Assembly (NCBI GenBank): GCA_018818125.1 | Contig: JAHISQ010000166.1 | Location: 1-64,000 of the forward strand | Direction of reading: 5' to 3' | DNA from: Candidatus Rifleibacteriota bacterium | GTDB lineage: Bacteria > Muiribacteriota > Ozemobacteria > Ozemobacterales > Ozemobacteraceae | Length of the DNA: 64,000 nucleotides | Part shown: one piece after another, positions 1 to 64,000 of the stretch | Numbering within the stretch: position 1 is the first letter of the stretch | How the letters are laid out: the number at the start of each line of letters is the position of its first letter | Program-made: the position numbers and the translations under genes | Notes under the pieces: generated by a model | Databases searched by the model: none | What the model was told of the DNA's origin: nothing | Seen by the model: only the letters and a program-made list of their open reading frames with translations

Positions 1-18
1 CTTATCCAATTGTTGAAC

Positions 19-322
19 CAGCCCGGCCGATGAATTGCGGGGCTGAATACAAGAAAATATATCGGTAAAATTGTGCCTTGAAAAAGTGCCCTACTGGCGA
101 TAAAAATGCCAGTGACGACAAGAAAAATCTCTTGCAGCAGCTGCGGAAAGTCCAATCTTCACGGGAATGCCCGTTCGGCCATGAATTCTTCGCAAGGCTA
201 TGGCCTTACTCGAATTCCAATCCATGAATCCTCTAAATTTGTTCGGATTCTAGGGAAATGACTTTTGGCAGGACCATAAACCCGCCAAAAGTCTGAGGAA
301 TGTTTAGGATTTGCCTACCTGA
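19..322. other. Gene-free leader upstream of hicB
   Basis: I see no convincing reading frame here. Positions 260-269 and 284-293 form a perfect 10-bp inverted repeat (GACTTTTGGC / GCCAAAAGTC) with a 14-nt loop and no T-tract. It may be a transcript-end hairpin or part of a degenerate cassette boundary. A short frame at 1-33 ending in TGA could be the tail of a gene that starts outside the window. Confidence 0.4.
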
Positions 323-350
323 TTGTATTCAACTGGGTATGTGATATAAT
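323..350 (+). promoter_or_regulatory. Extended -10 promoter for hicBA
   Basis: A perfect TATAAT at 345-350 is preceded by TGA, giving an extended -10. A weak TTGTAT -35 at 323-328 lies 16 bp upstream. It sits 45 bp before the hicB start. Toxin-antitoxin cassettes in integrons commonly carry their own promoter, which agrees with this placement. Confidence 0.6.
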
Positions 351-395
351 ATTTAAGAAAGATAGCGATTTTCAGGATTCCATTGGAGGGCTAAG

Positions 396-605
396 ATGCG
401 AGTGTTTACAGCTGTTGTCGAAAAATGTAAATCTACAGGTCTGTATGTCGGGTATGTTCCTGGTTTGCCTGGCGCACATTCGCAAGCTGAAACCTTGGAC
501 GAATTGAACGATAATTTGAAAGAAGTAGTTGAAATGCTTCTTGAAGATGGTGAACCGCCAGTAGATTCAGAATTTGTTGGCACTCAATACGTTAAGGTAG
601 CATAG
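396..605 (+). CDS. hicB: HicB-family antitoxin
   Basis: A 69-residue protein with the HicB fold pattern: an N-terminal beta-strand (MRVFTAVVEKC), the YVGYVPGLPGAHSQAETLDE segment typical of the partial RNase H-like HicB domain, and a helix. It would bind and neutralise the HicA toxin and repress its own promoter. No separate C-terminal DNA-binding domain is present, so it is the short HicB form. GGAGG lies 7 bases before the ATG. Its stop is one base before the hicA start, so the pair is translationally coupled. The antitoxin comes first, the reverse of the E. coli hicAB order but common elsewhere. Confidence 0.9.
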   Translation: MRVFTAVVEKCKSTGLYVGYVPGLPGAHSQAETLDELNDNLKEVVEMLLEDGEPPVDSEFVGTQYVKVA

Positions 606-606
606 A

Positions 607-834
607 GTGGTTACAGGCCCAGTTTTTACGTCGAGAGAGGTAATTCGTATTATGACAAAACTTGGGTTTGTTGAAATACGACAAAAAGGCTCTCATAAGC
701 AATTCAGGCATAATGACGGTAGACAAACGACCGTTCCTTGCCATCCGGGTCGTGATATTTCTCCGATCCTTTTAAGGCAAATAGCAAAAGATATCGGGCT
801 TACTTTTAAAGAATTTATTGAGGCATGCAAATAG
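607..834 (+). CDS. hicA: HicA-family mRNA interferase toxin
   Basis: A 75-residue protein with the HicA double-stranded RNA-binding-like fold. The diagnostic QKGSHKQFRH motif (about residues 26-35) carries the catalytic histidine. The REVIRIMTKLGF helix and the C-terminal ISPILLRQIAKDIGL helix also match. HicA cleaves mRNA and arrests translation until neutralised by HicB. The GTG start at 607 is preferred because it keeps the first helix; an internal ATG at 652 would remove it. An attC-like site follows immediately, so the pair probably moves as an integron cassette. Confidence 0.9.
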   Translation: MVTGPVFTSREVIRIMTKLGFVEIRQKGSHKQFRHNDGRQTTVPCHPGRDISPILLRQIAKDIGLTFKEFIEACK

Positions 835-872
835 TTTTGTTTGGCATTCTCAGATTTCGTTAAATTTAAGAG

Positions 873-1010
873 TTCTAACTGGGCGTTGAAGTGGAACGAT
901 TGTATGCGTTGCAGGACAGTATCTGATAATTAGTGGCTATCTTTGTCGATGATACGTAATCCTCGCTTTACCTATGGGCGCGAGACGTCCACTTAACGCC
1001 AATGTTAGGT
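873..1010 (+). repeat. Probable integron attC recombination site
   Basis: The two ends are imperfect inverted repeats with attC architecture. The left end has CTAAC (875-879), a short spacer and GGCGTTGAAGTGGA (882-895). The right end has TCCACTTAACGCC (988-1000), a spacer and GTTAGGT (1004-1010), which fits the GTTRRRY core. The long arms pair perfectly except for one extra G at 888, matching the extrahelical base that sets attC strand choice. Total length is about 138 bp, inside the known attC range. The left core has T where the RYYYAAC consensus expects a purine. The site follows hicA and precedes a second coding remnant, as expected between cassettes. Confidence 0.72.
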
Positions 1011-1072
1011 GGACGCTTCGCGCTCGTGTTTTAATGATTATTCGTAATTATTAATATATAGAAAGGATTGGA

Positions 1073-1159
1073 ATGAAAATGAAAATTACAGCTATTAATG
1101 GAAGTCCAAAGGGGAATCATAGTAATACTGATATCATGCTTACGCACCACAAAAAATAG
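1073..1159 (+). pseudogene. Truncated NADPH-dependent FMN reductase / flavodoxin-like gene
   Basis: After an AGGA ribosome binding site, an ATG at 1073 opens a frame starting MKMKITAINGSPKGNHSNTD. This is the FMN-phosphate-binding N-terminus of flavodoxin-like, NADPH-dependent FMN reductase family proteins; the GSPKGNHSNT loop is the signature. Homology ends after about 22 residues and the frame stops at 1157-1159, where a full protein would run to about 180-200 residues. It directly follows the attC-like site, so it looks like the first codons of the next cassette, cut by a rearrangement that joined it to the prepilin genes. Confidence 0.75.
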
Positions 1160-1172
1160 CAACGCTATTTTT
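1152..1172. repeat. 9-bp inverted repeat at the truncation junction
   Basis: AAAAATAGC (1152-1160) and GCTATTTTT (1164-1172) form a perfect 9-bp stem with a 3-base loop. It overlaps the stop codon of the truncated flavoprotein. It could act as a weak terminator for the cassette array or mark the rearrangement breakpoint. Confidence 0.45.
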
Positions 1173-1214
1173 CGGACATTACGAAATGGTCAAAAATTGA
1201 CTATCATTAATAGT

Positions 1215-3710
1215 ATGAAATACAGAAATAAGAGAGGAATGGCTCTTTTCATTGTATTTGTCACCCTTATTATAATTGCATTAATCGTTTTTTCGCTTCA
1301 TAAATACGCCAGACATCAGCTAATCAAAGGGCATAAAGAAGAGCTGGTCAGTTTGGCCGATCATGTCGCTCAGTGCGGAATCAATTTCGCGCTGACAGCT
1401 CTGCATGATGAACGAAGTTTTCGACCCAAATTTTTTGCAGATGAAGCCGTTCAAAAGCTGCTTAAAAGCGATTTTCCCGTCGAGAAAATCAGTCTTAACA
1501 GCAACAGAGGCTTTTGCAGGGAAGTCGCAAACCTTTATCAGAATATTTGCGTAGACAGCGTCGACATTGTGTCTGGAATTACCTGCGAATCAATCGAACT
1601 TGAGATCTCAAACGCCGCCTTTCTTGGACCTGACGGCAATCTTGGCAGTCTTAGTCATGGCAGAGACTATCACGAAAAAAAAGGCACGATCAAGATTTCC
1701 TGTACCATTTCAATTGGTGACTTGATAAGTCGCAAAGCAACAATGACCCGCGACTTCAAACTGTTCAGCTATATACCAGGCCCATATGCAAGATTCAACT
1801 TTTTTGTGCGTTCAAGCTCACAGCGAGCCAACTATACCGGCGCGAACCCATATTTCAACGTTGTGAAATCAGACATCAACGGAAATTACCTCAATAATGA
1901 CTATCGTCGACTGATTCTGATCAACGCACCCGACACCAGCACAACAAAAAGCTTGAATTCTACCGAGTTACTCAAAAACAGCGGCTGGGTATATCTGGGC
2001 CGCAGAAGCACTGAAGGAACTGTTCTCAACATGCCTGCCGGCTTTAATCCAGGTATCACGAAGACTTCCGAAGACCCTTTTTCCAAGTATCCAGCGGCAA
2101 TTCAGTCAGGGCTTGGAGCAGGTTCCTATCTTGCCAGACCAAACACCAGCGGAGGCGATGCGAGCAGCTATCTGCTACAGAACGTATCGCTGAGAAATGG
2201 ACTCCAGCCAATTTCAAAAACCTTTGGCCTTTTCTGGGGGGCAAACTCTTATGGCCCATGGGGCGAACCTATGGAGCCTGTAAATCCAGCGAATCCCCAA
2301 AAAAGCAAAGTGCTCAGCCCGCAGAAATGCCTGACGAGCTGGCTGCTTCCATTTGGAACCCAGCATTATCCATCACCAACCTTGATGGTTGGAAACATTG
2401 TTGCCGGGTATCTGTCAACAATCGTCATCTCTAAACCAGGGCAATCCTTTGACACTCGCATATATTTCAATACCCACGAAATCGACAAGTATAACAGGAA
2501 CACCAATTTTCCTGTTATGACCAGGGCCTTCGCTGGCGATATGGCGAAAGGCAATAATGATCTGGTTAACTTCGTTTCTCAAACTTCATTGACAAACTTT
2601 AACAACAGCCTTCCCATAGTTCACAAGTCATTGCTGACGATGGGCAACATAATCGATGAAACCAATAGACCTGGAATATTGGCCCTGATGTGGAGTTTTG
2701 CCAACTATCCCGCCCAGTCACTCCCATATATTCCAATAAATTTTCTCTTTGAAGTGCTTCACGACAAATACGAAATGTTAGATTTTTTTAAACTTGAAAA
2801 CAGCAATTCTGATAATCTGAGAAAAGTCTGTGACCGAGCTGCATTGCCAGGGAACTCAATCTGGGCACCTCCCGAGGCACAGCCCAGCCATCTTTCTTAT
2901 TTTCAAACCTGGGATCCTCTGCCTATCTGGCTGTATAGCGCCACCCCACCTCAGCTAGGTGACAGTTCGCCCGGGGTTTACTTCAAAGCCTCGCTTGACA
3001 ACTGCAACTTCGACAAGCTTGGCGGAGTAACGGATACCTTCAGAAACGCCTTACTAAGAAGGGCCACCGCCATTATTAATCTGCCCGGCAAAAAAGAATT
3101 GAACCTCAGCGGGATTACTGGGCTAAAAATACAGGAAAAATATCAGGAAATCTTGACCAGCCGAAAACTGTTTGTCGAGAAGAATGGCGAACTAAACTTT
3201 ACCTCGCATGGTATTTACCGAATTGTTGTCGGAGACGGCAGCGAAATTGAAAATTTCGAGCTGCTGCTTCCGGTTAAGACCTGGTGTGGAGGCATACTGG
3301 CAATAGAGAATGCAAATGTAACGATTACAGCAATCGAACCTGTTGCGCCCGAAAAAAACCCTCTAGGACAACCAGAACACGCCTTTTCGGTTATATGCCT
3401 TGATGGTAAAATCAAACTTAACAGCACAAGCGACGCTAACGCAGCCTATCCGGTTCACGCCTATCTCGCGGCTTTATCTGTCAATAGAGCAGGCAGCATT
3501 GAAAAAGCTTCAGGAAACGGCCTCTACGTTGACGGTGGTGTCGCTGTAGCCAAGATTGACAGTTTGTTTGACAACTACAAAAAGGATGGCGGCATCATCA
3601 GATATAACCCGCTTTTTAATCCAAATAAAAATGTTCGATCAGATCTCAGATATGGTTTTAAAACATTTGCGGGCAATTCAACCGGCATAGAATTTCAAGG
3701 AACGAAGTGA
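1215..3710 (+). CDS. Giant PilX/GspK-like prepilin-type protein
   Basis: An 831-residue protein with a short basic leader, KRG, then one hydrophobic helix (MALFIVFVTLIIIALIVFS) and a large extracytoplasmic region. This is the layout of PilX/GspK-type minor pilins, whose mature N-terminus lacks Glu5. The usual length is 170-330 residues, so this one carries a very large C-terminal module that may be an adhesive or scaffolding tip. The ATG at 1215 is chosen because it places the leader correctly; the frame is open further upstream, but that part overlaps the truncated flavoprotein. No good ribosome binding site is visible. It overlaps or abuts two further prepilin genes. A paralogous layout lies at 40583-44732. 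Confidence 0.7.
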   Translation: MKYRNKRGMALFIVFVTLIIIALIVFSLHKYARHQLIKGHKEELVSLADHVAQCGINFALTALHDERSFRPKFFADEAVQKLLKSDFPVEKISLNSNRGFCREVANLYQNICVDSVDIVSGITCESIELEISNAAFLGPDGNLGSLSHGRDYHEKKGTIKISCTISIGDLISRKATMTRDFKLFSYIPGPYARFNFFVRSSSQRANYTGANPYFNVVKSDINGNYLNNDYRRLILINAPDTSTTKSLNSTELLKNSGWVYLGRRSTEGTVLNMPAGFNPGITKTSEDPFSKYPAAIQSGLGAGSYLARPNTSGGDASSYLLQNVSLRNGLQPISKTFGLFWGANSYGPWGEPMEPVNPANPQKSKVLSPQKCLTSWLLPFGTQHYPSPTLMVGNIVAGYLSTIVISKPGQSFDTRIYFNTHEIDKYNRNTNFPVMTRAFAGDMAKGNNDLVNFVSQTSLTNFNNSLPIVHKSLLTMGNIIDETNRPGILALMWSFANYPAQSLPYIPINFLFEVLHDKYEMLDFFKLENSNSDNLRKVCDRAALPGNSIWAPPEAQPSHLSYFQTWDPLPIWLYSATPPQLGDSSPGVYFKASLDNCNFDKLGGVTDTFRNALLRRATAIINLPGKKELNLSGITGLKIQEKYQEILTSRKLFVEKNGELNFTSHGIYRIVVGDGSEIENFELLLPVKTWCGGILAIENANVTITAIEPVAPEKNPLGQPEHAFSVICLDGKIKLNSTSDANAAYPVHAYLAALSVNRAGSIEKASGNGLYVDGGVAVAKIDSLFDNYKKDGGIIRYNPLFNPNKNVRSDLRYGFKTFAGNSTGIEFQGTK

Positions 3711-3712
3711 GC

Positions 3713-4216
3713 ATGAAAAAATCAGGAATCACAATGGTAGAGATAACTGTAGCTTTCAGCATTATCGCCGTTGCCCTTCTTCCTGTTTTTACGATGCTGA
3801 GATCGACTACCAGTAAAATAAACAGAGGCATCTACCATTTTCAATCACAACATCTGATTAATGAATTGTTTCAGCAACTGACAAATCTCAACCAGCAGCC
3901 GGGCTTCGAAAGCATAGTTCCTCAAAACAGGGATCTTAAATCAGTTTTAGAAGGAATTAACAACGAATTAAGCAATAAAGGTATCAGGCAACCAAAAAAA
4001 ATCCTGTTATCCAGCGCAAAAGATTTTGGAATTCTTGTTTCGCCTTTGCCTGAAAATTTTGTCAGCCGACAGCTCTTTGTAAAACAAGTGTTTGACAGTT
4101 CAACCGGCACTCTCGATCAAAACTGGTATAAAGTCACCATAAGAGTTGTCTGGGCGGAACAGACTGCTGATGAGGTTACAAGAGAAAGCTATCTTTTTCT
4201 AACAATGAGGCCCTGA
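3713..4216 (+). CDS. Type IV prepilin-like protein (PilV/PulJ type)
   Basis: A 167-residue protein with a class III leader: MKKSG followed by ITMVEITVAFSIIAVALLPV, with cleavage after Gly and Glu at +5. The hydrophobic helix is followed by about 130 polar residues with no pair of cysteines. A prepilin peptidase would process it at the inner membrane and a pilus or pseudopilus machine would assemble it, probably as a minor pilin. The ATG at 3713 lies just after the upstream stop (3708-3710). An in-frame GTG at 3707 overlaps that stop but would only lengthen the leader by two residues. The next gene starts one base after its stop. Confidence 0.8.
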   Translation: MKKSGITMVEITVAFSIIAVALLPVFTMLRSTTSKINRGIYHFQSQHLINELFQQLTNLNQQPGFESIVPQNRDLKSVLEGINNELSNKGIRQPKKILLSSAKDFGILVSPLPENFVSRQLFVKQVFDSSTGTLDQNWYKVTIRVVWAEQTADEVTRESYLFLTMRP

Positions 4217-4217
4217 T

Positions 4218-4778
4218 ATGAAAAAAACAGGTGGATTTACATTCATCGAAATAATTGTGGCAGTAACACTATTTTCTTTTGTTACAACCATAGCCTTTAC
4301 GATCTTTTCAAAATTCAGCAGTCAAAGCGTTAAAGGCACATCAATGCTGGATTCGACTGCAGTTTCAAACAAGGCATACAACTTGATCCAACAGGACATG
4401 CTTGTAGCAAAGCGTTTTGAAGTAAGAGAGGCAAACAACAATCCAATTTCTCAAGTTGACGCCGATTTTTTCAATGGCGACAATGCTGCAATGGAAAATG
4501 AAAACTGTCGGCTGATTATAGAACTGTCTGATGGCAGCAATATAAAATACTATCAGCAGGATAATTCCTTAGTAAGAGAAACATCCGAAAGAAAAGAAAA
4601 CATCGGATCAGACCGAATTCAAAAAGTCAACTTTTTGCCAGTCAGAAACGGCAAAAATGAAGAAACCAAGCTGTTTGACATGCTTTTTGTTACGATTGAA
4701 GCTTATCCCGAAACGGAAAAAAGGGACGAGCAACATAAAACGATAAAAATCGATTTTTTTGCTGCCGCCCCTCTTTAA
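4218..4778 (+). CDS. Type IV prepilin-like protein (PilW/PulJ type)
   Basis: A 186-residue protein with the leader MKKTGG and then FTFIEIIVAVTLFSFVTTIA: cleavage after Gly, Glu at +5. The rest is a polar globular domain. It is the last gene of the three-gene prepilin set, and its stop lies 11 bases from the stop of the convergent gene at 4789. Small pilins of this type usually prime pilus assembly or decorate the tip together with a PilX/GspK-like partner, here the gene at 1215. Confidence 0.8.
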   Translation: MKKTGGFTFIEIIVAVTLFSFVTTIAFTIFSKFSSQSVKGTSMLDSTAVSNKAYNLIQQDMLVAKRFEVREANNNPISQVDADFFNGDNAAMENENCRLIIELSDGSNIKYYQQDNSLVRETSERKENIGSDRIQKVNFLPVRNGKNEETKLFDMLFVTIEAYPETEKRDEQHKTIKIDFFAAAPL

Positions 4779-4788
4779 CGCCCGATAG

Positions 4789-5619
4789 TTATTGCAGTTT
4801 TTCAACCACAATCAAGTTTCTTTCGCCATCTTTTCTGGCCCGGTAAACATCGCCTTTATCATTCATTACAGCGATTCGTGTGGCAAAAAGATGCGGGGAG
4901 TTCAGTTCAGATAACCGCTCGAATTTTTCTTTTGCGTAGCTGGTCAGATAGTATTTTGAATTGAAGGTTCCATCACCAGTAACCTCAAGAAAAATGAGTC
5001 GGTTTTGCGGATCCTGACCGATTGGCATCAATTGCGCCACAGGCTCTTCCTTGTTGCCAGAATAACTTAAAGTCTTGCCTTCTACCGTTACCTGCCAGGA
5101 TTTCTGGAAATCAACAGATGCAGCGATCAGCGGAAAACCACGACTGATAAATGCCGCGCCGGAAACGATTTTTCTGGTTACCCCTTTGCCGTTGACCTGG
5201 TAAACATCATTGTCAGTGTTTCTGATAATCATTTCATTTTTGCTGGTTGAAACGTTGACAATGCCCTTGATGGTCTTAGGATCACAGCTGATTTTTTTGA
5301 AACCTTTTTTTGGAGATTTTTCGTTCAAAACCAGAATGTCAGAATTTGCCGACTGACACAGATATATCTGGTCATTCAACACCGACAAATCGGTAAAGGT
5401 TGATTCTGAGGGATTTTCAAGCGATATCGTTTTCTGAGTGCCATCCTTGATAGAAATTTTTAAAATGCTGTTCTCTTTGGTTAGAATGTATAAATAATCA
5501 GCGTTACAGGCCATAGACCGGAAACTGCTATTTATCTCAGCCACGGACTGAGGCTCTGCCTGCAGCGAAGGAACAGCATAAACGACAAGAAGTAAAAAAT
5601 AGATCGCAATATATTTCAT
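4789..5619 (-). CDS. Exported protein with repeated beta-strand pattern
   Basis: A 276-residue protein with a clear signal peptide (MKYIAIYFLLLVVYAVPSLQA). The mature part alternates short beta-strand segments (DYLYILTKENSILKISIKDG; LNDQIYLCQSANSDILVLNE), suggesting a partial beta-propeller in the periplasm or on the surface. I recognise no catalytic motif. It is the last gene of an operon with the C39-like protein (16 bases upstream) and the small exported protein at 7652. Its product may be a scaffold for that peptidase, but this is inferred from location alone. Confidence 0.7.
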   Translation of the reverse strand: MKYIAIYFLLLVVYAVPSLQAEPQSVAEINSSFRSMACNADYLYILTKENSILKISIKDGTQKTISLENPSESTFTDLSVLNDQIYLCQSANSDILVLNEKSPKKGFKKISCDPKTIKGIVNVSTSKNEMIIRNTDNDVYQVNGKGVTRKIVSGAAFISRGFPLIAASVDFQKSWQVTVEGKTLSYSGNKEEPVAQLMPIGQDPQNRLIFLEVTGDGTFNSKYYLTSYAKEKFERLSELNSPHLFATRIAVMNDKGDVYRARKDGERNLIVVEKLQ

Positions 5620-5635
5620 TATTCAAATCCTGTTC

Positions 5636-7624
5636 TTAGTTATAAATTGCAGCGGCGCTGGTTACAAAGCCGGAGTTGAAAAAGTCGTCGTAATCGTATT
5701 CACGATAAAGTTTACCGTCGATCTCATTAAATGGAGGCCCGTCGCCAGTTCTGGGATAGGGATCGTTAACAATGACTTTGCCGTTTTTAATGCCTGTCAC
5801 CACGACGAAATGACCGCCCCAGTCATTAGTCCTGACAAGGATCGGTTTGTTCGCGCGTAAAGCCTTTTCGAAGGCACCAAAGCCTATCGAAACATTCTCT
5901 GATTTTAAACCATAGCTCGTGGCGGCGCTGACATTATTAGAGAACCAGCTTCCACCAGAAGTGCATTGTGCCTTTTTCACCACCTCTTCAATACCCGGGT
6001 TGAAACCGAAGTATTTAAGAATCATCAAGGTCGAGGTTGGTCCACAACTCATGTAAGCAACATTAGTGGCGAGCGGCGGTGCATTATTGATCTGATTGAT
6101 TTTGGGCAGATCCAGAACAACAGAGTTGTTACTGACTTCCGGCTCATTGCTCTGGCCGGAACCATCGGCGCCAGAATTCCCAGTGTTACCATCGTTACCG
6201 CTGCCGGCGGTGCTGCCGCCTTCATTTTGTGACCCGGAAGTGCTACTGCCTGCATTGGAAGCAACTGGAATCTGATTATTTGTATCGGTCGGAAGTGCAG
6301 GACCGGCAGAATCAGCGGCAGTTTCGGAAAAATTCATGTAGATCTTATCCCAGAGAGCCGTAAACGATTTTGAGTCGCCATTAAGAGGATAGGCGCGATA
6401 GGCTGTGCTTTCGGGGTCGTGAGCAATAATGTGAGCTTTCCCGTCTTTGTTACCGTAGCCAACCACTACCATAAAGTGGCCACCATACTCTTTGGTGGTA
6501 ACAATTACCGGACGACCAAGGTTAATTATTTCCATCAAGTCAGCAATTGTACCATTGGTAGAAAAAGAGGCTGATGGAATGTATTTCAGAGCCAGGCGCT
6601 GGACTTCCTGGTAGCCGATACCGGACTGCGCGATATCTTTCTCAGGAACCACCGCCTGAGTTTGCGCAAACAACAAATCTGGGTCAACATTTGCTCCCAG
6701 TGTTCGCAATACCATGGCAAGAGAAGTCCAGCCACAACCACGATGTTTTGAATTGCATTTCCAGCCTGATTTCTGCGAAATGTAGACACATTTGGCGCCA
6801 ACACTATCGGTGAATTCGCCAATCTCAGCTGGTGGCGCATCTGAATTACTAGTCTCCGTCACAACGGGATCTGACCCTGCAGAGAAATCTCCGTCGTTTC
6901 CAAAGACTGAACTATTACCGCCGGTGTTTCCTGCGGCTTCAACACTTGAACCAGTCTGGTTGATTTCGTTGCCCTGATAAATACCGTCCAACTCCTCACT
7001 AGTGCCGGAAGTCATACCACCGACCAGCGACTGAGTTACCAGAGGAATATCCGAAGGAGGCTGAATTTCATCGGGAGTCTTAATGCTGTCCTTTTGTTCC
7101 TGGGTTAATGAAAGGCCGCAGGTGCACTGGTATGGCAGACTTCCAGTTCTCAACAGCTCTCCGACAGCCTCTTGACGCTTTGCAGCGAGACAGGCAATGT
7201 CAACCGAAAAAGGATTCTCAAGATAAGCTTCGCGCGCTTTAGCAAGAGCCTCATCACGTATTGCTGACAACTTATCGAGTATTTTTCTCTCTCGACTCTC
7301 TTTCGAGCCGGTAGCGTTGTCTACAGCTTCTTCAATCTTCTGTAAAGCCAAAGCAAGATCGGATTTGAACTTGGCAGTAATTTTCTTGAAGGCATCAAAA
7401 AACAGTATCATCCCGGCTTTTTCTTTGTCTGACAATTCCTTACCGCTTTTGTCGTTCTCAGAATTTTCAGCGCCGGCGCCGCAGAACGGACAAACATCAG
7501 ACCCGGTGGGGATATCCTTAACGGTAGCAAGATTAGACCACTCCTCTGTTACTCTGGCTGATGCAGGCGCAGCCGAGAACAGGGCTAATAAGAGCAAAAG
7601 CACTACTAGTTTATTTCTATTCAT
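5636..7624 (-). CDS. Exported protein with two C39-like papain-fold peptidase domains
   Basis: A 662-residue protein with a signal peptide (residues 1-23). A cysteine-bearing N-terminal region follows (CPFC 45-48, CTC 167-169) flanking a charged helical stretch. Next come a Gly/Ser/Asn-rich linker, a first peptidase_C39_2-like domain (about 275-410), a second low-complexity linker (440-500) and a second C39-like domain (505-640). Candidate catalytic residues are C297, H383, D403 and C527, H605, D621, in the contexts RGCGWTS/GGHFMVV/HDP and SCGPTS/GGHFVVV/NDP. Such domains cleave peptides or act as transglutaminase-like or inactive binding modules. The ATG at 7624 is preferred because it begins the signal peptide. 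Confidence 0.8.
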   Translation of the reverse strand: MNRNKLVVLLLLLALFSAAPASARVTEEWSNLATVKDIPTGSDVCPFCGAGAENSENDKSGKELSDKEKAGMILFFDAFKKITAKFKSDLALALQKIEEAVDNATGSKESRERKILDKLSAIRDEALAKAREAYLENPFSVDIACLAAKRQEAVGELLRTGSLPYQCTCGLSLTQEQKDSIKTPDEIQPPSDIPLVTQSLVGGMTSGTSEELDGIYQGNEINQTGSSVEAAGNTGGNSSVFGNDGDFSAGSDPVVTETSNSDAPPAEIGEFTDSVGAKCVYISQKSGWKCNSKHRGCGWTSLAMVLRTLGANVDPDLLFAQTQAVVPEKDIAQSGIGYQEVQRLALKYIPSASFSTNGTIADLMEIINLGRPVIVTTKEYGGHFMVVVGYGNKDGKAHIIAHDPESTAYRAYPLNGDSKSFTALWDKIYMNFSETAADSAGPALPTDTNNQIPVASNAGSSTSGSQNEGGSTAGSGNDGNTGNSGADGSGQSNEPEVSNNSVVLDLPKINQINNAPPLATNVAYMSCGPTSTLMILKYFGFNPGIEEVVKKAQCTSGGSWFSNNVSAATSYGLKSENVSIGFGAFEKALRANKPILVRTNDWGGHFVVVTGIKNGKVIVNDPYPRTGDGPPFNEIDGKLYREYDYDDFFNSGFVTSAAAIYN

Positions 7625-7651
7625 AGCAGTTCCTCCCAAAAAATCTTCGTT

Positions 7652-8098
7652 CTACTCGCGAGCGCCACTTTCTCTGACCGGGTTTGAATTTCGGTATGTC
7701 CAGCCGGCAGGCACAGCAGGCTCTTTTCGGAAGTCGGCGCCGAATTCTGCTATGCTCTGATATATTGTCTGTAAGCCAGAAGGCGTATTATAATGGATTT
7801 CCCAGCCAATATACGGATCGACATCCGGCGGAGGTGTCGCCGGCTCTGGCGCAGGATCGGGAACCTGGGGTACAACAGCTGGTTGTGGTGGCAATTCTTC
7901 CTCACTCTCTGGCTGAGCAACATTAATAGAATACTTACCGTCAGAGGAAAGCTGATATTTAAGCGCATAACCCTCATACCCTTTTTGCTGCTCCTCCACT
8001 TTCTGGTCGGAAGTGCCCAGAATTGTCATATCTGGCGACTCTGCGAATACAAAAACAGTCGCAGCAATGAGGCACAGAAAAACAACGAAAATTCTCAT
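7652..8098 (-). CDS. Small exported proline-rich protein
   Basis: A 148-residue protein with a signal peptide (MRIFVVFLCLIAATVFVFA), a proline-rich middle (PPQPAVVPQVPDPAPEPATP) and a short C-terminal region with DPYIGWEIHYNTPSGLQTIY. The family is not recognised. The ATG at 8098 is preferred because AGGGGG lies about 5 bases upstream; longer frames would put charged residues ahead of the signal peptide. It is the first gene of the operon that continues to the C39-like protein 27 bases downstream. A TATACT -10-like box lies about 40 bases upstream on this strand. Confidence 0.7.
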   Translation of the reverse strand: MRIFVVFLCLIAATVFVFAESPDMTILGTSDQKVEEQQKGYEGYALKYQLSSDGKYSINVAQPESEEELPPQPAVVPQVPDPAPEPATPPPDVDPYIGWEIHYNTPSGLQTIYQSIAEFGADFRKEPAVPAGWTYRNSNPVRESGARE

Positions 8099-8438
8099 TG
8101 AAGCCCCCTCACTCATTGAAAATGGTACAACTCTAGGTTAAGTATACAATCAATAGAATAAAGAGGGAAGCTCCTGCAAAATGCTCATAGTCGCAGAAAA
8201 GCCCTTGTCCAGTAGTTTTAACCGCTATCTCATGTTTAAGACAAAATTCCGACGGCAGGAAATAAACCAATTCAAAGTATCAGAAAACACCAATATCAAA
8301 TTCAAATTCAAATTCTAATGCTCATATTTTCGTGTTTTAGCGAAATGTCGAGTATAATAGCTAAGCTAATCTTTTTTTTACAGTAACCTTTAAGGTTTTG
8401 ACACTGAGGCTTATTAAGAAAGGCATAGACACAAGATA
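8099..8438. promoter_or_regulatory. Divergent control region before the lipid operon
   Basis: This 340-base gap separates divergent operons. On the plus strand TATAAT occurs at 8353-8358, with only a weak -35 about 18 bp upstream, and an untranslated leader of about 80 bases. A short direct repeat of TTCAAA lies near 8300-8315. The minus strand has a TATACT box near 8141-8146. I see no riboswitch-like or tRNA-like fold. Confidence 0.4.
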
Positions 8439-9491
8439 ATGGCAGATTTAAAAAAGTTCATTTTTGCATATATCAAGACAATGAGATTGTATTACTCGTT
8501 TGTCACCGGCATTGCCGGCTGGATAGGCGTATCGTTCTATCTCTGGCTCAAAGAAGTCAGATACGCCACGCCAATTACCGATGACGACTACATGCGTGGC
8601 GTGATTGTTTTGATTATTCTGTTTTCGAGTTGGGGCGTCAACCAGATCTTTAACGACTGGCTGGGCATACCAGAAGATAGAATCAATGACCCGCACAGAC
8701 CTATGGTGTCAGGCGAACTTAACGTAAAGTGGGCTCTTATAACCTCCTGCGCTCTTATGGGCGTAGCAATGGTTGTGTCCTATTTCTTGAATCCATGGTC
8801 TTTGATTCCAATTATAGCCGGGTTTCTGCTTAACTTTTTGTATAACTACAGTAAGGCATGGGGATTATGGGCGAATGTGATTTTTGGAATAATGATTGCT
8901 TCCTGCACGGTCTATGGCTTCCTTGCAATCGGACCGATTCTTAATGAGCCTTTCTTCACGTCAAATCGCCTGTCTGCATTTTTTCTGGTGGCGTACATGA
9001 ACGGCATGATGACCTATTTCACATACTTTAAGGACTACGAAGGCGATAAAGCCGCTGGCAAAAATACTTTTGTTGTCAGATACGGCGTTGATTTCGCCAA
9101 AAAAGTAGGTATAGCGGCCTCGTTCATGCCTACCATAATCTTTTTTGCTCTAAGATACGCGAACCTGTTTCCCTTTGAAATAAATCAGTTTTTTGTCTAT
9201 TGCGGCATCATGACAATTTTTCTACAGTTCTGGACAGCAGTTATTTTTTATAGAAATCCTGTTGGCCCGAGATCTTACTACAACAACGCTAAGAACTTCA
9301 GAGCCTGCGCCTGCGGACAGATTACAATCATTGCGATATTTAATGGAATACTCGCTCTATATCTCTATACAGCGACCTACATTTTTATCGGTTTTTTGTT
9401 TGGACTGCAGCGCGGTCAGAGAACGACTCAGCGAACAGAACGGCGCGGCCCCCTGGAACCACTGGAAGTAGCAGAAATAGCAGAGGACTAA
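8439..9491 (+). CDS. UbiA-family prenyltransferase with altered Asp motif
   Basis: A 350-residue polytopic membrane protein of the UbiA superfamily, which attaches an isoprenoid chain to an aromatic or other acceptor. Motif I reads NDWLGIPEDRINDPHRP (72-88), aligning with NDxxDxxxD of BchG/ChlG-like members. Asn72, Asp73 and Asp80 are kept, but the first metal-binding Asp is Gly76. Motif II is KDYEGDKAAGKN (198-209). About eight membrane helices are visible, then a charged Arg-rich tail (residues 324-350). It is the first gene of the operon and the next gene starts 4 bases after its stop. It could prenylate an acceptor made by the downstream enzymes. The ribosome binding site is weak. Confidence 0.82.
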   Translation: MADLKKFIFAYIKTMRLYYSFVTGIAGWIGVSFYLWLKEVRYATPITDDDYMRGVIVLIILFSSWGVNQIFNDWLGIPEDRINDPHRPMVSGELNVKWALITSCALMGVAMVVSYFLNPWSLIPIIAGFLLNFLYNYSKAWGLWANVIFGIMIASCTVYGFLAIGPILNEPFFTSNRLSAFFLVAYMNGMMTYFTYFKDYEGDKAAGKNTFVVRYGVDFAKKVGIAASFMPTIIFFALRYANLFPFEINQFFVYCGIMTIFLQFWTAVIFYRNPVGPRSYYNNAKNFRACACGQITIIAIFNGILALYLYTATYIFIGFLFGLQRGQRTTQRTERRGPLEPLEVAEIAED

Positions 9492-9495
9492 ATAC

Positions 9496-10695
9496 ATGTC
9501 TGGCAACCCGATGTTTTCTCCACTCAAACTGAAAAGAATAACTCTGCCAAACCGTATCATCAGGGCAGCAACCTTCGAAAACATGGCCGACGCAGATGGC
9601 GTGCCGACCGAAAAGTTCACTGAGCTCTATAAAAAGCTTGCAGCTGGCGGTGCCAGGAACATCATTACAGGCTTTGCGCATACTTCGCGTGAAGGCCGCG
9701 CCATGCAGCCTTTTCAAGCAGGCATCAATGACAGCGTCAAGGTTGAGGCCTGGCAACAAATTATCGATGCTGTTAAATCTTATCAACCCGAAACAAACCT
9801 GATCATTCAGATTTCGCATACCGGTCGCCAGACCATCAGTCGCGCCACTCACATGCCGGTAAAGGGTGCCAGTTCTATCAGATGCACCTATTTTCGCCAA
9901 CGCGTCACGCCGCTGACCACCGACGAAGTAAAAGAAAAGGTCGATGAGTATATTACAGCCGCCAGGAATGCACAAAAAGCCGGATTCGATGCTGTACAGA
10001 TACATTGCGCGCACGGCTACCTGATCCATCAGTTCCTCTCGCCTTTTACCAATAACCGTGATGACGAATATGGGAACGACAGGCTGCTCTTTCTCAGGCA
10101 AATCGTCGAAGGCATCAAAGCCGCTACCAGGCTGCCAATTTTTCTTAAAATAAGCGCCGGCGATGATCGGCAGCGCGGACTGAATCTGCCGCTGGTCATG
10201 TCTTACTGGCCGGTAATCGACAGTCTCGAAGTTGACGCGGTCGAAATCAGCTATGGCATGATGGAAGTCGCCTTTAACATCATCAGAGGCGATCACCCTC
10301 TCGACCCGGTTTTAAAGCACAACAGTCTATTCAACCGCTATCATCCGGCGCTGCGCTGGATATTCAAACACTTCATATTTCATTGGTACAAACGCAGCTT
10401 TATCAACTACTGCGACCTTTACAATCTCGAAAATGCCGCCAGAATCAAAACAATTTCTAAAACGCCAATTCTGGTCACCGGTGGCATCAGAAAAAAAAGC
10501 CAGATCGACTTCATCATAAACAAGCGCGGTCTCGACGGAATTACTCTGAGCCGACCCTTTGTCTGTGAACCCGATTTTGTCAACAGGCTCGCAGCTGATG
10601 GAGAAGTCGTTTCACGCTGCACAAGCTGCAATCTCTGTACCGTAATGTGCGACAGTAAGCAACCACTGCGCTGCTACCAAGGGCCTGCAAAATGA
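9496..10695 (+). CDS. Old yellow enzyme family FMN oxidoreductase
   Basis: A 399-residue TIM-barrel flavoenzyme of the NADH:flavin oxidoreductase/OYE family, which reduces activated C=C bonds. It shows the N-terminal FSPLKLKRITLPNRIIRAAT segment, the QISHTGRQ strand, HCAHGYLIHQFLSPFTNNR (the active-site and FMN region) and a VTGGIRKK phosphate-binding loop. The tail CTSCNLCTVMC...C (about 375-395) resembles the 4Fe-4S site of 2,4-dienoyl-CoA reductase/BaiCD-type members, but the FAD/NADH domains that normally follow are absent. It may therefore need a separate electron donor. It overlaps the exporter gene by 4 bases (ATGA). Confidence 0.85.
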   Translation: MSGNPMFSPLKLKRITLPNRIIRAATFENMADADGVPTEKFTELYKKLAAGGARNIITGFAHTSREGRAMQPFQAGINDSVKVEAWQQIIDAVKSYQPETNLIIQISHTGRQTISRATHMPVKGASSIRCTYFRQRVTPLTTDEVKEKVDEYITAARNAQKAGFDAVQIHCAHGYLIHQFLSPFTNNRDDEYGNDRLLFLRQIVEGIKAATRLPIFLKISAGDDRQRGLNLPLVMSYWPVIDSLEVDAVEISYGMMEVAFNIIRGDHPLDPVLKHNSLFNRYHPALRWIFKHFIFHWYKRSFINYCDLYNLENAARIKTISKTPILVTGGIRKKSQIDFIINKRGLDGITLSRPFVCEPDFVNRLAADGEVVSRCTSCNLCTVMCDSKQPLRCYQGPAK

Positions 10696-12986
10696 CAAAC
10701 CGCATGAATGCTTTCGCTGTAATGCTGGTAAAGCGGGCAAAGTATGTTTTTGCTCCGTTCATGATTGTGCTGCTGCTTTCATTTCTGCTGATTGGTCCAG
10801 AAATGTGGCCAATTCAGATCAACAATACTCTCGACACTCTGCTTGAGCAGGGCACAGAACAGGCCGCCATCGACAAAAGCATACAGCAAACCTTTGGGCT
10901 GCTCGATGAAATAGTGATTCTCGCCTATCATGACTCTGAACTATTCACCCCGCCAAATCTGCGCCTGATCAAAGAGATGACTGACCAGATCGAAACAGTT
11001 GAGGGTGTCAAAAACTGCTTTTCAATTGCAAACACCCCGTTTTTTCGCAATTACGAAAAAAATGGCGAATCAGTTGTCGAATCAGCACCGCTGCTCGACA
11101 AAATACCAGAAGATGCAGAGGCGCTGGCGCGACTTAAAGCAGAGGCCACCAACAACAAACTTTTTCGTAACAATATCATCTCACCTGATGGCAACACCGC
11201 AGCATTAAACATAATTCTGCGAGCCGGTCTTGACCCGTTCGCCAAGGAAGCTATCGTTCGCCAGATTCGCGCCGACTTCACCAAACGCGCTGAAACCGCA
11301 ACCGGCCAGTTTTATTTCACCGGCATGCACGTGTTCATGGAAACCACCGGCGTTCAGATGCAGCGCGATGTCATGCAATTCTCGATTGTTTCGGTCATTC
11401 TTCTGTTCATCGGACTTTACGCAATTTTCCGCTCGATAGCACTAGCGCTTATAGGCATAACAACGGCCGGCATCGCGAACTGGCTGCTTTTTTCAACTCT
11501 CCATCTCCTGGGAAAAACCCTGTCCATATCAACAACGCCAGTGCCGGCAATCACTGTCGGCCTGTCGATCGCCTACGTTCTCCACCTGATCGTCGCCCGC
11601 AAGGAAGGCATACTCGACGACGTCAAAGAAACAACACAGATTTTCATTGGCAACTTTCTCTCGGCTTTGACAACGATGATCGGCTTTTTGTCGCTCTGCC
11701 TCAACCCAATTCCAACTTTACAGGATTTCGGGCTTTTTGCCGGGCTTGGCACCTTTTTCGCGGCAATTTCCGCGATGTTTTTCGGATTTCCGCTATTACA
11801 GAAGCTCAAAACCGTTCCGTCTCACGATTTTGGCGAAAGCGTTAAAACTGCGGTCGAAAGTGTATTCTTCCGCCATCGCCGACTGGTCGTGGTGGTTTCA
11901 GTGCTGATCTTTTTCAGCGGCGCGTTTCTTTTGCGGATGGAAGTCGAAACCGACTATTACCAGTATTATCTGCGTTCTGCGCCAATGGTCAGATCAGTCG
12001 ATTTCGTTAACCGCAATATCGGCGGGCAATACCCGATAGTCGTCGAATTTACGACCGGCGGAGTTGATCAGGTTTACGAAGCAGGCACGCTGGCCTGGCT
12101 CGAAAAGCTCTCGCAACACGCAATGACTTATAAGGGCGTTGATAAGGTGATAACCTATCTTGATCTGCTTAACGACGGGCAACGCGCCTTCGCCGACAAG
12201 CCCGAACCCGGATGGTTCAATAATCGTAATATGGTCGGCCAGGTCGCCATGATGGTAAACGATGCCGGGCCTGAGCTCAGCTCTTATTACGTGGATTCAG
12301 CTGCACAAAAAACCCAGGTTTTCATCAGAACCAGCCACATCAACTCTGCTGCATTTCTTGCAATCGACGAGGGTCTGCGCAGCTTTCTCGCCAGAGAAAC
12401 TCCCAAGGGCATCAGTTACAAGATTGGTGGCACCTATCTGCGCACCGTACAGTCAGCTAACCGTATGGCTATTTCGCAGCTTTTCGGAACATTCCTGGCC
12501 TTCTGCGTGCTGTTTTTGGTGGCATTTATAGCCATTCCGAACGTAAAGCTCATTTTGATGGCCTTCGTTGCCAATCTGCTGCCAATTTTTGGTGTCTATG
12601 GCCTGCTTGGCATGCTTGGCGAAACCCTAAACATGGGCACCACAACTATTGCAGCCATCGCGGTTGGCATCGGCATGGATGACACCATGCATTTCCTAAC
12701 CCGGTATACCATCAACCTGAAAGCCAACGGCGACCCGCATGAAAGCGCACGGCAGGTTATTCATTCTTCCGGCGTGTCAATGATTCTCACGTCATGTATG
12801 ATCTCACTGGCTTTTCTATCACTGTCGCTGAGTATCATCAAGCCAATTTACCAGCTCGGCATCTTTACCAGCGTTACCATGACGCTGTGTCTGCTTGCCG
12901 ATCTGTTTCTGATGCCGGTCCTGGTGAACTGGAACACCCCGCCCAGAGAACAGTCGGTCAAACCGCCGGAAGTATCAAACGCTTAA
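10692..12986 (+). CDS. RND/MMPL-family lipid exporter
   Basis: A 764-residue inner-membrane protein with the duplicated RND layout: TM1 (about 20-37), a large periplasmic loop (45-215), a bundle of five helices (225-380), a second TM/loop pair, and a final bundle (about 590-750). The second half keeps GIGMDDTMHFLTRY near residue 660, with acidic proton-relay residues. The matching first-half motif reads GLSIAYVLHLI near 292, where Asp is replaced by Ala. The family includes HpnN and MmpL transporters that move hopanoids, glycolipids and polyketide lipids. Coupled to the reductase by an ATGA overlap, it is the likely exporter of the operon's lipid. Confidence 0.85.
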   Translation: MTNRMNAFAVMLVKRAKYVFAPFMIVLLLSFLLIGPEMWPIQINNTLDTLLEQGTEQAAIDKSIQQTFGLLDEIVILAYHDSELFTPPNLRLIKEMTDQIETVEGVKNCFSIANTPFFRNYEKNGESVVESAPLLDKIPEDAEALARLKAEATNNKLFRNNIISPDGNTAALNIILRAGLDPFAKEAIVRQIRADFTKRAETATGQFYFTGMHVFMETTGVQMQRDVMQFSIVSVILLFIGLYAIFRSIALALIGITTAGIANWLLFSTLHLLGKTLSISTTPVPAITVGLSIAYVLHLIVARKEGILDDVKETTQIFIGNFLSALTTMIGFLSLCLNPIPTLQDFGLFAGLGTFFAAISAMFFGFPLLQKLKTVPSHDFGESVKTAVESVFFRHRRLVVVVSVLIFFSGAFLLRMEVETDYYQYYLRSAPMVRSVDFVNRNIGGQYPIVVEFTTGGVDQVYEAGTLAWLEKLSQHAMTYKGVDKVITYLDLLNDGQRAFADKPEPGWFNNRNMVGQVAMMVNDAGPELSSYYVDSAAQKTQVFIRTSHINSAAFLAIDEGLRSFLARETPKGISYKIGGTYLRTVQSANRMAISQLFGTFLAFCVLFLVAFIAIPNVKLILMAFVANLLPIFGVYGLLGMLGETLNMGTTTIAAIAVGIGMDDTMHFLTRYTINLKANGDPHESARQVIHSSGVSMILTSCMISLAFLSLSLSIIKPIYQLGIFTSVTMTLCLLADLFLMPVLVNWNTPPREQSVKPPEVSNA

Positions 12987-12999
12987 GGAGTACAAGCGC

Positions 13000-14241
13000 A
13001 TGGATTCAAACCTGATAACTGGAATAGGCCTGATTACAGCTGCCGGCGTTGGCTGTGAAGAAAACTATCGTAACTTCGAAGCTCGAAAGTCGGGTATCTG
13101 CACGATTACCAGATTTGAGTTGCCAACCGCCAAGGTCAAAACCAACTTTGCCGGTCTGATCAAGAATCTGCCCAATGAAGCGCTACCACCAGAACTACTG
13201 CCTCTGCTGAACTCTGAAGACCTTGCCCAGGATTACGTTAAAGCAGCAGTCTATGTTGCCGCCGAAGCAATAAAAGACGCCGGCTGCGCCGAAAATATCA
13301 AGCTAGCGCCACGGCGAACCGGCCTGATCGTCGCCAGCAGCCTTGGTAATTTTCTCAATGTCTCCGAGCTGGTCAAAGACTACTTTATGAAAGAGCTTTA
13401 CAAGATAACCTCGCTGATTCACGGCATGAACAGCTATCTACCCTCTCGTCTGGGCAGTATGTTCGGTGTCAGCGGCCCCTGCTACTTTATCAGCTCATCA
13501 TGCACCAGTGCGGCGAATGCCATATTGCAGGCAGACTCCCTCATAAAAAGCGGAATTGTCGATCGTATGATCGTTTGCGCCGTTGATGTCTGTCTCGAAA
13601 CCGGCACCTTCCATCTCTGGAACAAAATAAGAGTACTCTCTTACCGCAACGACAGCCCACAGACGGCCTGCCGGCCCTATTGCAAAACCCGCGACGGCAT
13701 TGTCGTCTCAGAAGCAGCAGGTTGCTTTATTGTCGAAAAGCCCGCAGTAGCTAACTCGAAAGGGCATGCCACAATAAAGGGTATAGGCATGGCCAACGGC
13801 GCCAACGATTTTCTAAAACCTTCGCCGGAACTACTGGAAGCCGCGATCAGAGAAGCGATCGAACAGGCTGACACTACTTCCGACCAGATAGACTTTATTG
13901 CCGGCTCGGCATCTGGCTCTCAGTACTGCGACCATTTCGAACCTGAGGCGATATGCCGCATTTTCGGAGACAGGGCTGCCAAGATCCCACTGTTTCCTTA
14001 CAAGAGTTTTCTCGGTACAACCTTCGGCACCCAGGCTTTGAGCGAAGGCGCTTTTGCCATTAGAACCATGAACGAAAACAAAGTACCCGAGCCATTAAAC
14101 ATCTTCGAACCCGACGAGCGTGTCAAAGCCAACGCCTATTACAAAGCCTCTGATTATAGCGGTTACAACATAAACAACATGCTTTTCGTCAACTACGGCT
14201 TTGCTGGCAACCATATGGCCGCCGTGCTCGCCAAATGCTGA
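13000..14241 (+). CDS. Beta-ketoacyl synthase homologue lacking both catalytic histidines
   Basis: A 413-residue thiolase-fold protein of the KAS I/II (FabF) family. The nucleophile Cys168 lies in ISSSCTSAANAI, and Lys335 of the KS motif is kept. The first catalytic His region reads SASGS at 303-307 instead of HGTGT, and the second reads KSFLGTTFG (335-343) with Thr340 in place of His. Without them, decarboxylation of malonyl-ACP should fail, while acyl transfer through Cys168 could persist. It may be an acyl-transferase or a loading enzyme rather than an elongating synthase. AAGGAG precedes the ATG, and the ACP gene follows. Confidence 0.85.
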   Translation: MDSNLITGIGLITAAGVGCEENYRNFEARKSGICTITRFELPTAKVKTNFAGLIKNLPNEALPPELLPLLNSEDLAQDYVKAAVYVAAEAIKDAGCAENIKLAPRRTGLIVASSLGNFLNVSELVKDYFMKELYKITSLIHGMNSYLPSRLGSMFGVSGPCYFISSSCTSAANAILQADSLIKSGIVDRMIVCAVDVCLETGTFHLWNKIRVLSYRNDSPQTACRPYCKTRDGIVVSEAAGCFIVEKPAVANSKGHATIKGIGMANGANDFLKPSPELLEAAIREAIEQADTTSDQIDFIAGSASGSQYCDHFEPEAICRIFGDRAAKIPLFPYKSFLGTTFGTQALSEGAFAIRTMNENKVPEPLNIFEPDERVKANAYYKASDYSGYNINNMLFVNYGFAGNHMAAVLAKC

Positions 14242-14280
14242 TAATGGAGTGTAATAACCATTTGCGTAAAAGGAAGTAGT

Positions 14281-14532
14281 ATGAGTAAACCTGAAATAAC
14301 GCGTGAGCAGCTTATCGAAAAAATTGTTGCGGCAATCAGTAAAGTCGCAAAAATCACAATTCCGCCGGAAAAATATGGCGAGAACCTGTTTCAGCTCGGC
14401 ATGGACAGCATCAAGGCCATTCAGGTCGTCAACATTCTCGAAGACGAACTTGATCTGATGGTCGATGATGCACATCTGCCCAAATTCACTTCGATCGACG
14501 CGATCGCCGAACATTTCGACAATCTCAAGTAA
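14281..14532 (+). CDS. Acyl carrier protein
   Basis: An 83-residue four-helix ACP with the phosphopantetheine site LGMDSIKAIQ (Ser about residue 43), preceded by a NLFQLG loop and followed by the acidic recognition helix. It would hold acyl or ketide intermediates as thioesters for the neighbouring ketosynthase-like, dehydratase and AONS-like enzymes. A dedicated ACP inside the operon indicates a pathway separate from housekeeping fatty acid synthesis, as in bacterial ceramide and aryl polyene loci. The AAAGGAAG ribosome binding site fits the ATG. Confidence 0.93.
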   Translation: MSKPEITREQLIEKIVAAISKVAKITIPPEKYGENLFQLGMDSIKAIQVVNILEDELDLMVDDAHLPKFTSIDAIAEHFDNLK

Positions 14533-14544
14533 GAAGGCCGGAAA

Positions 14545-15333
14545 ATGAGCGAAAGCTGCTGTTTTTCGATTACCGAGCTGCCATGCCTGGTCGACCACCA
14601 GCTCGAAGGCACACCATTTGTACCAATGGCCGTGCTTATCGATCAGCTCGCACGCACACTCAACAACACAATCGAAAGACTGACTGACATAGCGGTGAAA
14701 ATGCCGGTGATGCTGCGCAAGAACCGCGCGAAAACGCTGTTCTGCCATAGAGAAGGTAACAGCACCAGCCTGCTTGATGAAACCGGCAATCTCTACGCAT
14801 CCCTCGCAAGTGCAACAACCAACCACGCTAAATCTGCGCCACCACCTGTGCAGTCCTTGAGACTACCAGCGAGAACCTCAAGTATTGGCCGCAGTAAGCT
14901 CTATCCGGCACTTATGTTTCATGGCCCGACCTTCCAGGCCGACTTCAAATTTTATGAGTTTAGCGCACAGACAGCAGTGGTCGAGTTGAATGGTTTCGAC
15001 TCCGACAACGAATCATTAGGCCGATATCGCTCCGGGCAGCAGATTCCAATCATTCTCGCTGATCTGGCGTTTCAGGTTATCGGCCTGCATCTGATGGCGT
15101 TCAAGGGCATCTACGCGCTGCCAGCCACGTGCGAAATGATGATCACGCACGATCCTGGACCCGTAAAAACAGCACTGATAAGAGTCTTCGCACAAGAAAA
15201 TGGCAGCTATAAGCTGGTTGCAACATCTGTTGCGAGAGCAATTTTGCTCACCTGCGATGGGTTGCGCTTTCAAAACACATCAAGACCCGTCGAACCCGAC
15301 AAAAAAAACCTCCTGGAGTCCATAAAAACATGA
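14545..15333 (+). CDS. Polyketide-type dehydratase (double hot-dog)
   Basis: A 262-residue protein with both halves of a PKS dehydratase-like fold. The N-terminal half has LVDHQLEGTPFVPMAVLID (catalytic His18, with the HxxxGxxxxP pattern). The C-terminal half has YPALMFHGPTFQ (120-131) and LADLAFQ (171-177) with Asp173 as the likely partner acid. Such domains dehydrate beta-hydroxyacyl-ACP to the enoyl form. It stands alone rather than inside a megasynthase and follows its ACP by 12 bases. An enoyl product would be a natural substrate for the OYE-type reductase in the same operon. A non-catalytic role is possible, since no ketoreductase with standard KR features is adjacent. Confidence 0.75.
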   Translation: MSESCCFSITELPCLVDHQLEGTPFVPMAVLIDQLARTLNNTIERLTDIAVKMPVMLRKNRAKTLFCHREGNSTSLLDETGNLYASLASATTNHAKSAPPPVQSLRLPARTSSIGRSKLYPALMFHGPTFQADFKFYEFSAQTAVVELNGFDSDNESLGRYRSGQQIPIILADLAFQVIGLHLMAFKGIYALPATCEMMITHDPGPVKTALIRVFAQENGSYKLVATSVARAILLTCDGLRFQNTSRPVEPDKKNLLESIKT

Positions 15334-15348
15334 GAGCGAGGAAATAGT

Positions 15349-16632
15349 ATGAGCGAAAACGAAGCCACCACCGAATCTCTATATGAACCACCACCAGAGA
15401 GCAATGATATAACCGAAAAGGCGCGGTTCTTTTATCCAAAACTGCTCGACATCCAGCAGAAAGGTCATTACACCTACCGAAGAACACTGACATCACCAAG
15501 CCAGCACCGGGTTACCACCGTAGACCCTGAAACCGGCATCGAACGAGACATGCTGATGTTCGCTTCAAACAACTATCTAGGACTGTCAACCCACCCGCGC
15601 GTTGTCGAAGCAGCCAAAAAAGCTGTTGTCAATTATGGCTACGGCACCGGCTCAGTAGCACTGTTAAGCGGAACTTCAGACGTTCATCGCAAACTTGAAC
15701 AAAAAATCGCCGAATTCTATCGCTGCGAAAGCGCAGTGGTGTTTCCGACCGGGTATCAGGCCAATGTTGGCACCATTCAGGCAATGCTGGGTGCCAGTGA
15801 TGTCGCAATTTCCGACATGTACGCACATGCGTCGCTGATAGATGGCGTAAAACTAAGCGATGGCAGCCTCAAATATTTTCAGCACAATGACATGGAGCAC
15901 CTTGAACAGACCCTTAAGCGTGCCTCACGCTTTTTCAAAGGCAAACTGATCATCGTCGATGGTGTATTCAGCATGGACGGAGATATCGCGCCGCTCAACG
16001 AAATTCAGAAACTGGCAAAAAGCTATGGTGCATCGGTTCTCATTGACGAAGCGCATGCCGTCGGCATGATCGGCGATACCGGACGTGGCAGCGCGGAACA
16101 TTTCGGACTTGAGGGGCAGATCGATCTTACCATCGGTACGCTTTCGAAAGCTCCCTCGGGAATCGGCGGGTATCTTACCGGCAAAGCCGAAATAGTTGAG
16201 TATGTGCGACATTTTGCACGTTCCTACATTTTTTCGACGAGCATTCCGGTGTCAGTGGCTGCCGGATTAATCGAAGTATTCGATATTATCGCGCATGACA
16301 GCGACCTTCGAAACCGACTGCGCACAAACATTGATTATCTGCTTGCCGGCTTTCACAAACTCGGGTTCAATACTTTCGGGTCTTCTACCGCGATTATTCC
16401 GGTTCTGATTCCAGACGACATCAAGCTCAGAAAGGTCTGCAAGGAACTGCATGAGCGTGGCATCTTCGCAACACCGGTTACTTTTCCGGCTGTCGCCAAG
16501 GGGCGATCACGCATCAGATTCTCGGTAATGGCCACGCACACACGCGAAGAGCTGGACACCCTGCTCAACGCAATGTCAGAACTCAAACAAACTTTCGATC
16601 TTGGCAACGAAAGCAGTGACGCTAAGATATAG
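15349..16632 (+). CDS. Serine palmitoyltransferase-like alpha-oxoamine synthase
   Basis: A 427-residue PLP enzyme of the alpha-oxoamine synthase family (SPT, KBL, BioF, CqsA). It has the FASNNYLGLSTHP segment (71-83), His160 in YAHASLIDG that stacks on PLP, DEAHAVG with Asp233/His236, and the Schiff-base Lys267 in GTLSKAPSGIGGY. The about 25-residue extension before FYPKLLDIQQ resembles SPT-like members more than BioF. The family condenses an acyl thioester with an amino acid, losing CO2. With an ACP beside it, the acyl donor is probably acyl-ACP, giving a 3-keto long-chain amine. The exact amino acid cannot be deduced. A GCGAGGAAAT site precedes the ATG. Confidence 0.87.
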   Translation: MSENEATTESLYEPPPESNDITEKARFFYPKLLDIQQKGHYTYRRTLTSPSQHRVTTVDPETGIERDMLMFASNNYLGLSTHPRVVEAAKKAVVNYGYGTGSVALLSGTSDVHRKLEQKIAEFYRCESAVVFPTGYQANVGTIQAMLGASDVAISDMYAHASLIDGVKLSDGSLKYFQHNDMEHLEQTLKRASRFFKGKLIIVDGVFSMDGDIAPLNEIQKLAKSYGASVLIDEAHAVGMIGDTGRGSAEHFGLEGQIDLTIGTLSKAPSGIGGYLTGKAEIVEYVRHFARSYIFSTSIPVSVAAGLIEVFDIIAHDSDLRNRLRTNIDYLLAGFHKLGFNTFGSSTAIIPVLIPDDIKLRKVCKELHERGIFATPVTFPAVAKGRSRIRFSVMATHTREELDTLLNAMSELKQTFDLGNESSDAKI

Positions 16633-16676
16633 GTTATTATGAATTGTCATCGCAACAGTGTGTCAGGAGCAAAAAG

Positions 16677-17702
16677 TTGAAAATACTGGTAACCGGAGCG
16701 AACGGGTTTATCGGAAGCCACATTGTCAGAGCTTTTCATAAAGCCGGGCGAGCCGATATTACGGCGCTGGTCCGACCAACCGCTGATCTCAGGTTCATCA
16801 AACGTTACCCTGTTGATATAATGCATGGTGACCTTGCCGGCGACGATTTCGACGCCACGCAGCTGCAGACCTTTGACAGCGTAGTACATGCTGGCGCCAA
16901 AGTTGGCGACTGGGGCGACTACAAGGACTTTTTCAAAGCTAACGTTCTGGGCAGTCTGAAATTATTCGATGCAACCCGCTCAGATGCAGGGTTTGTCCTG
17001 GTCAGCTCAAATGCTGTGCTGGGTGAAGAAGATGAACCAAAGCCCAAAGACGAGCAGGCCGAACGCCGACCCGCGCTCGAATACTTCGGCGAAAGCCTGC
17101 TGCCATCAGCCATGAATCACTATCGTCTGACCAAAGCTCTCGCTGAAATACTTCTGATCAGGCGGGCACAAAAAACCGGCCGAAAACTGACTGTTATCAG
17201 GCCGGTATGGGTATTCGGGCCACGCGAGTTCAATGCCGGCCCCTATGAATACTGCAAAACCGTAAAAAGCGGGATGCCTTTTATGCCAGGATGCAGCAGC
17301 AACCGTTTTCATACTATCTATGCCGGTGATCTTGCCAGAATCGTCGTAAGGGTCAGCGAGCATCTCAAAGAAGGCGTAAACATCTACAATATTGGCAACC
17401 CACAGGTTCCACTTATGAAAGACTACTGGGGTTCTTTCTGTGCAGCGATGGGTGTCAAGGCACCTCAGAATCTGCCGAAATGGCTGCTCTATCCGCCTGC
17501 AATGTTGCTGGAAGCGGCATATAGTCTGGCCGGAGCGGCAAATCCGCCGCTGTTCACACGCGCAAGAGTTTATATGTTCTATGCAAACAACGTTTATAAT
17601 GTTAACAAGGTAATCAAGGACTATGAAATCGACGATTTCACAGATCTCGAAAAAGCGACAAAAACGACTGTCCGCTGGTGGCGGATGAACGGCTATCTAT
17701 AA
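16677..17702 (+). CDS. NAD(P)-dependent epimerase/reductase (extended SDR, CerR-like)
   Basis: A 341-residue extended short-chain dehydrogenase with TGANGFIG (6-13) for the dinucleotide and the YRLTK active site (Tyr149, Lys153). The TTG start at 16677 is chosen because AGGAG sits 7 bases before it and the Rossmann strand starts at once; an upstream TTG at 16644 has no such site. Bacterial ceramide loci carry a reductase of this family (CerR) that reduces the ketone made by the SPT enzyme, which suits its place directly after the AONS-like gene. It could instead be a sterol- or sugar-epimerase-like enzyme. Confidence 0.82.
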   Translation: MKILVTGANGFIGSHIVRAFHKAGRADITALVRPTADLRFIKRYPVDIMHGDLAGDDFDATQLQTFDSVVHAGAKVGDWGDYKDFFKANVLGSLKLFDATRSDAGFVLVSSNAVLGEEDEPKPKDEQAERRPALEYFGESLLPSAMNHYRLTKALAEILLIRRAQKTGRKLTVIRPVWVFGPREFNAGPYEYCKTVKSGMPFMPGCSSNRFHTIYAGDLARIVVRVSEHLKEGVNIYNIGNPQVPLMKDYWGSFCAAMGVKAPQNLPKWLLYPPAMLLEAAYSLAGAANPPLFTRARVYMFYANNVYNVNKVIKDYEIDDFTDLEKATKTTVRWWRMNGYL

Positions 17703-17720
17703 ATTACAAGGAGACTTGAG

Positions 17721-19019
17721 ATGAGCAAACCGCAATTTTTGATTGGTCCGGCAAAGCTTTTGTTCTATATTCGCCTGATTTTGCATGGTTTCTTTCACTA
17801 TCTGATCAGATTACTCCGCGGGAAGTTTGGCCCGACAGCCTTTGTCAGGCTTTTAATGAGGCTGATTCTCTTTCTTAACGCAGTAAAACACAACAAAGTC
17901 GTCGTTGTTGACGGCAAATACAAGGTTCAGCTCTATCTGCCAGCTTACCCGACTCCCGCATTCTGGGAATCTATCGAAAAGTTTGTCAGACCCGACCCAG
18001 GTCCGCTTACCGTAGTATTTTCGATGACCAAAGCCTGCGCCTACAAATGTCCGCACTGCTACCAGCGCAACGATACCGGCGCTGACATGTCGGTTGAGCT
18101 TCTGCAGAAAACTGCCCGCCAGATGCAGGATATTGGCGTTACCATGTTCGACATTGAGGGTGGCGAACCGCTTCTGATGTTCGACAACCTCATCGAACTC
18201 CTCAAGGCATTTGACAACAAACGCGAAACCTGGGTTAACACCACCGGGCACACTCTCACCCCGGAAAAAGTGCGCAGACTCAAAGAAGCCGGGCTGTTCG
18301 GCGTCATGATTTCGCTGCACTCAATCGACGAGAAGGAATACGAAAAATTCACCGGGTTTCCCGGCTCCTTCGAGATTGCGCGTGATGCGGCAAGACAGTT
18401 TGTTGAAGCCGGAATCATGGTCGCCATCAACTGTTGCCCGTCAGCCGAAATGGTTGCTGATGGCACCGTTGAGAGAATTTTTGAACTGACAAAAACCTGG
18501 AACTGCTCCTTTATTCAGGTTATTCACGGCAAATCAGCCGGAGCATGGCTCGGCAAAGACGATGAAATGATCAACGCCGATGCTTCAATCAAAGAACTGC
18601 GCCGCATTCATATCGATTACAACAGCCTGCCACAGTTTCGTGACCACCCGGCACCGGCCGTTCAGGTTTACGAAGAAGACGAGCAGCACTTTGGTTGCAC
18701 CTCTGGCGGCATCGACCGCTTCTATATCGGCGCAAACGGCGACGTTCAGCCCTGCGAATTCCTTAATGTGTCGTTCGGCAATGTTAACGAAGAAGACTTT
18801 AAAACCATTTTCAGCCGCATGCGCGAGTACTTCAAAGAACCCGGTTGCAGATGGCTATGTTCACGCGAAGCGCACACTATCCACGAAACTATGATAGAGA
18901 ACAATATTACTGCCACTCCACTACCCTGGAAATACACCAAAGATCTGCTGAAAAAATGGAATTATGGCCGCAAAACCCCGCTATACAGCAAAATGGGAAT
19001 CTACAAAAACAAAAGCTGA
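17721..19019 (+). CDS. Radical SAM protein with SPASM-type C-terminus
   Basis: A 432-residue protein. An N-terminal amphipathic or membrane-associated stretch (about 10-55) precedes a radical SAM domain with CAYKCPHC (Cys106, 110, 113) and the GGEPLL motif. The C-terminal region has FGCTSGG, QPCEF and CRWLC cysteines, resembling a SPASM auxiliary cluster. It would cleave SAM to a 5'-deoxyadenosyl radical to modify a substrate. The membrane-facing start and its place in the operon suggest a lipid rather than a peptide substrate, and no small precursor peptide gene is visible. AAGGAG precedes the ATG. Its TGA overlaps the next ATG. Confidence 0.85.
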   Translation: MSKPQFLIGPAKLLFYIRLILHGFFHYLIRLLRGKFGPTAFVRLLMRLILFLNAVKHNKVVVVDGKYKVQLYLPAYPTPAFWESIEKFVRPDPGPLTVVFSMTKACAYKCPHCYQRNDTGADMSVELLQKTARQMQDIGVTMFDIEGGEPLLMFDNLIELLKAFDNKRETWVNTTGHTLTPEKVRRLKEAGLFGVMISLHSIDEKEYEKFTGFPGSFEIARDAARQFVEAGIMVAINCCPSAEMVADGTVERIFELTKTWNCSFIQVIHGKSAGAWLGKDDEMINADASIKELRRIHIDYNSLPQFRDHPAPAVQVYEEDEQHFGCTSGGIDRFYIGANGDVQPCEFLNVSFGNVNEEDFKTIFSRMREYFKEPGCRWLCSREAHTIHETMIENNITATPLPWKYTKDLLKKWNYGRKTPLYSKMGIYKNKS

Positions 19020-19975
19020 TGCCAACTCCTGTCAAATCACTCTTCATGATTCTAAATCCCTCTGCCCGGTCGTTTGCCGGGCAGAGAAAATGGCCACGCA
19101 TATTTGAACTGCTCGACCAGTCTGGAGTGAATTACGAACACGCGTTGACTGAAAAAGCCGGCGATGGCACAAGACTGGCAGCAGCCGCTGCCCGGCAGGG
19201 TTTCGATGCCATTGTCGCGGTTGGCGGCGATGGCACCATAAACGAGGTTATCAGCGGCGTTGTTCCGGTTCTTGAGCAAAACCCAGGCAGCAACTGTCGA
19301 TTCGGAGTTATCTATACCGGCACCAGTCCAGACTTTTGCGCGTTTCACGGCCTGTCACTCGACCCTGATACGATCATCAAGCGCATTCTTGCCGGTCACA
19401 CGCGCCGGGTCGATCTCGGACAGATAACCCACCAGACCAGTGACACCAACCAGAAAGTCACCAGATTTTTTTCATGTTCGGCCAACTTCGGCATGGGCGC
19501 GGCAATTGCCCGAGGCTCAAACACCGGTTTACGCAAGCGTTTTGGCGATTTTATCGGCACTCTGCTCTCTTTGCTGGATTCAATCAAAAACTATGTTCCA
19601 CCGCGTTTCCGGCTAAGAATCGATGGAGTCGAGCAGAGTTTTGAGCAGGTTCATAATATTTTCATTGGCAAAAACCCTTATATCGCTTCCGGCATCAAGC
19701 TCAAGCTTGATATTGCCGCCGATGACGGCAGAATGTATCTGGTTGCGCTGCATGGCATCTCGAAGTTCAGGCTTTTATCAGTGTTGCCGCGCGTTTACAC
19801 CGGCTCTTTCTGCGGTGATTTCAAACCGGTCTTCTGCCGCAATGTCGAAATTCTCGATGGCGGCGGCGCTAATGAAGTCGAATACGACGGCGACCCGCAA
19901 GGTCTGCTACCGGCTCGCATCAGCATAATGCCGGGTATATTGCCGGTTCTGGGCGGCGACATTCTAACTTATTGA
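19019..19975 (+). CDS. Diacylglycerol/sphingoid kinase-like lipid kinase
   Basis: A 318-residue protein of the DAGK catalytic family. The nucleotide-binding motif is VGGDGTINEV (68-77). A GTSPDF segment replaces the usual GTGNDF, and the C-terminal EYDGDPQG resembles the catalytic-acid motif. The start is the ATG at 19019, which overlaps the upstream TGA (TGATG). A longer frame begins at 18845 but lies inside the radical SAM gene. The family phosphorylates diacylglycerol, sphingosine or ceramide; a ceramide kinase of this type occurs in Caulobacter. Here it may phosphorylate the long-chain amino alcohol made upstream. Confidence 0.85.
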   Translation: MPTPVKSLFMILNPSARSFAGQRKWPRIFELLDQSGVNYEHALTEKAGDGTRLAAAAARQGFDAIVAVGGDGTINEVISGVVPVLEQNPGSNCRFGVIYTGTSPDFCAFHGLSLDPDTIIKRILAGHTRRVDLGQITHQTSDTNQKVTRFFSCSANFGMGAAIARGSNTGLRKRFGDFIGTLLSLLDSIKNYVPPRFRLRIDGVEQSFEQVHNIFIGKNPYIASGIKLKLDIAADDGRMYLVALHGISKFRLLSVLPRVYTGSFCGDFKPVFCRNVEILDGGGANEVEYDGDPQGLLPARISIMPGILPVLGGDILTY

Positions 19976-20004
19976 GGCTACACGGGCTTATGGAGGGTGG
20001 CAGC

Positions 20005-20994
20005 ATGGACGAATTCAAGACAATACGAGCCATAGCGGGAGCATTCGAACGTTCCCCTGTTCAGCAGAACGCGCTGTTTGAATCTGACGCCGAGGTCTTC
20101 ACTATCGGCTCGACACGCCTGGCGATAACTACTGATGAATTCTGCGAAGAAGAAGACGGCTTCAGATCGACAAACATCGAGCAACTGGGCTGGAACCTGG
20201 CGGTAGCGACACTGAGCGATCTGATCGCAACCGGCGCTGATCCCGCTTTTTTTCTGCATGTGCTCGGGCTTCCAGAGGCCGATTCCGGGTCCTTTTCACA
20301 CGAGTTGATGCAGGGGGTGAGTAGTGCTCTCAAACAAACCAGTTGTTATCTGCTCGGAGGCGATACTTCATGTGGAGAGCACTGGCGCTATGTCGGCACT
20401 GCTATCGGAACCTTCGCAGGCGAACCGCTGTTCAGAACCACAAAAGCTGACAGGCTGTTGCTCTATACTACCGGCAGCTTTGGTGACGGCAATCTTTCAG
20501 CACTCAATGCTGCCTATCAGGCAAAATTTGAACTTCGCCACGATTTCATGCGACGGACCAGACCTTATCTGGGTTTTGGAATGGACAGCAGTGACGGTCT
20601 GCGCAACACATTAGTAACACTGTGCATGGTTAATCCCGGTTACAAAATTACCGCAACAGCGGATAAAGTGTCTGTTCACCCAGATGTCGCCGCCTTCTGC
20701 AAGAGCTCCGGCATGCCACCTCAAGGCTTTTTACTTGGATCTGGCGGTGAATACGAGTTGGTCATAGGCGTCCACCCAGATCAGCAAAAGGCATTTGAGC
20801 AAGCCTGTCAACCCGGTGAAGTAGCCTGCATAGGCAGCTTTGAAAAGTCAGACCAACCAGGTCTGTTCTGGCAGAAGACTTCAGAAGACGCTGTAAGACC
20901 TGATATTGCCATGCAGATCGACCCGCGCTTCGAAAAAGATCGCGAGGCCTACGTCAACGAGATTCTCGAAATCACCCGCCGCCTGTTTGGTTAA
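20005..20994 (+). CDS. ThiL/PurM-like ATP-binding kinase homologue
   Basis: A 329-residue protein of the AIR synthase-related (PurM/ThiL/HypE/SelD) superfamily. ThiL-like features are an N-terminal TTDEF segment, LSDLIATGADPAFF, GGDTS, MDSSDGL (compare ThiL DISDGL) and GGEYEL (compare GEDYEL). ThiL phosphorylates thiamine monophosphate, but nothing else here belongs to thiamine synthesis. It is probably a paralogue acting on another phosphorylated metabolite, perhaps following the lipid kinase. GGAGG lies 8 bases before the ATG at 20005. An upstream TTG at 19972 would overlap the previous gene and is less likely. Confidence 0.75.
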   Translation: MDEFKTIRAIAGAFERSPVQQNALFESDAEVFTIGSTRLAITTDEFCEEEDGFRSTNIEQLGWNLAVATLSDLIATGADPAFFLHVLGLPEADSGSFSHELMQGVSSALKQTSCYLLGGDTSCGEHWRYVGTAIGTFAGEPLFRTTKADRLLLYTTGSFGDGNLSALNAAYQAKFELRHDFMRRTRPYLGFGMDSSDGLRNTLVTLCMVNPGYKITATADKVSVHPDVAAFCKSSGMPPQGFLLGSGGEYELVIGVHPDQQKAFEQACQPGEVACIGSFEKSDQPGLFWQKTSEDAVRPDIAMQIDPRFEKDREAYVNEILEITRRLFG

Positions 20995-21015
20995 CCATGT
21001 TATTGCCAGTTATGA

Positions 21016-21035
21016 ATAGATCATTCTATTTTTTG
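21016..21035 (+). terminator. Weak AT-rich terminator after the lipid operon
   Basis: AATAGA and TCTATT form a 6-bp stem with a 4-base loop, followed by a run of T residues. It begins 21 bases after the last operon stop. Short and AT-rich, so only a tentative end of the transcript. Confidence 0.4.
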
Positions 21036-21100
21036 AGAGTAAAATCTGATAAAGATTCTGGAAGAACATTATGTGCATGGAAAAAGGAAACTGCTTAGCA

Positions 21101-22174
21101 ATGTATAAACACAACAAAATTTCACTTCTGCTTATTACATCATTAGTTCTTTTGTGTGGCTCTCTAAATGCAAAGAACCTAAGCGATAATGCGAAAAAAA
21201 CTGATGACACAATGCAATTGTCTTCTGAACAGAAAAAAAGCATATCAGCAGGGCTTTCGCACGACTGTCGAGTCTTACTGGCCGAATGCATTCACGCTCG
21301 CAATTCTATAGGCGACTCTGTCTGGAATAACTGGAGTAAAACAGACTGCCCGATTAACGTGATAACAAAGGATTACGAGTATCTTACAGGTTTCGCAGAT
21401 CCTCCCGAAGAATACACACTCCTTGAACATGACAAATTGTTAAATGCTGATATCTATGTAAAGAAGAGAACTTTTAAGCAACTGCTTGTCGGCTCAGCGT
21501 TGCCACTTGCCGGGAAACTAGCTGTGTTTATTTCACCTCCCGAATTATTTATTGATACATTTAAAATAGATATGGCCTTCTGCCGAATATTGTTACTTCA
21601 CGAAATGTTTCATGTTCATCAGATCAACCATTTTCCCGATGGCCTTGAAGGAATTAAGGCAGCTCAATTAGAAATTAAATATCCATACAAAGTCGAGTTA
21701 AACAATCAATTACGCGGTGAAGAAGCTGTCATACTAAAAAAAGCGATTCTGGCTGATTCAAAAGCAGACAAGATCAGCCAAATAGAATTGTTTATTAAAA
21801 AAAGACAATTGAGACGAGAAAGAATGAAAAAGGAATTTCCAGACAAATACGATAATAAGTCGATAGAATTTGAGAAATTCCAGGAATGGCTTGAAGGCCA
21901 GGCCAGATACACTGAAGTCAAAATAGAAGAACAAATGCAGAATCCTGATTACAAAGCTATTCCAGAATTCCGTTGTTCCAGAGGCAATACGTTTGAGCGT
22001 GAAATGAATAAGCTTGATTGTTTAGCCCAGAATTCTGGCGAAGAAAGTGACTATGCTCTGGGATGGGCACAATGGTATGTTCTGGATACGCTGCGCCCTT
22101 CCTGGAAAACTGAAGCTTTTGCAAAAAATGCGGCGCCGGAAAGTCTTCTGCGAAAGGCCCTGACAACTGATTAA
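21101..22174 (+). CDS. Exported HEXXH zinc metallopeptidase
   Basis: A 357-residue protein with a signal peptide (MYKHNKISLLLITSLVLLCG). The zinc-binding motif HEMFH is at residues 167-171 (LLLHEMFHVHQ). A downstream WLEGQARYTE (263-272) could supply the third, glutamate, ligand as in gluzincins. The family is not identified further. It probably acts in the periplasm or outside the cell. The ATG at 21101 is chosen to begin the signal peptide; ATGs at 21071 and 21077 would put charged residues before it. It stands alone between the lipid operon and a long gene-free stretch. Confidence 0.75.
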   Translation: MYKHNKISLLLITSLVLLCGSLNAKNLSDNAKKTDDTMQLSSEQKKSISAGLSHDCRVLLAECIHARNSIGDSVWNNWSKTDCPINVITKDYEYLTGFADPPEEYTLLEHDKLLNADIYVKKRTFKQLLVGSALPLAGKLAVFISPPELFIDTFKIDMAFCRILLLHEMFHVHQINHFPDGLEGIKAAQLEIKYPYKVELNNQLRGEEAVILKKAILADSKADKISQIELFIKKRQLRRERMKKEFPDKYDNKSIEFEKFQEWLEGQARYTEVKIEEQMQNPDYKAIPEFRCSRGNTFEREMNKLDCLAQNSGEESDYALGWAQWYVLDTLRPSWKTEAFAKNAAPESLLRKALTTD

Positions 22175-22776
22175 CGTCAGGATTGCGGCACTTTTCTTAA
22201 CAAATTCGATTTGGTCTTACAAATAGTCTGACTCAGACGCCAGCAGAGCACGCTTTTCCGATTGATTGTTGTCAGAATCTATCAAATCAGTGATTGTGAA
22301 AATTCTCACCAAAAGACGTAACCGTGCTGGCAAAGAAGTTCTCAAATAGCGGTAAGACATCTGAAAATATTTTATGGCATGCCTAACCACTGAAATGCGC
22401 AGAAAAATCTATCACAAGCCTGCATGCCTCGCGAGACGTACAATTGACTTGAAGCTGCTTACTGGTTATATTCTGTGTTAGAGAAGGTGTGTTAACTGGG
22501 ATGGAATTTTGGCGAGATAATCCTGCTGACACGGAAGGTGTTCTATTGGGCACGCTTTTGCTTTTCGTGCACTGGCAGCTAATATTATACCCCGGCCTCG
22601 TCTGCTACCAAAGGCTGTAAGCAGTTTCACAAAAGAGCGACAACAAACCATCATTGAGTAATGGTTCTTTGTGACTATGTATTTGCCAAATCTACAAAAG
22701 TATAATGACATACAACACCAGTAATTCTGGTCATACAAAAAAATTGCTGATACAGAGACTAAGGAGAAACAGTTAT
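22175..22776. other. Gene-free stretch of about 600 bases
   Basis: No convincing protein, tRNA or repeat is seen. A TATAAT at 22701-22706 is a likely -10 box for the small membrane-protein genes that follow, but no -35 lies at the right distance. The minus-strand frame at 22478-22738 has no ribosome binding site and no recognisable product. Confidence 0.45.
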
Positions 22777-22890
22777 ATGAGTACGATGAGACTTATGGCC
22801 ACTGCTGCCATGATCATATCTGGCGGGCTGGGATTCAGTATATTCCTGATTGGCAGGGCCCTTATTTTCCGTCCCCAAGTTGCTGGTTAA
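22777..22890 (+). CDS. Small single-span membrane peptide
   Basis: A 37-residue frame with AAGGAG ten bases before the ATG. It is nearly all one hydrophobic segment (LMATAAMIISGGLGFSIFLI), ending GRALIFRPQVAG. No family is recognised. It lies 15 bases before a GlsB/YeaQ-like gene and probably shares its transcript. The good ribosome binding site and tight spacing support translation. Confidence 0.55.
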   Translation: MSTMRLMATAAMIISGGLGFSIFLIGRALIFRPQVAG

Positions 22891-22905
22891 CAGAAAGGAG
22901 ACAGT

Positions 22906-23208
22906 ATGTATATATTCTGGTTTATCCTGATCGGAGTTATAGGTGGCTGGATGACAACAGTTCTTGCGAAGGGAGGAACTCCAAGGCTGTTCGAAGACTC
23001 TCTTTTCGGAGTAATAGGCTCACTAGCTGGTGGATTCATCTTTCCCACACTTGGCTACACTGTAAACACCGGTTTTATGGGCAATACTGCGCCGGCAATT
23101 GCCGGAGCAATAATATCGATATTAAGTTTTAAATATATTAGAGAATGGATTAATTCTAGCAAAGTGAGAAGACTAAAGATAAGCCAGAAACATGAGGAAA
23201 TTAAATAG
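22906..23208 (+). CDS. Transglycosylase-associated (GlsB/YeaQ/YmgE-like) membrane protein
   Basis: A 100-residue protein with three predicted membrane helices. The pattern is WFILIGVIGGWMTTVLAKGG, LFGVIGSLAGGFIF, then a Gly/Ala-rich helix, like GlsB/YeaQ small envelope proteins, which run to 80-100 residues. Its tail is charged (VRRLKISQKHEEIK). These proteins are general-stress envelope components of poorly known function. AAAGGAG precedes the ATG. It is followed 62 bases later by a zinc-ribbon/TPR exported protein. Confidence 0.75.
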   Translation: MYIFWFILIGVIGGWMTTVLAKGGTPRLFEDSLFGVIGSLAGGFIFPTLGYTVNTGFMGNTAPAIAGAIISILSFKYIREWINSSKVRRLKISQKHEEIK

Positions 23209-23270
23209 ACAGAGAATACGTGAGAAAGTTTGTATGTACTGCAGAAAAATAGAATTACAGGAGAATTAGA

Positions 23271-23912
23271 ATGAAAAAGAATTTAACAGGCATTTTGGCA
23301 TTGGTAGCTCTTTTGTGTGTATTTACACTGGTAGAGAATGTTGTCCTGGCACTCAAGAACGTTTGCCCGGAATGCAATTTTCTCATCGAAGACCTTGAAC
23401 TGACAGCCTGCCCTAAGTGCGGAAGGGTCTTAAACAAATGCTTGATATGCGGTGCGGTTAACCCGGCCAAGAATGACAATTGTTACAATTGCCAGGCCAG
23501 CCTGGCAGAATCGCGCGTTCTGGCAACCATAGACGTCGAAACTCGCGACAGCATGCGGCTTGGCGAATCCACTCGCGCACAGATCGAAGTAGAACTTGGT
23601 CAGATCAAAGAAAGAATTGCAACCGGCGAACTTACTCCGGCTCTGGCTGCCAGAGAAGTAGAATTGTTGACGAAAATGGGCTGGTGGTCAAAAGCAAACA
23701 CTTTGGCAAGCGAATTTGCCGTGAAGTTTCCTGACTCTGATAAAAACGTGCTGATTAGTGCATGCAGGGTTAAGGCCTTAAGAAACCTGAGCTTTCTGGC
23801 CATAGAAGACGAAGAATTCGATGTGGCCATTGGTTATCTCAAAGCAGCACTGGAGATTGATCCTAAAGACAAAAAATCCCAGAATCTGTTGAAAATAGCT
23901 GAATCTAAATAG
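23271..23912 (+). CDS. Exported zinc-ribbon and TPR protein
   Basis: A 213-residue protein with a signal peptide or membrane anchor (about 6-27), then three Cys pairs (CPECN, CPKCG, CLICG/CYNC) forming zinc-ribbon-like motifs between about 33 and 75. A coiled and TPR-like C-terminal part ends in a repeat (EEFDVAIGYLKAALEIDPKD). Zinc ribbons outside the cytoplasm are unusual, so the anchor may leave the domain facing inward. A clear terminator follows. Function unknown; a scaffold or adaptor role is a guess from the domains. Confidence 0.7.
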   Translation: MKKNLTGILALVALLCVFTLVENVVLALKNVCPECNFLIEDLELTACPKCGRVLNKCLICGAVNPAKNDNCYNCQASLAESRVLATIDVETRDSMRLGESTRAQIEVELGQIKERIATGELTPALAAREVELLTKMGWWSKANTLASEFAVKFPDSDKNVLISACRVKALRNLSFLAIEDEEFDVAIGYLKAALEIDPKDKKSQNLLKIAESK

Positions 23913-23921
23913 GACACCAGA

Positions 23922-23962
23922 AGAAGCTTCTGACTTCAACCGTCAGAAGCTTCTTTTTTTTT
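23922..23962 (+). terminator. Rho-independent terminator
   Basis: AGAAGCTTCTGAC (23922-23934) and its perfect 13-bp complement (23942-23954) enclose a 7-base loop and run into a tract of nine T residues. It ends the transcript of the preceding zinc-ribbon gene. Confidence 0.92.
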
Positions 23963-23968
23963 ACCAGA

Positions 23969-24040
23969 TTACATGCGCTCATAAATAGCGCTGAGCTCAT
24001 CGGCGTGACTTGTCCGCGAGCCGTAGCAACGCTTGTTGGC
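23969..24040 (-). pseudogene. Possible remnant of an SDR C-terminus
   Basis: The minus strand ends in IYERM followed by a stop, the same five residues that end the SDR at 32005-32736, and the last 18 bases match that gene at about 16 positions. Upstream, NKRCYGSR resembles its NRKKRRAYITRR region only weakly. It may be the tail of a decayed paralogue. Evidence is thin. Confidence 0.3.
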
Positions 24041-24257
24041 ATCCGCTCTTACTGGAAGTTTACAGTCAAATCCTTTTCCGAGGAATCTTTCTTAGCGACT
24101 TCGAAGCAAAACATTTGTGCTTACATTTGCCCTGGATTGCGGCTTATCTTCATTGAAAAAGTCACGAACTTAGGGTATTTTAAACCTGTAGACAAGCTCA
24201 AATGACCTGATGTAACTTGCCGGGCATCATAAACAAGATTATTAGAGGAATCGAACA

Positions 24258-25007
24258 ATGATTACCACCAGCACAACAGGATTTCTGCGTCGTTCGTCGC
24301 TTCGTGCAAAAATTATCGGCAAAATCATGTTTGCGCTAAGCGCGATGCTCCTGTTCAATCCCAGTCTGCCGGCAATTCATGGGCAAGAAACTACCGGACT
24401 GCAAACGCCGACTGAATCTTACGAAGTTCGTTTTGCGCTAGCTGAAAAACTTATGAAAAAAGGCGTAGCTCTTGGCCGCGAAAAAAAGCACAATGAATCT
24501 GTAAAGGCGCTGCGCGAGGCAATCGAACTGATCCCTGACAACGCCACACTATGGTACAACCTCGGATTATCTCTTTATCATAGCGGCAAGCATGCTGAAG
24601 CACTTGAGGCATGGGATAAAACCGTAAACATCAGACCAGATTACAGGGATGTCTGGCACATGATCGGCCTGGTGCGCTCAAAAAACGGCAAGTCAACCGA
24701 AGCCATTGCCGCTTTTACCAGAGGTGTAGAAACAAATCCTGATGACAGCGATTCAAGAGCATCTCTCATTCGCGAGTGCCTTAATGTCGCAAAAACCAAC
24801 ATGGAACATCTAAAAAAAACCGATCCGGCCATGGCAAAGAAACTAACACAAGAATTTCCCGGCGACTTTGCGGCTCCTGGAGCAGGAGCAACCAACGCGG
24901 GCGAGCATCCCCTCGGCAACACCGAGATTCCCGGCACCGGCAAAAATTTCAACGAGCTGCTCGAAATCTTTAAAAAAATACCATTTCAGAGAAACACCGA
25001 AAAATAG
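24258..25007 (+). CDS. Exported TPR-repeat protein
   Basis: A 249-residue protein with an N-terminal hydrophobic segment (IMFALSAMLLFNPSLPAIHG) acting as a signal peptide. At least three tetratricopeptide repeats follow (about 70-180), with typical NATLWYNLGLSLYHSGKHAEA and AWDKTVNIRPDY units. The tail is Gly/Pro-rich and ends in a short helix. TPR domains bind partner proteins, so it is probably a periplasmic assembly factor. The preceding gap (23963-24257) shows no other convincing gene. AGAGGAA precedes the start. Confidence 0.75.
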   Translation: MITTSTTGFLRRSSLRAKIIGKIMFALSAMLLFNPSLPAIHGQETTGLQTPTESYEVRFALAEKLMKKGVALGREKKHNESVKALREAIELIPDNATLWYNLGLSLYHSGKHAEALEAWDKTVNIRPDYRDVWHMIGLVRSKNGKSTEAIAAFTRGVETNPDDSDSRASLIRECLNVAKTNMEHLKKTDPAMAKKLTQEFPGDFAAPGAGATNAGEHPLGNTEIPGTGKNFNELLEIFKKIPFQRNTEK

Positions 25008-25214
25008 CAACATGAGGGTAAATTACCTGCTATAAAAAGTTGAGTCAGAGCGTTTTACACGATCCATGCCTCATAGAAGTCTCATTTTAACAAAGCCTTT
25101 GATATGAAAGATTTAATATGCGATTATGAAGAATCCGGTATTGAAAAGACTGACGGTTAAAATGAAATTCTTGTTTGAGCATTATAATTTTTGAATTCAG
25201 GGAAGATTAACGAC

Positions 25215-26312
25215 ATGAAAAACTGCGCGATCTTTTTTCTTATCCTTGGGGTAGTCATTTTAGGGCTTGCCAGCCCTTGTCAAGCGGCGAATGTGTTAGC
25301 AACCACTTTTGTGTCGGTTGATCCGGATACATTTCCAGATATTTCATTCCGCCTGAGACTGGTGTCGCCACAGCCGATTCCCCAGGAAAGCATTCATTTT
25401 GAAGTTATGGAAGACGAAAACAATGTCGCTTCCCTCGGAGTAACCGCAGAAAACCCTCGCTTACGCTATATTTTGGCTTTGGATTGTTCTTCAGATACTG
25501 GCACGGAATTGTCTATGCTGGCACGTTCTGCTGGAATTTTCATCGCCTCCATGACCGCCGATGCTGAGATCGGAATCATTTCATTCGCCGATGCTGTTTC
25601 GCTGGATCATGAATTTTCCAGCAATCAATCGAGCCTGATAAATGCTGTGAATTCAATAGAGGCGGGCGGGACCAGTGCTTTATATGACGCAATTTATAAA
25701 AGTTGCGAGACATTCGGACCTCCAGCTGACCAAAGCGAAATTCGAACATTGATCATTTTGACAACCGGGGCAGACGGTAAGTCAGAAAAAACTGTCGAGC
25801 AAGCGATTGAAATGGCGCAAAAGTCGGCTGTAAGAATCATCATGGTAGCATTCGGGAATTCTATTGACACCCCGACAATGAAGAACATCGTAAAGGAAAC
25901 AAAGGGTGGCTTTTTGAACGTTCCCACTCCGAAAGAGTTGCCGGAAATCTGCAAAAAGATAAATAGGAAAATCCAATCTGAACAATATTTCAAGTTCAAT
26001 TTTCGGACACCCAATTCCAATCGTGACGGTACGATACGACAACTCAAATTGATGTGCTCCTTTGAAAAGGATGCAGGCCAGGGAACTACCCAATACGCTG
26101 CCCCCTCAGAGTCTTCACCCAGTTCGGAAAATGACCCGATCCCTTCGGATGTTGCGCAAGACGAAAACCAGGAAACTGCCAGAGAAGGGAATACCGGTGC
26201 CGGCACCGTTCCAAATTTCAACCCGCCAACACCTAAAGTGAATGTTCACGAATTGAAGAATAAACTAAACAATCTGAACATAAATGACTCTGAAGATCTC
26301 ATGGATGAGTAA
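25215..26312 (+). CDS. Exported VWA-domain protein with degenerate MIDAS
   Basis: A 365-residue protein with a signal peptide ending near CQAANV, a short beta domain, a von Willebrand A domain (about 95-270) and a low-complexity tail. The metal-ion site reads LDCSSDTG rather than DxSxS, so metal binding is doubtful. Other VWA elements are present (GGTSALYDAI, LIILTTGADG). The ATG at 25215 begins the signal peptide. Its last eight bases overlap the adenosine-deaminase-like gene. It belongs to the same broad family as the VWA protein at 27475 but is much shorter. Confidence 0.75.
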   Translation: MKNCAIFFLILGVVILGLASPCQAANVLATTFVSVDPDTFPDISFRLRLVSPQPIPQESIHFEVMEDENNVASLGVTAENPRLRYILALDCSSDTGTELSMLARSAGIFIASMTADAEIGIISFADAVSLDHEFSSNQSSLINAVNSIEAGGTSALYDAIYKSCETFGPPADQSEIRTLIILTTGADGKSEKTVEQAIEMAQKSAVRIIMVAFGNSIDTPTMKNIVKETKGGFLNVPTPKELPEICKKINRKIQSEQYFKFNFRTPNSNRDGTIRQLKLMCSFEKDAGQGTTQYAAPSESSPSSENDPIPSDVAQDENQETAREGNTGAGTVPNFNPPTPKVNVHELKNKLNNLNINDSEDLMDE

Positions 26313-27264
26313 CACTCCGACCTTTGCGGCTCAGGCAGCCAAAGCAGAACTCCACTGTCACACCGATGCCTTGCTCGATGCGACCATGCTGCGTGAACTG
26401 GGACCGGCCGCGTTGCGGGCCGAGCTTTCGCCAGATGAGTTGGAAGGAATGTGTCCCGCTACCTCCTGGGACCATTGGATCACCAACTATGGAACCCGTG
26501 TCGATGCGGTGATGACCCGCCAGCTCTTCCTCGCTACGCTCGACCGCCACATACGTCGACTGCGAACCCAAAACGTCGTTTACACAGATCTCTTCGTCAG
26601 CGGCTGGCTCTTGCTCAGAGAACCGGAGGAGAAATCCATTGCTGTTTTCCGCGCCGCCCGGGAGACGATCGAAGCGGCAGGTGAGGGAAAGATCCGTGTT
26701 GGGTTGATGGTCGGCCTGGGACGGGGGCCCCGGGAACGGGCGGAGAAACAATTTGCACGGGTCATGGCCTTGCGACGGGAAGGGCTGATCTGCGGGGTGG
26801 CGATCGCAGCAGACGAAAGTGCCTGCACCATTGAATCTATCCACGACCTGTTGGACAAGGCAAGGGAAACCCGGATGGGCATAGAGATCCACGCCGGGGA
26901 ACAGTTGGGCCCAGAGTGCGTCCGAGAGGCCATCGAATGGGGCCGCCCCGACAGACTGGGGCACGGGTTGGCAGCATTCACGGACGAAACTCTGGTCGAA
27001 GAGATCATCCGTCTCGGCATTCATGTCGAGTTCTGTCCCACTTCCAACGCCATCCTCACTCCCTACAAAGATCTACGGAACCATCCGTTGGTTCGGGCCA
27101 GGGAGCTGGGCCTATCATACAGCATCAACACTGACGACCCCGCTCCCTTCACCTGTTCTATGAACTCGGAGTTCGCGCGTCTGGAATGGGAGTTGGGTTT
27201 CGGCCCTGCCGACTTCGACCGCATCCTCCGCCAATCCTTGGCGGCAGGCTTCGCTGGCCGGTAA
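26305..27264 (+). CDS. Adenosine deaminase-like amidohydrolase, probably acquired
   Basis: A 319-residue metal-dependent deaminase with the adenosine/AMP deaminase signature. It shows ELHCHTDALLD (metal His pair), EIHAGE (His and Glu), RLGHG, CPTSN, and NTDDP with the catalytic Asp pair. It should deaminate adenosine or a related aminopurine. The gene is visibly richer in G and C than its neighbours and uses many GCC/CGG/CTG codons, suggesting recent transfer. It starts within the end of the VWA gene (ATG at 26305; an ATG at 26284 is an alternative). A 20-base piece of its sequence recurs at 31697-31716. Confidence 0.85.
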   Translation: MSNTPTFAAQAAKAELHCHTDALLDATMLRELGPAALRAELSPDELEGMCPATSWDHWITNYGTRVDAVMTRQLFLATLDRHIRRLRTQNVVYTDLFVSGWLLLREPEEKSIAVFRAARETIEAAGEGKIRVGLMVGLGRGPRERAEKQFARVMALRREGLICGVAIAADESACTIESIHDLLDKARETRMGIEIHAGEQLGPECVREAIEWGRPDRLGHGLAAFTDETLVEEIIRLGIHVEFCPTSNAILTPYKDLRNHPLVRARELGLSYSINTDDPAPFTCSMNSEFARLEWELGFGPADFDRILRQSLAAGFAGR

Positions 27265-27336
27265 TGCGCGGTGACATTCGTCACAAAAGCCTCCATTGAG
27301 GCAGCCAAATAAATCAATCCATCTTTTCCCTGAACA

Positions 27337-27355
27337 GTAACACTGGCGTTAAGTG
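27337..27355 (-). repeat. attC-like half site
   Basis: Read on the minus strand these 19 bases match the right arm of the attC-like site (990-1008) at 17 positions. The sequence lies 73 bases after the deaminase stop. I could not find a matching second arm, so this may be a broken attC or a coincidence. Confidence 0.3.
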
Positions 27356-27474
27356 CCGCCGAGTGGTCATTGCCACAAGGTCTGGACTTTCCGCAGATCA
27401 ACTTCCGTAATAGTTGTTCATTTTTTTTCTACATGCTAATCTTAGTAGAATTTGCTTTAATTCTCGGAGGGATC

Positions 27475-30400
27475 ATGGACAAAGAAAAACTAAAGGGGAT
27501 CAATGAGGCGGCAAAAAAAGTTCAGGGACAACTGAACAAAGCTAAGGATTCTCTCGCAAAGGTTGATTGGAAGAAGAAATCAATTTTTACCATTCAGGTT
27601 GTTTTACTTCTTTTAGTTCTTCTTCTTCACGTTTATTCTACTTTTGACAACTTCAGATTGGGAACAAATGTTCGCTTCATTTGCCTCGCTTCAACCTTGA
27701 TTGCAGGAATTTCAGCGTTTTTCCTCTTCAAGTTTGTCGGTATTGATTCCGCCGCCATATTCGCCTTTTCCCTCTTTGTTTTGCCAATCGCCGTTTCAGG
27801 AATATTTTACGGTGGTCAGCATGTTAAAGGAGGTTTCAGCCTTGCCGGCTTTTCATCCAATTTTTGGGTAAACCTTTCCTGCCTCGGATCCATCGGCATA
27901 GTCGTTTTTTGGCTGGTTATAAAGCCTTTGAATCCTTTCCTGAAGGCTGTTTTTGTCATTCCTTTTTTATATTTAGGTATGGGATTTCTGGTTGGAATTT
28001 CAAAAGGACTCCCTTTGGAAATGACAATAATGGGTCCGGGATTTTTCCTGGGAATGCCTCTTCCAGCCCAGCCCGGTTACCTGTATTTGAATATTGTCTG
28101 CCCGCTCATATTTGCGGGAACTCTTCTCATGGGCTTGATTTCACTGGTTAATCAGGAATTCAAAACCTTCATCTGCCAGGCATCGGTGGGAATCCTTTTT
28201 CTCACGGTTCTCGCCATGGGCTTTTCAACGATGAACCGAAATCTCATCCCGAATATAAGCATGGCTGTCAAGGCAAGAACTCCTGGAACAGGCTACGCCA
28301 AGGTTACCTATTATTCGGATTGGGACGAATCGGGCGGAAAAAAAGAACATGAAGCAGAGGTTTTTACAAAAGGTTTTGACCCGGGCAGCAAGTTCAGAGA
28401 AGGCTCCAAGTCTGATTATCTCATCAGCATGGGAATTCAGCCACCTCTTGGTCCTAATCAAAAAACGCTTCTGCGCCTTATGATCAAAGATCGTGATTAT
28501 AAAAGCGACGTTATGAATCTCCTGGCGAAGGATCTGGTTTTGCGTGAAGACGGAAATGAGCAGGATTTCACCTTGACCAGCAAAATTGGCCAAACAACCC
28601 TCATTCAAACGGACAAGGTTGTAATGTGCATGGATGGTAATCTTTCCTATTGGTGGCGTTGGCACGATCATGCCCCGAAAAAGGCCATCAAAGCTTTTAT
28701 TCAGCAGGTCAATTCCTGTTATGACATCCTGATGCTGCAATATGGCTATAGAGGTTCGGAAGATATATCCAACGGTTTCGTCAGCGATGGCAACGCCCTG
28801 GTGCAAATTCTTGACTCGATAGACTGGCACTCGGGAGGGCACCCACTTGACGGTCTGATGTCTGCATACGATCAGCTTGAAGATTTAGCCAATGGAAATG
28901 GAATCATTGTAATGTTCGCGGGTGACGCCGAAATTGAGGGAGACAAATTCACTGTCACTGATGTGATGGATCGCATAGCTTCCAGAAATATTCAGCTCTT
29001 CATTCTTGGGTTGAACTGCAATGTTGAAGTAGCCAAGGTGTATCGGGAAATGGCCGCCAAGGGAAATGGCGCCTATCTGCATGCCCCATCCGAGCAGGAT
29101 TTCATAAAGAAATCAGCGCAATTATTTGACAATTTCTCATGCCTTTATGAAATCGAATATGAGAAAAAGCTCGGAAACACCGTTATGAGCCAGGGAAAGA
29201 CAACCTACACCGGAACCAAAGGTTCCGGAACATCCGGGAGTTCATCGTCCTACTCCGGAAGCAGTTCTTCTTCTTCAAGCAGCGACTCTTCCTCATCAAA
29301 TTCAAATGGGTCTTCTTCGGAAAGCAGCTCAAAAAAAAAAACTCCGGACCTTGAAATAAGGCTCGCTAAACCAGTTTCAGGAATAGATCTTACCGGGAGC
29401 TTCCCGATTCGCGCCTATGTAAAGGGAAAGACGAAAACCGTTGAATTCCTAATTGACGATATTCCCGTAAAATCCTTTTCTGAGCGCAAAGACGAGACTT
29501 ACGAATACCAGGAAGAAAACTTTGATGATTACAAATCAGGCAGTCATGTCGTTCTTGTTCGAGCCACAGATCAGGATGACAATACGTTTGAAGCAAAATC
29601 CAACGTAGTCTTCAAAAGAGAAACCCCGGAAATATCCATTTCTTCCCCTTCCCGCGAGTCAACCAACTGGAAGAGTTTTCCTTTCGAAGCAACCGTTTCC
29701 GGGAAGTCCTATGAAAAAGTCGGGTTTTCTCTTGATGGAAAGGAAACGATGACCTTTAAACCCGAAGCAGGACCAAAGTTCACAGTTCCTTCGTTGATGA
29801 AGGATTGCCCGGCCGGAAATCATTCTTTCAAAGTAAGCGTTTATCTGAAAGATGGGAAAAAGATCGAGGATTCGGTTTCATATAAAACGATTGTTCCGAA
29901 ACCAACCGTGAAAATTATGTCTCCTAAAGAAGGGCAACAGGTTTTTGGCAATGTTCCCATTCAGATTCAAGCAGAAAGTGGCTGGATGGAAACAAAACTG
30001 AACTCCGTAAAAATCATTGCCGGAGAAAAAGAACTTGCGGGAGAGAAAGCGCCTACCGGAGCGTGCAGTGCCGAGCTTTCTGCTGAATGGCAGACCAAAA
30101 ACGTGGAACCGGGAAAGATAACTTTGAAAGTCATTGTTGAAAATGAAATAGGGGAAACCGCCACGACTCAGATTGTCGTAGAAGTAATCAAGCCCGAATT
30201 TTTTGTCTCTTTCGCCAACATTGCCCAAGGGCAGGTTCTGAGGAAAGATACAACCGTCACCCTTGAACTGGTCAACTCTTTTCCGGGAACAACGATTGAG
30301 AATACCCAGATTTGGCTCGATCAGGTTCCACTAACAACCCTGACCGCAGATCCATGGCAATTTCCTTTGAATGTTCTGAAAATGAAAAATGGCGAACATG

Positions 30401-31299
30401 AGTTGAAGGCCACTGCAGTTCGGTCTGACAAGCAGACTTTTGATGCTTCTGTCCGTTTTGTGGCAAATCCTCCCAAGCAGATATCCCTTTATTTCTCCGT
30501 AAGAGATAGCATCGGGAAAACCCTTCCGCTGAAAGCTCTCCAAGAATTGAATTTTGACGTTCAGGAAGACAGCCAAAAAGTGACCCAGTTCAACCTCGAA
30601 TCGGCAGAGAACCTTCCTGTAAACTTCGGAATCATTATCGATGTTTCCGGAAGCATGTCGCAGGAATACCGCCTTGAAAAGGCCAAAGAAGCCGCCATCG
30701 CTTTCGTCGACAACATGAAAGAAAATGACAAGGCTTTTCTGATGAGGTTTTCCGATCAACCTGAACTTCTACTGGAACTTACCAATGATAAACGAAAGCT
30801 TCAGCAGGAAATCGAGTATTTCACCCCCAAGCGTGGAACCGCTCTTTACGACGCCATTTTCACCGGGGTTGACCAGATTCTGAATGCGAAAGACCGCCCC
30901 GCCATTGTTCTTCTCACCGACGGAATTGATGAAAATGCTGAACAGACAGGTCCCGGAAGCACCCATTCACTGAAAGAAGCTATTGAATATGCAAGACGAA
31001 GCGAAGTTCAAATCTATACGATTGGTCTTGGTCGTGGACTGAAAATGAAAGATTCCATGGGAGAACAGGTCCTCACAGGCTTTGCGAAATTAACCGGAGG
31101 AGAGTATTTCTTCGCCCCTTCAGGCGCAGAATTGGCTCAGATCTTTCGAAAAATCATTTCCGAAGTGGCCAACCAGGCAAAACTAACCTTCGTCCCCCCT
31201 TCCGGCGGAAACGACGGAGCCATCCACAAAATCACCCTTCAGATTCCAGGAAAAGCCGAATTAAAAGTGCTCTACAAGCCGACCTACACGGCAAAATAA
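27475..31299 (+). CDS. Large membrane-anchored VWA and Ig-like repeat protein
   Basis: A 1274-residue protein. A short cytoplasmic helix (1-33) is followed by about seven membrane helices (37-255) and an extracytoplasmic region. That region has a first, degenerate VWA domain (about 385-575), a Ser-rich linker (584-622), about four Ig-like beta-sandwich repeats (630-1010) and a second VWA domain (about 1050-1250) with an intact DVSGSMS metal site. The layout recalls aerotolerance and surface-adhesion VWA proteins. GGAGG precedes the ATG at 27475; the frame is open further upstream without a start signal. It may bind a substrate or a partner such as the neighbouring pilin. Confidence 0.78.
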   Translation: MDKEKLKGINEAAKKVQGQLNKAKDSLAKVDWKKKSIFTIQVVLLLLVLLLHVYSTFDNFRLGTNVRFICLASTLIAGISAFFLFKFVGIDSAAIFAFSLFVLPIAVSGIFYGGQHVKGGFSLAGFSSNFWVNLSCLGSIGIVVFWLVIKPLNPFLKAVFVIPFLYLGMGFLVGISKGLPLEMTIMGPGFFLGMPLPAQPGYLYLNIVCPLIFAGTLLMGLISLVNQEFKTFICQASVGILFLTVLAMGFSTMNRNLIPNISMAVKARTPGTGYAKVTYYSDWDESGGKKEHEAEVFTKGFDPGSKFREGSKSDYLISMGIQPPLGPNQKTLLRLMIKDRDYKSDVMNLLAKDLVLREDGNEQDFTLTSKIGQTTLIQTDKVVMCMDGNLSYWWRWHDHAPKKAIKAFIQQVNSCYDILMLQYGYRGSEDISNGFVSDGNALVQILDSIDWHSGGHPLDGLMSAYDQLEDLANGNGIIVMFAGDAEIEGDKFTVTDVMDRIASRNIQLFILGLNCNVEVAKVYREMAAKGNGAYLHAPSEQDFIKKSAQLFDNFSCLYEIEYEKKLGNTVMSQGKTTYTGTKGSGTSGSSSSYSGSSSSSSSSDSSSSNSNGSSSESSSKKKTPDLEIRLAKPVSGIDLTGSFPIRAYVKGKTKTVEFLIDDIPVKSFSERKDETYEYQEENFDDYKSGSHVVLVRATDQDDNTFEAKSNVVFKRETPEISISSPSRESTNWKSFPFEATVSGKSYEKVGFSLDGKETMTFKPEAGPKFTVPSLMKDCPAGNHSFKVSVYLKDGKKIEDSVSYKTIVPKPTVKIMSPKEGQQVFGNVPIQIQAESGWMETKLNSVKIIAGEKELAGEKAPTGACSAELSAEWQTKNVEPGKITLKVIVENEIGETATTQIVVEVIKPEFFVSFANIAQGQVLRKDTTVTLELVNSFPGTTIENTQIWLDQVPLTTLTADPWQFPLNVLKMKNGEHELKATAVRSDKQTFDASVRFVANPPKQISLYFSVRDSIGKTLPLKALQELNFDVQEDSQKVTQFNLESAENLPVNFGIIIDVSGSMSQEYRLEKAKEAAIAFVDNMKENDKAFLMRFSDQPELLLELTNDKRKLQQEIEYFTPKRGTALYDAIFTGVDQILNAKDRPAIVLLTDGIDENAEQTGPGSTHSLKEAIEYARRSEVQIYTIGLGRGLKMKDSMGEQVLTGFAKLTGGEYFFAPSGAELAQIFRKIISEVANQAKLTFVPPSGGNDGAIHKITLQIPGKAELKVLYKPTYTAK

Positions 31300-31324
31300 A
31301 CTCCTTCTCTGCAAAAATGGTCGA

Positions 31325-31552
31325 CTACCGTCCGCGGCCGGGTAAGTCTGAATTACCTACAGGTTCGGTTGCAGGATAGGTACCGCCAGTTTCTCCTGTT
31401 GAGTTCTCAATTTTCTCATTGATCGAGTTGAAGATTTCAGCGATCTGTGGTCCCATTAGTGTCAATATAGCAACAATCACAACAGCAACCAGAACTAGTA
31501 TCAATGCGTATTCTACCAGACCCTGCCCTCGCCTGTTTTTGAAGTTTTTCAT
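31325..31552 (-). CDS. Flp-type (type IVb) pilin
   Basis: A 75-residue prepilin with leader MKNFKNRRG and mature N-terminus QGLVEYALILVLVAVVIVAI (Glu at +5, Tyr at +6), the hallmark of Flp/Tad pilins. A short Ser/Thr/Gly-rich tail follows. No Tad secretion genes (ATPase, TadV, RcpA) lie in the window, so this is an orphan copy or its machinery is elsewhere. AAAGGAA precedes the ATG. Its stop faces that of the VWA gene 25 bases away. Confidence 0.85.
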   Translation of the reverse strand: MKNFKNRRGQGLVEYALILVLVAVVIVAILTLMGPQIAEIFNSINEKIENSTGETGGTYPATEPVGNSDLPGRGR

Positions 31553-31581
31553 AAATGTTTCCTTTTAAAAGTTAGGTCGCC

Positions 31582-31614
31582 ACTAACAAATTAGCTCTGT
31601 CTAACAAAATTAGC
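31582..31614. promoter_or_regulatory. Direct repeat upstream of the Flp-type pilin
   Basis: CTAACAAATTAGC at 31582-31594 recurs as CTAACAAAATTAGC at 31601-31614, with starts 19 bases apart (about two helical turns). GTTAG occurs again at 31571 and near 31618. It lies 30-60 bases before the pilin start, a plausible operator for a dimeric or tandem-binding regulator. Confidence 0.4.
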
Positions 31615-31696
31615 CTCGCCTAACTCTATGGTGTATCCAAACAAAGTTGATGTCAACAGTTATTTATTCTAGAAAGGGAAAGCAGGAGAATTTGTC

Positions 31697-31716
31697 TTCG
31701 CCAGATGAGTTGGAAG
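31697..31716 (+). repeat. 20-base remnant of the deaminase gene
   Basis: These 20 bases are identical to 26427-26446 inside the adenosine-deaminase-like gene (reading SPDELE), and the following bases stay similar for about ten positions. It suggests a duplicated or left-over fragment flanking the VWA region. Confidence 0.55.
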
Positions 31717-31733
31717 TGATGTATCCCCACTTC

Positions 31734-31913
31734 TTACTGTAACTCCCCCAAGACCCATAAGATGGCTCCTATGTTTATGAAATGACACAGGTAGACGATA
31801 TTCATGGTGGTCGGGTCCTTGTATTTCAATCCGATCAGGATACCGGCATTTACCCCGATCCCCTGTATCGCAAACAATCCATACAGAAGATGGTATAATT
31901 GGCCCTCAGTCAT
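31734..31913 (-). CDS. Small two-span membrane protein
   Basis: A 59-residue frame with two hydrophobic helices: LYHLLYGLFAIQGIGVNAGI and, after a KYKDPTTM turn, NIVYLCHFINIGAILWVLGE. Composition is consistent with a real small membrane protein, and the start has an AGG-type ribosome binding site about 8 bases upstream. No family is recognised. It sits between the Flp-type pilin and the SDR gene, on the same strand as both. Confidence 0.55.
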   Translation of the reverse strand: MTEGQLYHLLYGLFAIQGIGVNAGILIGLKYKDPTTMNIVYLCHFINIGAILWVLGELQ

Positions 31914-32004
31914 TGGTTTACCTGCCTGACCTGAATACGAATTTCCTTTTTACACTTCGAGAATACTCCCCCTCAGATTTTCGAGCCAAGGGAGATTTAC
32001 ATCA

Positions 32005-32736
32005 CTACATACGCTCATAGATAAAGTCTGGCATAAACGTCATCAACCAGGCGATCAGACGCCAACGGCGCGTGATATAGGCGCGGCGCTTTTTCCGGTT
32101 GATTGCAGTCATAATCTGTTCAGCAGCTTTCTGCACGCTCGCGACCCAGAACAGACCTTCACCTTGCGCCATGGGTGTATCGACAAACCCTGGTAAAATA
32201 TCTGTTACATAGATCGGCAACCCGGTTTTTACTGCTTTTACGCGCAAGCCTTCAAGATAATTAGAAACAAATGCCTTTGAGGCGTTGTAAGCCGGTGCCT
32301 CTCTACTGCCGCGCAAGGCGCCAACTGAAGAAATGCCGACAAGATGACCATGACCCTGTCCGATAAACAATTTCATGGCAGCTGAGGCAATTGCGGCAAA
32401 ACCTGTAACATTGGTGGCTATGGTTCTGGCTTCCGGCTCCCAGGCCAGCTCAGAATTGATTGTGCCGGTACCGGAGCTTATCACGACCAGATCGACACTA
32501 CCCATTTCTGCAACCAGACTGGCAAAGGTATCTCTTGCCGTCTCTGCTTCGCAAACGTCCATGCAGCGCCAGAAAATAGCATCACTGTGCTGCTGCCTGA
32601 TTTCTTCGAGCAGCTCTTTACGTCGACCGGTTATACCGACCTGATAGCCAGCAGCAACAAGCAACTCTGCCAAACCCCGCCCGATTCCAGATGTGGCACC
32701 CACAACAATAGCACTTTTCACCTTATTATCTGCCAT
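32005..32736 (-). CDS. Short-chain dehydrogenase/reductase
   Basis: A 243-residue classical SDR with GATSGIGRG (13-21) for NAD(P), an SSVG serine region, and the YNASK active site (about 150-154). Substrate is unknown. The basic C-terminal extension (NRKKRRAYITRRWR followed by a hydrophobic stretch) suggests membrane attachment, as in lipid-modifying SDRs. A GAAGGAG site precedes the ATG. It follows the membrane-fused spermidine-synthase-like gene by 28 bases, so the two are probably co-transcribed. This SDR and the operon's CerR-like protein belong to different subfamilies. Confidence 0.85.
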   Translation of the reverse strand: MADNKVKSAIVVGATSGIGRGLAELLVAAGYQVGITGRRKELLEEIRQQHSDAIFWRCMDVCEAETARDTFASLVAEMGSVDLVVISSGTGTINSELAWEPEARTIATNVTGFAAIASAAMKLFIGQGHGHLVGISSVGALRGSREAPAYNASKAFVSNYLEGLRVKAVKTGLPIYVTDILPGFVDTPMAQGEGLFWVASVQKAAEQIMTAINRKKRRAYITRRWRLIAWLMTFMPDFIYERM

Positions 32737-32764
32737 AGCGTTCTCCTTCGTGCAGCTTAACAGA

Positions 32765-34345
32765 TTAAGTTACTGCGTCTTTGAACTGCAAAATGATCCT
32801 GATAAAAAATTCACGGAAGGCTCCATAAACTTGCTGGTTAAGCATTTTGAAGCCGATTATCTCGACCGGAGCCAGATCGTCGGTCAAAATGAACTGTGAT
32901 TTTTCTGTTTCTTTCAAATCTGGCAAAACCTGTACAGCAAGAGAATACAAAGGGTGATCAGGTGACAGTTTTTTTAGATTCTCCGAAAAAACTTCCTGCA
33001 TTTTCAGATTCTTTGAGGCAAAAATGATTCTGTTATATTGACGAGGATGTGAGCAAACCAGAACCTTAGGGAAAACGCTCGCGACAGTTCCCGTCAAATA
33101 CGTGAAAATATCAGGTTGGAACTGCGAACGCATATTAATGTTTATAGCCAGAACCCCGTCGTCATCAAGGTTCTTGGCCAACTCTAAAAAAAATTCACGG
33201 GTCGCCATGTGGAACGGATACGTCACATCCTGAAAAGCATCGAGAAAAACAATTCGATATTTTTTCTCTGTTTTTGTTAAAAAGACCCGGCCGTCTTCAG
33301 TAAAAATCTGTGCATCTTCGTCATGCAAGGCAAAATATTTTTTACCCAGGTTGATGATTTCCGGGTCGATTTCAACCCCGTCGAGCTGACTATTCGGGAA
33401 AAAAAATCGTGAAAACTTCGCAAATGTGCCGGTGGCAAACCCCAACACCAGAATCGGCAGTTTTTCGTCGCTGGGTGCGGGTTTGAGAAAGAAATGAGAC
33501 AAAAGAGCCAGATCGTAATAAAGCTCAGTCAAATCCATTTTGGGCGAATACATCGATTGAACACCGAGAAGGACATGGGTTGAAAGCTTTGTCACATCGT
33601 CTTTCTGCTGAACCAGCAGATAGTTATAGACCGATTCAGTTTCAAGCAGCGGCTTTTCCCAGAATGCAAAAGACGGCGAGCAGGGCGAGACCGCCAAGCC
33701 CAGAATCAGCAGCAAAACTACGGTCGTCTTTTTTTCCGCGACCCTGCTGCGGAAGGCGTTGATAACAGCAAGAGCGCATAGAACGCCGGAAAACAGAAAG
33801 AACGTTTTGTTGGTTCCCAATAAGGGAATGGTTAAAAAAGTCGGAAGAAAAGTTCCAAAGATACTGCCAAGGGTCGACAAACCGTAGATTTCGCCGGCTA
33901 TTCGACCATTGTTCTCAAGGTCTTTCGTGCCGGCTTTGATCATACATGGCGATGTTGCGCCCAACACAACGCATGGAAAGGCAAACAGGAGAACGCAGGA
34001 CAGTAGACTGCCGACCAATACAAGATTGTCGGGAAAAAAAGCAATGGCACCGGCGGCGACTAAAGCGATGAGGTGCTTGCCGACAATCGGAATAAGGGCG
34101 ATCCAGATGGCTGCCCACAGAATCAGCTGATACAGCTTGCGCTCAGGGTCATTGCGATCTGCCAGGCGGCCGCCAAGAAAGTTGCCAAGACTCATCGCCA
34201 CCAGAATTACGCCGATAATGATGGTCCAGGTGATCATGGAAGAGCCAAAATACGGGGCCAGAAAACGGCTGGAGGAGATTTCCACGCCCATGATCGAGGC
34301 GCCGCAAAAAAAAGTTGTTATATAAAGAAAAGTGTTTCTCTTCAT
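32765..34345 (-). CDS. Membrane protein fused to a spermidine-synthase-like domain
   Basis: A 526-residue protein with about seven to nine membrane helices (1-250) and a C-terminal Rossmann methyltransferase-fold domain of the spermidine synthase family (about 290-500). Visible motifs are LPILVLGFATGTFAKF, DGVEIDPEII and FLDAFQDVTYP. The fused type is widespread in bacteria, with unproven aminopropyl- or methyltransferase activity. The ATG at 34345 begins the hydrophobic part; a longer frame to 34447 would run into the divergent gene and adds a non-hydrophobic leader. Partner: the SDR downstream. Confidence 0.8.
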   Translation of the reverse strand: MKRNTFLYITTFFCGASIMGVEISSSRFLAPYFGSSMITWTIIIGVILVAMSLGNFLGGRLADRNDPERKLYQLILWAAIWIALIPIVGKHLIALVAAGAIAFFPDNLVLVGSLLSCVLLFAFPCVVLGATSPCMIKAGTKDLENNGRIAGEIYGLSTLGSIFGTFLPTFLTIPLLGTNKTFFLFSGVLCALAVINAFRSRVAEKKTTVVLLLILGLAVSPCSPSFAFWEKPLLETESVYNYLLVQQKDDVTKLSTHVLLGVQSMYSPKMDLTELYYDLALLSHFFLKPAPSDEKLPILVLGFATGTFAKFSRFFFPNSQLDGVEIDPEIINLGKKYFALHDEDAQIFTEDGRVFLTKTEKKYRIVFLDAFQDVTYPFHMATREFFLELAKNLDDDGVLAININMRSQFQPDIFTYLTGTVASVFPKVLVCSHPRQYNRIIFASKNLKMQEVFSENLKKLSPDHPLYSLAVQVLPDLKETEKSQFILTDDLAPVEIIGFKMLNQQVYGAFREFFIRIILQFKDAVT

Positions 34346-34420
34346 GTTCTGAGTGGTAAAATAAAGCGGTCTCCATAGATTCGTATTTTTCCAGATTACG
34401 CTTTTTGAAAAGTTTTTCCA

Positions 34421-35113
34421 ATGATAAAAAATTGCGCGGACCTTCATAATGTTTCAAGGGGTTTCTTCAGGCTGGGAATAGTGCTATTGCTTTCTGCAAC
34501 TGCCATCTTAGCCTTCCTGGGTTGGCGCAGCCTGTGCACCGCGCGTTGGGGAATGTCGGAATGTTTGCAGTGGCAGGGAATGAGCCTGTCTGATCGCTTT
34601 ATTATTCAGGATCAGAAAAACAAAGAGCTCACTGCCATGATAGATGAGTTTGCACAAAAGATTGCAGCGGGCAGCGTCTCACCCCAGCGTGGGTTTGCGG
34701 TATTGCGAGCTTTCTATAAAGGGCCGGTAGTCCTGGCATTGCTGCACTCAAGCATCGTCAATCATATCTATTCGTTAGAATTCTCTGAGAATACAGATCT
34801 GCAGAGTATCGAGAAGACTTCTCTGCAGTTTTTTCTGGGAGTGAAATCCGGGAAAATACCGGCAGCAGACGAGGAAATCGTGCAAGAAATGTTGATGGAA
34901 GAAAAAGTCTGCGAAACAACAACTTCCATTGGCTTTATTGTTCCTGAGCAAATCAAAACCTTCAAAAAAAAAATCGGCCTGAAAGACTTATTTGATTGCC
35001 TGGCAAAAATGAATCAGGCCAACAATGCTGCCGGGCTGGTCGCCGGAATAATCGACGGAGAAGCCACACTGGACCCCATTGTGGAACTGCGAACAGTTCT
35101 TCAAAAACTTTAA
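34421..35113 (+). CDS. Single-span membrane protein of unknown function
   Basis: A 230-residue protein with one N-terminal membrane helix (about 16-37, FFRLGIVLLLSATAILAFLGW) and a helical extracytoplasmic domain. No motif is recognised. No clear ribosome binding site precedes the ATG at 34421, so the start is uncertain. It lies 51 bases before the menorin-like gene and probably shares its transcript. Divergent from the membrane/spermidine-synthase fusion. Confidence 0.6.
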   Translation: MIKNCADLHNVSRGFFRLGIVLLLSATAILAFLGWRSLCTARWGMSECLQWQGMSLSDRFIIQDQKNKELTAMIDEFAQKIAAGSVSPQRGFAVLRAFYKGPVVLALLHSSIVNHIYSLEFSENTDLQSIEKTSLQFFLGVKSGKIPAADEEIVQEMLMEEKVCETTTSIGFIVPEQIKTFKKKIGLKDLFDCLAKMNQANNAAGLVAGIIDGEATLDPIVELRTVLQKL

Positions 35114-35164
35114 CCCTGTTGCCATGGTATTATTTCTTAAGACAGAAGTGTTTCCGGAGGCTTT

Positions 35165-36238
35165 ATGAAATATCAACTGCTCGGCACAGTCATCCTTTTT
35201 TGTTTGTTTGCCCATTCTGTTACAGCGACGAACCCACTTACATCGGCTGATCAGCCGCTGCAGCTAAACAGAAGCAGCAGCGAATCGACAGAAGGCACTT
35301 CCGGGCAAAGCAGCGAAAATGAGTCAGAGAAAAAGTCATCGAGCAAGTCACCATTTCGATTTCTTGCAAATGTAAAAGACAAGGTCGTTAATGGCTTCAA
35401 GAAGGTATGCGAAGTGTTTCCCAAGGTTTCGCGAGTGCAAGCGTTTTTCAAACAGAAAACCATGAGTGACAAAAACCGCAAGAAGCTTGAAGAAATTGCA
35501 AAAAAGAACAAAGACCGAGGCTGGCCGCTTGATGGCGACATCGCAAACGTGGTGAATGCCCACTATACAAACACCTACGCCGAGCTCAAAAAAGCCCTCG
35601 AAAGTGACTGCAATTTTTTTGAATGTGACATCAGACTTGAAGGGCCTTTGCGCGAGTATGTTCCGTTCATAGATGGCGAAGCACGCGCAGTTACCGCGCA
35701 CGATTCGTTTCAGACCAATGGTATGCTGTTCGACGACTGGGTCAGGATTGTCGCGCAATCAGGACGTGGCATAAAAGTCGATCTAAAAAGCAACGCTGCT
35801 CTGGATAGCGTGTTGGCCACGCTCAAAAAATACAAGATTGACGAGCGCAGGCTGATTCTGAACATCAACGTCAGCCAACCCGGCAATGGCCCGAAGGCAG
35901 GCGAAGACAAGCGTATCGCCAGTATCCGCAAGGCATTTCCCAATTGCCGCATCAAGCTTTCTCCTGGCGGCGATAATACCAAAGACGGGAAATATACCAG
36001 TGAAACCGCAGACCGACTTATTGAGTATGCAAAAGCGGCGGGCAAGCCAATCATGTATGCACTCAGAGCCGAATGCGTCACCCCGGAAACAGTCAAAAAG
36101 CTCGAACCCTACGGCAAGGTGTCGATCTGGAACAGCACCTCGACCTTTGATCCCAAGGACGTCGCCAAAGAAGTCGAGCGTTTCAGAAGCTGGGGTGTCT
36201 CAGGCATGATCGACCTGATGAGCACTCACAAAAAATAA
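35165..36238 (+). CDS. Secreted FAM151/menorin-like TIM-barrel protein
   Basis: A 357-residue protein with a signal peptide (1-22), a Ser/Glu-rich linker (35-62), a basic helical segment, and a C-terminal barrel (about 125-350). The barrel resembles the menorin/FAM151 family, a branch of the GDPD-like superfamily: NAHYTNTYAEL with His133, FECDIRLEG with Glu153 and Asp155, TAHDSF with His179 and Asp180, and GIKVDLKS with Lys204 and Asp206. These would form the acidic/His active site. The family is best known from animals. GGAGG precedes the ATG. Phosphodiester hydrolysis is possible but unproven. Confidence 0.72.
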   Translation: MKYQLLGTVILFCLFAHSVTATNPLTSADQPLQLNRSSSESTEGTSGQSSENESEKKSSSKSPFRFLANVKDKVVNGFKKVCEVFPKVSRVQAFFKQKTMSDKNRKKLEEIAKKNKDRGWPLDGDIANVVNAHYTNTYAELKKALESDCNFFECDIRLEGPLREYVPFIDGEARAVTAHDSFQTNGMLFDDWVRIVAQSGRGIKVDLKSNAALDSVLATLKKYKIDERRLILNINVSQPGNGPKAGEDKRIASIRKAFPNCRIKLSPGGDNTKDGKYTSETADRLIEYAKAAGKPIMYALRAECVTPETVKKLEPYGKVSIWNSTSTFDPKDVAKEVERFRSWGVSGMIDLMSTHKK

Positions 36239-36332
36239 CTGCCCTGCGAAGGCTATAAAATTTCCCTGACAAAGACGAATCCAAATCGCAGTCTATCCAC
36301 TCGAATCAGGTGAGATGATTTTAGCTGGAACT

Positions 36333-36361
36333 TTGTTATCTCCATTCTGGTCTAATATACA
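36333..36361 (+). promoter_or_regulatory. Probable sigma-70 promoter for lepB
   Basis: TTGTTA at 36333-36338 and TATACA at 36356-36361 are separated by 17 bp and lie about 20 bases before the GTG start of the signal peptidase gene. Confidence 0.5.
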
Positions 36362-36379
36362 AAACCATGGAGGTAAACT

Positions 36380-37063
36380 GTGCTTAAGAAAAAATTGCAG
36401 GCTTTCTTGCGCGAATGGGGAATTCCTTTTCTGATCGTTATTTCTATCATGACGCCGCTACGATCTGCCGTGGCCGATTACAACTACATTCCATCGGGCT
36501 CGATGAAGCCTACTTTGCTGGTAGGCGATAATGTGTTTGTAAACAAGCTTGCCTATGATCTGAAGGTTCCGTTCACGACCAGGCATATTGCACAATGGGG
36601 AAATCCCGACCGTGGTGAAGTAGTTGTCTTCTATGGGCCCAAAGATAGAGTTCGCATGGTTAAAAGAGTTGTCGGGCTTCCCGGCGATAAAATCGAAATG
36701 AAAAATAATTGCCTGACAATTAATGGCAAGCCTGTCGCTTACGCTCCATCTATCCCCGTTACTGGTCTCACTCCGGCGGAGCGAAAGCTTTGTGATTTCA
36801 GCAGCGAAAAGTTGGGCAACAATTCTCATGCAATCATGAAAATGCCATTTACTAATTCTTTAAGAGATTTCGATGCGATTGAGGTTCCTGCAGGCAAGTA
36901 TTTTATGCTTGGCGACTGCAGAGACAACAGCAAAGATTCGCGCTTCTGGGGATTTGTCGAGCGATCTGATGTTATCGGGCGAGTAGAGATGGTATTGTGG
37001 TCAAAGCCTGCCTGGAAACTGGCAGCTCCCATAATTGAACGTTTTTTTCACAGGGTTATCTAA
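36380..37063 (+). CDS. lepB: Signal peptidase I
   Basis: A 227-residue type I signal peptidase with one N-terminal membrane anchor (about 12-32). The Ser/Lys dyad is Ser41 in IPSGSMKPTL and Lys95 in VRMVKRVVGLPGD. The C-terminal box LGDCRDNSKDSRFWGFV is intact. It cleaves signal peptides from the many exported proteins of this organism. The GTG start is fixed by GGAGG six bases upstream. It stands alone, with a 9-bp hairpin downstream and a convergent operon after it. Confidence 0.95.
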   Translation: MLKKKLQAFLREWGIPFLIVISIMTPLRSAVADYNYIPSGSMKPTLLVGDNVFVNKLAYDLKVPFTTRHIAQWGNPDRGEVVVFYGPKDRVRMVKRVVGLPGDKIEMKNNCLTINGKPVAYAPSIPVTGLTPAERKLCDFSSEKLGNNSHAIMKMPFTNSLRDFDAIEVPAGKYFMLGDCRDNSKDSRFWGFVERSDVIGRVEMVLWSKPAWKLAAPIIERFFHRVI

Positions 37064-37139
37064 TTCTATTATTTAGACAGTATCTGCTCAAAATTGCAGT
37101 ATAACAACCTTAGAGGCTGCAAGCAGTAAAACGCGGCAG

Positions 37140-37171
37140 ATGTGGATCCACTGCCCTCAGCAGATCCACAT
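37140..37171. terminator. Hairpin between convergent genes
   Basis: ATGTGGATC (37140-37148) pairs with GATCCACAT (37163-37171) in a 9-bp stem with a 14-base loop. It lies 77 bases after the lepB stop, with no T-tract, so it is only a possible bidirectional transcription stop. Confidence 0.4.
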
Positions 37172-37243
37172 GGTGCCAAAGTTTGCAAACGTCAAAGACC
37201 TTGTCGAAAAAGAAGAACCATAGTCAATTGCGCCGGCAATGCG

Positions 37244-37729
37244 TTAACGGACGCCGATTCCTTTAAAAACTGCTTCGGCTTTTTCTCTTAAGGTTGCAGG
37301 CGCAGCTGTTTTGCCTTCTTCTTTTGGTTCAATTGCCTTATTTTCAAGATCGTGCTGAATCATGTCGGCAAACATTTCATCGCCAACAAATGAGTTGGTT
37401 ACAAACACCGATTTTCTGGCATCTATGCCGATTTCGATAAGCGAGAAATCAAATGTTTCACGCTGAGGCATCATTTTACATTCATCTTTTTGGATTCTGA
37501 GCACGGTAAGAAACTGTTCGTTGCCATTCTTCTGAACATCAAATCTGAATGAATTCTTTTGTGTTCCGCCACATTGAGCAACAGTGATTCTGATGCTGCC
37601 AGCGTCAGCGTTCAATTCTAAACCAAGCAGCGGCTCGGCAATAGCAGCATCAAGGGGCGCAGCAAAAGAAAAAATTGCCATGCCGATAAAAAGAACAAAA
37701 AACACCAATGTAAAATTACCAGTCCTCAT
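37244..37729 (-). CDS. Small exported protein of unknown function
   Basis: A 161-residue protein with a signal peptide (MRTGNFTLVFFVLFIGMAIF to SFA). The mature part is a single beta-rich domain with two cysteines (QCGGTQKN, KDECKMM) that could form a disulfide, and a charged C-terminal helix. No family recognised. It is 17 bases downstream of the amidase gene and probably acts in the same envelope process. Confidence 0.65.
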   Translation of the reverse strand: MRTGNFTLVFFVLFIGMAIFSFAAPLDAAIAEPLLGLELNADAGSIRITVAQCGGTQKNSFRFDVQKNGNEQFLTVLRIQKDECKMMPQRETFDFSLIEIGIDARKSVFVTNSFVGDEMFADMIQHDLENKAIEPKEEGKTAAPATLREKAEAVFKGIGVR

Positions 37730-37746
37730 ATGTATCTCCTGAAATA

Positions 37747-38526
37747 TTAGAAATCAGTCTTTTGATCGGATACTAGAAATTCCTTGATTCCTGCCAGCAT
37801 TCCTCTGGCCAAAAGATCCTGCCCCTCGAAACTCTGTATAAAAGCAGCTTCGCTCGCATTGTTCAGATACACCATTTCCACGACAATAGCGGGAACTTTT
37901 GAAAAGATAGAACCAGTCAGTGCTCCCTGCTTTGAACCGACGTAAGTCATAGAATCAGTTTTTACCGGGTTCAATTTCAAATAAGGGCCAATGACTTTGG
38001 CAAGCCCAATCTGCATGCATTGTGCTGCTAAGGAACTTTGAGAAATAACTTCTTCAGACGGGCCGGTAACTCCCTGGGTAGTTCCTTGTTTGTCCGGATA
38101 ATAAACAGTACAACCAGCACCATTGGCGGAATCACAGTGCAACCGGACCATAATGGCAGCCTTGGCTTCATTAGCGCACTCTGCCCTTTGGCGGTTTGTT
38201 ACCATGGTATCAACCGCAGGCTTTGTTTTAATTGAGCGCAGCGAAGGCTCCTCATCAATCATTTTTTCCAGTCTCAGAGCAACTTCCCAGCATATCTGCA
38301 ACTCAGTAACGCCATGATGAGCGCACCCACCGCTTGTCTCTGAAGGGTGTCCCGGATCAATAGCTATAACAATCTGATTTTGCCCGGTTTTTTCCATTTG
38401 GTAACTAGAATCGCTCTGCCCTGGAAGCTCTTCTGCCAGCAAATTGCCATGAGCAAGCAACGCTAAAAAAAAGAATCCGATTACCAGAACATAACTAACT
38501 TTTCCATGGTTTTCGGTCTGCTTCAT
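37747..38526 (-). CDS. N-acetylmuramoyl-L-alanine amidase (Amidase_3)
   Basis: A 259-residue exported zinc amidase that cuts the bond between N-acetylmuramic acid and L-alanine in peptidoglycan. The zinc ligands are His60 in IDPGH, Glu75 in GVTE and His130 in MVRLHCDS. The catalytic Glu lies in VVEMVYLNN. A signal peptide (1-30) precedes it. No cell-wall-binding repeat is present, so it is the short catalytic form. It is the first gene of a two-gene operon and diverges from the esterase gene at 38690. Confidence 0.9.
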   Translation of the reverse strand: MKQTENHGKVSYVLVIGFFFLALLAHGNLLAEELPGQSDSSYQMEKTGQNQIVIAIDPGHPSETSGGCAHHGVTELQICWEVALRLEKMIDEEPSLRSIKTKPAVDTMVTNRQRAECANEAKAAIMVRLHCDSANGAGCTVYYPDKQGTTQGVTGPSEEVISQSSLAAQCMQIGLAKVIGPYLKLNPVKTDSMTYVGSKQGALTGSIFSKVPAIVVEMVYLNNASEAAFIQSFEGQDLLARGMLAGIKEFLVSDQKTDF

Positions 38527-38689
38527 TATTCACCTCTAATTGCTTATTGATATCATATTTTCTGCTCCCCAGCTGAAAAAAATTCGCCAAGCTTCAGACT
38601 TGTGACAATAGCAATGAAACTTTCGGAAATCTACGGTAAAATGAGTATGTGCTGATTGCAAATTAGAACTTGATACTCAAGGAAATTAC

Positions 38690-39880
38690 ATGCGACATAA
38701 TACTATTGGCGGATTCGTGAAACTGTGGCTGCTGTGCGTGTTGATGCTGGCAGCTGGAACTGCTACAGCGGCTAATTGCAATCTGGTAGTGAGTGTTCCG
38801 GCGACGACGCCTGATAACGCGCAAATTTGCATAACAGGCAATCACGACCTGTTAGGGAACTGGGACGGAAAAGGCGCGTCACTCAAAGAAATAGGCCCTA
38901 ACCTGTTTTTATTTTCGGCGGATCTGCCTATTGGCAGCGAATTTGAATACAAATTTACCCGTGGTAACTTTAACAGCGTCGAAAAAACGGCGCAGGGTCT
39001 CGAGATCCCTAACCGCAAAATCCGCATCAGCGCTGGAGCATCTCTAAATGAGCGTCTTAATGTCGAAGCATGGTCTGACCAGATTACCAGTCCAGCAACA
39101 AAACCGGTTATCACCGGTAATTATCAAATTATCAAGGCAGTCAAATCACAGTTTCTTAAGCCTGAGCGCGATGTGATTGTCTGGTTGCCGGCTTCCTATG
39201 CAAAAAGCAACCGGAAACGTTATCCAGTTATCTACATGCATGATGGCCGCAATCTTTTTGATGCAACCACTGCTTTTGGCGGCTCAGAATGGGGCGTCGA
39301 TGAGGTTATGACCGAAGGTATCGGTAGCGGCGAGTTCCGCGAGGGCATTATTGTCGGAATCGACAACACCTCTGATCGTATGAGCGAATACACGCCCTTT
39401 CCGGATCCAAAGCACAGCGGCGGTGATGGCGACAACTACGTCAGGTTCATTGTCGAAGAGCTTAAACCGCTGATCGACAAAAAGTTCCGCACACTGCCGG
39501 ATACCGACAGTACTTTTATCGGGGGCTCTTCGCTGGGCGGCCTGATATCACTTTATGCCGGCATCTCGCACCCACAAACTTTTGGTGGTGTCATTGCCAT
39601 GTCACCCTCGATCTGGTGGGCTGATGGCAAGATTATTGACTGGCTTATTTCCAACAATATTGCCGATTACAAGGGGCGCATCTGGGTCGACATGGGCACC
39701 CGCGAAGGCGAAGAAGCAATTGCTTTTACCCAAAAACTCGCAAAAGAAATTGCCAGCCAGGCACCCGCATTTAAGAGTATGCGCTACCGCGAATTCAGCG
39801 GCGGCACGCATTCAGAACAATCATGGCGGCAGCGCCTGCACCTTCCATTACGCTTTATTCTCAGCCCGGAAAGAAAGTAA
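38690..39880 (+). CDS. Secreted esterase with N-terminal CBM20-like domain
   Basis: A 396-residue protein with a signal peptide (1-28), a carbohydrate-binding module of the CBM20 type (about 29-125, ITGNHDLLGNWDGKGASLKE is the typical starch-binding strand) and an esterase D/enterochelin-esterase-like alpha/beta hydrolase (about 145-390). The nucleophile is Ser in GGSSLGG; a late GGTHSEQSW carries the catalytic His. It probably hydrolyses an ester on a sugar polymer or siderophore. The start is the ATG at 38690, opposite the amidase gene. Its stop is two bases from that of the convergent gene. Confidence 0.82.
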   Translation: MRHNTIGGFVKLWLLCVLMLAAGTATAANCNLVVSVPATTPDNAQICITGNHDLLGNWDGKGASLKEIGPNLFLFSADLPIGSEFEYKFTRGNFNSVEKTAQGLEIPNRKIRISAGASLNERLNVEAWSDQITSPATKPVITGNYQIIKAVKSQFLKPERDVIVWLPASYAKSNRKRYPVIYMHDGRNLFDATTAFGGSEWGVDEVMTEGIGSGEFREGIIVGIDNTSDRMSEYTPFPDPKHSGGDGDNYVRFIVEELKPLIDKKFRTLPDTDSTFIGGSSLGGLISLYAGISHPQTFGGVIAMSPSIWWADGKIIDWLISNNIADYKGRIWVDMGTREGEEAIAFTQKLAKEIASQAPAFKSMRYREFSGGTHSEQSWRQRLHLPLRFILSPERK

Positions 39881-39882
39881 CT

Positions 39883-40527
39883 CTACTCGGCGAGCAAATC
39901 ACTTTTTTTGATTCTGGCGACAGTTTCGTTGTGAATACGGCGCGCCAGCTTGGCATCACTGCTGTTGTAAGTGCCGGAAATCATGATAATGCTGCTGCCG
40001 ACGACGGCATAAGACTGATAAGAAGTCTGCGCAAAAGTCGGATACTGTGACTCAACACACTGTATCGAGTTGGTTATCAACAGCATTTCGCCATCATCTG
40101 CCGCAATACGATTGATAGATCTGGCCAGCAGCGTCATTCCTCCAATCGAGGAACCGCCTGACTTCGCATCTGTTTCTGCCTGCTGCAATGCCAGCGAGGG
40201 GTGCGCCAGTTGCAATCTCTGATCGAAAGAGTCTTTAAAGGCTGCCTTGTAATGCATCAGACTCAAAGAAACCCTTGTATATTCGTTATCACCATATTCA
40301 GTGCCATCTTCGCCGGTTTCAAAAGCCATGCTGGCATCGCTACTGCTATGACCTTTGTAAGGAATTAAGCCGCTCTGCTCGATCATCACCATCATTTCAT
40401 TGGCCGGCGCGGCAACCGTTTGCACGCTGAGAGCATCGGCTGGTAGATACGAGATATCCTCGGCCATACCTACGACACAGACACTTAGCAGAACAAACAG
40501 ACAAAGGCAGAGTTGTTTAGATCTCAT
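39883..40527 (-). CDS. Exported protein of unknown function
   Basis: A 214-residue protein with a signal peptide (MRSKQLCLCLFVLLSVCVVG to MA) and an alpha/beta mature part. GGAGG lies 5 bases before the ATG at 40527 and overlaps an upstream in-frame ATG, so the shorter start is preferred. No motif recognised. It follows the prepilin set at 40583-44732 by 55 bases on the same strand and may be its accessory protein. Confidence 0.65.
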   Translation of the reverse strand: MRSKQLCLCLFVLLSVCVVGMAEDISYLPADALSVQTVAAPANEMMVMIEQSGLIPYKGHSSSDASMAFETGEDGTEYGDNEYTRVSLSLMHYKAAFKDSFDQRLQLAHPSLALQQAETDAKSGGSSIGGMTLLARSINRIAADDGEMLLITNSIQCVESQYPTFAQTSYQSYAVVGSSIIMISGTYNSSDAKLARRIHNETVARIKKSDLLAE

Positions 40528-40582
40528 GAAGCCCTCCACGATTATTGCAATTACTGATTTCTACGACAAATCATTGTCGCGG

Positions 40583-41659
40583 TTACATGCCCCAGGTGCT
40601 GCGATTGATTTCTGACAGGTCAATACCGCCAACCTCTTGTGTCTGCTTTTTAAAGTCGTCGAGCTGCTTGACGATCTGCTGACCAGAGTTGAACAGCTCA
40701 GCCTTGGCATTGAACATCTGCTTGATCGCATCGGTCTTCATGCCTGACGTAAACAGGCCACCAGTGCCACCAATATTTTTGAGCTTGTTCCAGTCCATTT
40801 CACCCTTGGTTTTCATGCCGGCCAGTGTCTCTCTAACCTTCTTCGCCTTTTCCTTTTTCGAATCCGACATACCACCAAGCCAGTTGCGGTCGAAAAGCGC
40901 ATCTGCGCTCAGTCCCAGAATATCCTTATCAAGGCCATCGAGCGATTTTTTCACGTCTTTCAGGCCATTCATCAACTCGTTTTTAACCTTCGTAATTTCG
41001 CCCACTGTCATATTGGAAATGTCGGCGCCGGCGGCCGACCACTCGCTGGTAAACTGCTGCGTAAGTTGCTTTGCGTCATCTTTAATGCCGCCCATTACGC
41101 TGCCCTGTGTCGCAAAAAACTTGTTTACATCGCCAACGTCACGCCAGAAAGCGTCGAGTTCTTCTGAACTGTCTTCTTTCATGACAATCAGCTTTTCCTG
41201 GGCATACTCGGGGCCTTGCTCTTCTGCAATACCATCAAGTGCCGCTTTCATTTTGAGAGAAACCACGAGACGGCCGACCTCTGGAGTTGTGCTGACGGCA
41301 AAGTTCTCAACATTTTTGCTCACCAGCCAACGTTGGCCCTCAAATCGCCTGACCAGCTCAGGCGCAACATAAAGATAGCTCAAAGCAACATCTTTTGTAT
41401 CATCTTTACCGGGTTTGCGCACCTTAATCTCAATAACATCATCGCTAACCTGTTTAAAAGAGCCTTTACGTGCCTGACTCAGATCGCTCTCAAGCAGTTT
41501 GAGTACTTTGTTGGCCTCCTGTTTTACATAGTCGCGGCTGGCGACTAACGCGCGCTTGTTTGACGCATCCTTAAGCAGGTAGTAAAGCGGCACCATGATA
41601 ATCCCCAAAATTACCACAGCCACCATTATCTCAACCAAGGTCGTGCCACGTTTTTTCAT
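40583..41659 (-). CDS. Type IV prepilin-like protein (PilW/PulJ type) with long tail
   Basis: A 358-residue protein with leader MKKRG and mature TTLVEIMVAVVILGIIMVPL: cleavage after Gly and Glu at +5. The remaining part is helical and charged, unlike a compact pilin domain, and is about twice the usual length. It is the last prepilin of the second module. GGGGGGAGAG precedes the start. Same-strand spacing to the gene at 41686 is 26 bases. Confidence 0.78.
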   Translation of the reverse strand: MKKRGTTLVEIMVAVVILGIIMVPLYYLLKDASNKRALVASRDYVKQEANKVLKLLESDLSQARKGSFKQVSDDVIEIKVRKPGKDDTKDVALSYLYVAPELVRRFEGQRWLVSKNVENFAVSTTPEVGRLVVSLKMKAALDGIAEEQGPEYAQEKLIVMKEDSSEELDAFWRDVGDVNKFFATQGSVMGGIKDDAKQLTQQFTSEWSAAGADISNMTVGEITKVKNELMNGLKDVKKSLDGLDKDILGLSADALFDRNWLGGMSDSKKEKAKKVRETLAGMKTKGEMDWNKLKNIGGTGGLFTSGMKTDAIKQMFNAKAELFNSGQQIVKQLDDFKKQTQEVGGIDLSEINRSTWGM

Positions 41660-41685
41660 GTTTTCTCTCCCCCCATCTTGATCTG

Positions 41686-42147
41686 TCAGGGTTTTACTAT
41701 CAAAAATGATTTATTACGAACTACCGGAGGCGCATTACCGGCCCGGCTAAAAGAACAGGCGATATCGGTCTGAACCATGGTTCTATCGGGCTTGTCACCT
41801 TTGAGCAGAAAGGTCCAGGTGCCCACCACTTCAAAGTCTTTATATTCTTTCTGGATTGTGATCACTTCGCTAAAGCTGATCGGGTAAAAACCGTCGGAAA
41901 GCACAAAAGGCCCAACTTCGTCGGCACCGACACCATCAGCATCAATTCGTTCATAAAAGCGCTTAAAAGGCATCGCCATGACCTCGGTCTTGATGCTCTC
42001 AAGAATACGCTCGGCCATCTGAATTTTTTCGGTTTCAATAACAGTAACGGCATCACTCGACGATATGCGCGTCAGCGGCACTAGCGCAACCATAAGGATA
42101 ACCAGCGCCAGACATATTTCTACAAGTGTTACGGCTCTATTCGTCAT
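41686..42147 (-). CDS. Type IV prepilin-like protein (PilV type)
   Basis: A 153-residue protein with leader MTNRA and mature VTLVEICLALVILMVALVPL: cleavage after Ala rather than Gly, which prepilin peptidases accept less often, and Glu at +5. A short globular domain follows. It sits in the middle of the second prepilin module, 17 bases after the giant gene's stop. Confidence 0.78.
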   Translation of the reverse strand: MTNRAVTLVEICLALVILMVALVPLTRISSSDAVTVIETEKIQMAERILESIKTEVMAMPFKRFYERIDADGVGADEVGPFVLSDGFYPISFSEVITIQKEYKDFEVVGTWTFLLKGDKPDRTMVQTDIACSFSRAGNAPPVVRNKSFLIVKP

Positions 42148-42164
42148 ACGATTCTTCCAGATAA

Positions 42165-44732
42165 TTACAATTTTTCGAACTTAAAATAGGCGGTCTGCGC
42201 ACTAAAGGTAACATAATAACGTGTCGGATCCCACTTTGCGATAGGTCTGATCATCGACAACAGCGAACTCCGGCAGTGATTCGACTGGTAATACACGTGC
42301 AAATCGCCCTGGCAATCCTTGCGGTTAAAGCGGTTGACCACCAGGTTACCATAAACATTCATGCGCGCGCCAATAGGATTGGTAATTCCCTTGTCGCCAT
42401 ACAGACAGGCATGAATATTACGATCACCATAATGATTCACAATAGAACCATTGCGGGCAACAATCGAAAAAACCGTCGCATTGCCGTTGGCATCAAATTC
42501 TTCTTTGGTAACATTGCCCTTGAGATGAACATTGGCGGCAGCAACAATAATGCCACGCCCCATTACATGCAGGTCTTCCTCAATCCAGAGACTGTCGTTA
42601 ACAAAAGTTACGCCATCGCAGATAAAAGTTCGCTTGCCGTTGTAGTCGATAACACGATTTTCGATATCTTTGTTGAAATCGCGCGAAGTCGGGTAAAAAT
42701 AGCTGGCCTTTTTTAAATACTGCGTCGGCGAGTAGGTGTTTGCCGGCAGGTTGCCCTTATCATTTGGATTCCAGGCAGCTTTTGCCTCATCGTCGCTCTT
42801 GTATGGCGGAAACATGCAGTAACCATAAGGTTCTTTCTTGGCTTTAGCCCAGAACCAGGGGATCGGAATATCCGCACCCAGAAAACCGATAATTGGAATA
42901 GGCGGGATATAAATCTTTACCAGCAGCAGGTTTATGTGGGTATAAACCTTTTTGAGATAGCCCTCAACCCTCATCGAAAAGGGAAACTCCATGAACAGAT
43001 GACCGAACAGCAAATTGCTGGCGAATCTTGGTGGAACCGGCAACCAGTAGTTACCGATGCCTCCGGGTTCGCCACCACCGAAATACGGCCAGTCAAAGGG
43101 CTTACCAGTGGCCCAGAAGTTATAGCGCACACTATCAAGATTCGGTATAACGTTGTGCTGTTCGTCCGAATCCCCAGAGGGGTGATCACCGCTGCAGGCC
43201 GTTTTTGGATAACCGGAATCAGATTTATGAGGAGTCAGCAACGCTACTATTTCCATTCTCTTGAATACTTCTAGAGCGTCACTGCCAAACGGCCATTTAT
43301 CAAACAATGTAAGTTTTATCTGCATTTCTTTGGTGCCATTAACGCGCACCAGACCCGGCAACTGCAGCTTACGCGCCAGATCTTTAATATTGAACGAAAA
43401 AATGTTCTTAAAGGCATCAAAAAACGAACTGAACGAAGGCATATTGTGAATAACCAGCGTTCCCATGCCTTCATTCCATTTGATCTGATCATCACCCTGC
43501 CAGTTATCGAAGTTCTCGATAGACTTCTCGTAAAGCAGTTTTGAGTTGGCTATAAAAAACGTATAGTCAGAAGCGATCGGCTGAATATCGGCGACGCGAA
43601 ACTCGCGATGCATGACCAGCTTCTTGCGAATAACTGTTTCATCGGGGTAATTTGGGTAATACTCAACCTCGGCAACCACTTCGAAAAAGCCCTGTTTTTC
43701 GACGGTAACATCGAAGGTGACATTGCCAGCAAAGGCCTTGAGGAAATCAGGAATACAGCTCTGAATTGCAGATTCAATACGTTCATTGATCGCTTTGAAA
43801 TCAATGTTAAATTGCAGCTTGTCGCCAAAAATCTTTTTGGCAATCTTTTGCGGGGTCAGACCAAACTCAGATGAAATCTTGTCAAAGATAGCATCAACTG
43901 GTTTCTGCAGAATAATACCAACCGGAATCGGGTAGCCCTGAAAGATTATGGTAATGCCCGATATATCGGGAGCCTTCAGTAACGGCTTATCAGGCAGGAA
44001 CTTGATAACATCGACGTTTGGCATCTGAAACCCGCCCGCGCCCGAATTTTCACCGGTTGGGTCTTTATTTATGCCTGACACAACGTCAGCTGCGCCAATC
44101 TTGATCTTGTCATAAATTGAGCCGAGAAACCCGGTTACCTTGCGCAGCGGTATTTCGACACCGCCAACCATAAAATCTGGGTTATCGGCAAGAATAGCAA
44201 AAGCCTTTTTGATCCTGGCGGTACAGGTGACTCTAACCCGGCCGCCACGAGCATCAAACATGGCTTTAAGCGGAGCCAAAGGCGCCTCGGGATCTTCAGA
44301 AATCGTGTCATAAATGTATACAATACCCTCTTCGTAAAGAGGTTTGAACAAAACGTTATTAAAAAGATCGAGCTGAACATCAATACCATTCGCCTTGGCG
44401 TTTTCGAAACTCACCGGGTCGATATAAGCCCCAGCAACAGGCGCAGGCAGTCGAAAATACATAAACCAGCTGCGCAAGAGCTTATCTGGCTCCGAGAACA
44501 GCGTCCAGAAAGCATTATAGTCATTCATATTATCTTTTACAATCTTAAAAGTAAGATTGGCAGCAGATTCAGCGCACTCTTCAGTATGTTTTTCGTGACT
44601 CGAAAAAACCGTGCTCCAGCGACCGGACATCGTCATACGCGAGATGGCCAGACCAACCAGCACCAGCACGCCAAGAACGCCTAGAGCCATCAGATAAGCA
44701 GATCCGCTTTTCCGTCGATAGCGTTGTTGCAA
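42165..44732 (-). CDS. Giant PilX/GspK-like prepilin-type protein (second copy)
   Basis: An 855-residue protein with a basic leader RRKSG and hydrophobic helix SAYLMALGVLGVLVLVGLAI, then a large extracytoplasmic region. The start is a TTG at 44732, fixed by AGGAG seven bases upstream. It has the same layout and nearly the same length as the protein at 1215-3710, and both are followed by two smaller prepilins, so they form parallel modules. I have not aligned the tails, and their sequences look different at first reading. Confidence 0.7.
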   Translation of the reverse strand: MQQRYRRKSGSAYLMALGVLGVLVLVGLAISRMTMSGRWSTVFSSHEKHTEECAESAANLTFKIVKDNMNDYNAFWTLFSEPDKLLRSWFMYFRLPAPVAGAYIDPVSFENAKANGIDVQLDLFNNVLFKPLYEEGIVYIYDTISEDPEAPLAPLKAMFDARGGRVRVTCTARIKKAFAILADNPDFMVGGVEIPLRKVTGFLGSIYDKIKIGAADVVSGINKDPTGENSGAGGFQMPNVDVIKFLPDKPLLKAPDISGITIIFQGYPIPVGIILQKPVDAIFDKISSEFGLTPQKIAKKIFGDKLQFNIDFKAINERIESAIQSCIPDFLKAFAGNVTFDVTVEKQGFFEVVAEVEYYPNYPDETVIRKKLVMHREFRVADIQPIASDYTFFIANSKLLYEKSIENFDNWQGDDQIKWNEGMGTLVIHNMPSFSSFFDAFKNIFSFNIKDLARKLQLPGLVRVNGTKEMQIKLTLFDKWPFGSDALEVFKRMEIVALLTPHKSDSGYPKTACSGDHPSGDSDEQHNVIPNLDSVRYNFWATGKPFDWPYFGGGEPGGIGNYWLPVPPRFASNLLFGHLFMEFPFSMRVEGYLKKVYTHINLLLVKIYIPPIPIIGFLGADIPIPWFWAKAKKEPYGYCMFPPYKSDDEAKAAWNPNDKGNLPANTYSPTQYLKKASYFYPTSRDFNKDIENRVIDYNGKRTFICDGVTFVNDSLWIEEDLHVMGRGIIVAAANVHLKGNVTKEEFDANGNATVFSIVARNGSIVNHYGDRNIHACLYGDKGITNPIGARMNVYGNLVVNRFNRKDCQGDLHVYYQSNHCRSSLLSMIRPIAKWDPTRYYVTFSAQTAYFKFEKL

Positions 44733-44841
44733 AGTATTCTCCTATGATTTCGTGCTCTGATCCTTTTTAATTATACTGTATAGCAGTTTTTTTCACAATC
44801 TCAGGAGGTACACTTATGCACATGTTCTGGATACAGACTTA

Positions 44842-47736
44842 TCAGTGCTGATCAGGAGAAAACATTTTCTGGAACTGACCATCCATGCCCTTGAGAACTT
44901 CAAGATTTTCGCGCGCCTCAGAGTCGCTTTCGCCCCGTTCTTTCAGTCCGGCAACGATTTCATCTGACCCGGCACCAGTTGTCGAAACCTGGTGACTAAT
45001 ATCCATGACCATGCTGAAATTACGGCCGAAGTCCTGAAAAGCGGCGACATCCTTGTATTCCGGGATGTTTTTAAGTTCCTTCATCAGCCTATCCTGCCAC
45101 TTGATCCAGGATGCCCTGTCGCCCTTGGATTGTGCAATATCAGCAAGCTTTGCCAGCGCCAGACACTTCCCAACTGTGTTTAATTGAGAATCTTCAACGC
45201 TCTGCTCAAAAAAAACTTCGGCTTCAGAGATGTTTTTGAGATCCCAGGCATCCATCGCCCGCGAAAATATCGGATGCAAGTAAGCTGCCGACATCTGGCG
45301 AACTTCTTCGGGTTGAGAGGGATCATTGGCCTGATCAATCAAGTGTTGGCGATAGGCTTTTTCATAATCATATTTGATTACTTCCAGATCCTGTCTGCCG
45401 TTAGAGAGCGCCTGTGCGTAAGCGCGACTACCCAGCACCTCGCGGGCACCGGTTTTAAGATAACCCTGCCAATCTTCAGAACCAACCTGGGTATCACTTG
45501 TCGATTTCTGCTCTGTGGTGATAAAACTGACCTTGGCACCCTGTTCGCTCATACCCATGTGCCGGCCTTTGGATTCTGGCTCACGACTGCCGGCCAGACT
45601 GAACAGGATCGGCACCAGTACGATAACGCCGATGAGGTAATGCCATTTAAATTCAAACAAATGCAAAAACAGCTGCTCAGACAGAGTGTTCTCTTCTTCG
45701 GTCGGTGGCGGCGGGGGCGGCAATTCATCGTCGTCACCAACCACCGAATTGTAGGCGTAAGCAGTTTTTTCTAAAGATGGCTCAGCATGCTCTACCTTGT
45801 AGGCTTCCCAGCAGGCGGCTTCGATATCAACCGCAGCCTGTGCAAACACACTTTCGGCAGAGATCATGGCAAGTTTCCAGATATCCTCAGAACCAGGGTT
45901 AAGCTCGCCAAGTTTATTGTGGGAAAAGGCAAACAACCGATCGAGGCCTTCACGGGTCGGGTTAGCAGCGACCATATAAGCCGCCTGCACGATCAGATCG
46001 CTGTTTCCCTCATATTTGAGCATACGCAGAAGCAGTGGTTCTGCCGACGGATAGTCGAGCTGCGGCAACAGAGAAAGACCAATTCTTCGAGTATCTGCAG
46101 ATGAAGCACGCAAAATCGCCGAAAGGTATTGTACGGCACCTTCTTTATCTGCTACCAGATAGACTTCAAGAGCCGCTGCCTTAATGCGGGGATCTTCGTC
46201 GGCAAGATAACGATTGAGCGAGGGCAATAGCGAATCGATATCAAGCTTGCCCAGAGTCTTAACAGCCATGGCCATGATTGAAGGATCCTGACTCTCGAGC
46301 AAAGCTAGAACGCTTTGTGCATCAATTCTGGTACCAAACTTATTGATTACCTTGAGTATGTCGAGCAAAATACCTTTTCTAATTTTGCTGTTAAGCAGTT
46401 CGAGCAGTACGTGCCGGGCAGCCAAAAATTCGCTGTTATTTCGAATATCGCTCAGACACTTGCGCTGATCCATAAGTCCAAGCTTCATAAAAGTCGCGAC
46501 ATCTGAGAAGCCGACGTGCGCTGACAAAACTTCTTCTGCCGGCTGAACAGGCTCAAGCAGCATGGAGATACTGCTTTTTATCTCAGCATCAGTCTCATGT
46601 TCCAGGTGTTTTTTTAGAGCCTGCACAATTGACGGATATCCGGCATACTGACTCAGCCGATCAATCGCACCAGCTCTAAGATCACGGTCAGAGCTGGCCA
46701 GATCACGCACTGCGCATCTGATAATGATCTCTGATCTACGCACATCTATCTTCTGCTTCAGTTCTGCCATATAAGATTCAAGTGGTTGATCCAGCAATCC
46801 GGCAGCCTGAACAGCCTCAACGCTCTGACGCAGAACCAACTGCATAATGTGCTTTTTATGGCCTTTTGCCAGCAACATGATGTCATAAATCTTAAGCGGA
46901 AACTCACGCGAAGGATTAAATGCTGCGACAAAACCGGCTTTAACCAGAAGCAAAGGCTGAACTTCGGCACCAAGATACTGCAGAAAGAGATTCTCCACCT
47001 GTGTAAAATCGATCAGCATAAGCTCGCGCAGAGCTCTTTGCCTGATCAACTGGTTTTTATGGAACAAAAATGCTCTGATATATTTCAGGGCTTCAATACT
47101 ATCAACAGAGCGCAACAGATGTACAGCATGCAGCTGCACTCGAAATGAACGTGAAGTGAGCCCAGCTCTGACCTGTCTTTTAAAAGCATTTATGTCTCTT
47201 TGCTGCAGCAGCGACAACGCGGCGCATACTACCTCGACATCAGTTTCGAGCAGAAGCATCGGAGCACAATCAGCATCAGCTGCGACACCAAATTTGGCCA
47301 GAATAGTCAGACCAATCTCAAGCATTTGCGGGTTCTTCTCGGTAGTCATGCGTTCGCGCCAAAGCTGCAAAGCTTCTTCAGACGGCGCCTTGCGCAAAAA
47401 TTGAATTAGTACAGTGGCGCGTCCTGGATCATTACTGTCAAGAAGTCCTTCGAGCGCAGCAGGAGTAAGTTCAAGCCCCTTCATTCGAGGTTTTAGTTCA
47501 GTCTTCAAGCGGTCAAGATTTTCGATCCAGGCTGCCAGCTGGCGGCAACCCTGCGAAGAATCGCGAGCTGAAATATCACGAAGTTTCGCCTGAATATATG
47601 GCGGTACTCCGGTAGTAACCAACTCTTCAAGTGCAATTTGCCGATCAGTTTCGTTTGCAGAATCGAGAGAAAGTTGAATCCACTCGTTCAGATCCAGGCG
47701 ATCCGGCATGCGCACCGCCAGTTCCTGCTCACCCAT
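44842..47736 (-). CDS. HEAT-repeat membrane protein
   Basis: A 964-residue protein. Residues 1 to about 640 are HEAT/armadillo-like helical repeats, with paired helices such as DPRIKAAALEVYLVADKEGA. An acidic Pro-rich stretch (PPPPPPTEEENTL) and one membrane helix (about 700-716, WHYLIGVIVLVPILFSLAG) follow, then a helical extracytoplasmic tail with TPR-like features. The repeat domain faces the cytoplasm, so it could couple a cytoplasmic partner to an envelope process. No catalytic motif. It is upstream of the second prepilin module but separated by 109 bases. Confidence 0.72.
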   Translation of the reverse strand: MGEQELAVRMPDRLDLNEWIQLSLDSANETDRQIALEELVTTGVPPYIQAKLRDISARDSSQGCRQLAAWIENLDRLKTELKPRMKGLELTPAALEGLLDSNDPGRATVLIQFLRKAPSEEALQLWRERMTTEKNPQMLEIGLTILAKFGVAADADCAPMLLLETDVEVVCAALSLLQQRDINAFKRQVRAGLTSRSFRVQLHAVHLLRSVDSIEALKYIRAFLFHKNQLIRQRALRELMLIDFTQVENLFLQYLGAEVQPLLLVKAGFVAAFNPSREFPLKIYDIMLLAKGHKKHIMQLVLRQSVEAVQAAGLLDQPLESYMAELKQKIDVRRSEIIIRCAVRDLASSDRDLRAGAIDRLSQYAGYPSIVQALKKHLEHETDAEIKSSISMLLEPVQPAEEVLSAHVGFSDVATFMKLGLMDQRKCLSDIRNNSEFLAARHVLLELLNSKIRKGILLDILKVINKFGTRIDAQSVLALLESQDPSIMAMAVKTLGKLDIDSLLPSLNRYLADEDPRIKAAALEVYLVADKEGAVQYLSAILRASSADTRRIGLSLLPQLDYPSAEPLLLRMLKYEGNSDLIVQAAYMVAANPTREGLDRLFAFSHNKLGELNPGSEDIWKLAMISAESVFAQAAVDIEAACWEAYKVEHAEPSLEKTAYAYNSVVGDDDELPPPPPPTEEENTLSEQLFLHLFEFKWHYLIGVIVLVPILFSLAGSREPESKGRHMGMSEQGAKVSFITTEQKSTSDTQVGSEDWQGYLKTGAREVLGSRAYAQALSNGRQDLEVIKYDYEKAYRQHLIDQANDPSQPEEVRQMSAAYLHPIFSRAMDAWDLKNISEAEVFFEQSVEDSQLNTVGKCLALAKLADIAQSKGDRASWIKWQDRLMKELKNIPEYKDVAAFQDFGRNFSMVMDISHQVSTTGAGSDEIVAGLKERGESDSEARENLEVLKGMDGQFQKMFSPDQH

Positions 47737-47812
47737 CTTTACACCAACTTTTCATCGAATTAAAACGCCACCCTCAATATATCAGAGCCTGAGAAGGAAT
47801 AATACTAAATGA

Positions 47813-48772
47813 TCACTGGTCAAACCGGGGGGCCATGACTTTTTTGATCCCCGCCAGAGGTAAATCATAATTAAGCAACTGGTCTATGCCTTCTATTGCC
47901 ATTACCCCAAAACTATGAGCAAACAGAACATATAGACTGTTACCAGCACATGCGATTACCGGAGCTCTTGTGTTTAGAAGCTCAATTGCGCCGTTTACGC
48001 CAGCATAGCCTGTAGCAAAGGCTGTCGTATAAAAAAGTCCACTGCTTTTTGTGTATGCGAGATCGACGATTGCCTGATGCGGGTGCAGATAATACCGATG
48101 CAGCTGCTTCTGTGCATCAATTTTTAATATAAGTCTCCCGCTGGCAACCCAGGTGTTAACACCATCGCCAGCAACAGCGTTGATTGGAGAGTCAGAAACG
48201 AAAACCTTCTGATACTCGGGTATACCACGAATTCCCTGGTATGATTGCGGCTTGAACAGCCAGATCGTGTTTTCCCGGGCAGCCTCATCGTTGCAGATAA
48301 AGTAAAGACAGTTTTCTGCGCCCTTGACCATTCTGCTGCAATTTGGCGGCAACATGGCAATCGGCTGCAGAGATACAGTATCAGATGAAGTTTTCTGCAA
48401 AAGATCTGAAACACGGAGAAGACTCAAACGCGACGTAGTGGCAAAAAGTATAACTCCGTTGTCGAGACAGACAAAATCCCAGAAAGTTTCCGGAAGCTTG
48501 AACATATAACCTTTTTCCGGGCAAAGCACTGTACCGTCAGCAAAACCCAGCCAAGCGTGCCCCGCATGATCTACAGAAAAACTGAGGCGCATATCTTTAA
48601 AGTGACGGATGAAATCAGAACTGGCTGGTGGAAGCACCCAACGCGTATTTATGCCATCAGACAATGGCAACAGAAGAGTTGTTTCCGACATGATTTCAAC
48701 ATTTTCTGATTGTGCAAAAAGTGGTATGACAGATAAAACCATTAATAATGTGATATACAGAAGGCGTCTCAT
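47813..48772 (-). CDS. Exported beta-propeller-like protein
   Basis: A 319-residue protein with a signal peptide (MRRLLYITLLMVLSVIPLFA). The mature part is a series of beta-strand segments with WLGFADG and YFTTAFATG-like turns, suggesting a propeller or WD-like fold. No motif recognised. Its ATG overlaps the stop of the upstream gene (TAATG), indicating translational coupling. It resembles the protein at 4789-5619 in its general layout only. Confidence 0.65.
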   Translation of the reverse strand: MRRLLYITLLMVLSVIPLFAQSENVEIMSETTLLLPLSDGINTRWVLPPASSDFIRHFKDMRLSFSVDHAGHAWLGFADGTVLCPEKGYMFKLPETFWDFVCLDNGVILFATTSRLSLLRVSDLLQKTSSDTVSLQPIAMLPPNCSRMVKGAENCLYFICNDEAARENTIWLFKPQSYQGIRGIPEYQKVFVSDSPINAVAGDGVNTWVASGRLILKIDAQKQLHRYYLHPHQAIVDLAYTKSSGLFYTTAFATGYAGVNGAIELLNTRAPVIACAGNSLYVLFAHSFGVMAIEGIDQLLNYDLPLAGIKKVMAPRFDQ

Positions 48773-49917
48773 TACTTAACTCCCATCCATTCCATAAAGG
48801 CGCGTTGGCCAACAGTTGCTTCTTCTTTGAGATCCTTAATGAAAGCAGCACTGTCGTGATTAACGCCGACTGCTGCGCTGGCCTTCTCCATAAAGCTGTT
48901 CAATGAGGCAAAAGCGATGTTGGTATAGATTTTTCGACCAGTTTCTGCAATCGAAGCTTGTGGCATCGGAATTTTTCCAATCGCAAAATCGGCAACCGAA
49001 GCGATGCCCTTGGATAAATCGCGAAAAGCCATGGTGACTTTCGCAATCGCCAAACTGTTCTTGAGCAAACCGCCAAGTTCAGCATCGGTAGCCGCCTCGA
49101 AAATATCGACTGGTGCTGCCGCAATAATATTCTGCAGATAATCACCAGCAAAATTGACCAGGCCATTGCGGACTGGCATCAGATCTTTGCTCAATTCGAC
49201 AAAAGTGTCGTTATCAGCAGGAAGCTGCAGCATATTGCGAAGCATATCCTGGCTGAGCCTGGGAACATTCTGCGAACTGGCATCGGCAAATCCAATCGGC
49301 AATCTGAGAACTTTGCGCACCTGATCTGGCGTGTCAGCAGCCCTCACCATCTGCGCCCAGAGATCAAGCATTTTTTTGTCAAGGTCAGCCAGCTGATTTT
49401 GCTGCTGAACAGTCAACTTTTCCTGCTTCTGCATAGCCTCGATCTTTTTGTGCAGACTTGTCAGATCATTCAAACCACCAAGAGAAGGGACTTTTCCGGC
49501 AGCGGCACTCTTTTTCGGATCTGATTTGAGCTGCCATTTTGGCGGCAGCTGTTTGAGAACAATCTGGCGCTTAGCCTCTTTTTCGTTACGTTCTCGGTTT
49601 TTTTCTTCCCACTCGCGGTCTTCTCGCTCATCTTTTCTTGCCCGCGCACTCTTTTTACGAGCTTGATCACGAGCTCGCTGACGTGCCTTCCGCCGTTCCT
49701 CACGCTTTTGTGCCGCAGCAGGATCGACATATCTAGGTTCCCGGTATCTAGGCTCCTGATAATTCGAGGATCCCGAAGGGCTCGGATCTGACGCAGGCGG
49801 CACGTAAGCCGTACCACCAGTCATACCCAGCAACTGCTCATAAGCCCCGGCCCACAGAGGTGATGGCGCCGGCATTACCAACAACAGACACAAAACCAGA
49901 AAAATACCTTTACGCAT
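48772..49917 (-). CDS. Exported coiled-coil protein
   Basis: A 381-residue protein with a signal peptide (MRKGIFLVLCLLLVMPAPSP to LWAG), an Arg/Glu/Lys-rich coiled coil (about 70-120, typified by KREERRKARQRARDQARKK), and a helical C-terminal domain. The ATG at 49917 is chosen because it begins the signal peptide. The frame is open to 50091 but that part reads through the REP-like element. Its stop overlaps the next start by one base. Function unknown. Confidence 0.68.
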   Translation of the reverse strand: MRKGIFLVLCLLLVMPAPSPLWAGAYEQLLGMTGGTAYVPPASDPSPSGSSNYQEPRYREPRYVDPAAAQKREERRKARQRARDQARKKSARARKDEREDREWEEKNRERNEKEAKRQIVLKQLPPKWQLKSDPKKSAAAGKVPSLGGLNDLTSLHKKIEAMQKQEKLTVQQQNQLADLDKKMLDLWAQMVRAADTPDQVRKVLRLPIGFADASSQNVPRLSQDMLRNMLQLPADNDTFVELSKDLMPVRNGLVNFAGDYLQNIIAAAPVDIFEAATDAELGGLLKNSLAIAKVTMAFRDLSKGIASVADFAIGKIPMPQASIAETGRKIYTNIAFASLNSFMEKASAAVGVNHDSAAFIKDLKEEATVGQRAFMEWMGVK

Positions 49918-50032
49918 ATTTGCTCCCGATCTTTGAAATATCTGCAAACCGTCTTGTTGATTACCAACACAGATGTATAGCAGGCCTATTATACAACAAA
50001 AAACCGTTCTGATAAGTGCATTAGTTCGTGCA

Positions 50033-50158
50033 CGTTCGGGGGAAGTTCGGGAAGTTAGTTCGGGGGACACCTTACTTCGTTCGGGGGACACCTTACTTAA
50101 TTAAAAAATTAAGTAAGGTGTCCCCCGAACCCCCCGAACCCCCCGAACCCCCCGAACC
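50033..50158. repeat. REP-like palindromic repeat cluster
   Basis: GTTCGGGGGACACCTTACTT occurs twice in direct orientation (50058-50077 and 50079-50098). The second copy pairs in a 24-bp perfect stem (50079-50102 with 50107-50130, 4-base loop). Nine-base CCCCCGAAC units repeat four times to about 50156, with GTTCGGG-type units on the left. This resembles REP/BIME elements mobilised by RAYT-type IS200-like transposases. No transposase is in the window. Confidence 0.75.
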
Positions 50159-50191
50159 CAATCAGAACTCCAGAACTGACATTTCTGGCAT

Positions 50192-50228
50192 AAAAAGACC
50201 GCCTGAGAAGGTCTCAGGCGGTCTTTTT
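50192..50228 (-). terminator. Strong Rho-independent terminator
   Basis: AAAAAGACCGCCTGAGA (50192-50208) pairs over 17 bp with 50212-50228 around a 3-base loop, with A- and T-tracts on either side, so it could work in both directions. On the minus strand it follows the TPR gene ending at 50241. Confidence 0.93.
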
Positions 50229-50240
50229 ATGCCTACGAGG

Positions 50241-51254
50241 CTATTTGCTGAGTGCTGCCAGCAACTTGTTCGCTCTTTCATCATCGGGGCTGCGCTGCAG
50301 AATTTCTTCGCAAAGCTTTTTTGCTTCAGCATTCTGCCCCATCTTACGCTTAACCATAGCCAAAGTATAAGCAATAACATCATTGCCCGGTTCAGCACTA
50401 TAACAGTCATCAAGAATCGGCTCGGCTTTGGCAAAGTCTTTACGCTTGGCATGTGCCAGGCCCAATTGATATTTTTCATTGAGAGTTTGCGGCGCATTCG
50501 AGGCAATCTGTCGAGGCTGCTCAGAAGGCGGCACAATCGGGTCAATCGCCAGTGCGAACTTAACGAACAACGGGTGCTCATGCGCCGTTCTCATAGCTTT
50601 TATAAACGTCTTGGCAGTATTTATCGAATCAGCCGTCTTGAGATTGATTGCGATCTGGTGCAGCAGGTAACATACCGGCATGGCAATTACGTTATAAGCG
50701 ACCTGCGGACTATTCTCGATCATGAGTTTAAGTTCTTTAAAAGCCTTGGCATGCTCACCCTTCTCACAATCAGCATGAATAGCCAGCAACACTCGATAAG
50801 ATGTCAGCGCTGCATTACCAAGCTCCTTAAGAAGCAACGCATCGGGCGGGAAACTGCCACGGGTCGTTATATCGCCCTCTGCTTCCTCGATTGCAGCGGC
50901 AACATTAAAATCACCAGCCCCCATCTTTTCGCCAATGGCCAAAGCTCTGGCAACCCCTCGCAGTCCAAATATCGATTTTTTTTCATAATATGTGCCGCCC
51001 ACGATCGGCAGAACCATGACATAGCAGTCATACAAAACGCCAAGGCTGTCGGCAGCGTCTTCGAGTTTCTGCTGGGCCTCCATGTATTTCTGCGTCTGCA
51101 TAAGCTTCAGGCCACTCTCAATCGAACTCTTCATCTGGCTGTTTTTATAATAACCCACAGCCAGAAAAGGTGATGAAATGACCAGTAACACAAGAAAAAT
51201 AAGCAACCGGATTGGCGCACCAAACAATGAACTCCCACCCCCGCTGTCTGACAT
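50241..51254 (-). CDS. Single-span TPR-like membrane protein
   Basis: A 337-residue protein with a Ser/Gly-rich start, one membrane helix (about 16-35, LLIFLVLLVISSPFLAVGYY), and TPR-like helical repeats. The last repeats read KYQLGLAHAKRKDFAKAEPI and AYTLAMVKRKMGQNAEAKKL. The ATG at 51254 is fixed by GGGAGGAAAG upstream; a longer frame to 51314 lacks a ribosome binding site. Partner unknown. A strong terminator follows. Confidence 0.75.
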   Translation of the reverse strand: MSDSGGGSSLFGAPIRLLIFLVLLVISSPFLAVGYYKNSQMKSSIESGLKLMQTQKYMEAQQKLEDAADSLGVLYDCYVMVLPIVGGTYYEKKSIFGLRGVARALAIGEKMGAGDFNVAAAIEEAEGDITTRGSFPPDALLLKELGNAALTSYRVLLAIHADCEKGEHAKAFKELKLMIENSPQVAYNVIAMPVCYLLHQIAINLKTADSINTAKTFIKAMRTAHEHPLFVKFALAIDPIVPPSEQPRQIASNAPQTLNEKYQLGLAHAKRKDFAKAEPILDDCYSAEPGNDVIAYTLAMVKRKMGQNAEAKKLCEEILQRSPDDERANKLLAALSK

Positions 51255-51393
51255 ATCTTTCCTCCCGTTTATAGCGTGTACACTTATTGTAGTCGGATAG
51301 TCGTAATAACGCAATCAGCGCAACAGCGAGAAATTGGGCAGAACGTTTATGGATGGGGATTTGCGGCAATTAAATTATTGCACAGCGGCGAAT

Positions 51394-51422
51394 TTGACTT
51401 TTTCTCCCTGCAGTGCGATAAT
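51394..51422 (+). promoter_or_regulatory. Sigma-70 promoter for ahcY
   Basis: TTGACT (51394-51399), a 17-bp spacer and GATAAT (51417-51422) lie 56 bases before the ATG. One mismatch in each box. No S-adenosylhomocysteine riboswitch fold is seen in the leader. Confidence 0.7.
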
Positions 51423-51477
51423 TGGAACCTGTTTTATTGAAGTTCTATTTCGAGGACGTATTTTTAAGGAGTTTCAA

Positions 51478-52920
51478 ATGAACCAAACCGCTATGGAGAA
51501 AGAAACCATGACAAATTCAACCCGTCTGCCCTACAAAGTGAAAGACATCGAGCAGTGGCAGCACGGCCGCAAGGAAATCGATATAGCCCAACATGAAATG
51601 CCAGGCTTGATGGCTCTACGCGAAAAATACGGCACCCAGAAGCCGCTGCGTGGTGCCAGAATCATGGGTTCTCTGCACATGACTGTACAGACTGCGGTTT
51701 TGATAGAAACTCTTGCCGAACTCGGCGCTGATGTAAGATGGGCCAGCTGCAACATTTTTTCAACCCAGGATCACGCAGCAGCAGCAATCGCCAAACGTGG
51801 GATTCCGGTATTCGCCTGGAAAGGTGAAACCCTCAAAGAATATTGGTGGTGCACTGAAGAAGCTATAACCTGGCCCGATGGTAAAGGTCCTGACCTTATC
51901 GTCGATGATGGCGGAGACGCTACCATGATGGTTCACCTAGGCGTTAAGGCAGAAAAAGACAAGACAACCCTCAACCGCACAGCTGAATGCGAAGATGAAG
52001 CAGTGCTCATAGAACTTCTGAAAGAAACACTCAAAACTCAGCCGAACAAATGGACAGAAATGGCCAAGAAAATTAAAGGCGTGAGCGAAGAAACTACTAC
52101 CGGCGTACATCGCCTCTACAAAATGATGGAAAATAAGGGACTTCTGTTTCCGGCCATCAATGTAAATGACTCTGTTACCAAGTCAAAATTCGACAACCTT
52201 TATGGTTGCCGCGAAAGTCTTGCAGACGGCATCAAGCGTGCTACTGACGTAATGGTAGCAGGCAAGGTAGCTGTTGTATGCGGTTACGGCGATGTCGGCA
52301 AAGGCTGCGCACAGAGCATGCGCAATTTCGGCGCACGCGTTGTCGTTACCGAAATCGACCCGATCTGCGCTCTTCAGGCCGCCATGGAAGGCTTTGAAGT
52401 TAAACCTATCGAAGAGACTCTCGGCACTGGCGATATTTACATCACCACCACCGGGAATAAAGACGTAGTTACTGCTGAACATTGTTCAAAAATGAAAGAC
52501 CAGGCGATTGTCTGCAACATCGGCCATTTCGACAACGAAATTCAGATGTCAAAGATCGAAGCTTGGCCCGGAATCAAAAAACTGAACATCAAACCTCAGG
52601 TAGATCGCTATTCTTATGAAGATGGCAAAATGATCTACATTCTGGCCGAAGGTCGCCTGGTTAATCTTGGTTGCGCAACTGGGCACCCCAGTTTCGTAAT
52701 GAGCAGCTCATTCACCAACCAGACTCTGGCACAGCTCGAGCTCTGGACCAATCAGCGCCCGGTCGGTGTTTACACACTGCCCAAAAAGCTTGATGAAGAA
52801 GTTGCCAGACTGCATCTCGAAAAGATCGGCGTCAAACTGACCAAGCTGACTCCACAGCAAGCTGAATATCTTGGTGTTCCCCTGGAAGGCCCATACAAAC
52901 CCGATCACTACCGCTACTAA
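51478..52920 (+). CDS. ahcY: S-adenosylhomocysteinase
   Basis: A 480-residue NAD-dependent hydrolase that splits S-adenosylhomocysteine into homocysteine and adenosine, removing the inhibitor left by SAM-dependent methylation. Visible are [31 protein letters not shown], the NAD site [13 protein letters not shown], and the C-terminal substrate-closing segment ending KPDHYRY. AAGGAG precedes the ATG at 51478; an in-frame start further upstream has no ribosome binding site. Its adenosine product could feed the deaminase-like enzyme at 26305, and its role supports the SAM-using radical enzyme indirectly. Confidence 0.96.
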
Positions 52921-52936
52921 GGCCTTAACGGCCATA

Positions 52937-52987
52937 AGGGGCCGTAAAAGCAATAACCATTGTCATAGTTATTGTTTAACGGCCCCT
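52937..52987. repeat. Two-part hairpin after ahcY
   Basis: AGGGGCCGT (52937-52945) pairs with ACGGCCCCT (52979-52987), and an inner stem CAATAAC / GTTATTG pairs at 52951-52957 and 52968-52974. It has no T-tract. It may protect the ahcY mRNA end or help terminate together with the following terminator. Confidence 0.55.
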
Positions 52988-53000
52988 AAACCTCGCAAAC

Positions 53001-53038
53001 AAAAGCGCCGGAGCCTCATACGAGTCCCGGCGCTTTTT
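53001..53038 (+). terminator. Rho-independent terminator for ahcY
   Basis: AAAAGCGCCGG (53001-53011) pairs with CCGGCGCTTTT (53027-53037) with a 15-base loop and T-tract. It separates ahcY from the convergent CsaB-fusion gene. Confidence 0.88.
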
Positions 53039-53051
53039 CTATTGGATCTGA

Positions 53052-56000
53052 TCAGATGATAAACAACTGCTTTATACGAGCATAATCTTCTTCGGCGATA
53101 CGTTTTTTTTCGCCGCTTATACGGTTGAGACGATCAGCATATTCGGCTCTTCTGGCAAAAAGCTGATTGATTTTACTTTCCAGGTAGTTTTTATCGGCTT
53201 CGGCTGTGTTTACACAGAATTTCCAGCGACATGAGTCAGCGAAAGCGCTAACCTTAGGGTCATAAGCGAGTCCGATCCATGGCACGGCCGACAAAGTCGC
53301 AAGCACACAACCGTGTAGACGCATAGACACCAATAGATCAGCGTCTGCCAAAACATTCTCGGGTTCTGTCGTATAGGCTATTTCACCCTTCCAGCCAGCC
53401 TTGCACCAGATTTCATCATCTTCACCTGGCTGCAAAGCTGCCGGGCAAAGTTCAAAGTTTTCGAGTTCTTCATTCATGCGCAAAAGATCAGCCGCCAGAG
53501 TTGCCGCACCTGTTGCAGAGCCGCGCAAAATGGCAAAAACTCTGAGTTTGTCAGTTTTTCCAGGTGATAAAGAACGGGCAATCATATCACCAAGAAAAGC
53601 AAGATCGGTGGCAACAAACGCCTCACTGATTCCGGTCAGTTCATTGAGAACTTCAGCGGAATCACTGTCGCGCAGACTTATATATTCAGCTTGTTTAAGT
53701 TCGGCGGCGAGCCAGCTATTTACAATACCGGCAAGCAAACCATCGGGTTTAAATGGCCCCAGTCCCTGACAGGGCATAATGATTCTTGCACCGGCCAGAC
53801 GCGCCAGCGAAATCAGAGCAAGATAGTAAATCAAGCTTCTGCAGCTTGTGGCAGACTGTAGAACGCCACCGCCTGGAATCACTATTGCTTCGCAGGTAAA
53901 CATCTCTTCCAGTATCTGCCAAAGGTCCCTGCGACTGACCGTTGAAAAACGTGCAGTGTTTTCGACGACACTTCGACCACTATGCAGAAGAACTACACGG
54001 TATGCTTCAAAATCAGCTAAAAAACGGCGGGCAAAAGTCTGCCACAACAGTTCATCACCAAGATTACCATAACCAAAGTAACCGATCAGCAACAGACTCT
54101 TTTCTTTTTCTGCACCGGGCATAACCAGCAGTCGCAGAACTGCAACCACCAACACAACCGCCAACCCGACCAACACCCCAGTCCACAGGCCATTAAAAAT
54201 GCGCAGCAGGCTCAAATGCAAAGGCGTATGAAAATGGCAGAGCGAATTTAGCGCAGAGACCTGTCCCATCTGCATAAATATTGCCAACAACGGAAGAATA
54301 GTAAATTTGTTGCGCAGATAGAAAAATATGAACAGCAAAGCCGCGGGATAACCGACCAGGAATTCTTTGTTGCGGGGTCTTGCGATAAGGGTATCTTCGA
54401 GAAAAGTTCGAAACATATCCTCGATTTCTGATGGCTTTAAAAACGTTGCGTTCCCTGACCTGAGAAGATACAGAAATGTGCCGGCCGCAAGTGCGGACAA
54501 CATAAAAACGCCGACAGGATTAACCGGGCGATGCAGCAGCGAGAAGATACCGCGACCGTAAGCCCGCAATGCCCACAGGCCGGTAAATAGTAGTGGCAGT
54601 ATAAACGCAAGCTTGATACCTCTGAACTGTTCAAATTTAAGCAGGTATTCGATTTCTGAATAGATCCCAGCAATCAGCAACCCACCAAAAACAGATGGCA
54701 TAACCATTTTTAAGACAAAGCCAGGCAGAATCTGCCAGAAGGAGCGTTTTTTATCGCCTTCAAGCCCCTTCATCGCCCATATAACACCTATACACGAATA
54801 GGCTACCGCTCCGGCGAGCCCGGTCAAGGCAATGAAATACTGAGAAGTCAGCAGCACAAAACCAGCAAGAGCAGCAGCGAAGGCAACAAAGCACCACTTC
54901 TCGCTTAGCTCGCCAAAAAAGCTGATCCGCAAAAGAATTATGACTCCCAGCAGCAGTGACAGTCCTATGGAAACTATCTCGAACCGACTCATTCTGCCAA
55001 CTAGATGCCGTGGGTCATGAAGCCGCTGTGCGTCATCGGCAGCAATTTTAAAACCAGCCAGTTCAAGCGCTTGCGCTGTTTTATTTATATAATCGAGATT
55101 GAATTTGACAAGATTCTCAATAAACCGCTTGTCATCCTGAAAAAAACAGCGAATATAAAGCATCTTCATGCTTCGATCTTTTACAGCGCGAACCCAACGA
55201 GCGACTGAACGTGGCACATTATAAACCTGGTCGACTTCTTTGCGGGTTATGCTGTGAACCCGCACAAATGGCCTGCTGGCAGCCAGACCTTTAAGATAAG
55301 CTTCAATGCCGTCCTGCAGGTTAAACTCTACCCAGCCAACACGATAAGAACGACTACGAAACTGTTCAATGATAGCCTTGAGCTCACCGCGGACACCTAA
55401 CATCTCTTCTTCGGCGAACAACAGCGCCGAAACCGATGCTGGAGACGGAATTGCGTTAACAATTCGGGCAGCAGCTTCGGCGGTCAAGCCAGGATAATTA
55501 AAAACACGCACTACCAGACCCAGCCCGGCATCGTGCGCCTGTTGAAAATATTCTGAAGAGAATCCCAATCCGACACGCTCACGGAAACCACGACTAGACT
55601 TATTGATTAGCAGCAGATTACGATGAATGCGCATAAGTCGATCTGGTGCAATCTTCCAGGAAAGGTGTTGTTCAATGCGATCGAGCAATTCTGAGAATTC
55701 AGAATGAACCCACAAAGCACCAATAGTGCGGACTCCAGCCGGCAATTCAAATTCAAGATTCTCGTTAAGCGACAGCTTGCGAATGTCTTTGCTGTTCATG
55801 ACAGTAATCTTGCCTTCAGATTCAAGCGAAGCAAGAGTATCTTCCGAAACTGCAACGGAGCTGGCGCCGTTGGCATGCAATGCGGCGAACAGATCAGCCA
55901 GCGACCAGCCCTCTTCGCGAGCCAGCTGACGAATCTCTTCAAAGTCGACTACTGTCTCGACATAAACATTCTGGCGCTCGGCAATATTGCGAAAAAGGCA

Positions 56001-56084
56001 ACGCCAAGCCGCTACCAGCATTCCAGGTATGAGCAGTGGCAGTAAAATCAGCCAGAAAGCCGGAATCCTTCTGAAAAGATTCAT
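53052..56084 (-). CDS. DUF5693 membrane protein fused to CsaB-like pyruvyl transferase
   Basis: A 1010-residue protein. The N-terminal part is DUF5693-like: a signal-anchor helix, an extracytoplasmic domain to about 370, then about eight to ten membrane helices to about 660. The C-terminal part (about 685-1010) is a polysaccharide pyruvyl transferase of the CsaB type. It shows LLIGYFGYGNLGDELLWQ (start of the GT-B-like domain), IPGGGVLQSATS, and MRLHGCVLATLSAVPWIGL (C-terminal signature). CsaB adds pyruvate to a surface polymer that anchors S-layer proteins. I see the two domains in one frame without a stop. An exported-protein gene lies just upstream. Confidence 0.85.
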   Translation of the reverse strand: MNLFRRIPAFWLILLPLLIPGMLVAAWRCLFRNIAERQNVYVETVVDFEEIRQLAREEGWSLADLFAALHANGASSVAVSEDTLASLESEGKITVMNSKDIRKLSLNENLEFELPAGVRTIGALWVHSEFSELLDRIEQHLSWKIAPDRLMRIHRNLLLINKSSRGFRERVGLGFSSEYFQQAHDAGLGLVVRVFNYPGLTAEAAARIVNAIPSPASVSALLFAEEEMLGVRGELKAIIEQFRSRSYRVGWVEFNLQDGIEAYLKGLAASRPFVRVHSITRKEVDQVYNVPRSVARWVRAVKDRSMKMLYIRCFFQDDKRFIENLVKFNLDYINKTAQALELAGFKIAADDAQRLHDPRHLVGRMSRFEIVSIGLSLLLGVIILLRISFFGELSEKWCFVAFAAALAGFVLLTSQYFIALTGLAGAVAYSCIGVIWAMKGLEGDKKRSFWQILPGFVLKMVMPSVFGGLLIAGIYSEIEYLLKFEQFRGIKLAFILPLLFTGLWALRAYGRGIFSLLHRPVNPVGVFMLSALAAGTFLYLLRSGNATFLKPSEIEDMFRTFLEDTLIARPRNKEFLVGYPAALLFIFFYLRNKFTILPLLAIFMQMGQVSALNSLCHFHTPLHLSLLRIFNGLWTGVLVGLAVVLVVAVLRLLVMPGAEKEKSLLLIGYFGYGNLGDELLWQTFARRFLADFEAYRVVLLHSGRSVVENTARFSTVSRRDLWQILEEMFTCEAIVIPGGGVLQSATSCRSLIYYLALISLARLAGARIIMPCQGLGPFKPDGLLAGIVNSWLAAELKQAEYISLRDSDSAEVLNELTGISEAFVATDLAFLGDMIARSLSPGKTDKLRVFAILRGSATGAATLAADLLRMNEELENFELCPAALQPGEDDEIWCKAGWKGEIAYTTEPENVLADADLLVSMRLHGCVLATLSAVPWIGLAYDPKVSAFADSCRWKFCVNTAEADKNYLESKINQLFARRAEYADRLNRISGEKKRIAEEDYARIKQLFII

Positions 56085-56087
56085 TTA

Positions 56088-56489
56088 TCAGTGAGCTTTC
56101 TCTTCAAGCAGGCATGAAGCCAGCAGCATTGTCATGTTACGCGCTTTAAGCACATATTCAGCTGAATCGGGAACAATAATAAGATGATTGAGCGGCAAAT
56201 CGACACCACTGGAGATTTCCTTGCCAGCTGTGAGGTCGATCAAGGTCTTACCCTTTGGCGCTTCGAGCCTCAGTTGACCTGAGCGCACAATGATCATAGC
56301 TCCAGGTTCGGGATTTACAAGAGAATCGGCTGGCAACACGATAGAACGAAACTTTAAAAAATGATCTATATAGCTCTTCGACACCAACGGATCGCTGACC
56401 GTACCTGGGTTCTGAGCCCAGGATATTTGAGTCAACGCCAGCACGAAGATCAGACCTGATATTATAATGCACTTAGAGAGATTCGGCAT
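56088..56489 (-). CDS. Small exported protein upstream of the CsaB fusion
   Basis: A 133-residue protein with a signal peptide (MPNLSKCIIISGLIFVLALT to SWA) and a beta-rich mature domain (GAMIIVRSGQLRLEAPKGKT). The ATG at 56489 has GGGAG upstream and is preferred to one at 56513. Its stop lies 3 bases before the start of the CsaB fusion, so the two are translationally coupled. Function unknown; a role in the same surface-polymer process is inferred. Confidence 0.68.
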   Translation of the reverse strand: MPNLSKCIIISGLIFVLALTQISWAQNPGTVSDPLVSKSYIDHFLKFRSIVLPADSLVNPEPGAMIIVRSGQLRLEAPKGKTLIDLTAGKEISSGVDLPLNHLIIVPDSAEYVLKARNMTMLLASCLLEEKAH

Positions 56490-56588
56490 GCAATGTACTC
56501 CCGGATTTGGCATGGCCCAACTGTACCACAGCTGGCAGCAAATGTAAAACCCCAGTTCACTTGGATTAGACGGGACTGTCGATAAATA

Positions 56589-56617
56589 TTGTATTGTCTG
56601 TCACTCTGCATTAATAT
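56589..56617 (+). promoter_or_regulatory. Possible promoter for gene at 56656
   Basis: TTGTAT (56589-56594), a 17-bp spacer and TAATAT (56612-56617) lie 38 bases before the ATG. Two to three mismatches to the sigma-70 consensus. Confidence 0.4.
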
Positions 56618-56655
56618 GTATCTTCAACTGCACAACTCGGAGGAAAGTTAAAGTT

Positions 56656-57384
56656 ATGCTGATCAACGAAATCGAGATTACCGGCTCTTCTATTTCACTA
56701 AAATGCTGGGCGACCAAATTCGAAGACGTTGCAGCAACCTTTGAACAGATTATGCAGCGCGGCGACCAATTTGATCTGGAAACCGAGATGCCCGGGTTTC
56801 ATGACTGTGACTGCGAAAATTCGGTGATGCGGGGCTTTTACTCCATTGTCGTACCCTTCGAGATTGAACACCTTATTGATGGAATCACCACCAAAACCCT
56901 GTTCAAGCGCATTGAGAGTTGTGAATTTATCATCGGCGAACGAGCCATGTATTCTTTTGGCAGGCCGGGCCCGATGAAACTGCTTGGTGCAGCTCTGGCG
57001 GCAATTACGGGTCTGCACATTGATCTTATCGAATTTGAGTTTAGCCATCTGAGCCAGTTGCAGGAACGCATGACCCGTATCAAAACGATAGTGGTCACCA
57101 ACCCCAAGGAAAAAGAAATCAGGCGGGCACGTCTGGCCGGACACATGGAAAGCTATACCGAATACAACATTGTTGACCCGCGCAATCACGGAATTGAATC
57201 GGTAGCAGGTCTGATCGACACTCCGCTTGGTCCTCTGACCATTACTGTTGCAAAAAAGGGCAGCATCAGGCTTAACGTAAAAAAAGGGCTGGTCATGACT
57301 CTCGAATGCATTGACTGGGTTCTGGCGCTGATAATGGAAGAGAAAAGACCCGAGTCGGTGAAAGCTCCGCAGTCGGTTTTTTGA
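56656..57384 (+). CDS. Cytoplasmic protein of unknown function
   Basis: A 242-residue soluble protein with no signal peptide or membrane helix. It has alternating strands and helices, HDCDCENSV in the middle, and a repeated-looking N- and C-terminal beta pattern. I do not recognise the family. GGAGGAAAG precedes the ATG. It stands alone between opposing genes, and its stop is 9 bases from that of the convergent gene. Confidence 0.65.
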   Translation: MLINEIEITGSSISLKCWATKFEDVAATFEQIMQRGDQFDLETEMPGFHDCDCENSVMRGFYSIVVPFEIEHLIDGITTKTLFKRIESCEFIIGERAMYSFGRPGPMKLLGAALAAITGLHIDLIEFEFSHLSQLQERMTRIKTIVVTNPKEKEIRRARLAGHMESYTEYNIVDPRNHGIESVAGLIDTPLGPLTITVAKKGSIRLNVKKGLVMTLECIDWVLALIMEEKRPESVKAPQSVF

Positions 57385-57393
57385 GAACCGGCC

Positions 57394-58272
57394 TCAGGCA
57401 ACCGCTTCAGGCAACACATCGCGTGTACGTGCAAACTTGGAGTGATAAATAAACACTCGACCACCGACCGCAATACTGTCGCCATCGACAAGAACGCGAT
57501 AGCGTAGCGCTGACCGGTTTATCTTTACTATATGTTCGTCATCAAGCGCTTCAACAATATGGATGCCTTCCTTTTCGCCGATCAAAAATAAATGTGAAGG
57601 GCCTTCGGCAAGCGTCAAATCACATTCATCGGCAGCACCGGCAAGAAACTCAGGCCCATCAATGTAATAGCGAAAGACAATAAATAGACTGACTTCTTCG
57701 TCGAGCCAGCTTTCCTTAAGCAGTTCCCATGCAAGTGCAAAACCAAAACCAGTCATCGCGCCAAGAAAAAGAAACGACAGCAACAGGTGGTTGTGTGCAA
57801 GAAAAAACCGATCAATAAATAAACCGGAAATGATAAATGATGGAGTCAATCCCATCAGAGAGCGGCACATAATTCTCATGCTGTTATGCAGAATTCCAAA
57901 ACAGCCGGAAAGACATAACGAAAGAAACATCCACCAGAAAAACCTGATAACGCCGGAGGGGAGCTGTGTTAAAGGAGCGACAAAGTTTACCACGATTACA
58001 AAGACAACGGCGCCCAGCATAGTGATCGACAGACCTATCGAGGTGGCTGAAATCCAATAGGCTGCTGCCTTACCTGGCTTTCGCTCCATGATAACTATTG
58101 GCAAAGCCGCCACCAGGCCAGTAAAAAGCCCGCAAAATACGCCGGTAACAAGAAGCCCTGCCTGAAAATTATCGATCAGATTCCAAGGGTTGCCATCCGG
58201 CGCGATCAGCCAGGTGCAAAACCCTGAGAACAGCCCGGAGAAGCAAACGATGAAGAAAAATAGCCAGTTCAA
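57394..58272 (-). CDS. Polytopic membrane protein with FHA-like tail
   Basis: A 292-residue protein with about six membrane helices (1-190) and a soluble C-terminal domain. Its VLVDGDSIAVGGRVFIYHSK (about 262-281) resembles the last strands of an FHA phosphothreonine-binding domain. The early FHA residues (GR, SxxH) are not evident, so it may be degenerate. No ribosome binding site better than AGGAAAAC is seen before the ATG. A terminator for the upstream AAA ATPase lies just upstream. Confidence 0.68.
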   Translation of the reverse strand: MNWLFFFIVCFSGLFSGFCTWLIAPDGNPWNLIDNFQAGLLVTGVFCGLFTGLVAALPIVIMERKPGKAAAYWISATSIGLSITMLGAVVFVIVVNFVAPLTQLPSGVIRFFWWMFLSLCLSGCFGILHNSMRIMCRSLMGLTPSFIISGLFIDRFFLAHNHLLLSFLFLGAMTGFGFALAWELLKESWLDEEVSLFIVFRYYIDGPEFLAGAADECDLTLAEGPSHLFLIGEKEGIHIVEALDDEHIVKINRSALRYRVLVDGDSIAVGGRVFIYHSKFARTRDVLPEAVA

Positions 58273-58295
58273 AAGTGTTTTCCTGGATAAAGTTT

Positions 58296-58331
58296 AAAAA
58301 AAACGGCAGGAAAGCTTATGCCAACCTGCCG
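58296..58331 (-). terminator. Rho-independent terminator for the AAA ATPase gene
   Basis: On the minus strand, CGGCAGG (58325-58331 complement) pairs with CCTGCCG (58304-58310 complement), followed by a run of eight T residues. It lies 15 bases after the stop of the ATPase at 58346. Confidence 0.85.
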
Positions 58332-58345
58332 CCTTTGTCTAGCAA

Positions 58346-59626
58346 TCAATCTATGGTTTCTACCAGTGTAAGGTTGCTTACAAAATAGATACCGTAAGCT
58401 TCGGCAATTTCTTCGGACGTAATCACTGTATTGGAATCTTCAAGATATCTTTTACGATCACGGATGATGTTAAGAATATCACGCGGGTGAACCGCCCGCA
58501 AGCCCTTCTTGTTGTGCTTATATATAACCAGGATATCGTCGATGTTCTTTTGATCGAACTGCAGGCCAAGTTTGTTATTTACCGATTTCCAGATTTCAGT
58601 ATATTCTGCAACGGTTGGGTTCCGAACATTGATTTTGTATGGTAGACGTCGTAAAAATGCGTCATCAACGATTTTCATCGGGTCAAGGTTTGTCGAGAAC
58701 AGGATGATTTCGTCGGTAGGCACCTCCATGCGCTGCCCACCAAGAACGAGATAGTCAATCTTGTTTTCGAGCGGAATGATGAAGCGGTTAAAAATTTGTT
58801 CGACGCTGCAGCGCTGGCGACCAAGGTCATCGATGAGCAAAACGCCACCGGTCGCTTTAACCTGTGGCGGAGCATCGAAGCAGCCAAATTTGGCATTGTA
58901 TTTGACTTCGAGGTCTTCAAGCGTGAGTTCGCCGCCAGCGGTGATCAGAGGCGGATGAACGGCAACCCATCTTTCGTCATACCCTTCGAGATCGATACCT
59001 TCGATCGGCACATGACAGCTGGGATCAAATATCCTGATAAGCTGGTTGCTTACTTCGACAGCATACGGCACAACCATTGGCGGCAGCAGTTTAACTACCG
59101 AGCTGCAAAGAAACGTTTTACCATTACCAGGAAAACCATATACAAAAGCTGGTTTTCTGGCACAAACCGCCTGCCCGATCTGAAACAAAACGTCTTTGTA
59201 ACCAAGATGGTGTGAGAATTTCTCTTCCATCAGCTTGCGATTGATTGCGAAACCAGCCTTACCTTCATCGAGAGCCATGCGAGTGACTCTGATGTATTCG
59301 TCAAAACTGACTGGCGCTGCACCAAGATATTTGTCGCGCTCAAGCAGGTTGCGGGCGCGCTCAGTGCCTTTCGGGTAAAGACCGTATTGATAGTCAGTGC
59401 CCATGCCTGAACCACCAACCATACCGACGATTTCCAGCTTTTTGAGCTCATTGATTGTCTGCTGAACGATTTCGGTATTGATCTTGAGATCTTTGGCAAG
59501 GCGGCGCGGCACTTTTTTACCATGCACAAAAAGTTCTTTAACAATGAGGTCAGTAATGATGTCGGGGTCTATTTTAAGGTCGTGAAGCGTCTTAGCTTCG
59601 GGCGGTATAATTTTTTTAAGATCCAC
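58346..59626 (-). CDS. AAA ATPase with N-terminal winged-helix
   Basis: A 426-residue cytoplasmic protein. Residues 20-75 resemble a winged helix-turn-helix (KKVPRRLAKDLKINTEIVQQ). A AAA domain follows, with Walker A GFPGNGKT (164-171), Walker B GVLLIDDLGRQ and sensor ILFSTNLDP. The C-terminal lid is present. The family resembles ATPases that regulate or remodel protein complexes, but the substrate is unknown. No partner gene of the same strand is close upstream. Confidence 0.82.
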   Translation of the reverse strand: MDLKKIIPPEAKTLHDLKIDPDIITDLIVKELFVHGKKVPRRLAKDLKINTEIVQQTINELKKLEIVGMVGGSGMGTDYQYGLYPKGTERARNLLERDKYLGAAPVSFDEYIRVTRMALDEGKAGFAINRKLMEEKFSHHLGYKDVLFQIGQAVCARKPAFVYGFPGNGKTFLCSSVVKLLPPMVVPYAVEVSNQLIRIFDPSCHVPIEGIDLEGYDERWVAVHPPLITAGGELTLEDLEVKYNAKFGCFDAPPQVKATGGVLLIDDLGRQRCSVEQIFNRFIIPLENKIDYLVLGGQRMEVPTDEIILFSTNLDPMKIVDDAFLRRLPYKINVRNPTVAEYTEIWKSVNNKLGLQFDQKNIDDILVIYKHNKKGLRAVHPRDILNIIRDRKRYLEDSNTVITSEEIAEAYGIYFVSNLTLVETID

Positions 59627-59708
59627 TGCTTAAAGCCTCCCTATGTTGATTATGAGTCAGGTATAACAGTTTTATTGACGAGAAGCAATACGAAATTCTG
59701 CTACAGGC

Positions 59709-59737
59709 TTTACTGGCTGATTATAAGGGCTTATAAT
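59709..59737 (+). promoter_or_regulatory. Sigma-70-like promoter
   Basis: TTTACT (59709-59714), a 17-bp spacer and a perfect TATAAT (59732-59737) precede the MobA-like gene by 26 bases. Confidence 0.65.
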
Positions 59738-59763
59738 GAAAAATTGAAAAAAAGGAGCGCAAT

Positions 59764-60369
59764 ATGCTGGATGCGCTAGTTTTACTGGCAGGTTTTTCGA
59801 CACGAATGGGACAGCTAAAGCAGCATACCATGCTTGCAGACAGCACTTTCCTGGAACTTGTTATCAGGAAGCTGTCTTCAAATCGCAAGCATCTGCGACA
59901 TCTGCTGTTTGTAGGGCAAAGTGAAGATGCCGAATCCCAGAAGCTGGTCAAAGATAATGGTGGTATCTGGCTGGTCAACCCAAACCCTGAATTAGGACCG
60001 CTGAGCTCGATAAGAATTGCTATCGAGCAAAGTTCGGGGGATACCGGCAAACTTATCTGGCCGGTAGATCATCCAATGATATCTACCACTACCGTCAACA
60101 AGCTCATTGCGCTCTGGCAGGAAAACACTGATATGATCGTGGTCCCTTCCTCTGGAAGCCGACGAGGGCATCCCACTATCTTCCCCGGCTGGTGCTGTAG
60201 CGAGTTCTCCAGGATCGAGCTGAACGAAGGTGCAAAAAAGATACTACAGCTGTATCCTGATCGCATAAAATACCTGCTGACCGACGACATATGGGTCATG
60301 AAAAATCTCAATACCCCACAATTGCTTGCTGAAGCCAATGATTGGCTGCGAACTAATCAGGCTCGATAA
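59764..60369 (+). CDS. MobA/MocA-like nucleotidyltransferase
   Basis: A 201-residue NTP-transferase-fold protein. The N-terminal LLAGFSTRMGQLKQ is the nucleotide-binding loop of the molybdenum cofactor guanylyl/cytidylyltransferase family. WPVDHPMIS carries the metal-binding Asp. These enzymes join a nucleotide to molybdopterin or to another phosphorylated acceptor; no other cofactor genes are near, so the acceptor is open. AAAGGAG precedes the ATG. Its last 17 bases overlap the end of the convergent phosphatase gene. Confidence 0.82.
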   Translation: MLDALVLLAGFSTRMGQLKQHTMLADSTFLELVIRKLSSNRKHLRHLLFVGQSEDAESQKLVKDNGGIWLVNPNPELGPLSSIRIAIEQSSGDTGKLIWPVDHPMISTTTVNKLIALWQENTDMIVVPSSGSRRGHPTIFPGWCCSEFSRIELNEGAKKILQLYPDRIKYLLTDDIWVMKNLNTPQLLAEANDWLRTNQAR

Positions 60370-61615
60370 TCAGCAAGGTGATGTCATCTGCTGGACTGCT
60401 GCCATCTAACCAATTTTTAAAGCCCCCTATGATTCCCTGAACCGACTGCTCTACCGGAAGACTACGGGTTTTGCGCAGCAGCTGCAAAAAGCTTTCCTCG
60501 CCGAAGAAGTCTTTTGAGTTCTTCTTTCTGGCCTCGGTAATACCATCTGAATAGAGTATAACCCGGTCATGAGCAGCCAGTCTGATCGTAAACTCTTCAT
60601 ATCTGCATTCTTCGGTGAGTCCAACCGGAACATTGCCATCATTGCAGACGATGACCATGCCATCGGCGCTTTGCAGCAACAACGGAGTATGTCCAGCACG
60701 GCAGTAAGTGAGAGTCCGTTTTTCAAGGTTGAGCAGACCATAGATCATGGTAAAATACTGAAAATTATTTTTGTGCAGCATGAATTCAGTATTGAGTTCA
60801 TTGGCTACATCAGCCGGAGAGCGCGGCGTGCCATCGGGCAGACGCAAAATACTGTTTGAGCCTTCCCATGCCGACAACATGCGATGAACACTGACAGCAA
60901 GCATCGCGGATTGAATGCCGTGCCCGGAAACATCGAGAATAAAAAGCGCAGTCATATTATTATCGAGCGGCATAATGTTAAGCAGGTCACCACCGATGTT
61001 TTCGCTGGTTTCGTAATACCATGAAAAATTGAGACCAGGTATGCTTATTCGCTTGTCTGGTAGCAGACTACGCTGCATGTTGCCTGCCGCCGCCATGTCT
61101 TCGCGCAATTCCTCAAGGACATGACTGAGCTGTTGATTCTTTTCTTCGAGTTCAAATGCCAGAGCTTCGAGCTCGACTTCGTGAAACTTGCGGTGATCGG
61201 TTTCCGATTTGAGCCTGAGCATGGATCTGATTCGCGCCACCAGCTCAAGTTCCTTGATCGGTTTGGTAAGATAATCGACCGCACCAGCTTCAAAAGCCTC
61301 AACCAGATCCTGAGTTTCAGAACGAGCGCTGATTACGACAATCGGGATATCCTGATAGACATCGTGGCTACGAATTTCTCTGATCGCTTCGATGCCAGAA
61401 ATCTCAGGCATCATTATATCCATAAGCACTATATCTATTCTGACGTTTTTTTCGGACTCGATGATGCCTATATATTCGTAAGCCTCGCGGGCCGAAGACG
61501 CCAGAAAGATATTCTCAAAATTCCGATTCTCCAGAATCGCTTCAAGAAGCATCAGATTATCCGGTGCGTCATCGACAACAAGAATATTCATTTTATGCTT
61601 AACATGACTACTCAT
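60353..61615 (-). CDS. Response regulator with SpoIIE-type serine phosphatase
   Basis: A 420-residue protein with a receiver domain (about 10-130; MNILVVDDAPDN, DIVLMDIMMPE with the phosphoacceptor Asp, and PIVVISA), a coiled linker and a PP2C-like SpoIIE/RsbU phosphatase (about 185-418). The phosphatase has MTALFILDVSGHG and RVILYSDGITEA as metal-binding motifs. It would dephosphorylate an anti-anti-sigma factor in response to its partner kinase. The start at 61615 overlaps the kinase stop by 4 bases (ATGA), so translation is coupled. An ATG at 61591 is an alternative. Confidence 0.9.
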   Translation of the reverse strand: MSSHVKHKMNILVVDDAPDNLMLLEAILENRNFENIFLASSAREAYEYIGIIESEKNVRIDIVLMDIMMPEISGIEAIREIRSHDVYQDIPIVVISARSETQDLVEAFEAGAVDYLTKPIKELELVARIRSMLRLKSETDHRKFHEVELEALAFELEEKNQQLSHVLEELREDMAAAGNMQRSLLPDKRISIPGLNFSWYYETSENIGGDLLNIMPLDNNMTALFILDVSGHGIQSAMLAVSVHRMLSAWEGSNSILRLPDGTPRSPADVANELNTEFMLHKNNFQYFTMIYGLLNLEKRTLTYCRAGHTPLLLQSADGMVIVCNDGNVPVGLTEECRYEEFTIRLAAHDRVILYSDGITEARKKNSKDFFGEESFLQLLRKTRSLPVEQSVQGIIGGFKNWLDGSSPADDITLLIIEPD

Positions 61616-63441
61616 CGGTCTAGCCTTTCAGCTTTCTTTAAAAACAGAGTGAACCGCGACCCTTGCCCAAAAGTGCTCTCAACTTCTATTTTCAGACCCA
61701 GCAGATCTGCAAAAGAACGAGAAATGGTTAGTCCCAGACCTGCACCTCCGTATCGGCGCGCCAGACTGTTATCTCCCTGCTGAAAGGCGTCAAAAATCAG
61801 TTCGAGCTTGTCTGCTGGAATACCAGTCCCAAAGTCGGTAACAGAAAGCTTTTCTGGCACATTATCTTCGTCCACGCTTAGCTCAACTTGAACCTTGGTG
61901 TGATTTGAAAATTTGACCGCATTATCTATGAGGTTCTGAATTATCTGACGTAGCTTCACCGGATCAGATTTGATATGGCGACACTCAGGCGGAATGCCGA
62001 GTTCAAGCTCAATTCCTTTCTCTTCAATTATTATCTGCATCAGATCTATAATTTCAGCCAGCAGGTCAGGAACATTGACCGAAGTCAGGTTAACAACAGA
62101 GAACCCTGAATCGCTTCGTGAATAGTCGAGAATACTGTTGATAAGCTGCAACAGAGCTTCGCCATTTCGGCTGATACGTTCGAGATAAAGCATTTCCTTC
62201 TCGGAAAACGAACCACCTGAGCGCTGCAGATGCCCTGAGAAACCAATAATAGAGTTTAATGGCGTACGCAGCTCATGATTCATCTTGGCAATAAAATCGC
62301 TCTTGGCCTGGCTTGATCTTTCTGCTTCAGACTTGGCAGCCTGCAACTCTTCCAGAATTTTCCGCTGATCGGTAATATCACGACTCACGCCATATATTGC
62401 CTGGTTAACTGCGTCTACAGAGCTGTTCCAGAGCATCCAGAGGTAGTTGCCATTTTTCTGACGCAAGCGCATAACGCGACCCACTACATTGCGAACGCCC
62501 AGAATATCTGTCAGTAACCGGCCGGATTCGCCAAGATCTTCGGGGTGAATAAGTTCCGCAAGTTTGTGACCATCAAGTTCTTCCGGGTCATAGCCCATCA
62601 CATCCTGCCATTGCGGGTTGGTACGTTTAAAACGCCCGTCAAAGCCAAGAATGCAAAAAAGATCAAGAGACATCTGAAAAAAACTATTGCGCTCGCTTTC
62701 GAGTTTACGTGATTCAGAAAGATCTCTGATAAACCCGGTAAACAAGCTACCTGACTCGAATAAAACTTCTCCAACAGCAAGATCTATCGGAAAAAGCGAA
62801 CCGTCTTTTCGCTGTGCATCTACCTGGCGACCAATACCGATGATATGGGGTAATCTAGTATTGAGATAGCGCTTCATGTAATCATCGTGTTTGCTGCGAT
62901 ACGGTTCTGGTGCCAGCATTGCAACATTTTTGCCGAGAACCTCGCAGGCATTGTAGCCAAACATTTTTTCGGCGGCTCGATTGAAACCCTGAACAATACC
63001 TTTCTGGTCGATAATCACGATGCCATCGACAGCCATCTCGATTATGGTTGCAAGAGTCCTTTCGCTGACCATCAATTTATTGGCACCGACTGACGGCACC
63101 TCAACTGGCCGGGAAGCAGTTTCGATGTATTCGCCGCGAATCTCAACGAAATGTTGGCCGCCAATAATAACAGGGCTTACCTTGAACAAACCACGTTTCA
63201 AAATTCCAAACCACTTCAGCTGCACCTTCTTTTCGAAGCCACTGAAATCCGGGGATTTGATTGCTGCGAGGGTTTCTTCATCTGCCAACGCCGGAAAAAT
63301 ATCGGAAAACTGCAGTGAAGCATCCTGCCAGCCAGCGCTTTTGTCGTTGCCAGGTTCGGCAAAGAGCAAAGACCAGTCATCACACGAAAAGATAAACAGC
63401 AAACTCAGTACCTCCGCATGGCTTGTTGGCTTCAGTGCCAC
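61612..63441 (-). CDS. PAS-domain sensor histidine kinase
   Basis: A 609-residue soluble kinase. It has three PAS-like domains (about 12-110, 135-250 and 255-365), HisKA with the phosphoacceptor His in KMNHELRTPLNSIIGF (about 393-408), and HATPase_c (NLIDNAVKFS, DFGTGI, GGAGLGL). No membrane helix is clear, so the signal is probably cytoplasmic. The GTG at 63441 has no good ribosome binding site; a TTG at 63402 is preceded by GGAGG and is an alternative start. It likely phosphorylates the SpoIIE-type regulator coupled to it. Confidence 0.88.
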   Translation of the reverse strand: MALKPTSHAEVLSLLFIFSCDDWSLLFAEPGNDKSAGWQDASLQFSDIFPALADEETLAAIKSPDFSGFEKKVQLKWFGILKRGLFKVSPVIIGGQHFVEIRGEYIETASRPVEVPSVGANKLMVSERTLATIIEMAVDGIVIIDQKGIVQGFNRAAEKMFGYNACEVLGKNVAMLAPEPYRSKHDDYMKRYLNTRLPHIIGIGRQVDAQRKDGSLFPIDLAVGEVLFESGSLFTGFIRDLSESRKLESERNSFFQMSLDLFCILGFDGRFKRTNPQWQDVMGYDPEELDGHKLAELIHPEDLGESGRLLTDILGVRNVVGRVMRLRQKNGNYLWMLWNSSVDAVNQAIYGVSRDITDQRKILEELQAAKSEAERSSQAKSDFIAKMNHELRTPLNSIIGFSGHLQRSGGSFSEKEMLYLERISRNGEALLQLINSILDYSRSDSGFSVVNLTSVNVPDLLAEIIDLMQIIIEEKGIELELGIPPECRHIKSDPVKLRQIIQNLIDNAVKFSNHTKVQVELSVDEDNVPEKLSVTDFGTGIPADKLELIFDAFQQGDNSLARRYGGAGLGLTISRSFADLLGLKIEVESTFGQGSRFTLFLKKAERLDR

Positions 63442-63538
63442 GCCTTACAGTAATTATGGTAGATTACTATACCACAGCCAAGCATTGTGATATTATAACT
63501 CAAAATTCCTATTTCTGATAATTATTGGAGAAAACATC

Positions 63539-63805
63539 ATGTCACTAGTTGCACCCCCTGGTTCAATGAATACTGGCGTCCCCAAACCAGCCAACACGCC
63601 TTCGGTTCCAGCTTCCATACGTCAGGAGCAGGCTATTCCCAAGTGCTTCGGCACCGATTATTTTGGCAAATGGAGCACGTCTGGCATGACTTTCGAAGCA
63701 ATGCGAATCGACCGCCCCGATTATCAGACAAAGTGCGCCACTTGCCCACTGTTTGAGCGCTGTTATCTGACTAACCATGTTCGCATACTGCGGATCAAGA
63801 GATAA
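63539..63805 (+). CDS. Small Cys-rich protein
   Basis: An 88-residue protein with a Pro-rich N-terminal half and a C-terminal CATCPLFERC motif (Cys x2 Cys x5 Cys) that could bind zinc. A fourth cysteine lies earlier (KCFGTDYF). TTGGAG precedes the ATG. It lies 24 bases before the pyrimidine-nucleoside phosphorylase gene. Function unknown. Confidence 0.65.
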   Translation: MSLVAPPGSMNTGVPKPANTPSVPASIRQEQAIPKCFGTDYFGKWSTSGMTFEAMRIDRPDYQTKCATCPLFERCYLTNHVRILRIKR

Positions 63806-63829
63806 GAAGCACCCAGAAAGGAAACAGGA

Positions 63830-64000
63830 ATGAGAGCCTACGACATCATCAAGAAAAAACGCGATGGCCAGAAACTCAGTCAGCCAGAAATAGCTTCTAT
63901 AGTAAGCGGATTTGTAGATGGTTCACTGCCTGATTATCAAATGGCAGCTTTTCTGATGGCAGTTTACTTCAAAGACATGGACGAAGAAGAGACCTACTGG
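63830..64000 (+). CDS. Pyrimidine-nucleoside (thymidine) phosphorylase, N-terminus
   Basis: The first 57 residues of a gene that runs off the window. They match the N-terminal helical domain of the thymidine/pyrimidine-nucleoside phosphorylase family, MRAYDIIKKKRDGQKLS then DYQMAAFLMAVYFKDMDEEE. The enzyme splits thymidine or uridine to base and (deoxy)ribose-1-phosphate for nucleoside salvage. AAGGAAACAGG lies just before the ATG. Full-length members have about 430 residues. Confidence 0.9.
   Translation, partial: MRAYDIIKKKRDGQKLSQPEIASIVSGFVDGSLPDYQMAAFLMAVYFKDMDEEETYW

Follow-up and report, generated by a model that had tools for sequence, protein, structure and literature searches.

The window analyzed here, a stretch of 64,000 nucleotides from an uncultured Riflebacteria genome, contains eleven open reading frames that, as the initial annotation had described, all lie on the + strand and are tightly packed across positions 8439–20994; they are separated by gaps of 4–39 bases or overlap slightly. 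Its family assignments were upheld as well, with Pfam and NCBIfam support for all products except the dehydratase. The block begins with a UbiA-family prenyltransferase (8439..9491; PF01040, E 7e-28), followed by an OYE-family flavin ene-reductase with a C-terminal Cys motif (9496..10695; PF00724, E 1e-45; YqjM/NamA type in the PDB) and an MMPL/RND transporter of the HAE3 type, a likely lipid exporter (10692..12986; PF03176, E 2e-21; TIGR00921, E 7e-36). Next come a FabF-like KS-fold enzyme (13000..14241), an acyl carrier protein (ACP) with a DSIK phosphopantetheine site (14281..14532; PF00550, E 1e-10), and a PKS-type double-hotdog dehydratase (DH) that matches PF21089 below the Pfam cut-off (14545..15333; E 2e-4). 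An alpha-oxoamine synthase (AONS; 15349..16632) and an extended SDR reductase with a TTG start (16644..17702; PF01370, E 4e-29) precede a radical SAM/SPASM enzyme whose N-terminus forms two helices (17721..19019; PF04055, E 2e-20, and PF13186). The last two genes encode a lipid kinase of the DAGK/YegS type (19019..19975; PF00781, E 4e-25), whose most likely start at 19019 overlaps the radical SAM stop by one base, and a ThiL-like kinase of the AIRS superfamily (20005..20994; PF00586, E 2e-16; best PDB match ThiL 1vqv, E 7e-13), for which 20005 is the most likely start. Neither the upstream neighbor, a C39-peptidase protein on the − strand, nor the unrelated open reading frame downstream is shared with related clusters, and a scan for promoters and terminators gave no more sites than were found in shuffled sequences.

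The source genome shares its genus with HGW-Riflebacteria-1 and Candidatus Rifleibacterium amylolyticum, and two loci of this genus (L014, L015) show full synteny, with identities per gene of 45–91%. Beyond the genus, radical SAM protein profile searches and a scan of GTDB contigs led to clusters in Riflebacteria, Bdellovibrionota, Myxococcota, Lentisphaerota, and Bacteroidota. The distribution is patchy: the radical SAM protein occurs in 11 of 40 Riflebacteria genomes, with at least 60% identity in 10 of those, and the cluster was found in 4 of 369 genomes of the Bdellovibrionota, 16 of 368 of the Lentisphaerota (phylum group), 7 of 374 of the Bacteroidales, and 1 of 195 of the Myxococcota. 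A cluster comparison had been suggested by the initial annotation, and a core of the gene set recurs in at least five phyla. Comparison of 42 loci defined a core of six genes, encoding UbiA, the radical SAM/SPASM enzyme, the DAGK-type lipid kinase, the ThiL-like kinase, AONS, and SDR. All six families occur together in 23 of these loci, again from at least five phyla, and many of the remaining loci are interrupted by contig edges. The ThiL-like gene, part of the core in most clusters, is missing beside several Riflebacteria clusters (L016, L018, L020, L022). OYE, ACP, KS, DH, and MMPL are accessories: OYE gave a usable sequence in 16 of the 42 loci, ACP and KS are frequent in phyla other than Lentisphaerota, and DH and MMPL are mostly confined to Riflebacteria, MMPL being additionally present in one Bdellovibrionales cluster. 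Most Lentisphaerota operons consist of the bare six genes and lack all five accessories. The eleven-gene unit proposed initially is thus valid for one Riflebacteria genus, but the conserved unit is the six-gene core, and the transporter gene that was taken for the pathway's own exporter is present but accessory, as most Lentisphaerota operons lack it. Of the non-core families, none is found near more than four of the 42 loci; one recurring neighbor is a LolA-like lipid carrier (L016, L017, L022, L038).

Among the 40 Riflebacteria genomes, nine encode both UbiA and the radical SAM protein, one each encodes only one of the two, and 29 encode neither (Fisher p = 3.6e-7, uncorrected for kinship). 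The two genes share genomes even when they sit on separate contigs or some 50 kb from each other, and an unlinked UbiA gene keeps the company of OYE and usually MMPL. In the genome with UbiA only, a contig end falls inside the KS gene. Pairwise distances of the core genes correlate between loci (rho 0.31–0.80; equally high values in no more than 3 of 500 permutations; 20–29 non-redundant loci). Based on the synteny within the genus, the joint presence of six families in 23 of 42 loci, and the co-occurrence of UbiA with the radical SAM protein, the recurrence of the cluster is beyond chance.

The AONS slot is central for the interpretation. The window enzyme is 39% identical to serine palmitoyltransferase (SPT), 39.5% to KBL, and 41% to Thermus BioF/KBL, and it stays below the cut-offs of the SPT models NF047600 (376 of 640 bits) and NF047599 (327 of 500 bits) as well as those of the KBL (407 of 460), BioF (394 of 426), and ALAS (294 of 339) equivalogs. 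Together with its cluster relatives, it forms its own clade apart from the KBL, BioF, ALAS, and SPT references (bootstrap/SH-aLRT 94/89), which was recovered in a larger tree (SH-aLRT 95), and it is the only AONS of its genome at E<=1e-30. The phylogeny proposed by the initial annotation therefore places the enzyme outside the BioF/KBL clade, but it does not place it in the SPT clade either. SPT-clade enzymes are found elsewhere: in five Lentisphaerota operons (L086, L088, L090, L093, L095), an SPT-clade enzyme occupies the slot, with 49–51% identity to the solved Sphingobacterium SPT, 35–39% to E. coli KBL, and 481–500 bits with NF047600, whose cut-off of 640 is not reached, while the next family scores at most 386. 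A distant third AONS clade holds the slot in Bacteroidales, one Bdellovibrionota genome, and some Riflebacteria. As an SPT-clade enzyme can take this place in an otherwise equal operon, the exchange is the best evidence we have, and it argues for a long-chain, sphingoid-type aminoketone as the product of the AONS step. The use of serine by the window enzyme is probable, but the exchange does not prove it. Against a sphingoid reading stands that the window AONS is by sequence no closer to SPT than to KBL or Thermus BioF/KBL.

The other enzymes provide further hints. The window KS and its type-1 counterparts keep the active-site Cys (CTS) but have lost both catalytic His residues (HGT->SGS, KSxxGH->KSFLG[TS]), in agreement with the initial view of a His-less ketosynthase, whereas the KS of the Ozemobacter-type clusters L019 and L020 retains an intact Cys-His-His triad. 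Because of these losses, a normal decarboxylating condensation of the FabF type is unlikely for the type-1 enzyme, which is probably an acyl transferase or loader. The HxxxGxxxxP motif, the HGPTFQ block, and the Asp of the second half (DxxxQ) are present in the window dehydratase and largely conserved in its orthologues, and Ser and Tyr-x3-Lys are conserved in the SDR of ten orthologues. Six Cys residues are invariant in 15 orthologues of the radical SAM enzyme, C106, C110, and C113 of the CxxxCxxC motif plus C326, C345, and C380 toward the C-terminus, which match the auxiliary-cluster Cys expected of a radical SAM/SPASM enzyme; its model (pLDDT 88) is most similar to the SPASM enzymes SuiB, SkfB, BlsE, and PqqE (TM about 0.5), and this fold search gave no chemistry. 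The lipid kinase has a GGDGT motif and, in the alignment, the family signature GTSPDFC. The ThiL-like protein keeps TTD, SD, GGD, and D.S.G, but EED replaces the VHF of ThiL, and the TIGR01379 cut-off of 184 bits is not reached (110 bits in the window, 140 in L034). Its conservation in a lipid cluster and its score under the ThiL threshold make a plain thiamine kinase unlikely, although the window genome has no other ThiL above this cut-off. Resemblances to HpnA and HpnN were weak and generic in score, and we rejected a hopanoid-like cluster.

The UbiA-family protein belongs to its fold family according to Pfam and to AlphaFold and Foldseek analyses, with two Asp-rich motifs of which the first is altered and the second is intact: the first reads ND..G...ED in most members, with Gly replacing one Asp, and SD..D...ED in Lentisphaerota, and the second, KDYEGD, is conserved. 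Archaeal digeranylgeranylglyceryl phosphate (DGGGP) synthase, which transfers a prenyl chain to a lipid phosphate, gave the best match to the UbiA family profile in the PDB (6m31, E 5e-16), ahead of chlorophyll synthase (2.5e-11) and the UbiA homologues 4tq3/4od4 (4e-4 or weaker), and 6m31/7bpu were also the best Foldseek matches by E-value of the AlphaFold model (pLDDT 88). In profile and model, the cluster UbiA is nearest to DGGGP synthase, and it likely acts on a lipid phosphate, but sequence and fold leave the donor and the acceptor unfixed. The setting differs from the archaeal one, as GGGP synthase (PF01884) is absent from the window genome and 22 relatives but present in 7 of 14 control genomes. 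With this absence in 23 genomes, an archaeal ether-lipid pathway was ruled out.

The operon probably builds a previously undescribed membrane lipid. With a probability of about one half, it is a dedicated pathway for a sphingoid-type phosphorylated lipid, different from ceramide, on which UbiA and the radical SAM enzyme elaborate further. We infer the substrates, order of steps, product, and export, and also what the ThiL-like, OYE, and radical SAM enzymes contribute, as follows. The His-less KS and the dehydratase would load and trim an acyl chain on ACP. AONS would join this chain to an amino acid (probably serine), and the SDR would reduce the ketone of the resulting 3-keto long-chain base. 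The DAGK-type kinase would then phosphorylate the 1-hydroxyl, and the ThiL-like kinase may add a second phosphate or catalyze another ATP-driven activation. The DGGGP synthase-like UbiA could transfer a prenyl chain onto the amino-lipid phosphate, so that the lipid would have two tails without being N-acylated. Modification of the chains or the head group may fall to the radical SAM enzyme and, in clusters that have it, to OYE. MMPL, aided in some genomes by the LolA-like protein, would move the lipid toward the outer membrane. A lipid character of the product is favored by the adjacent lipid kinase, by MMPL in Riflebacteria and the Bdellovibrionales cluster, and by the LolA-like neighbors at the four loci given above. 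UbiA is given the second-tail role because domain searches of the clusters detected no acyltransferase family, in the core or beside it; against this role stands that the gene for an N-acyltransferase may lie in another part of the genome. We regard a prenyl chain as second tail as a tentative assignment with the odds against it, and more tentative still is the reading that the product represents a new class of bacterial membrane lipids, a sphingoid–isoprenoid hybrid in which a long-chain base from an SPT-like enzyme would carry a prenyl ether or amine instead of the N-acyl chain before modification by the radical SAM enzyme.

The main rival explanation, which we consider unlikely, assigns both kinases to the synthesis of the UbiA donor: the alcohol made by AONS and SDR would be converted to a monophosphate by the DAGK-type kinase and to a diphosphate by the ThiL-like kinase, and UbiA would transfer this chain, with no isoprenoid involved, to a head group or a molecule on which the radical SAM enzyme also works. 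The two kinase genes usually adjoin, ThiL—the nearest solved relative of the ThiL-like protein—phosphorylates a phosphate, the UbiA also resembles chlorophyll synthase, and a two-kinase route from phytol to phytyl-diphosphate is a known parallel. However, UbiA donors must ionize easily and are allylic, which a sphinganine-type 1-diphosphate is not, and UbiA persists in several cases in which no ThiL-like gene lies beside the cluster. A lipophilic small molecule, either a cofactor or a secondary metabolite, of a quinone-, pyrrole-, or tetrapyrrole-like type, in which an AONS-derived aminoketone enters a ring that is prenylated by UbiA and modified by the radical SAM enzyme and OYE, is less probable again: the SPT-clade replacement, the ACP partner, the DAGK lipid kinase, and the MMPL and LolA-like neighbors point to a long-chain lipid, even if, in relative terms, KBL/BioF models fit the window AONS best, the radical SAM enzyme resembles GeoRSP, NirJ, AhbD, and PqqE types, and OYE is weakly similar to bilirubin reductase.

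We consider it improbable that the cluster simply makes ceramide or phosphosphingolipids in the manner of Caulobacter, with UbiA, the radical SAM enzyme, OYE, and the ThiL-like kinase as passengers. Like the Caulobacter pathway (spt, acp, cerR, bCerS, and the ceramide kinase CC_1160), the cluster combines a PLP-dependent AONS with ACP, an SDR, and a DAGK-family lipid kinase (PMC11324152). Unlike that pathway, it has a core with UbiA, the radical SAM enzyme, and the ThiL-like kinase, none of which is among the Caulobacter genes discussed in section 8 of PMC11324152; the initial statement that UbiA, OYE, and radical SAM genes lie outside the ceramide set is supported. From the Caulobacter-type set, AONS and SDR are present within the clusters, which contain no acyltransferase family and no ceramide synthase, and the window AONS lies outside the SPT clade. 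Against a passenger role, UbiA and the radical SAM enzyme rank with the most constant cluster members across five phyla, and they share genomes even where their genes are unlinked. That chance neighborhood or metagenome binning created the cluster is refuted in practice by its recurrence across independent assemblies: the named carriers are indeed metagenome-assembled genomes or bins, but independent contigs carry the same core in many assemblies and many phyla, and its divergence is correlated.

In comparison with other known systems, the enzyme in the AONS slot of the five Lentisphaerota operons is of the same clade as Bacteroidota SPT (NF047600; PDB 3a2b), from which the window AONS differs as described. 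In Pseudomonas fluorescens MYb115, a carrier-bound chain reportedly meets an oxoamine synthase, a likeness to our cluster, and we know of no UbiA, radical SAM, and kinase core in that system. The MYb115 cluster is presented as one for a polyketide-derived sphingolipid (PMC12134224). According to a Black Sea survey, oxoamine synthases outside its SPT-like clade are probably unrelated to sphingolipids (PMC11334938), but the SPT exchange suggests that some of them may still serve sphingoid-type pathways. Neither an account of the present gene set nor a cluster of UbiA, serine palmitoyltransferase, and radical SAM genes was found in the literature searched, which includes only a minority of subscription journals.

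In conclusion, the initial annotation was right in its observation and in the general class, a conserved and undescribed amino-lipid-type pathway with ACP-linked oxoamine chemistry, as the core occurs in at least five phyla and no assigned product was found, and it was partly right on the boundaries and the SPT assignment. The six-gene signature, thinly spread over at least five phyla that include rumen Lentisphaerota and Bacteroidales, predicts an undescribed lipid, and an SPT homologue in a genome need not mean ceramide. If the hybrid reading is true, sphingoid chemistry of bacteria and eukaryotes and prenyl transfer of the archaeal type would be united in one molecule, a question that the signature makes testable in any carrier.

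The C-terminal approximately 22 residues of the UbiA prenyltransferase encoded by the first gene of the operon (positions 9425-9491) are unlike those of every orthologue, and in the AlphaFold model this segment has a pLDDT below 50. The orthologues carry short charged C-terminal tails, such as FGLHDDDKS. The deviant C-terminus is possibly the result of a frameshift or an assembly slip. Upstream of the operon, on the minus strand, a protein of 667 residues (5636-7639) contains two C39-like peptidase domains, and its linkers are rich in Gly, Ser and Asn.

In the syntenic same-genus locus of Candidatus Rifleibacterium amylolyticum, an additional protein of 187 residues, which looks secreted and is without a Pfam match, is encoded between the ACP and dehydratase genes (L015, 7507-8070). 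In L043 (7760-17520), the core operon lies on a contig that was binned as Bacteroidetes; it is adjoined by AT-rich ORFs, one of which has PT repeats, and lipoprotein-like starts are present. This bin label may be wrong.

The protein that branches, with weak support, as sister to the AONS of the clusters is encoded on a Thioclava plasmid (L063, 3578-5215), where it is adjoined by genes for ACP, class III aminotransferase, AMP ligase and ketosynthase. A distant relative of the radical SAM protein (25% identity) is found on plasmid pHIC of Haliovirga abyssi (Fusobacteriota; L024, 13878-22446), where its neighbours are a KASIII-like protein, a DMT transporter, a DUF1302 protein, an MMPL transporter and a LolA-like lipoprotein-sorting protein, and this gene group is possibly another uncharacterised lipid cluster.
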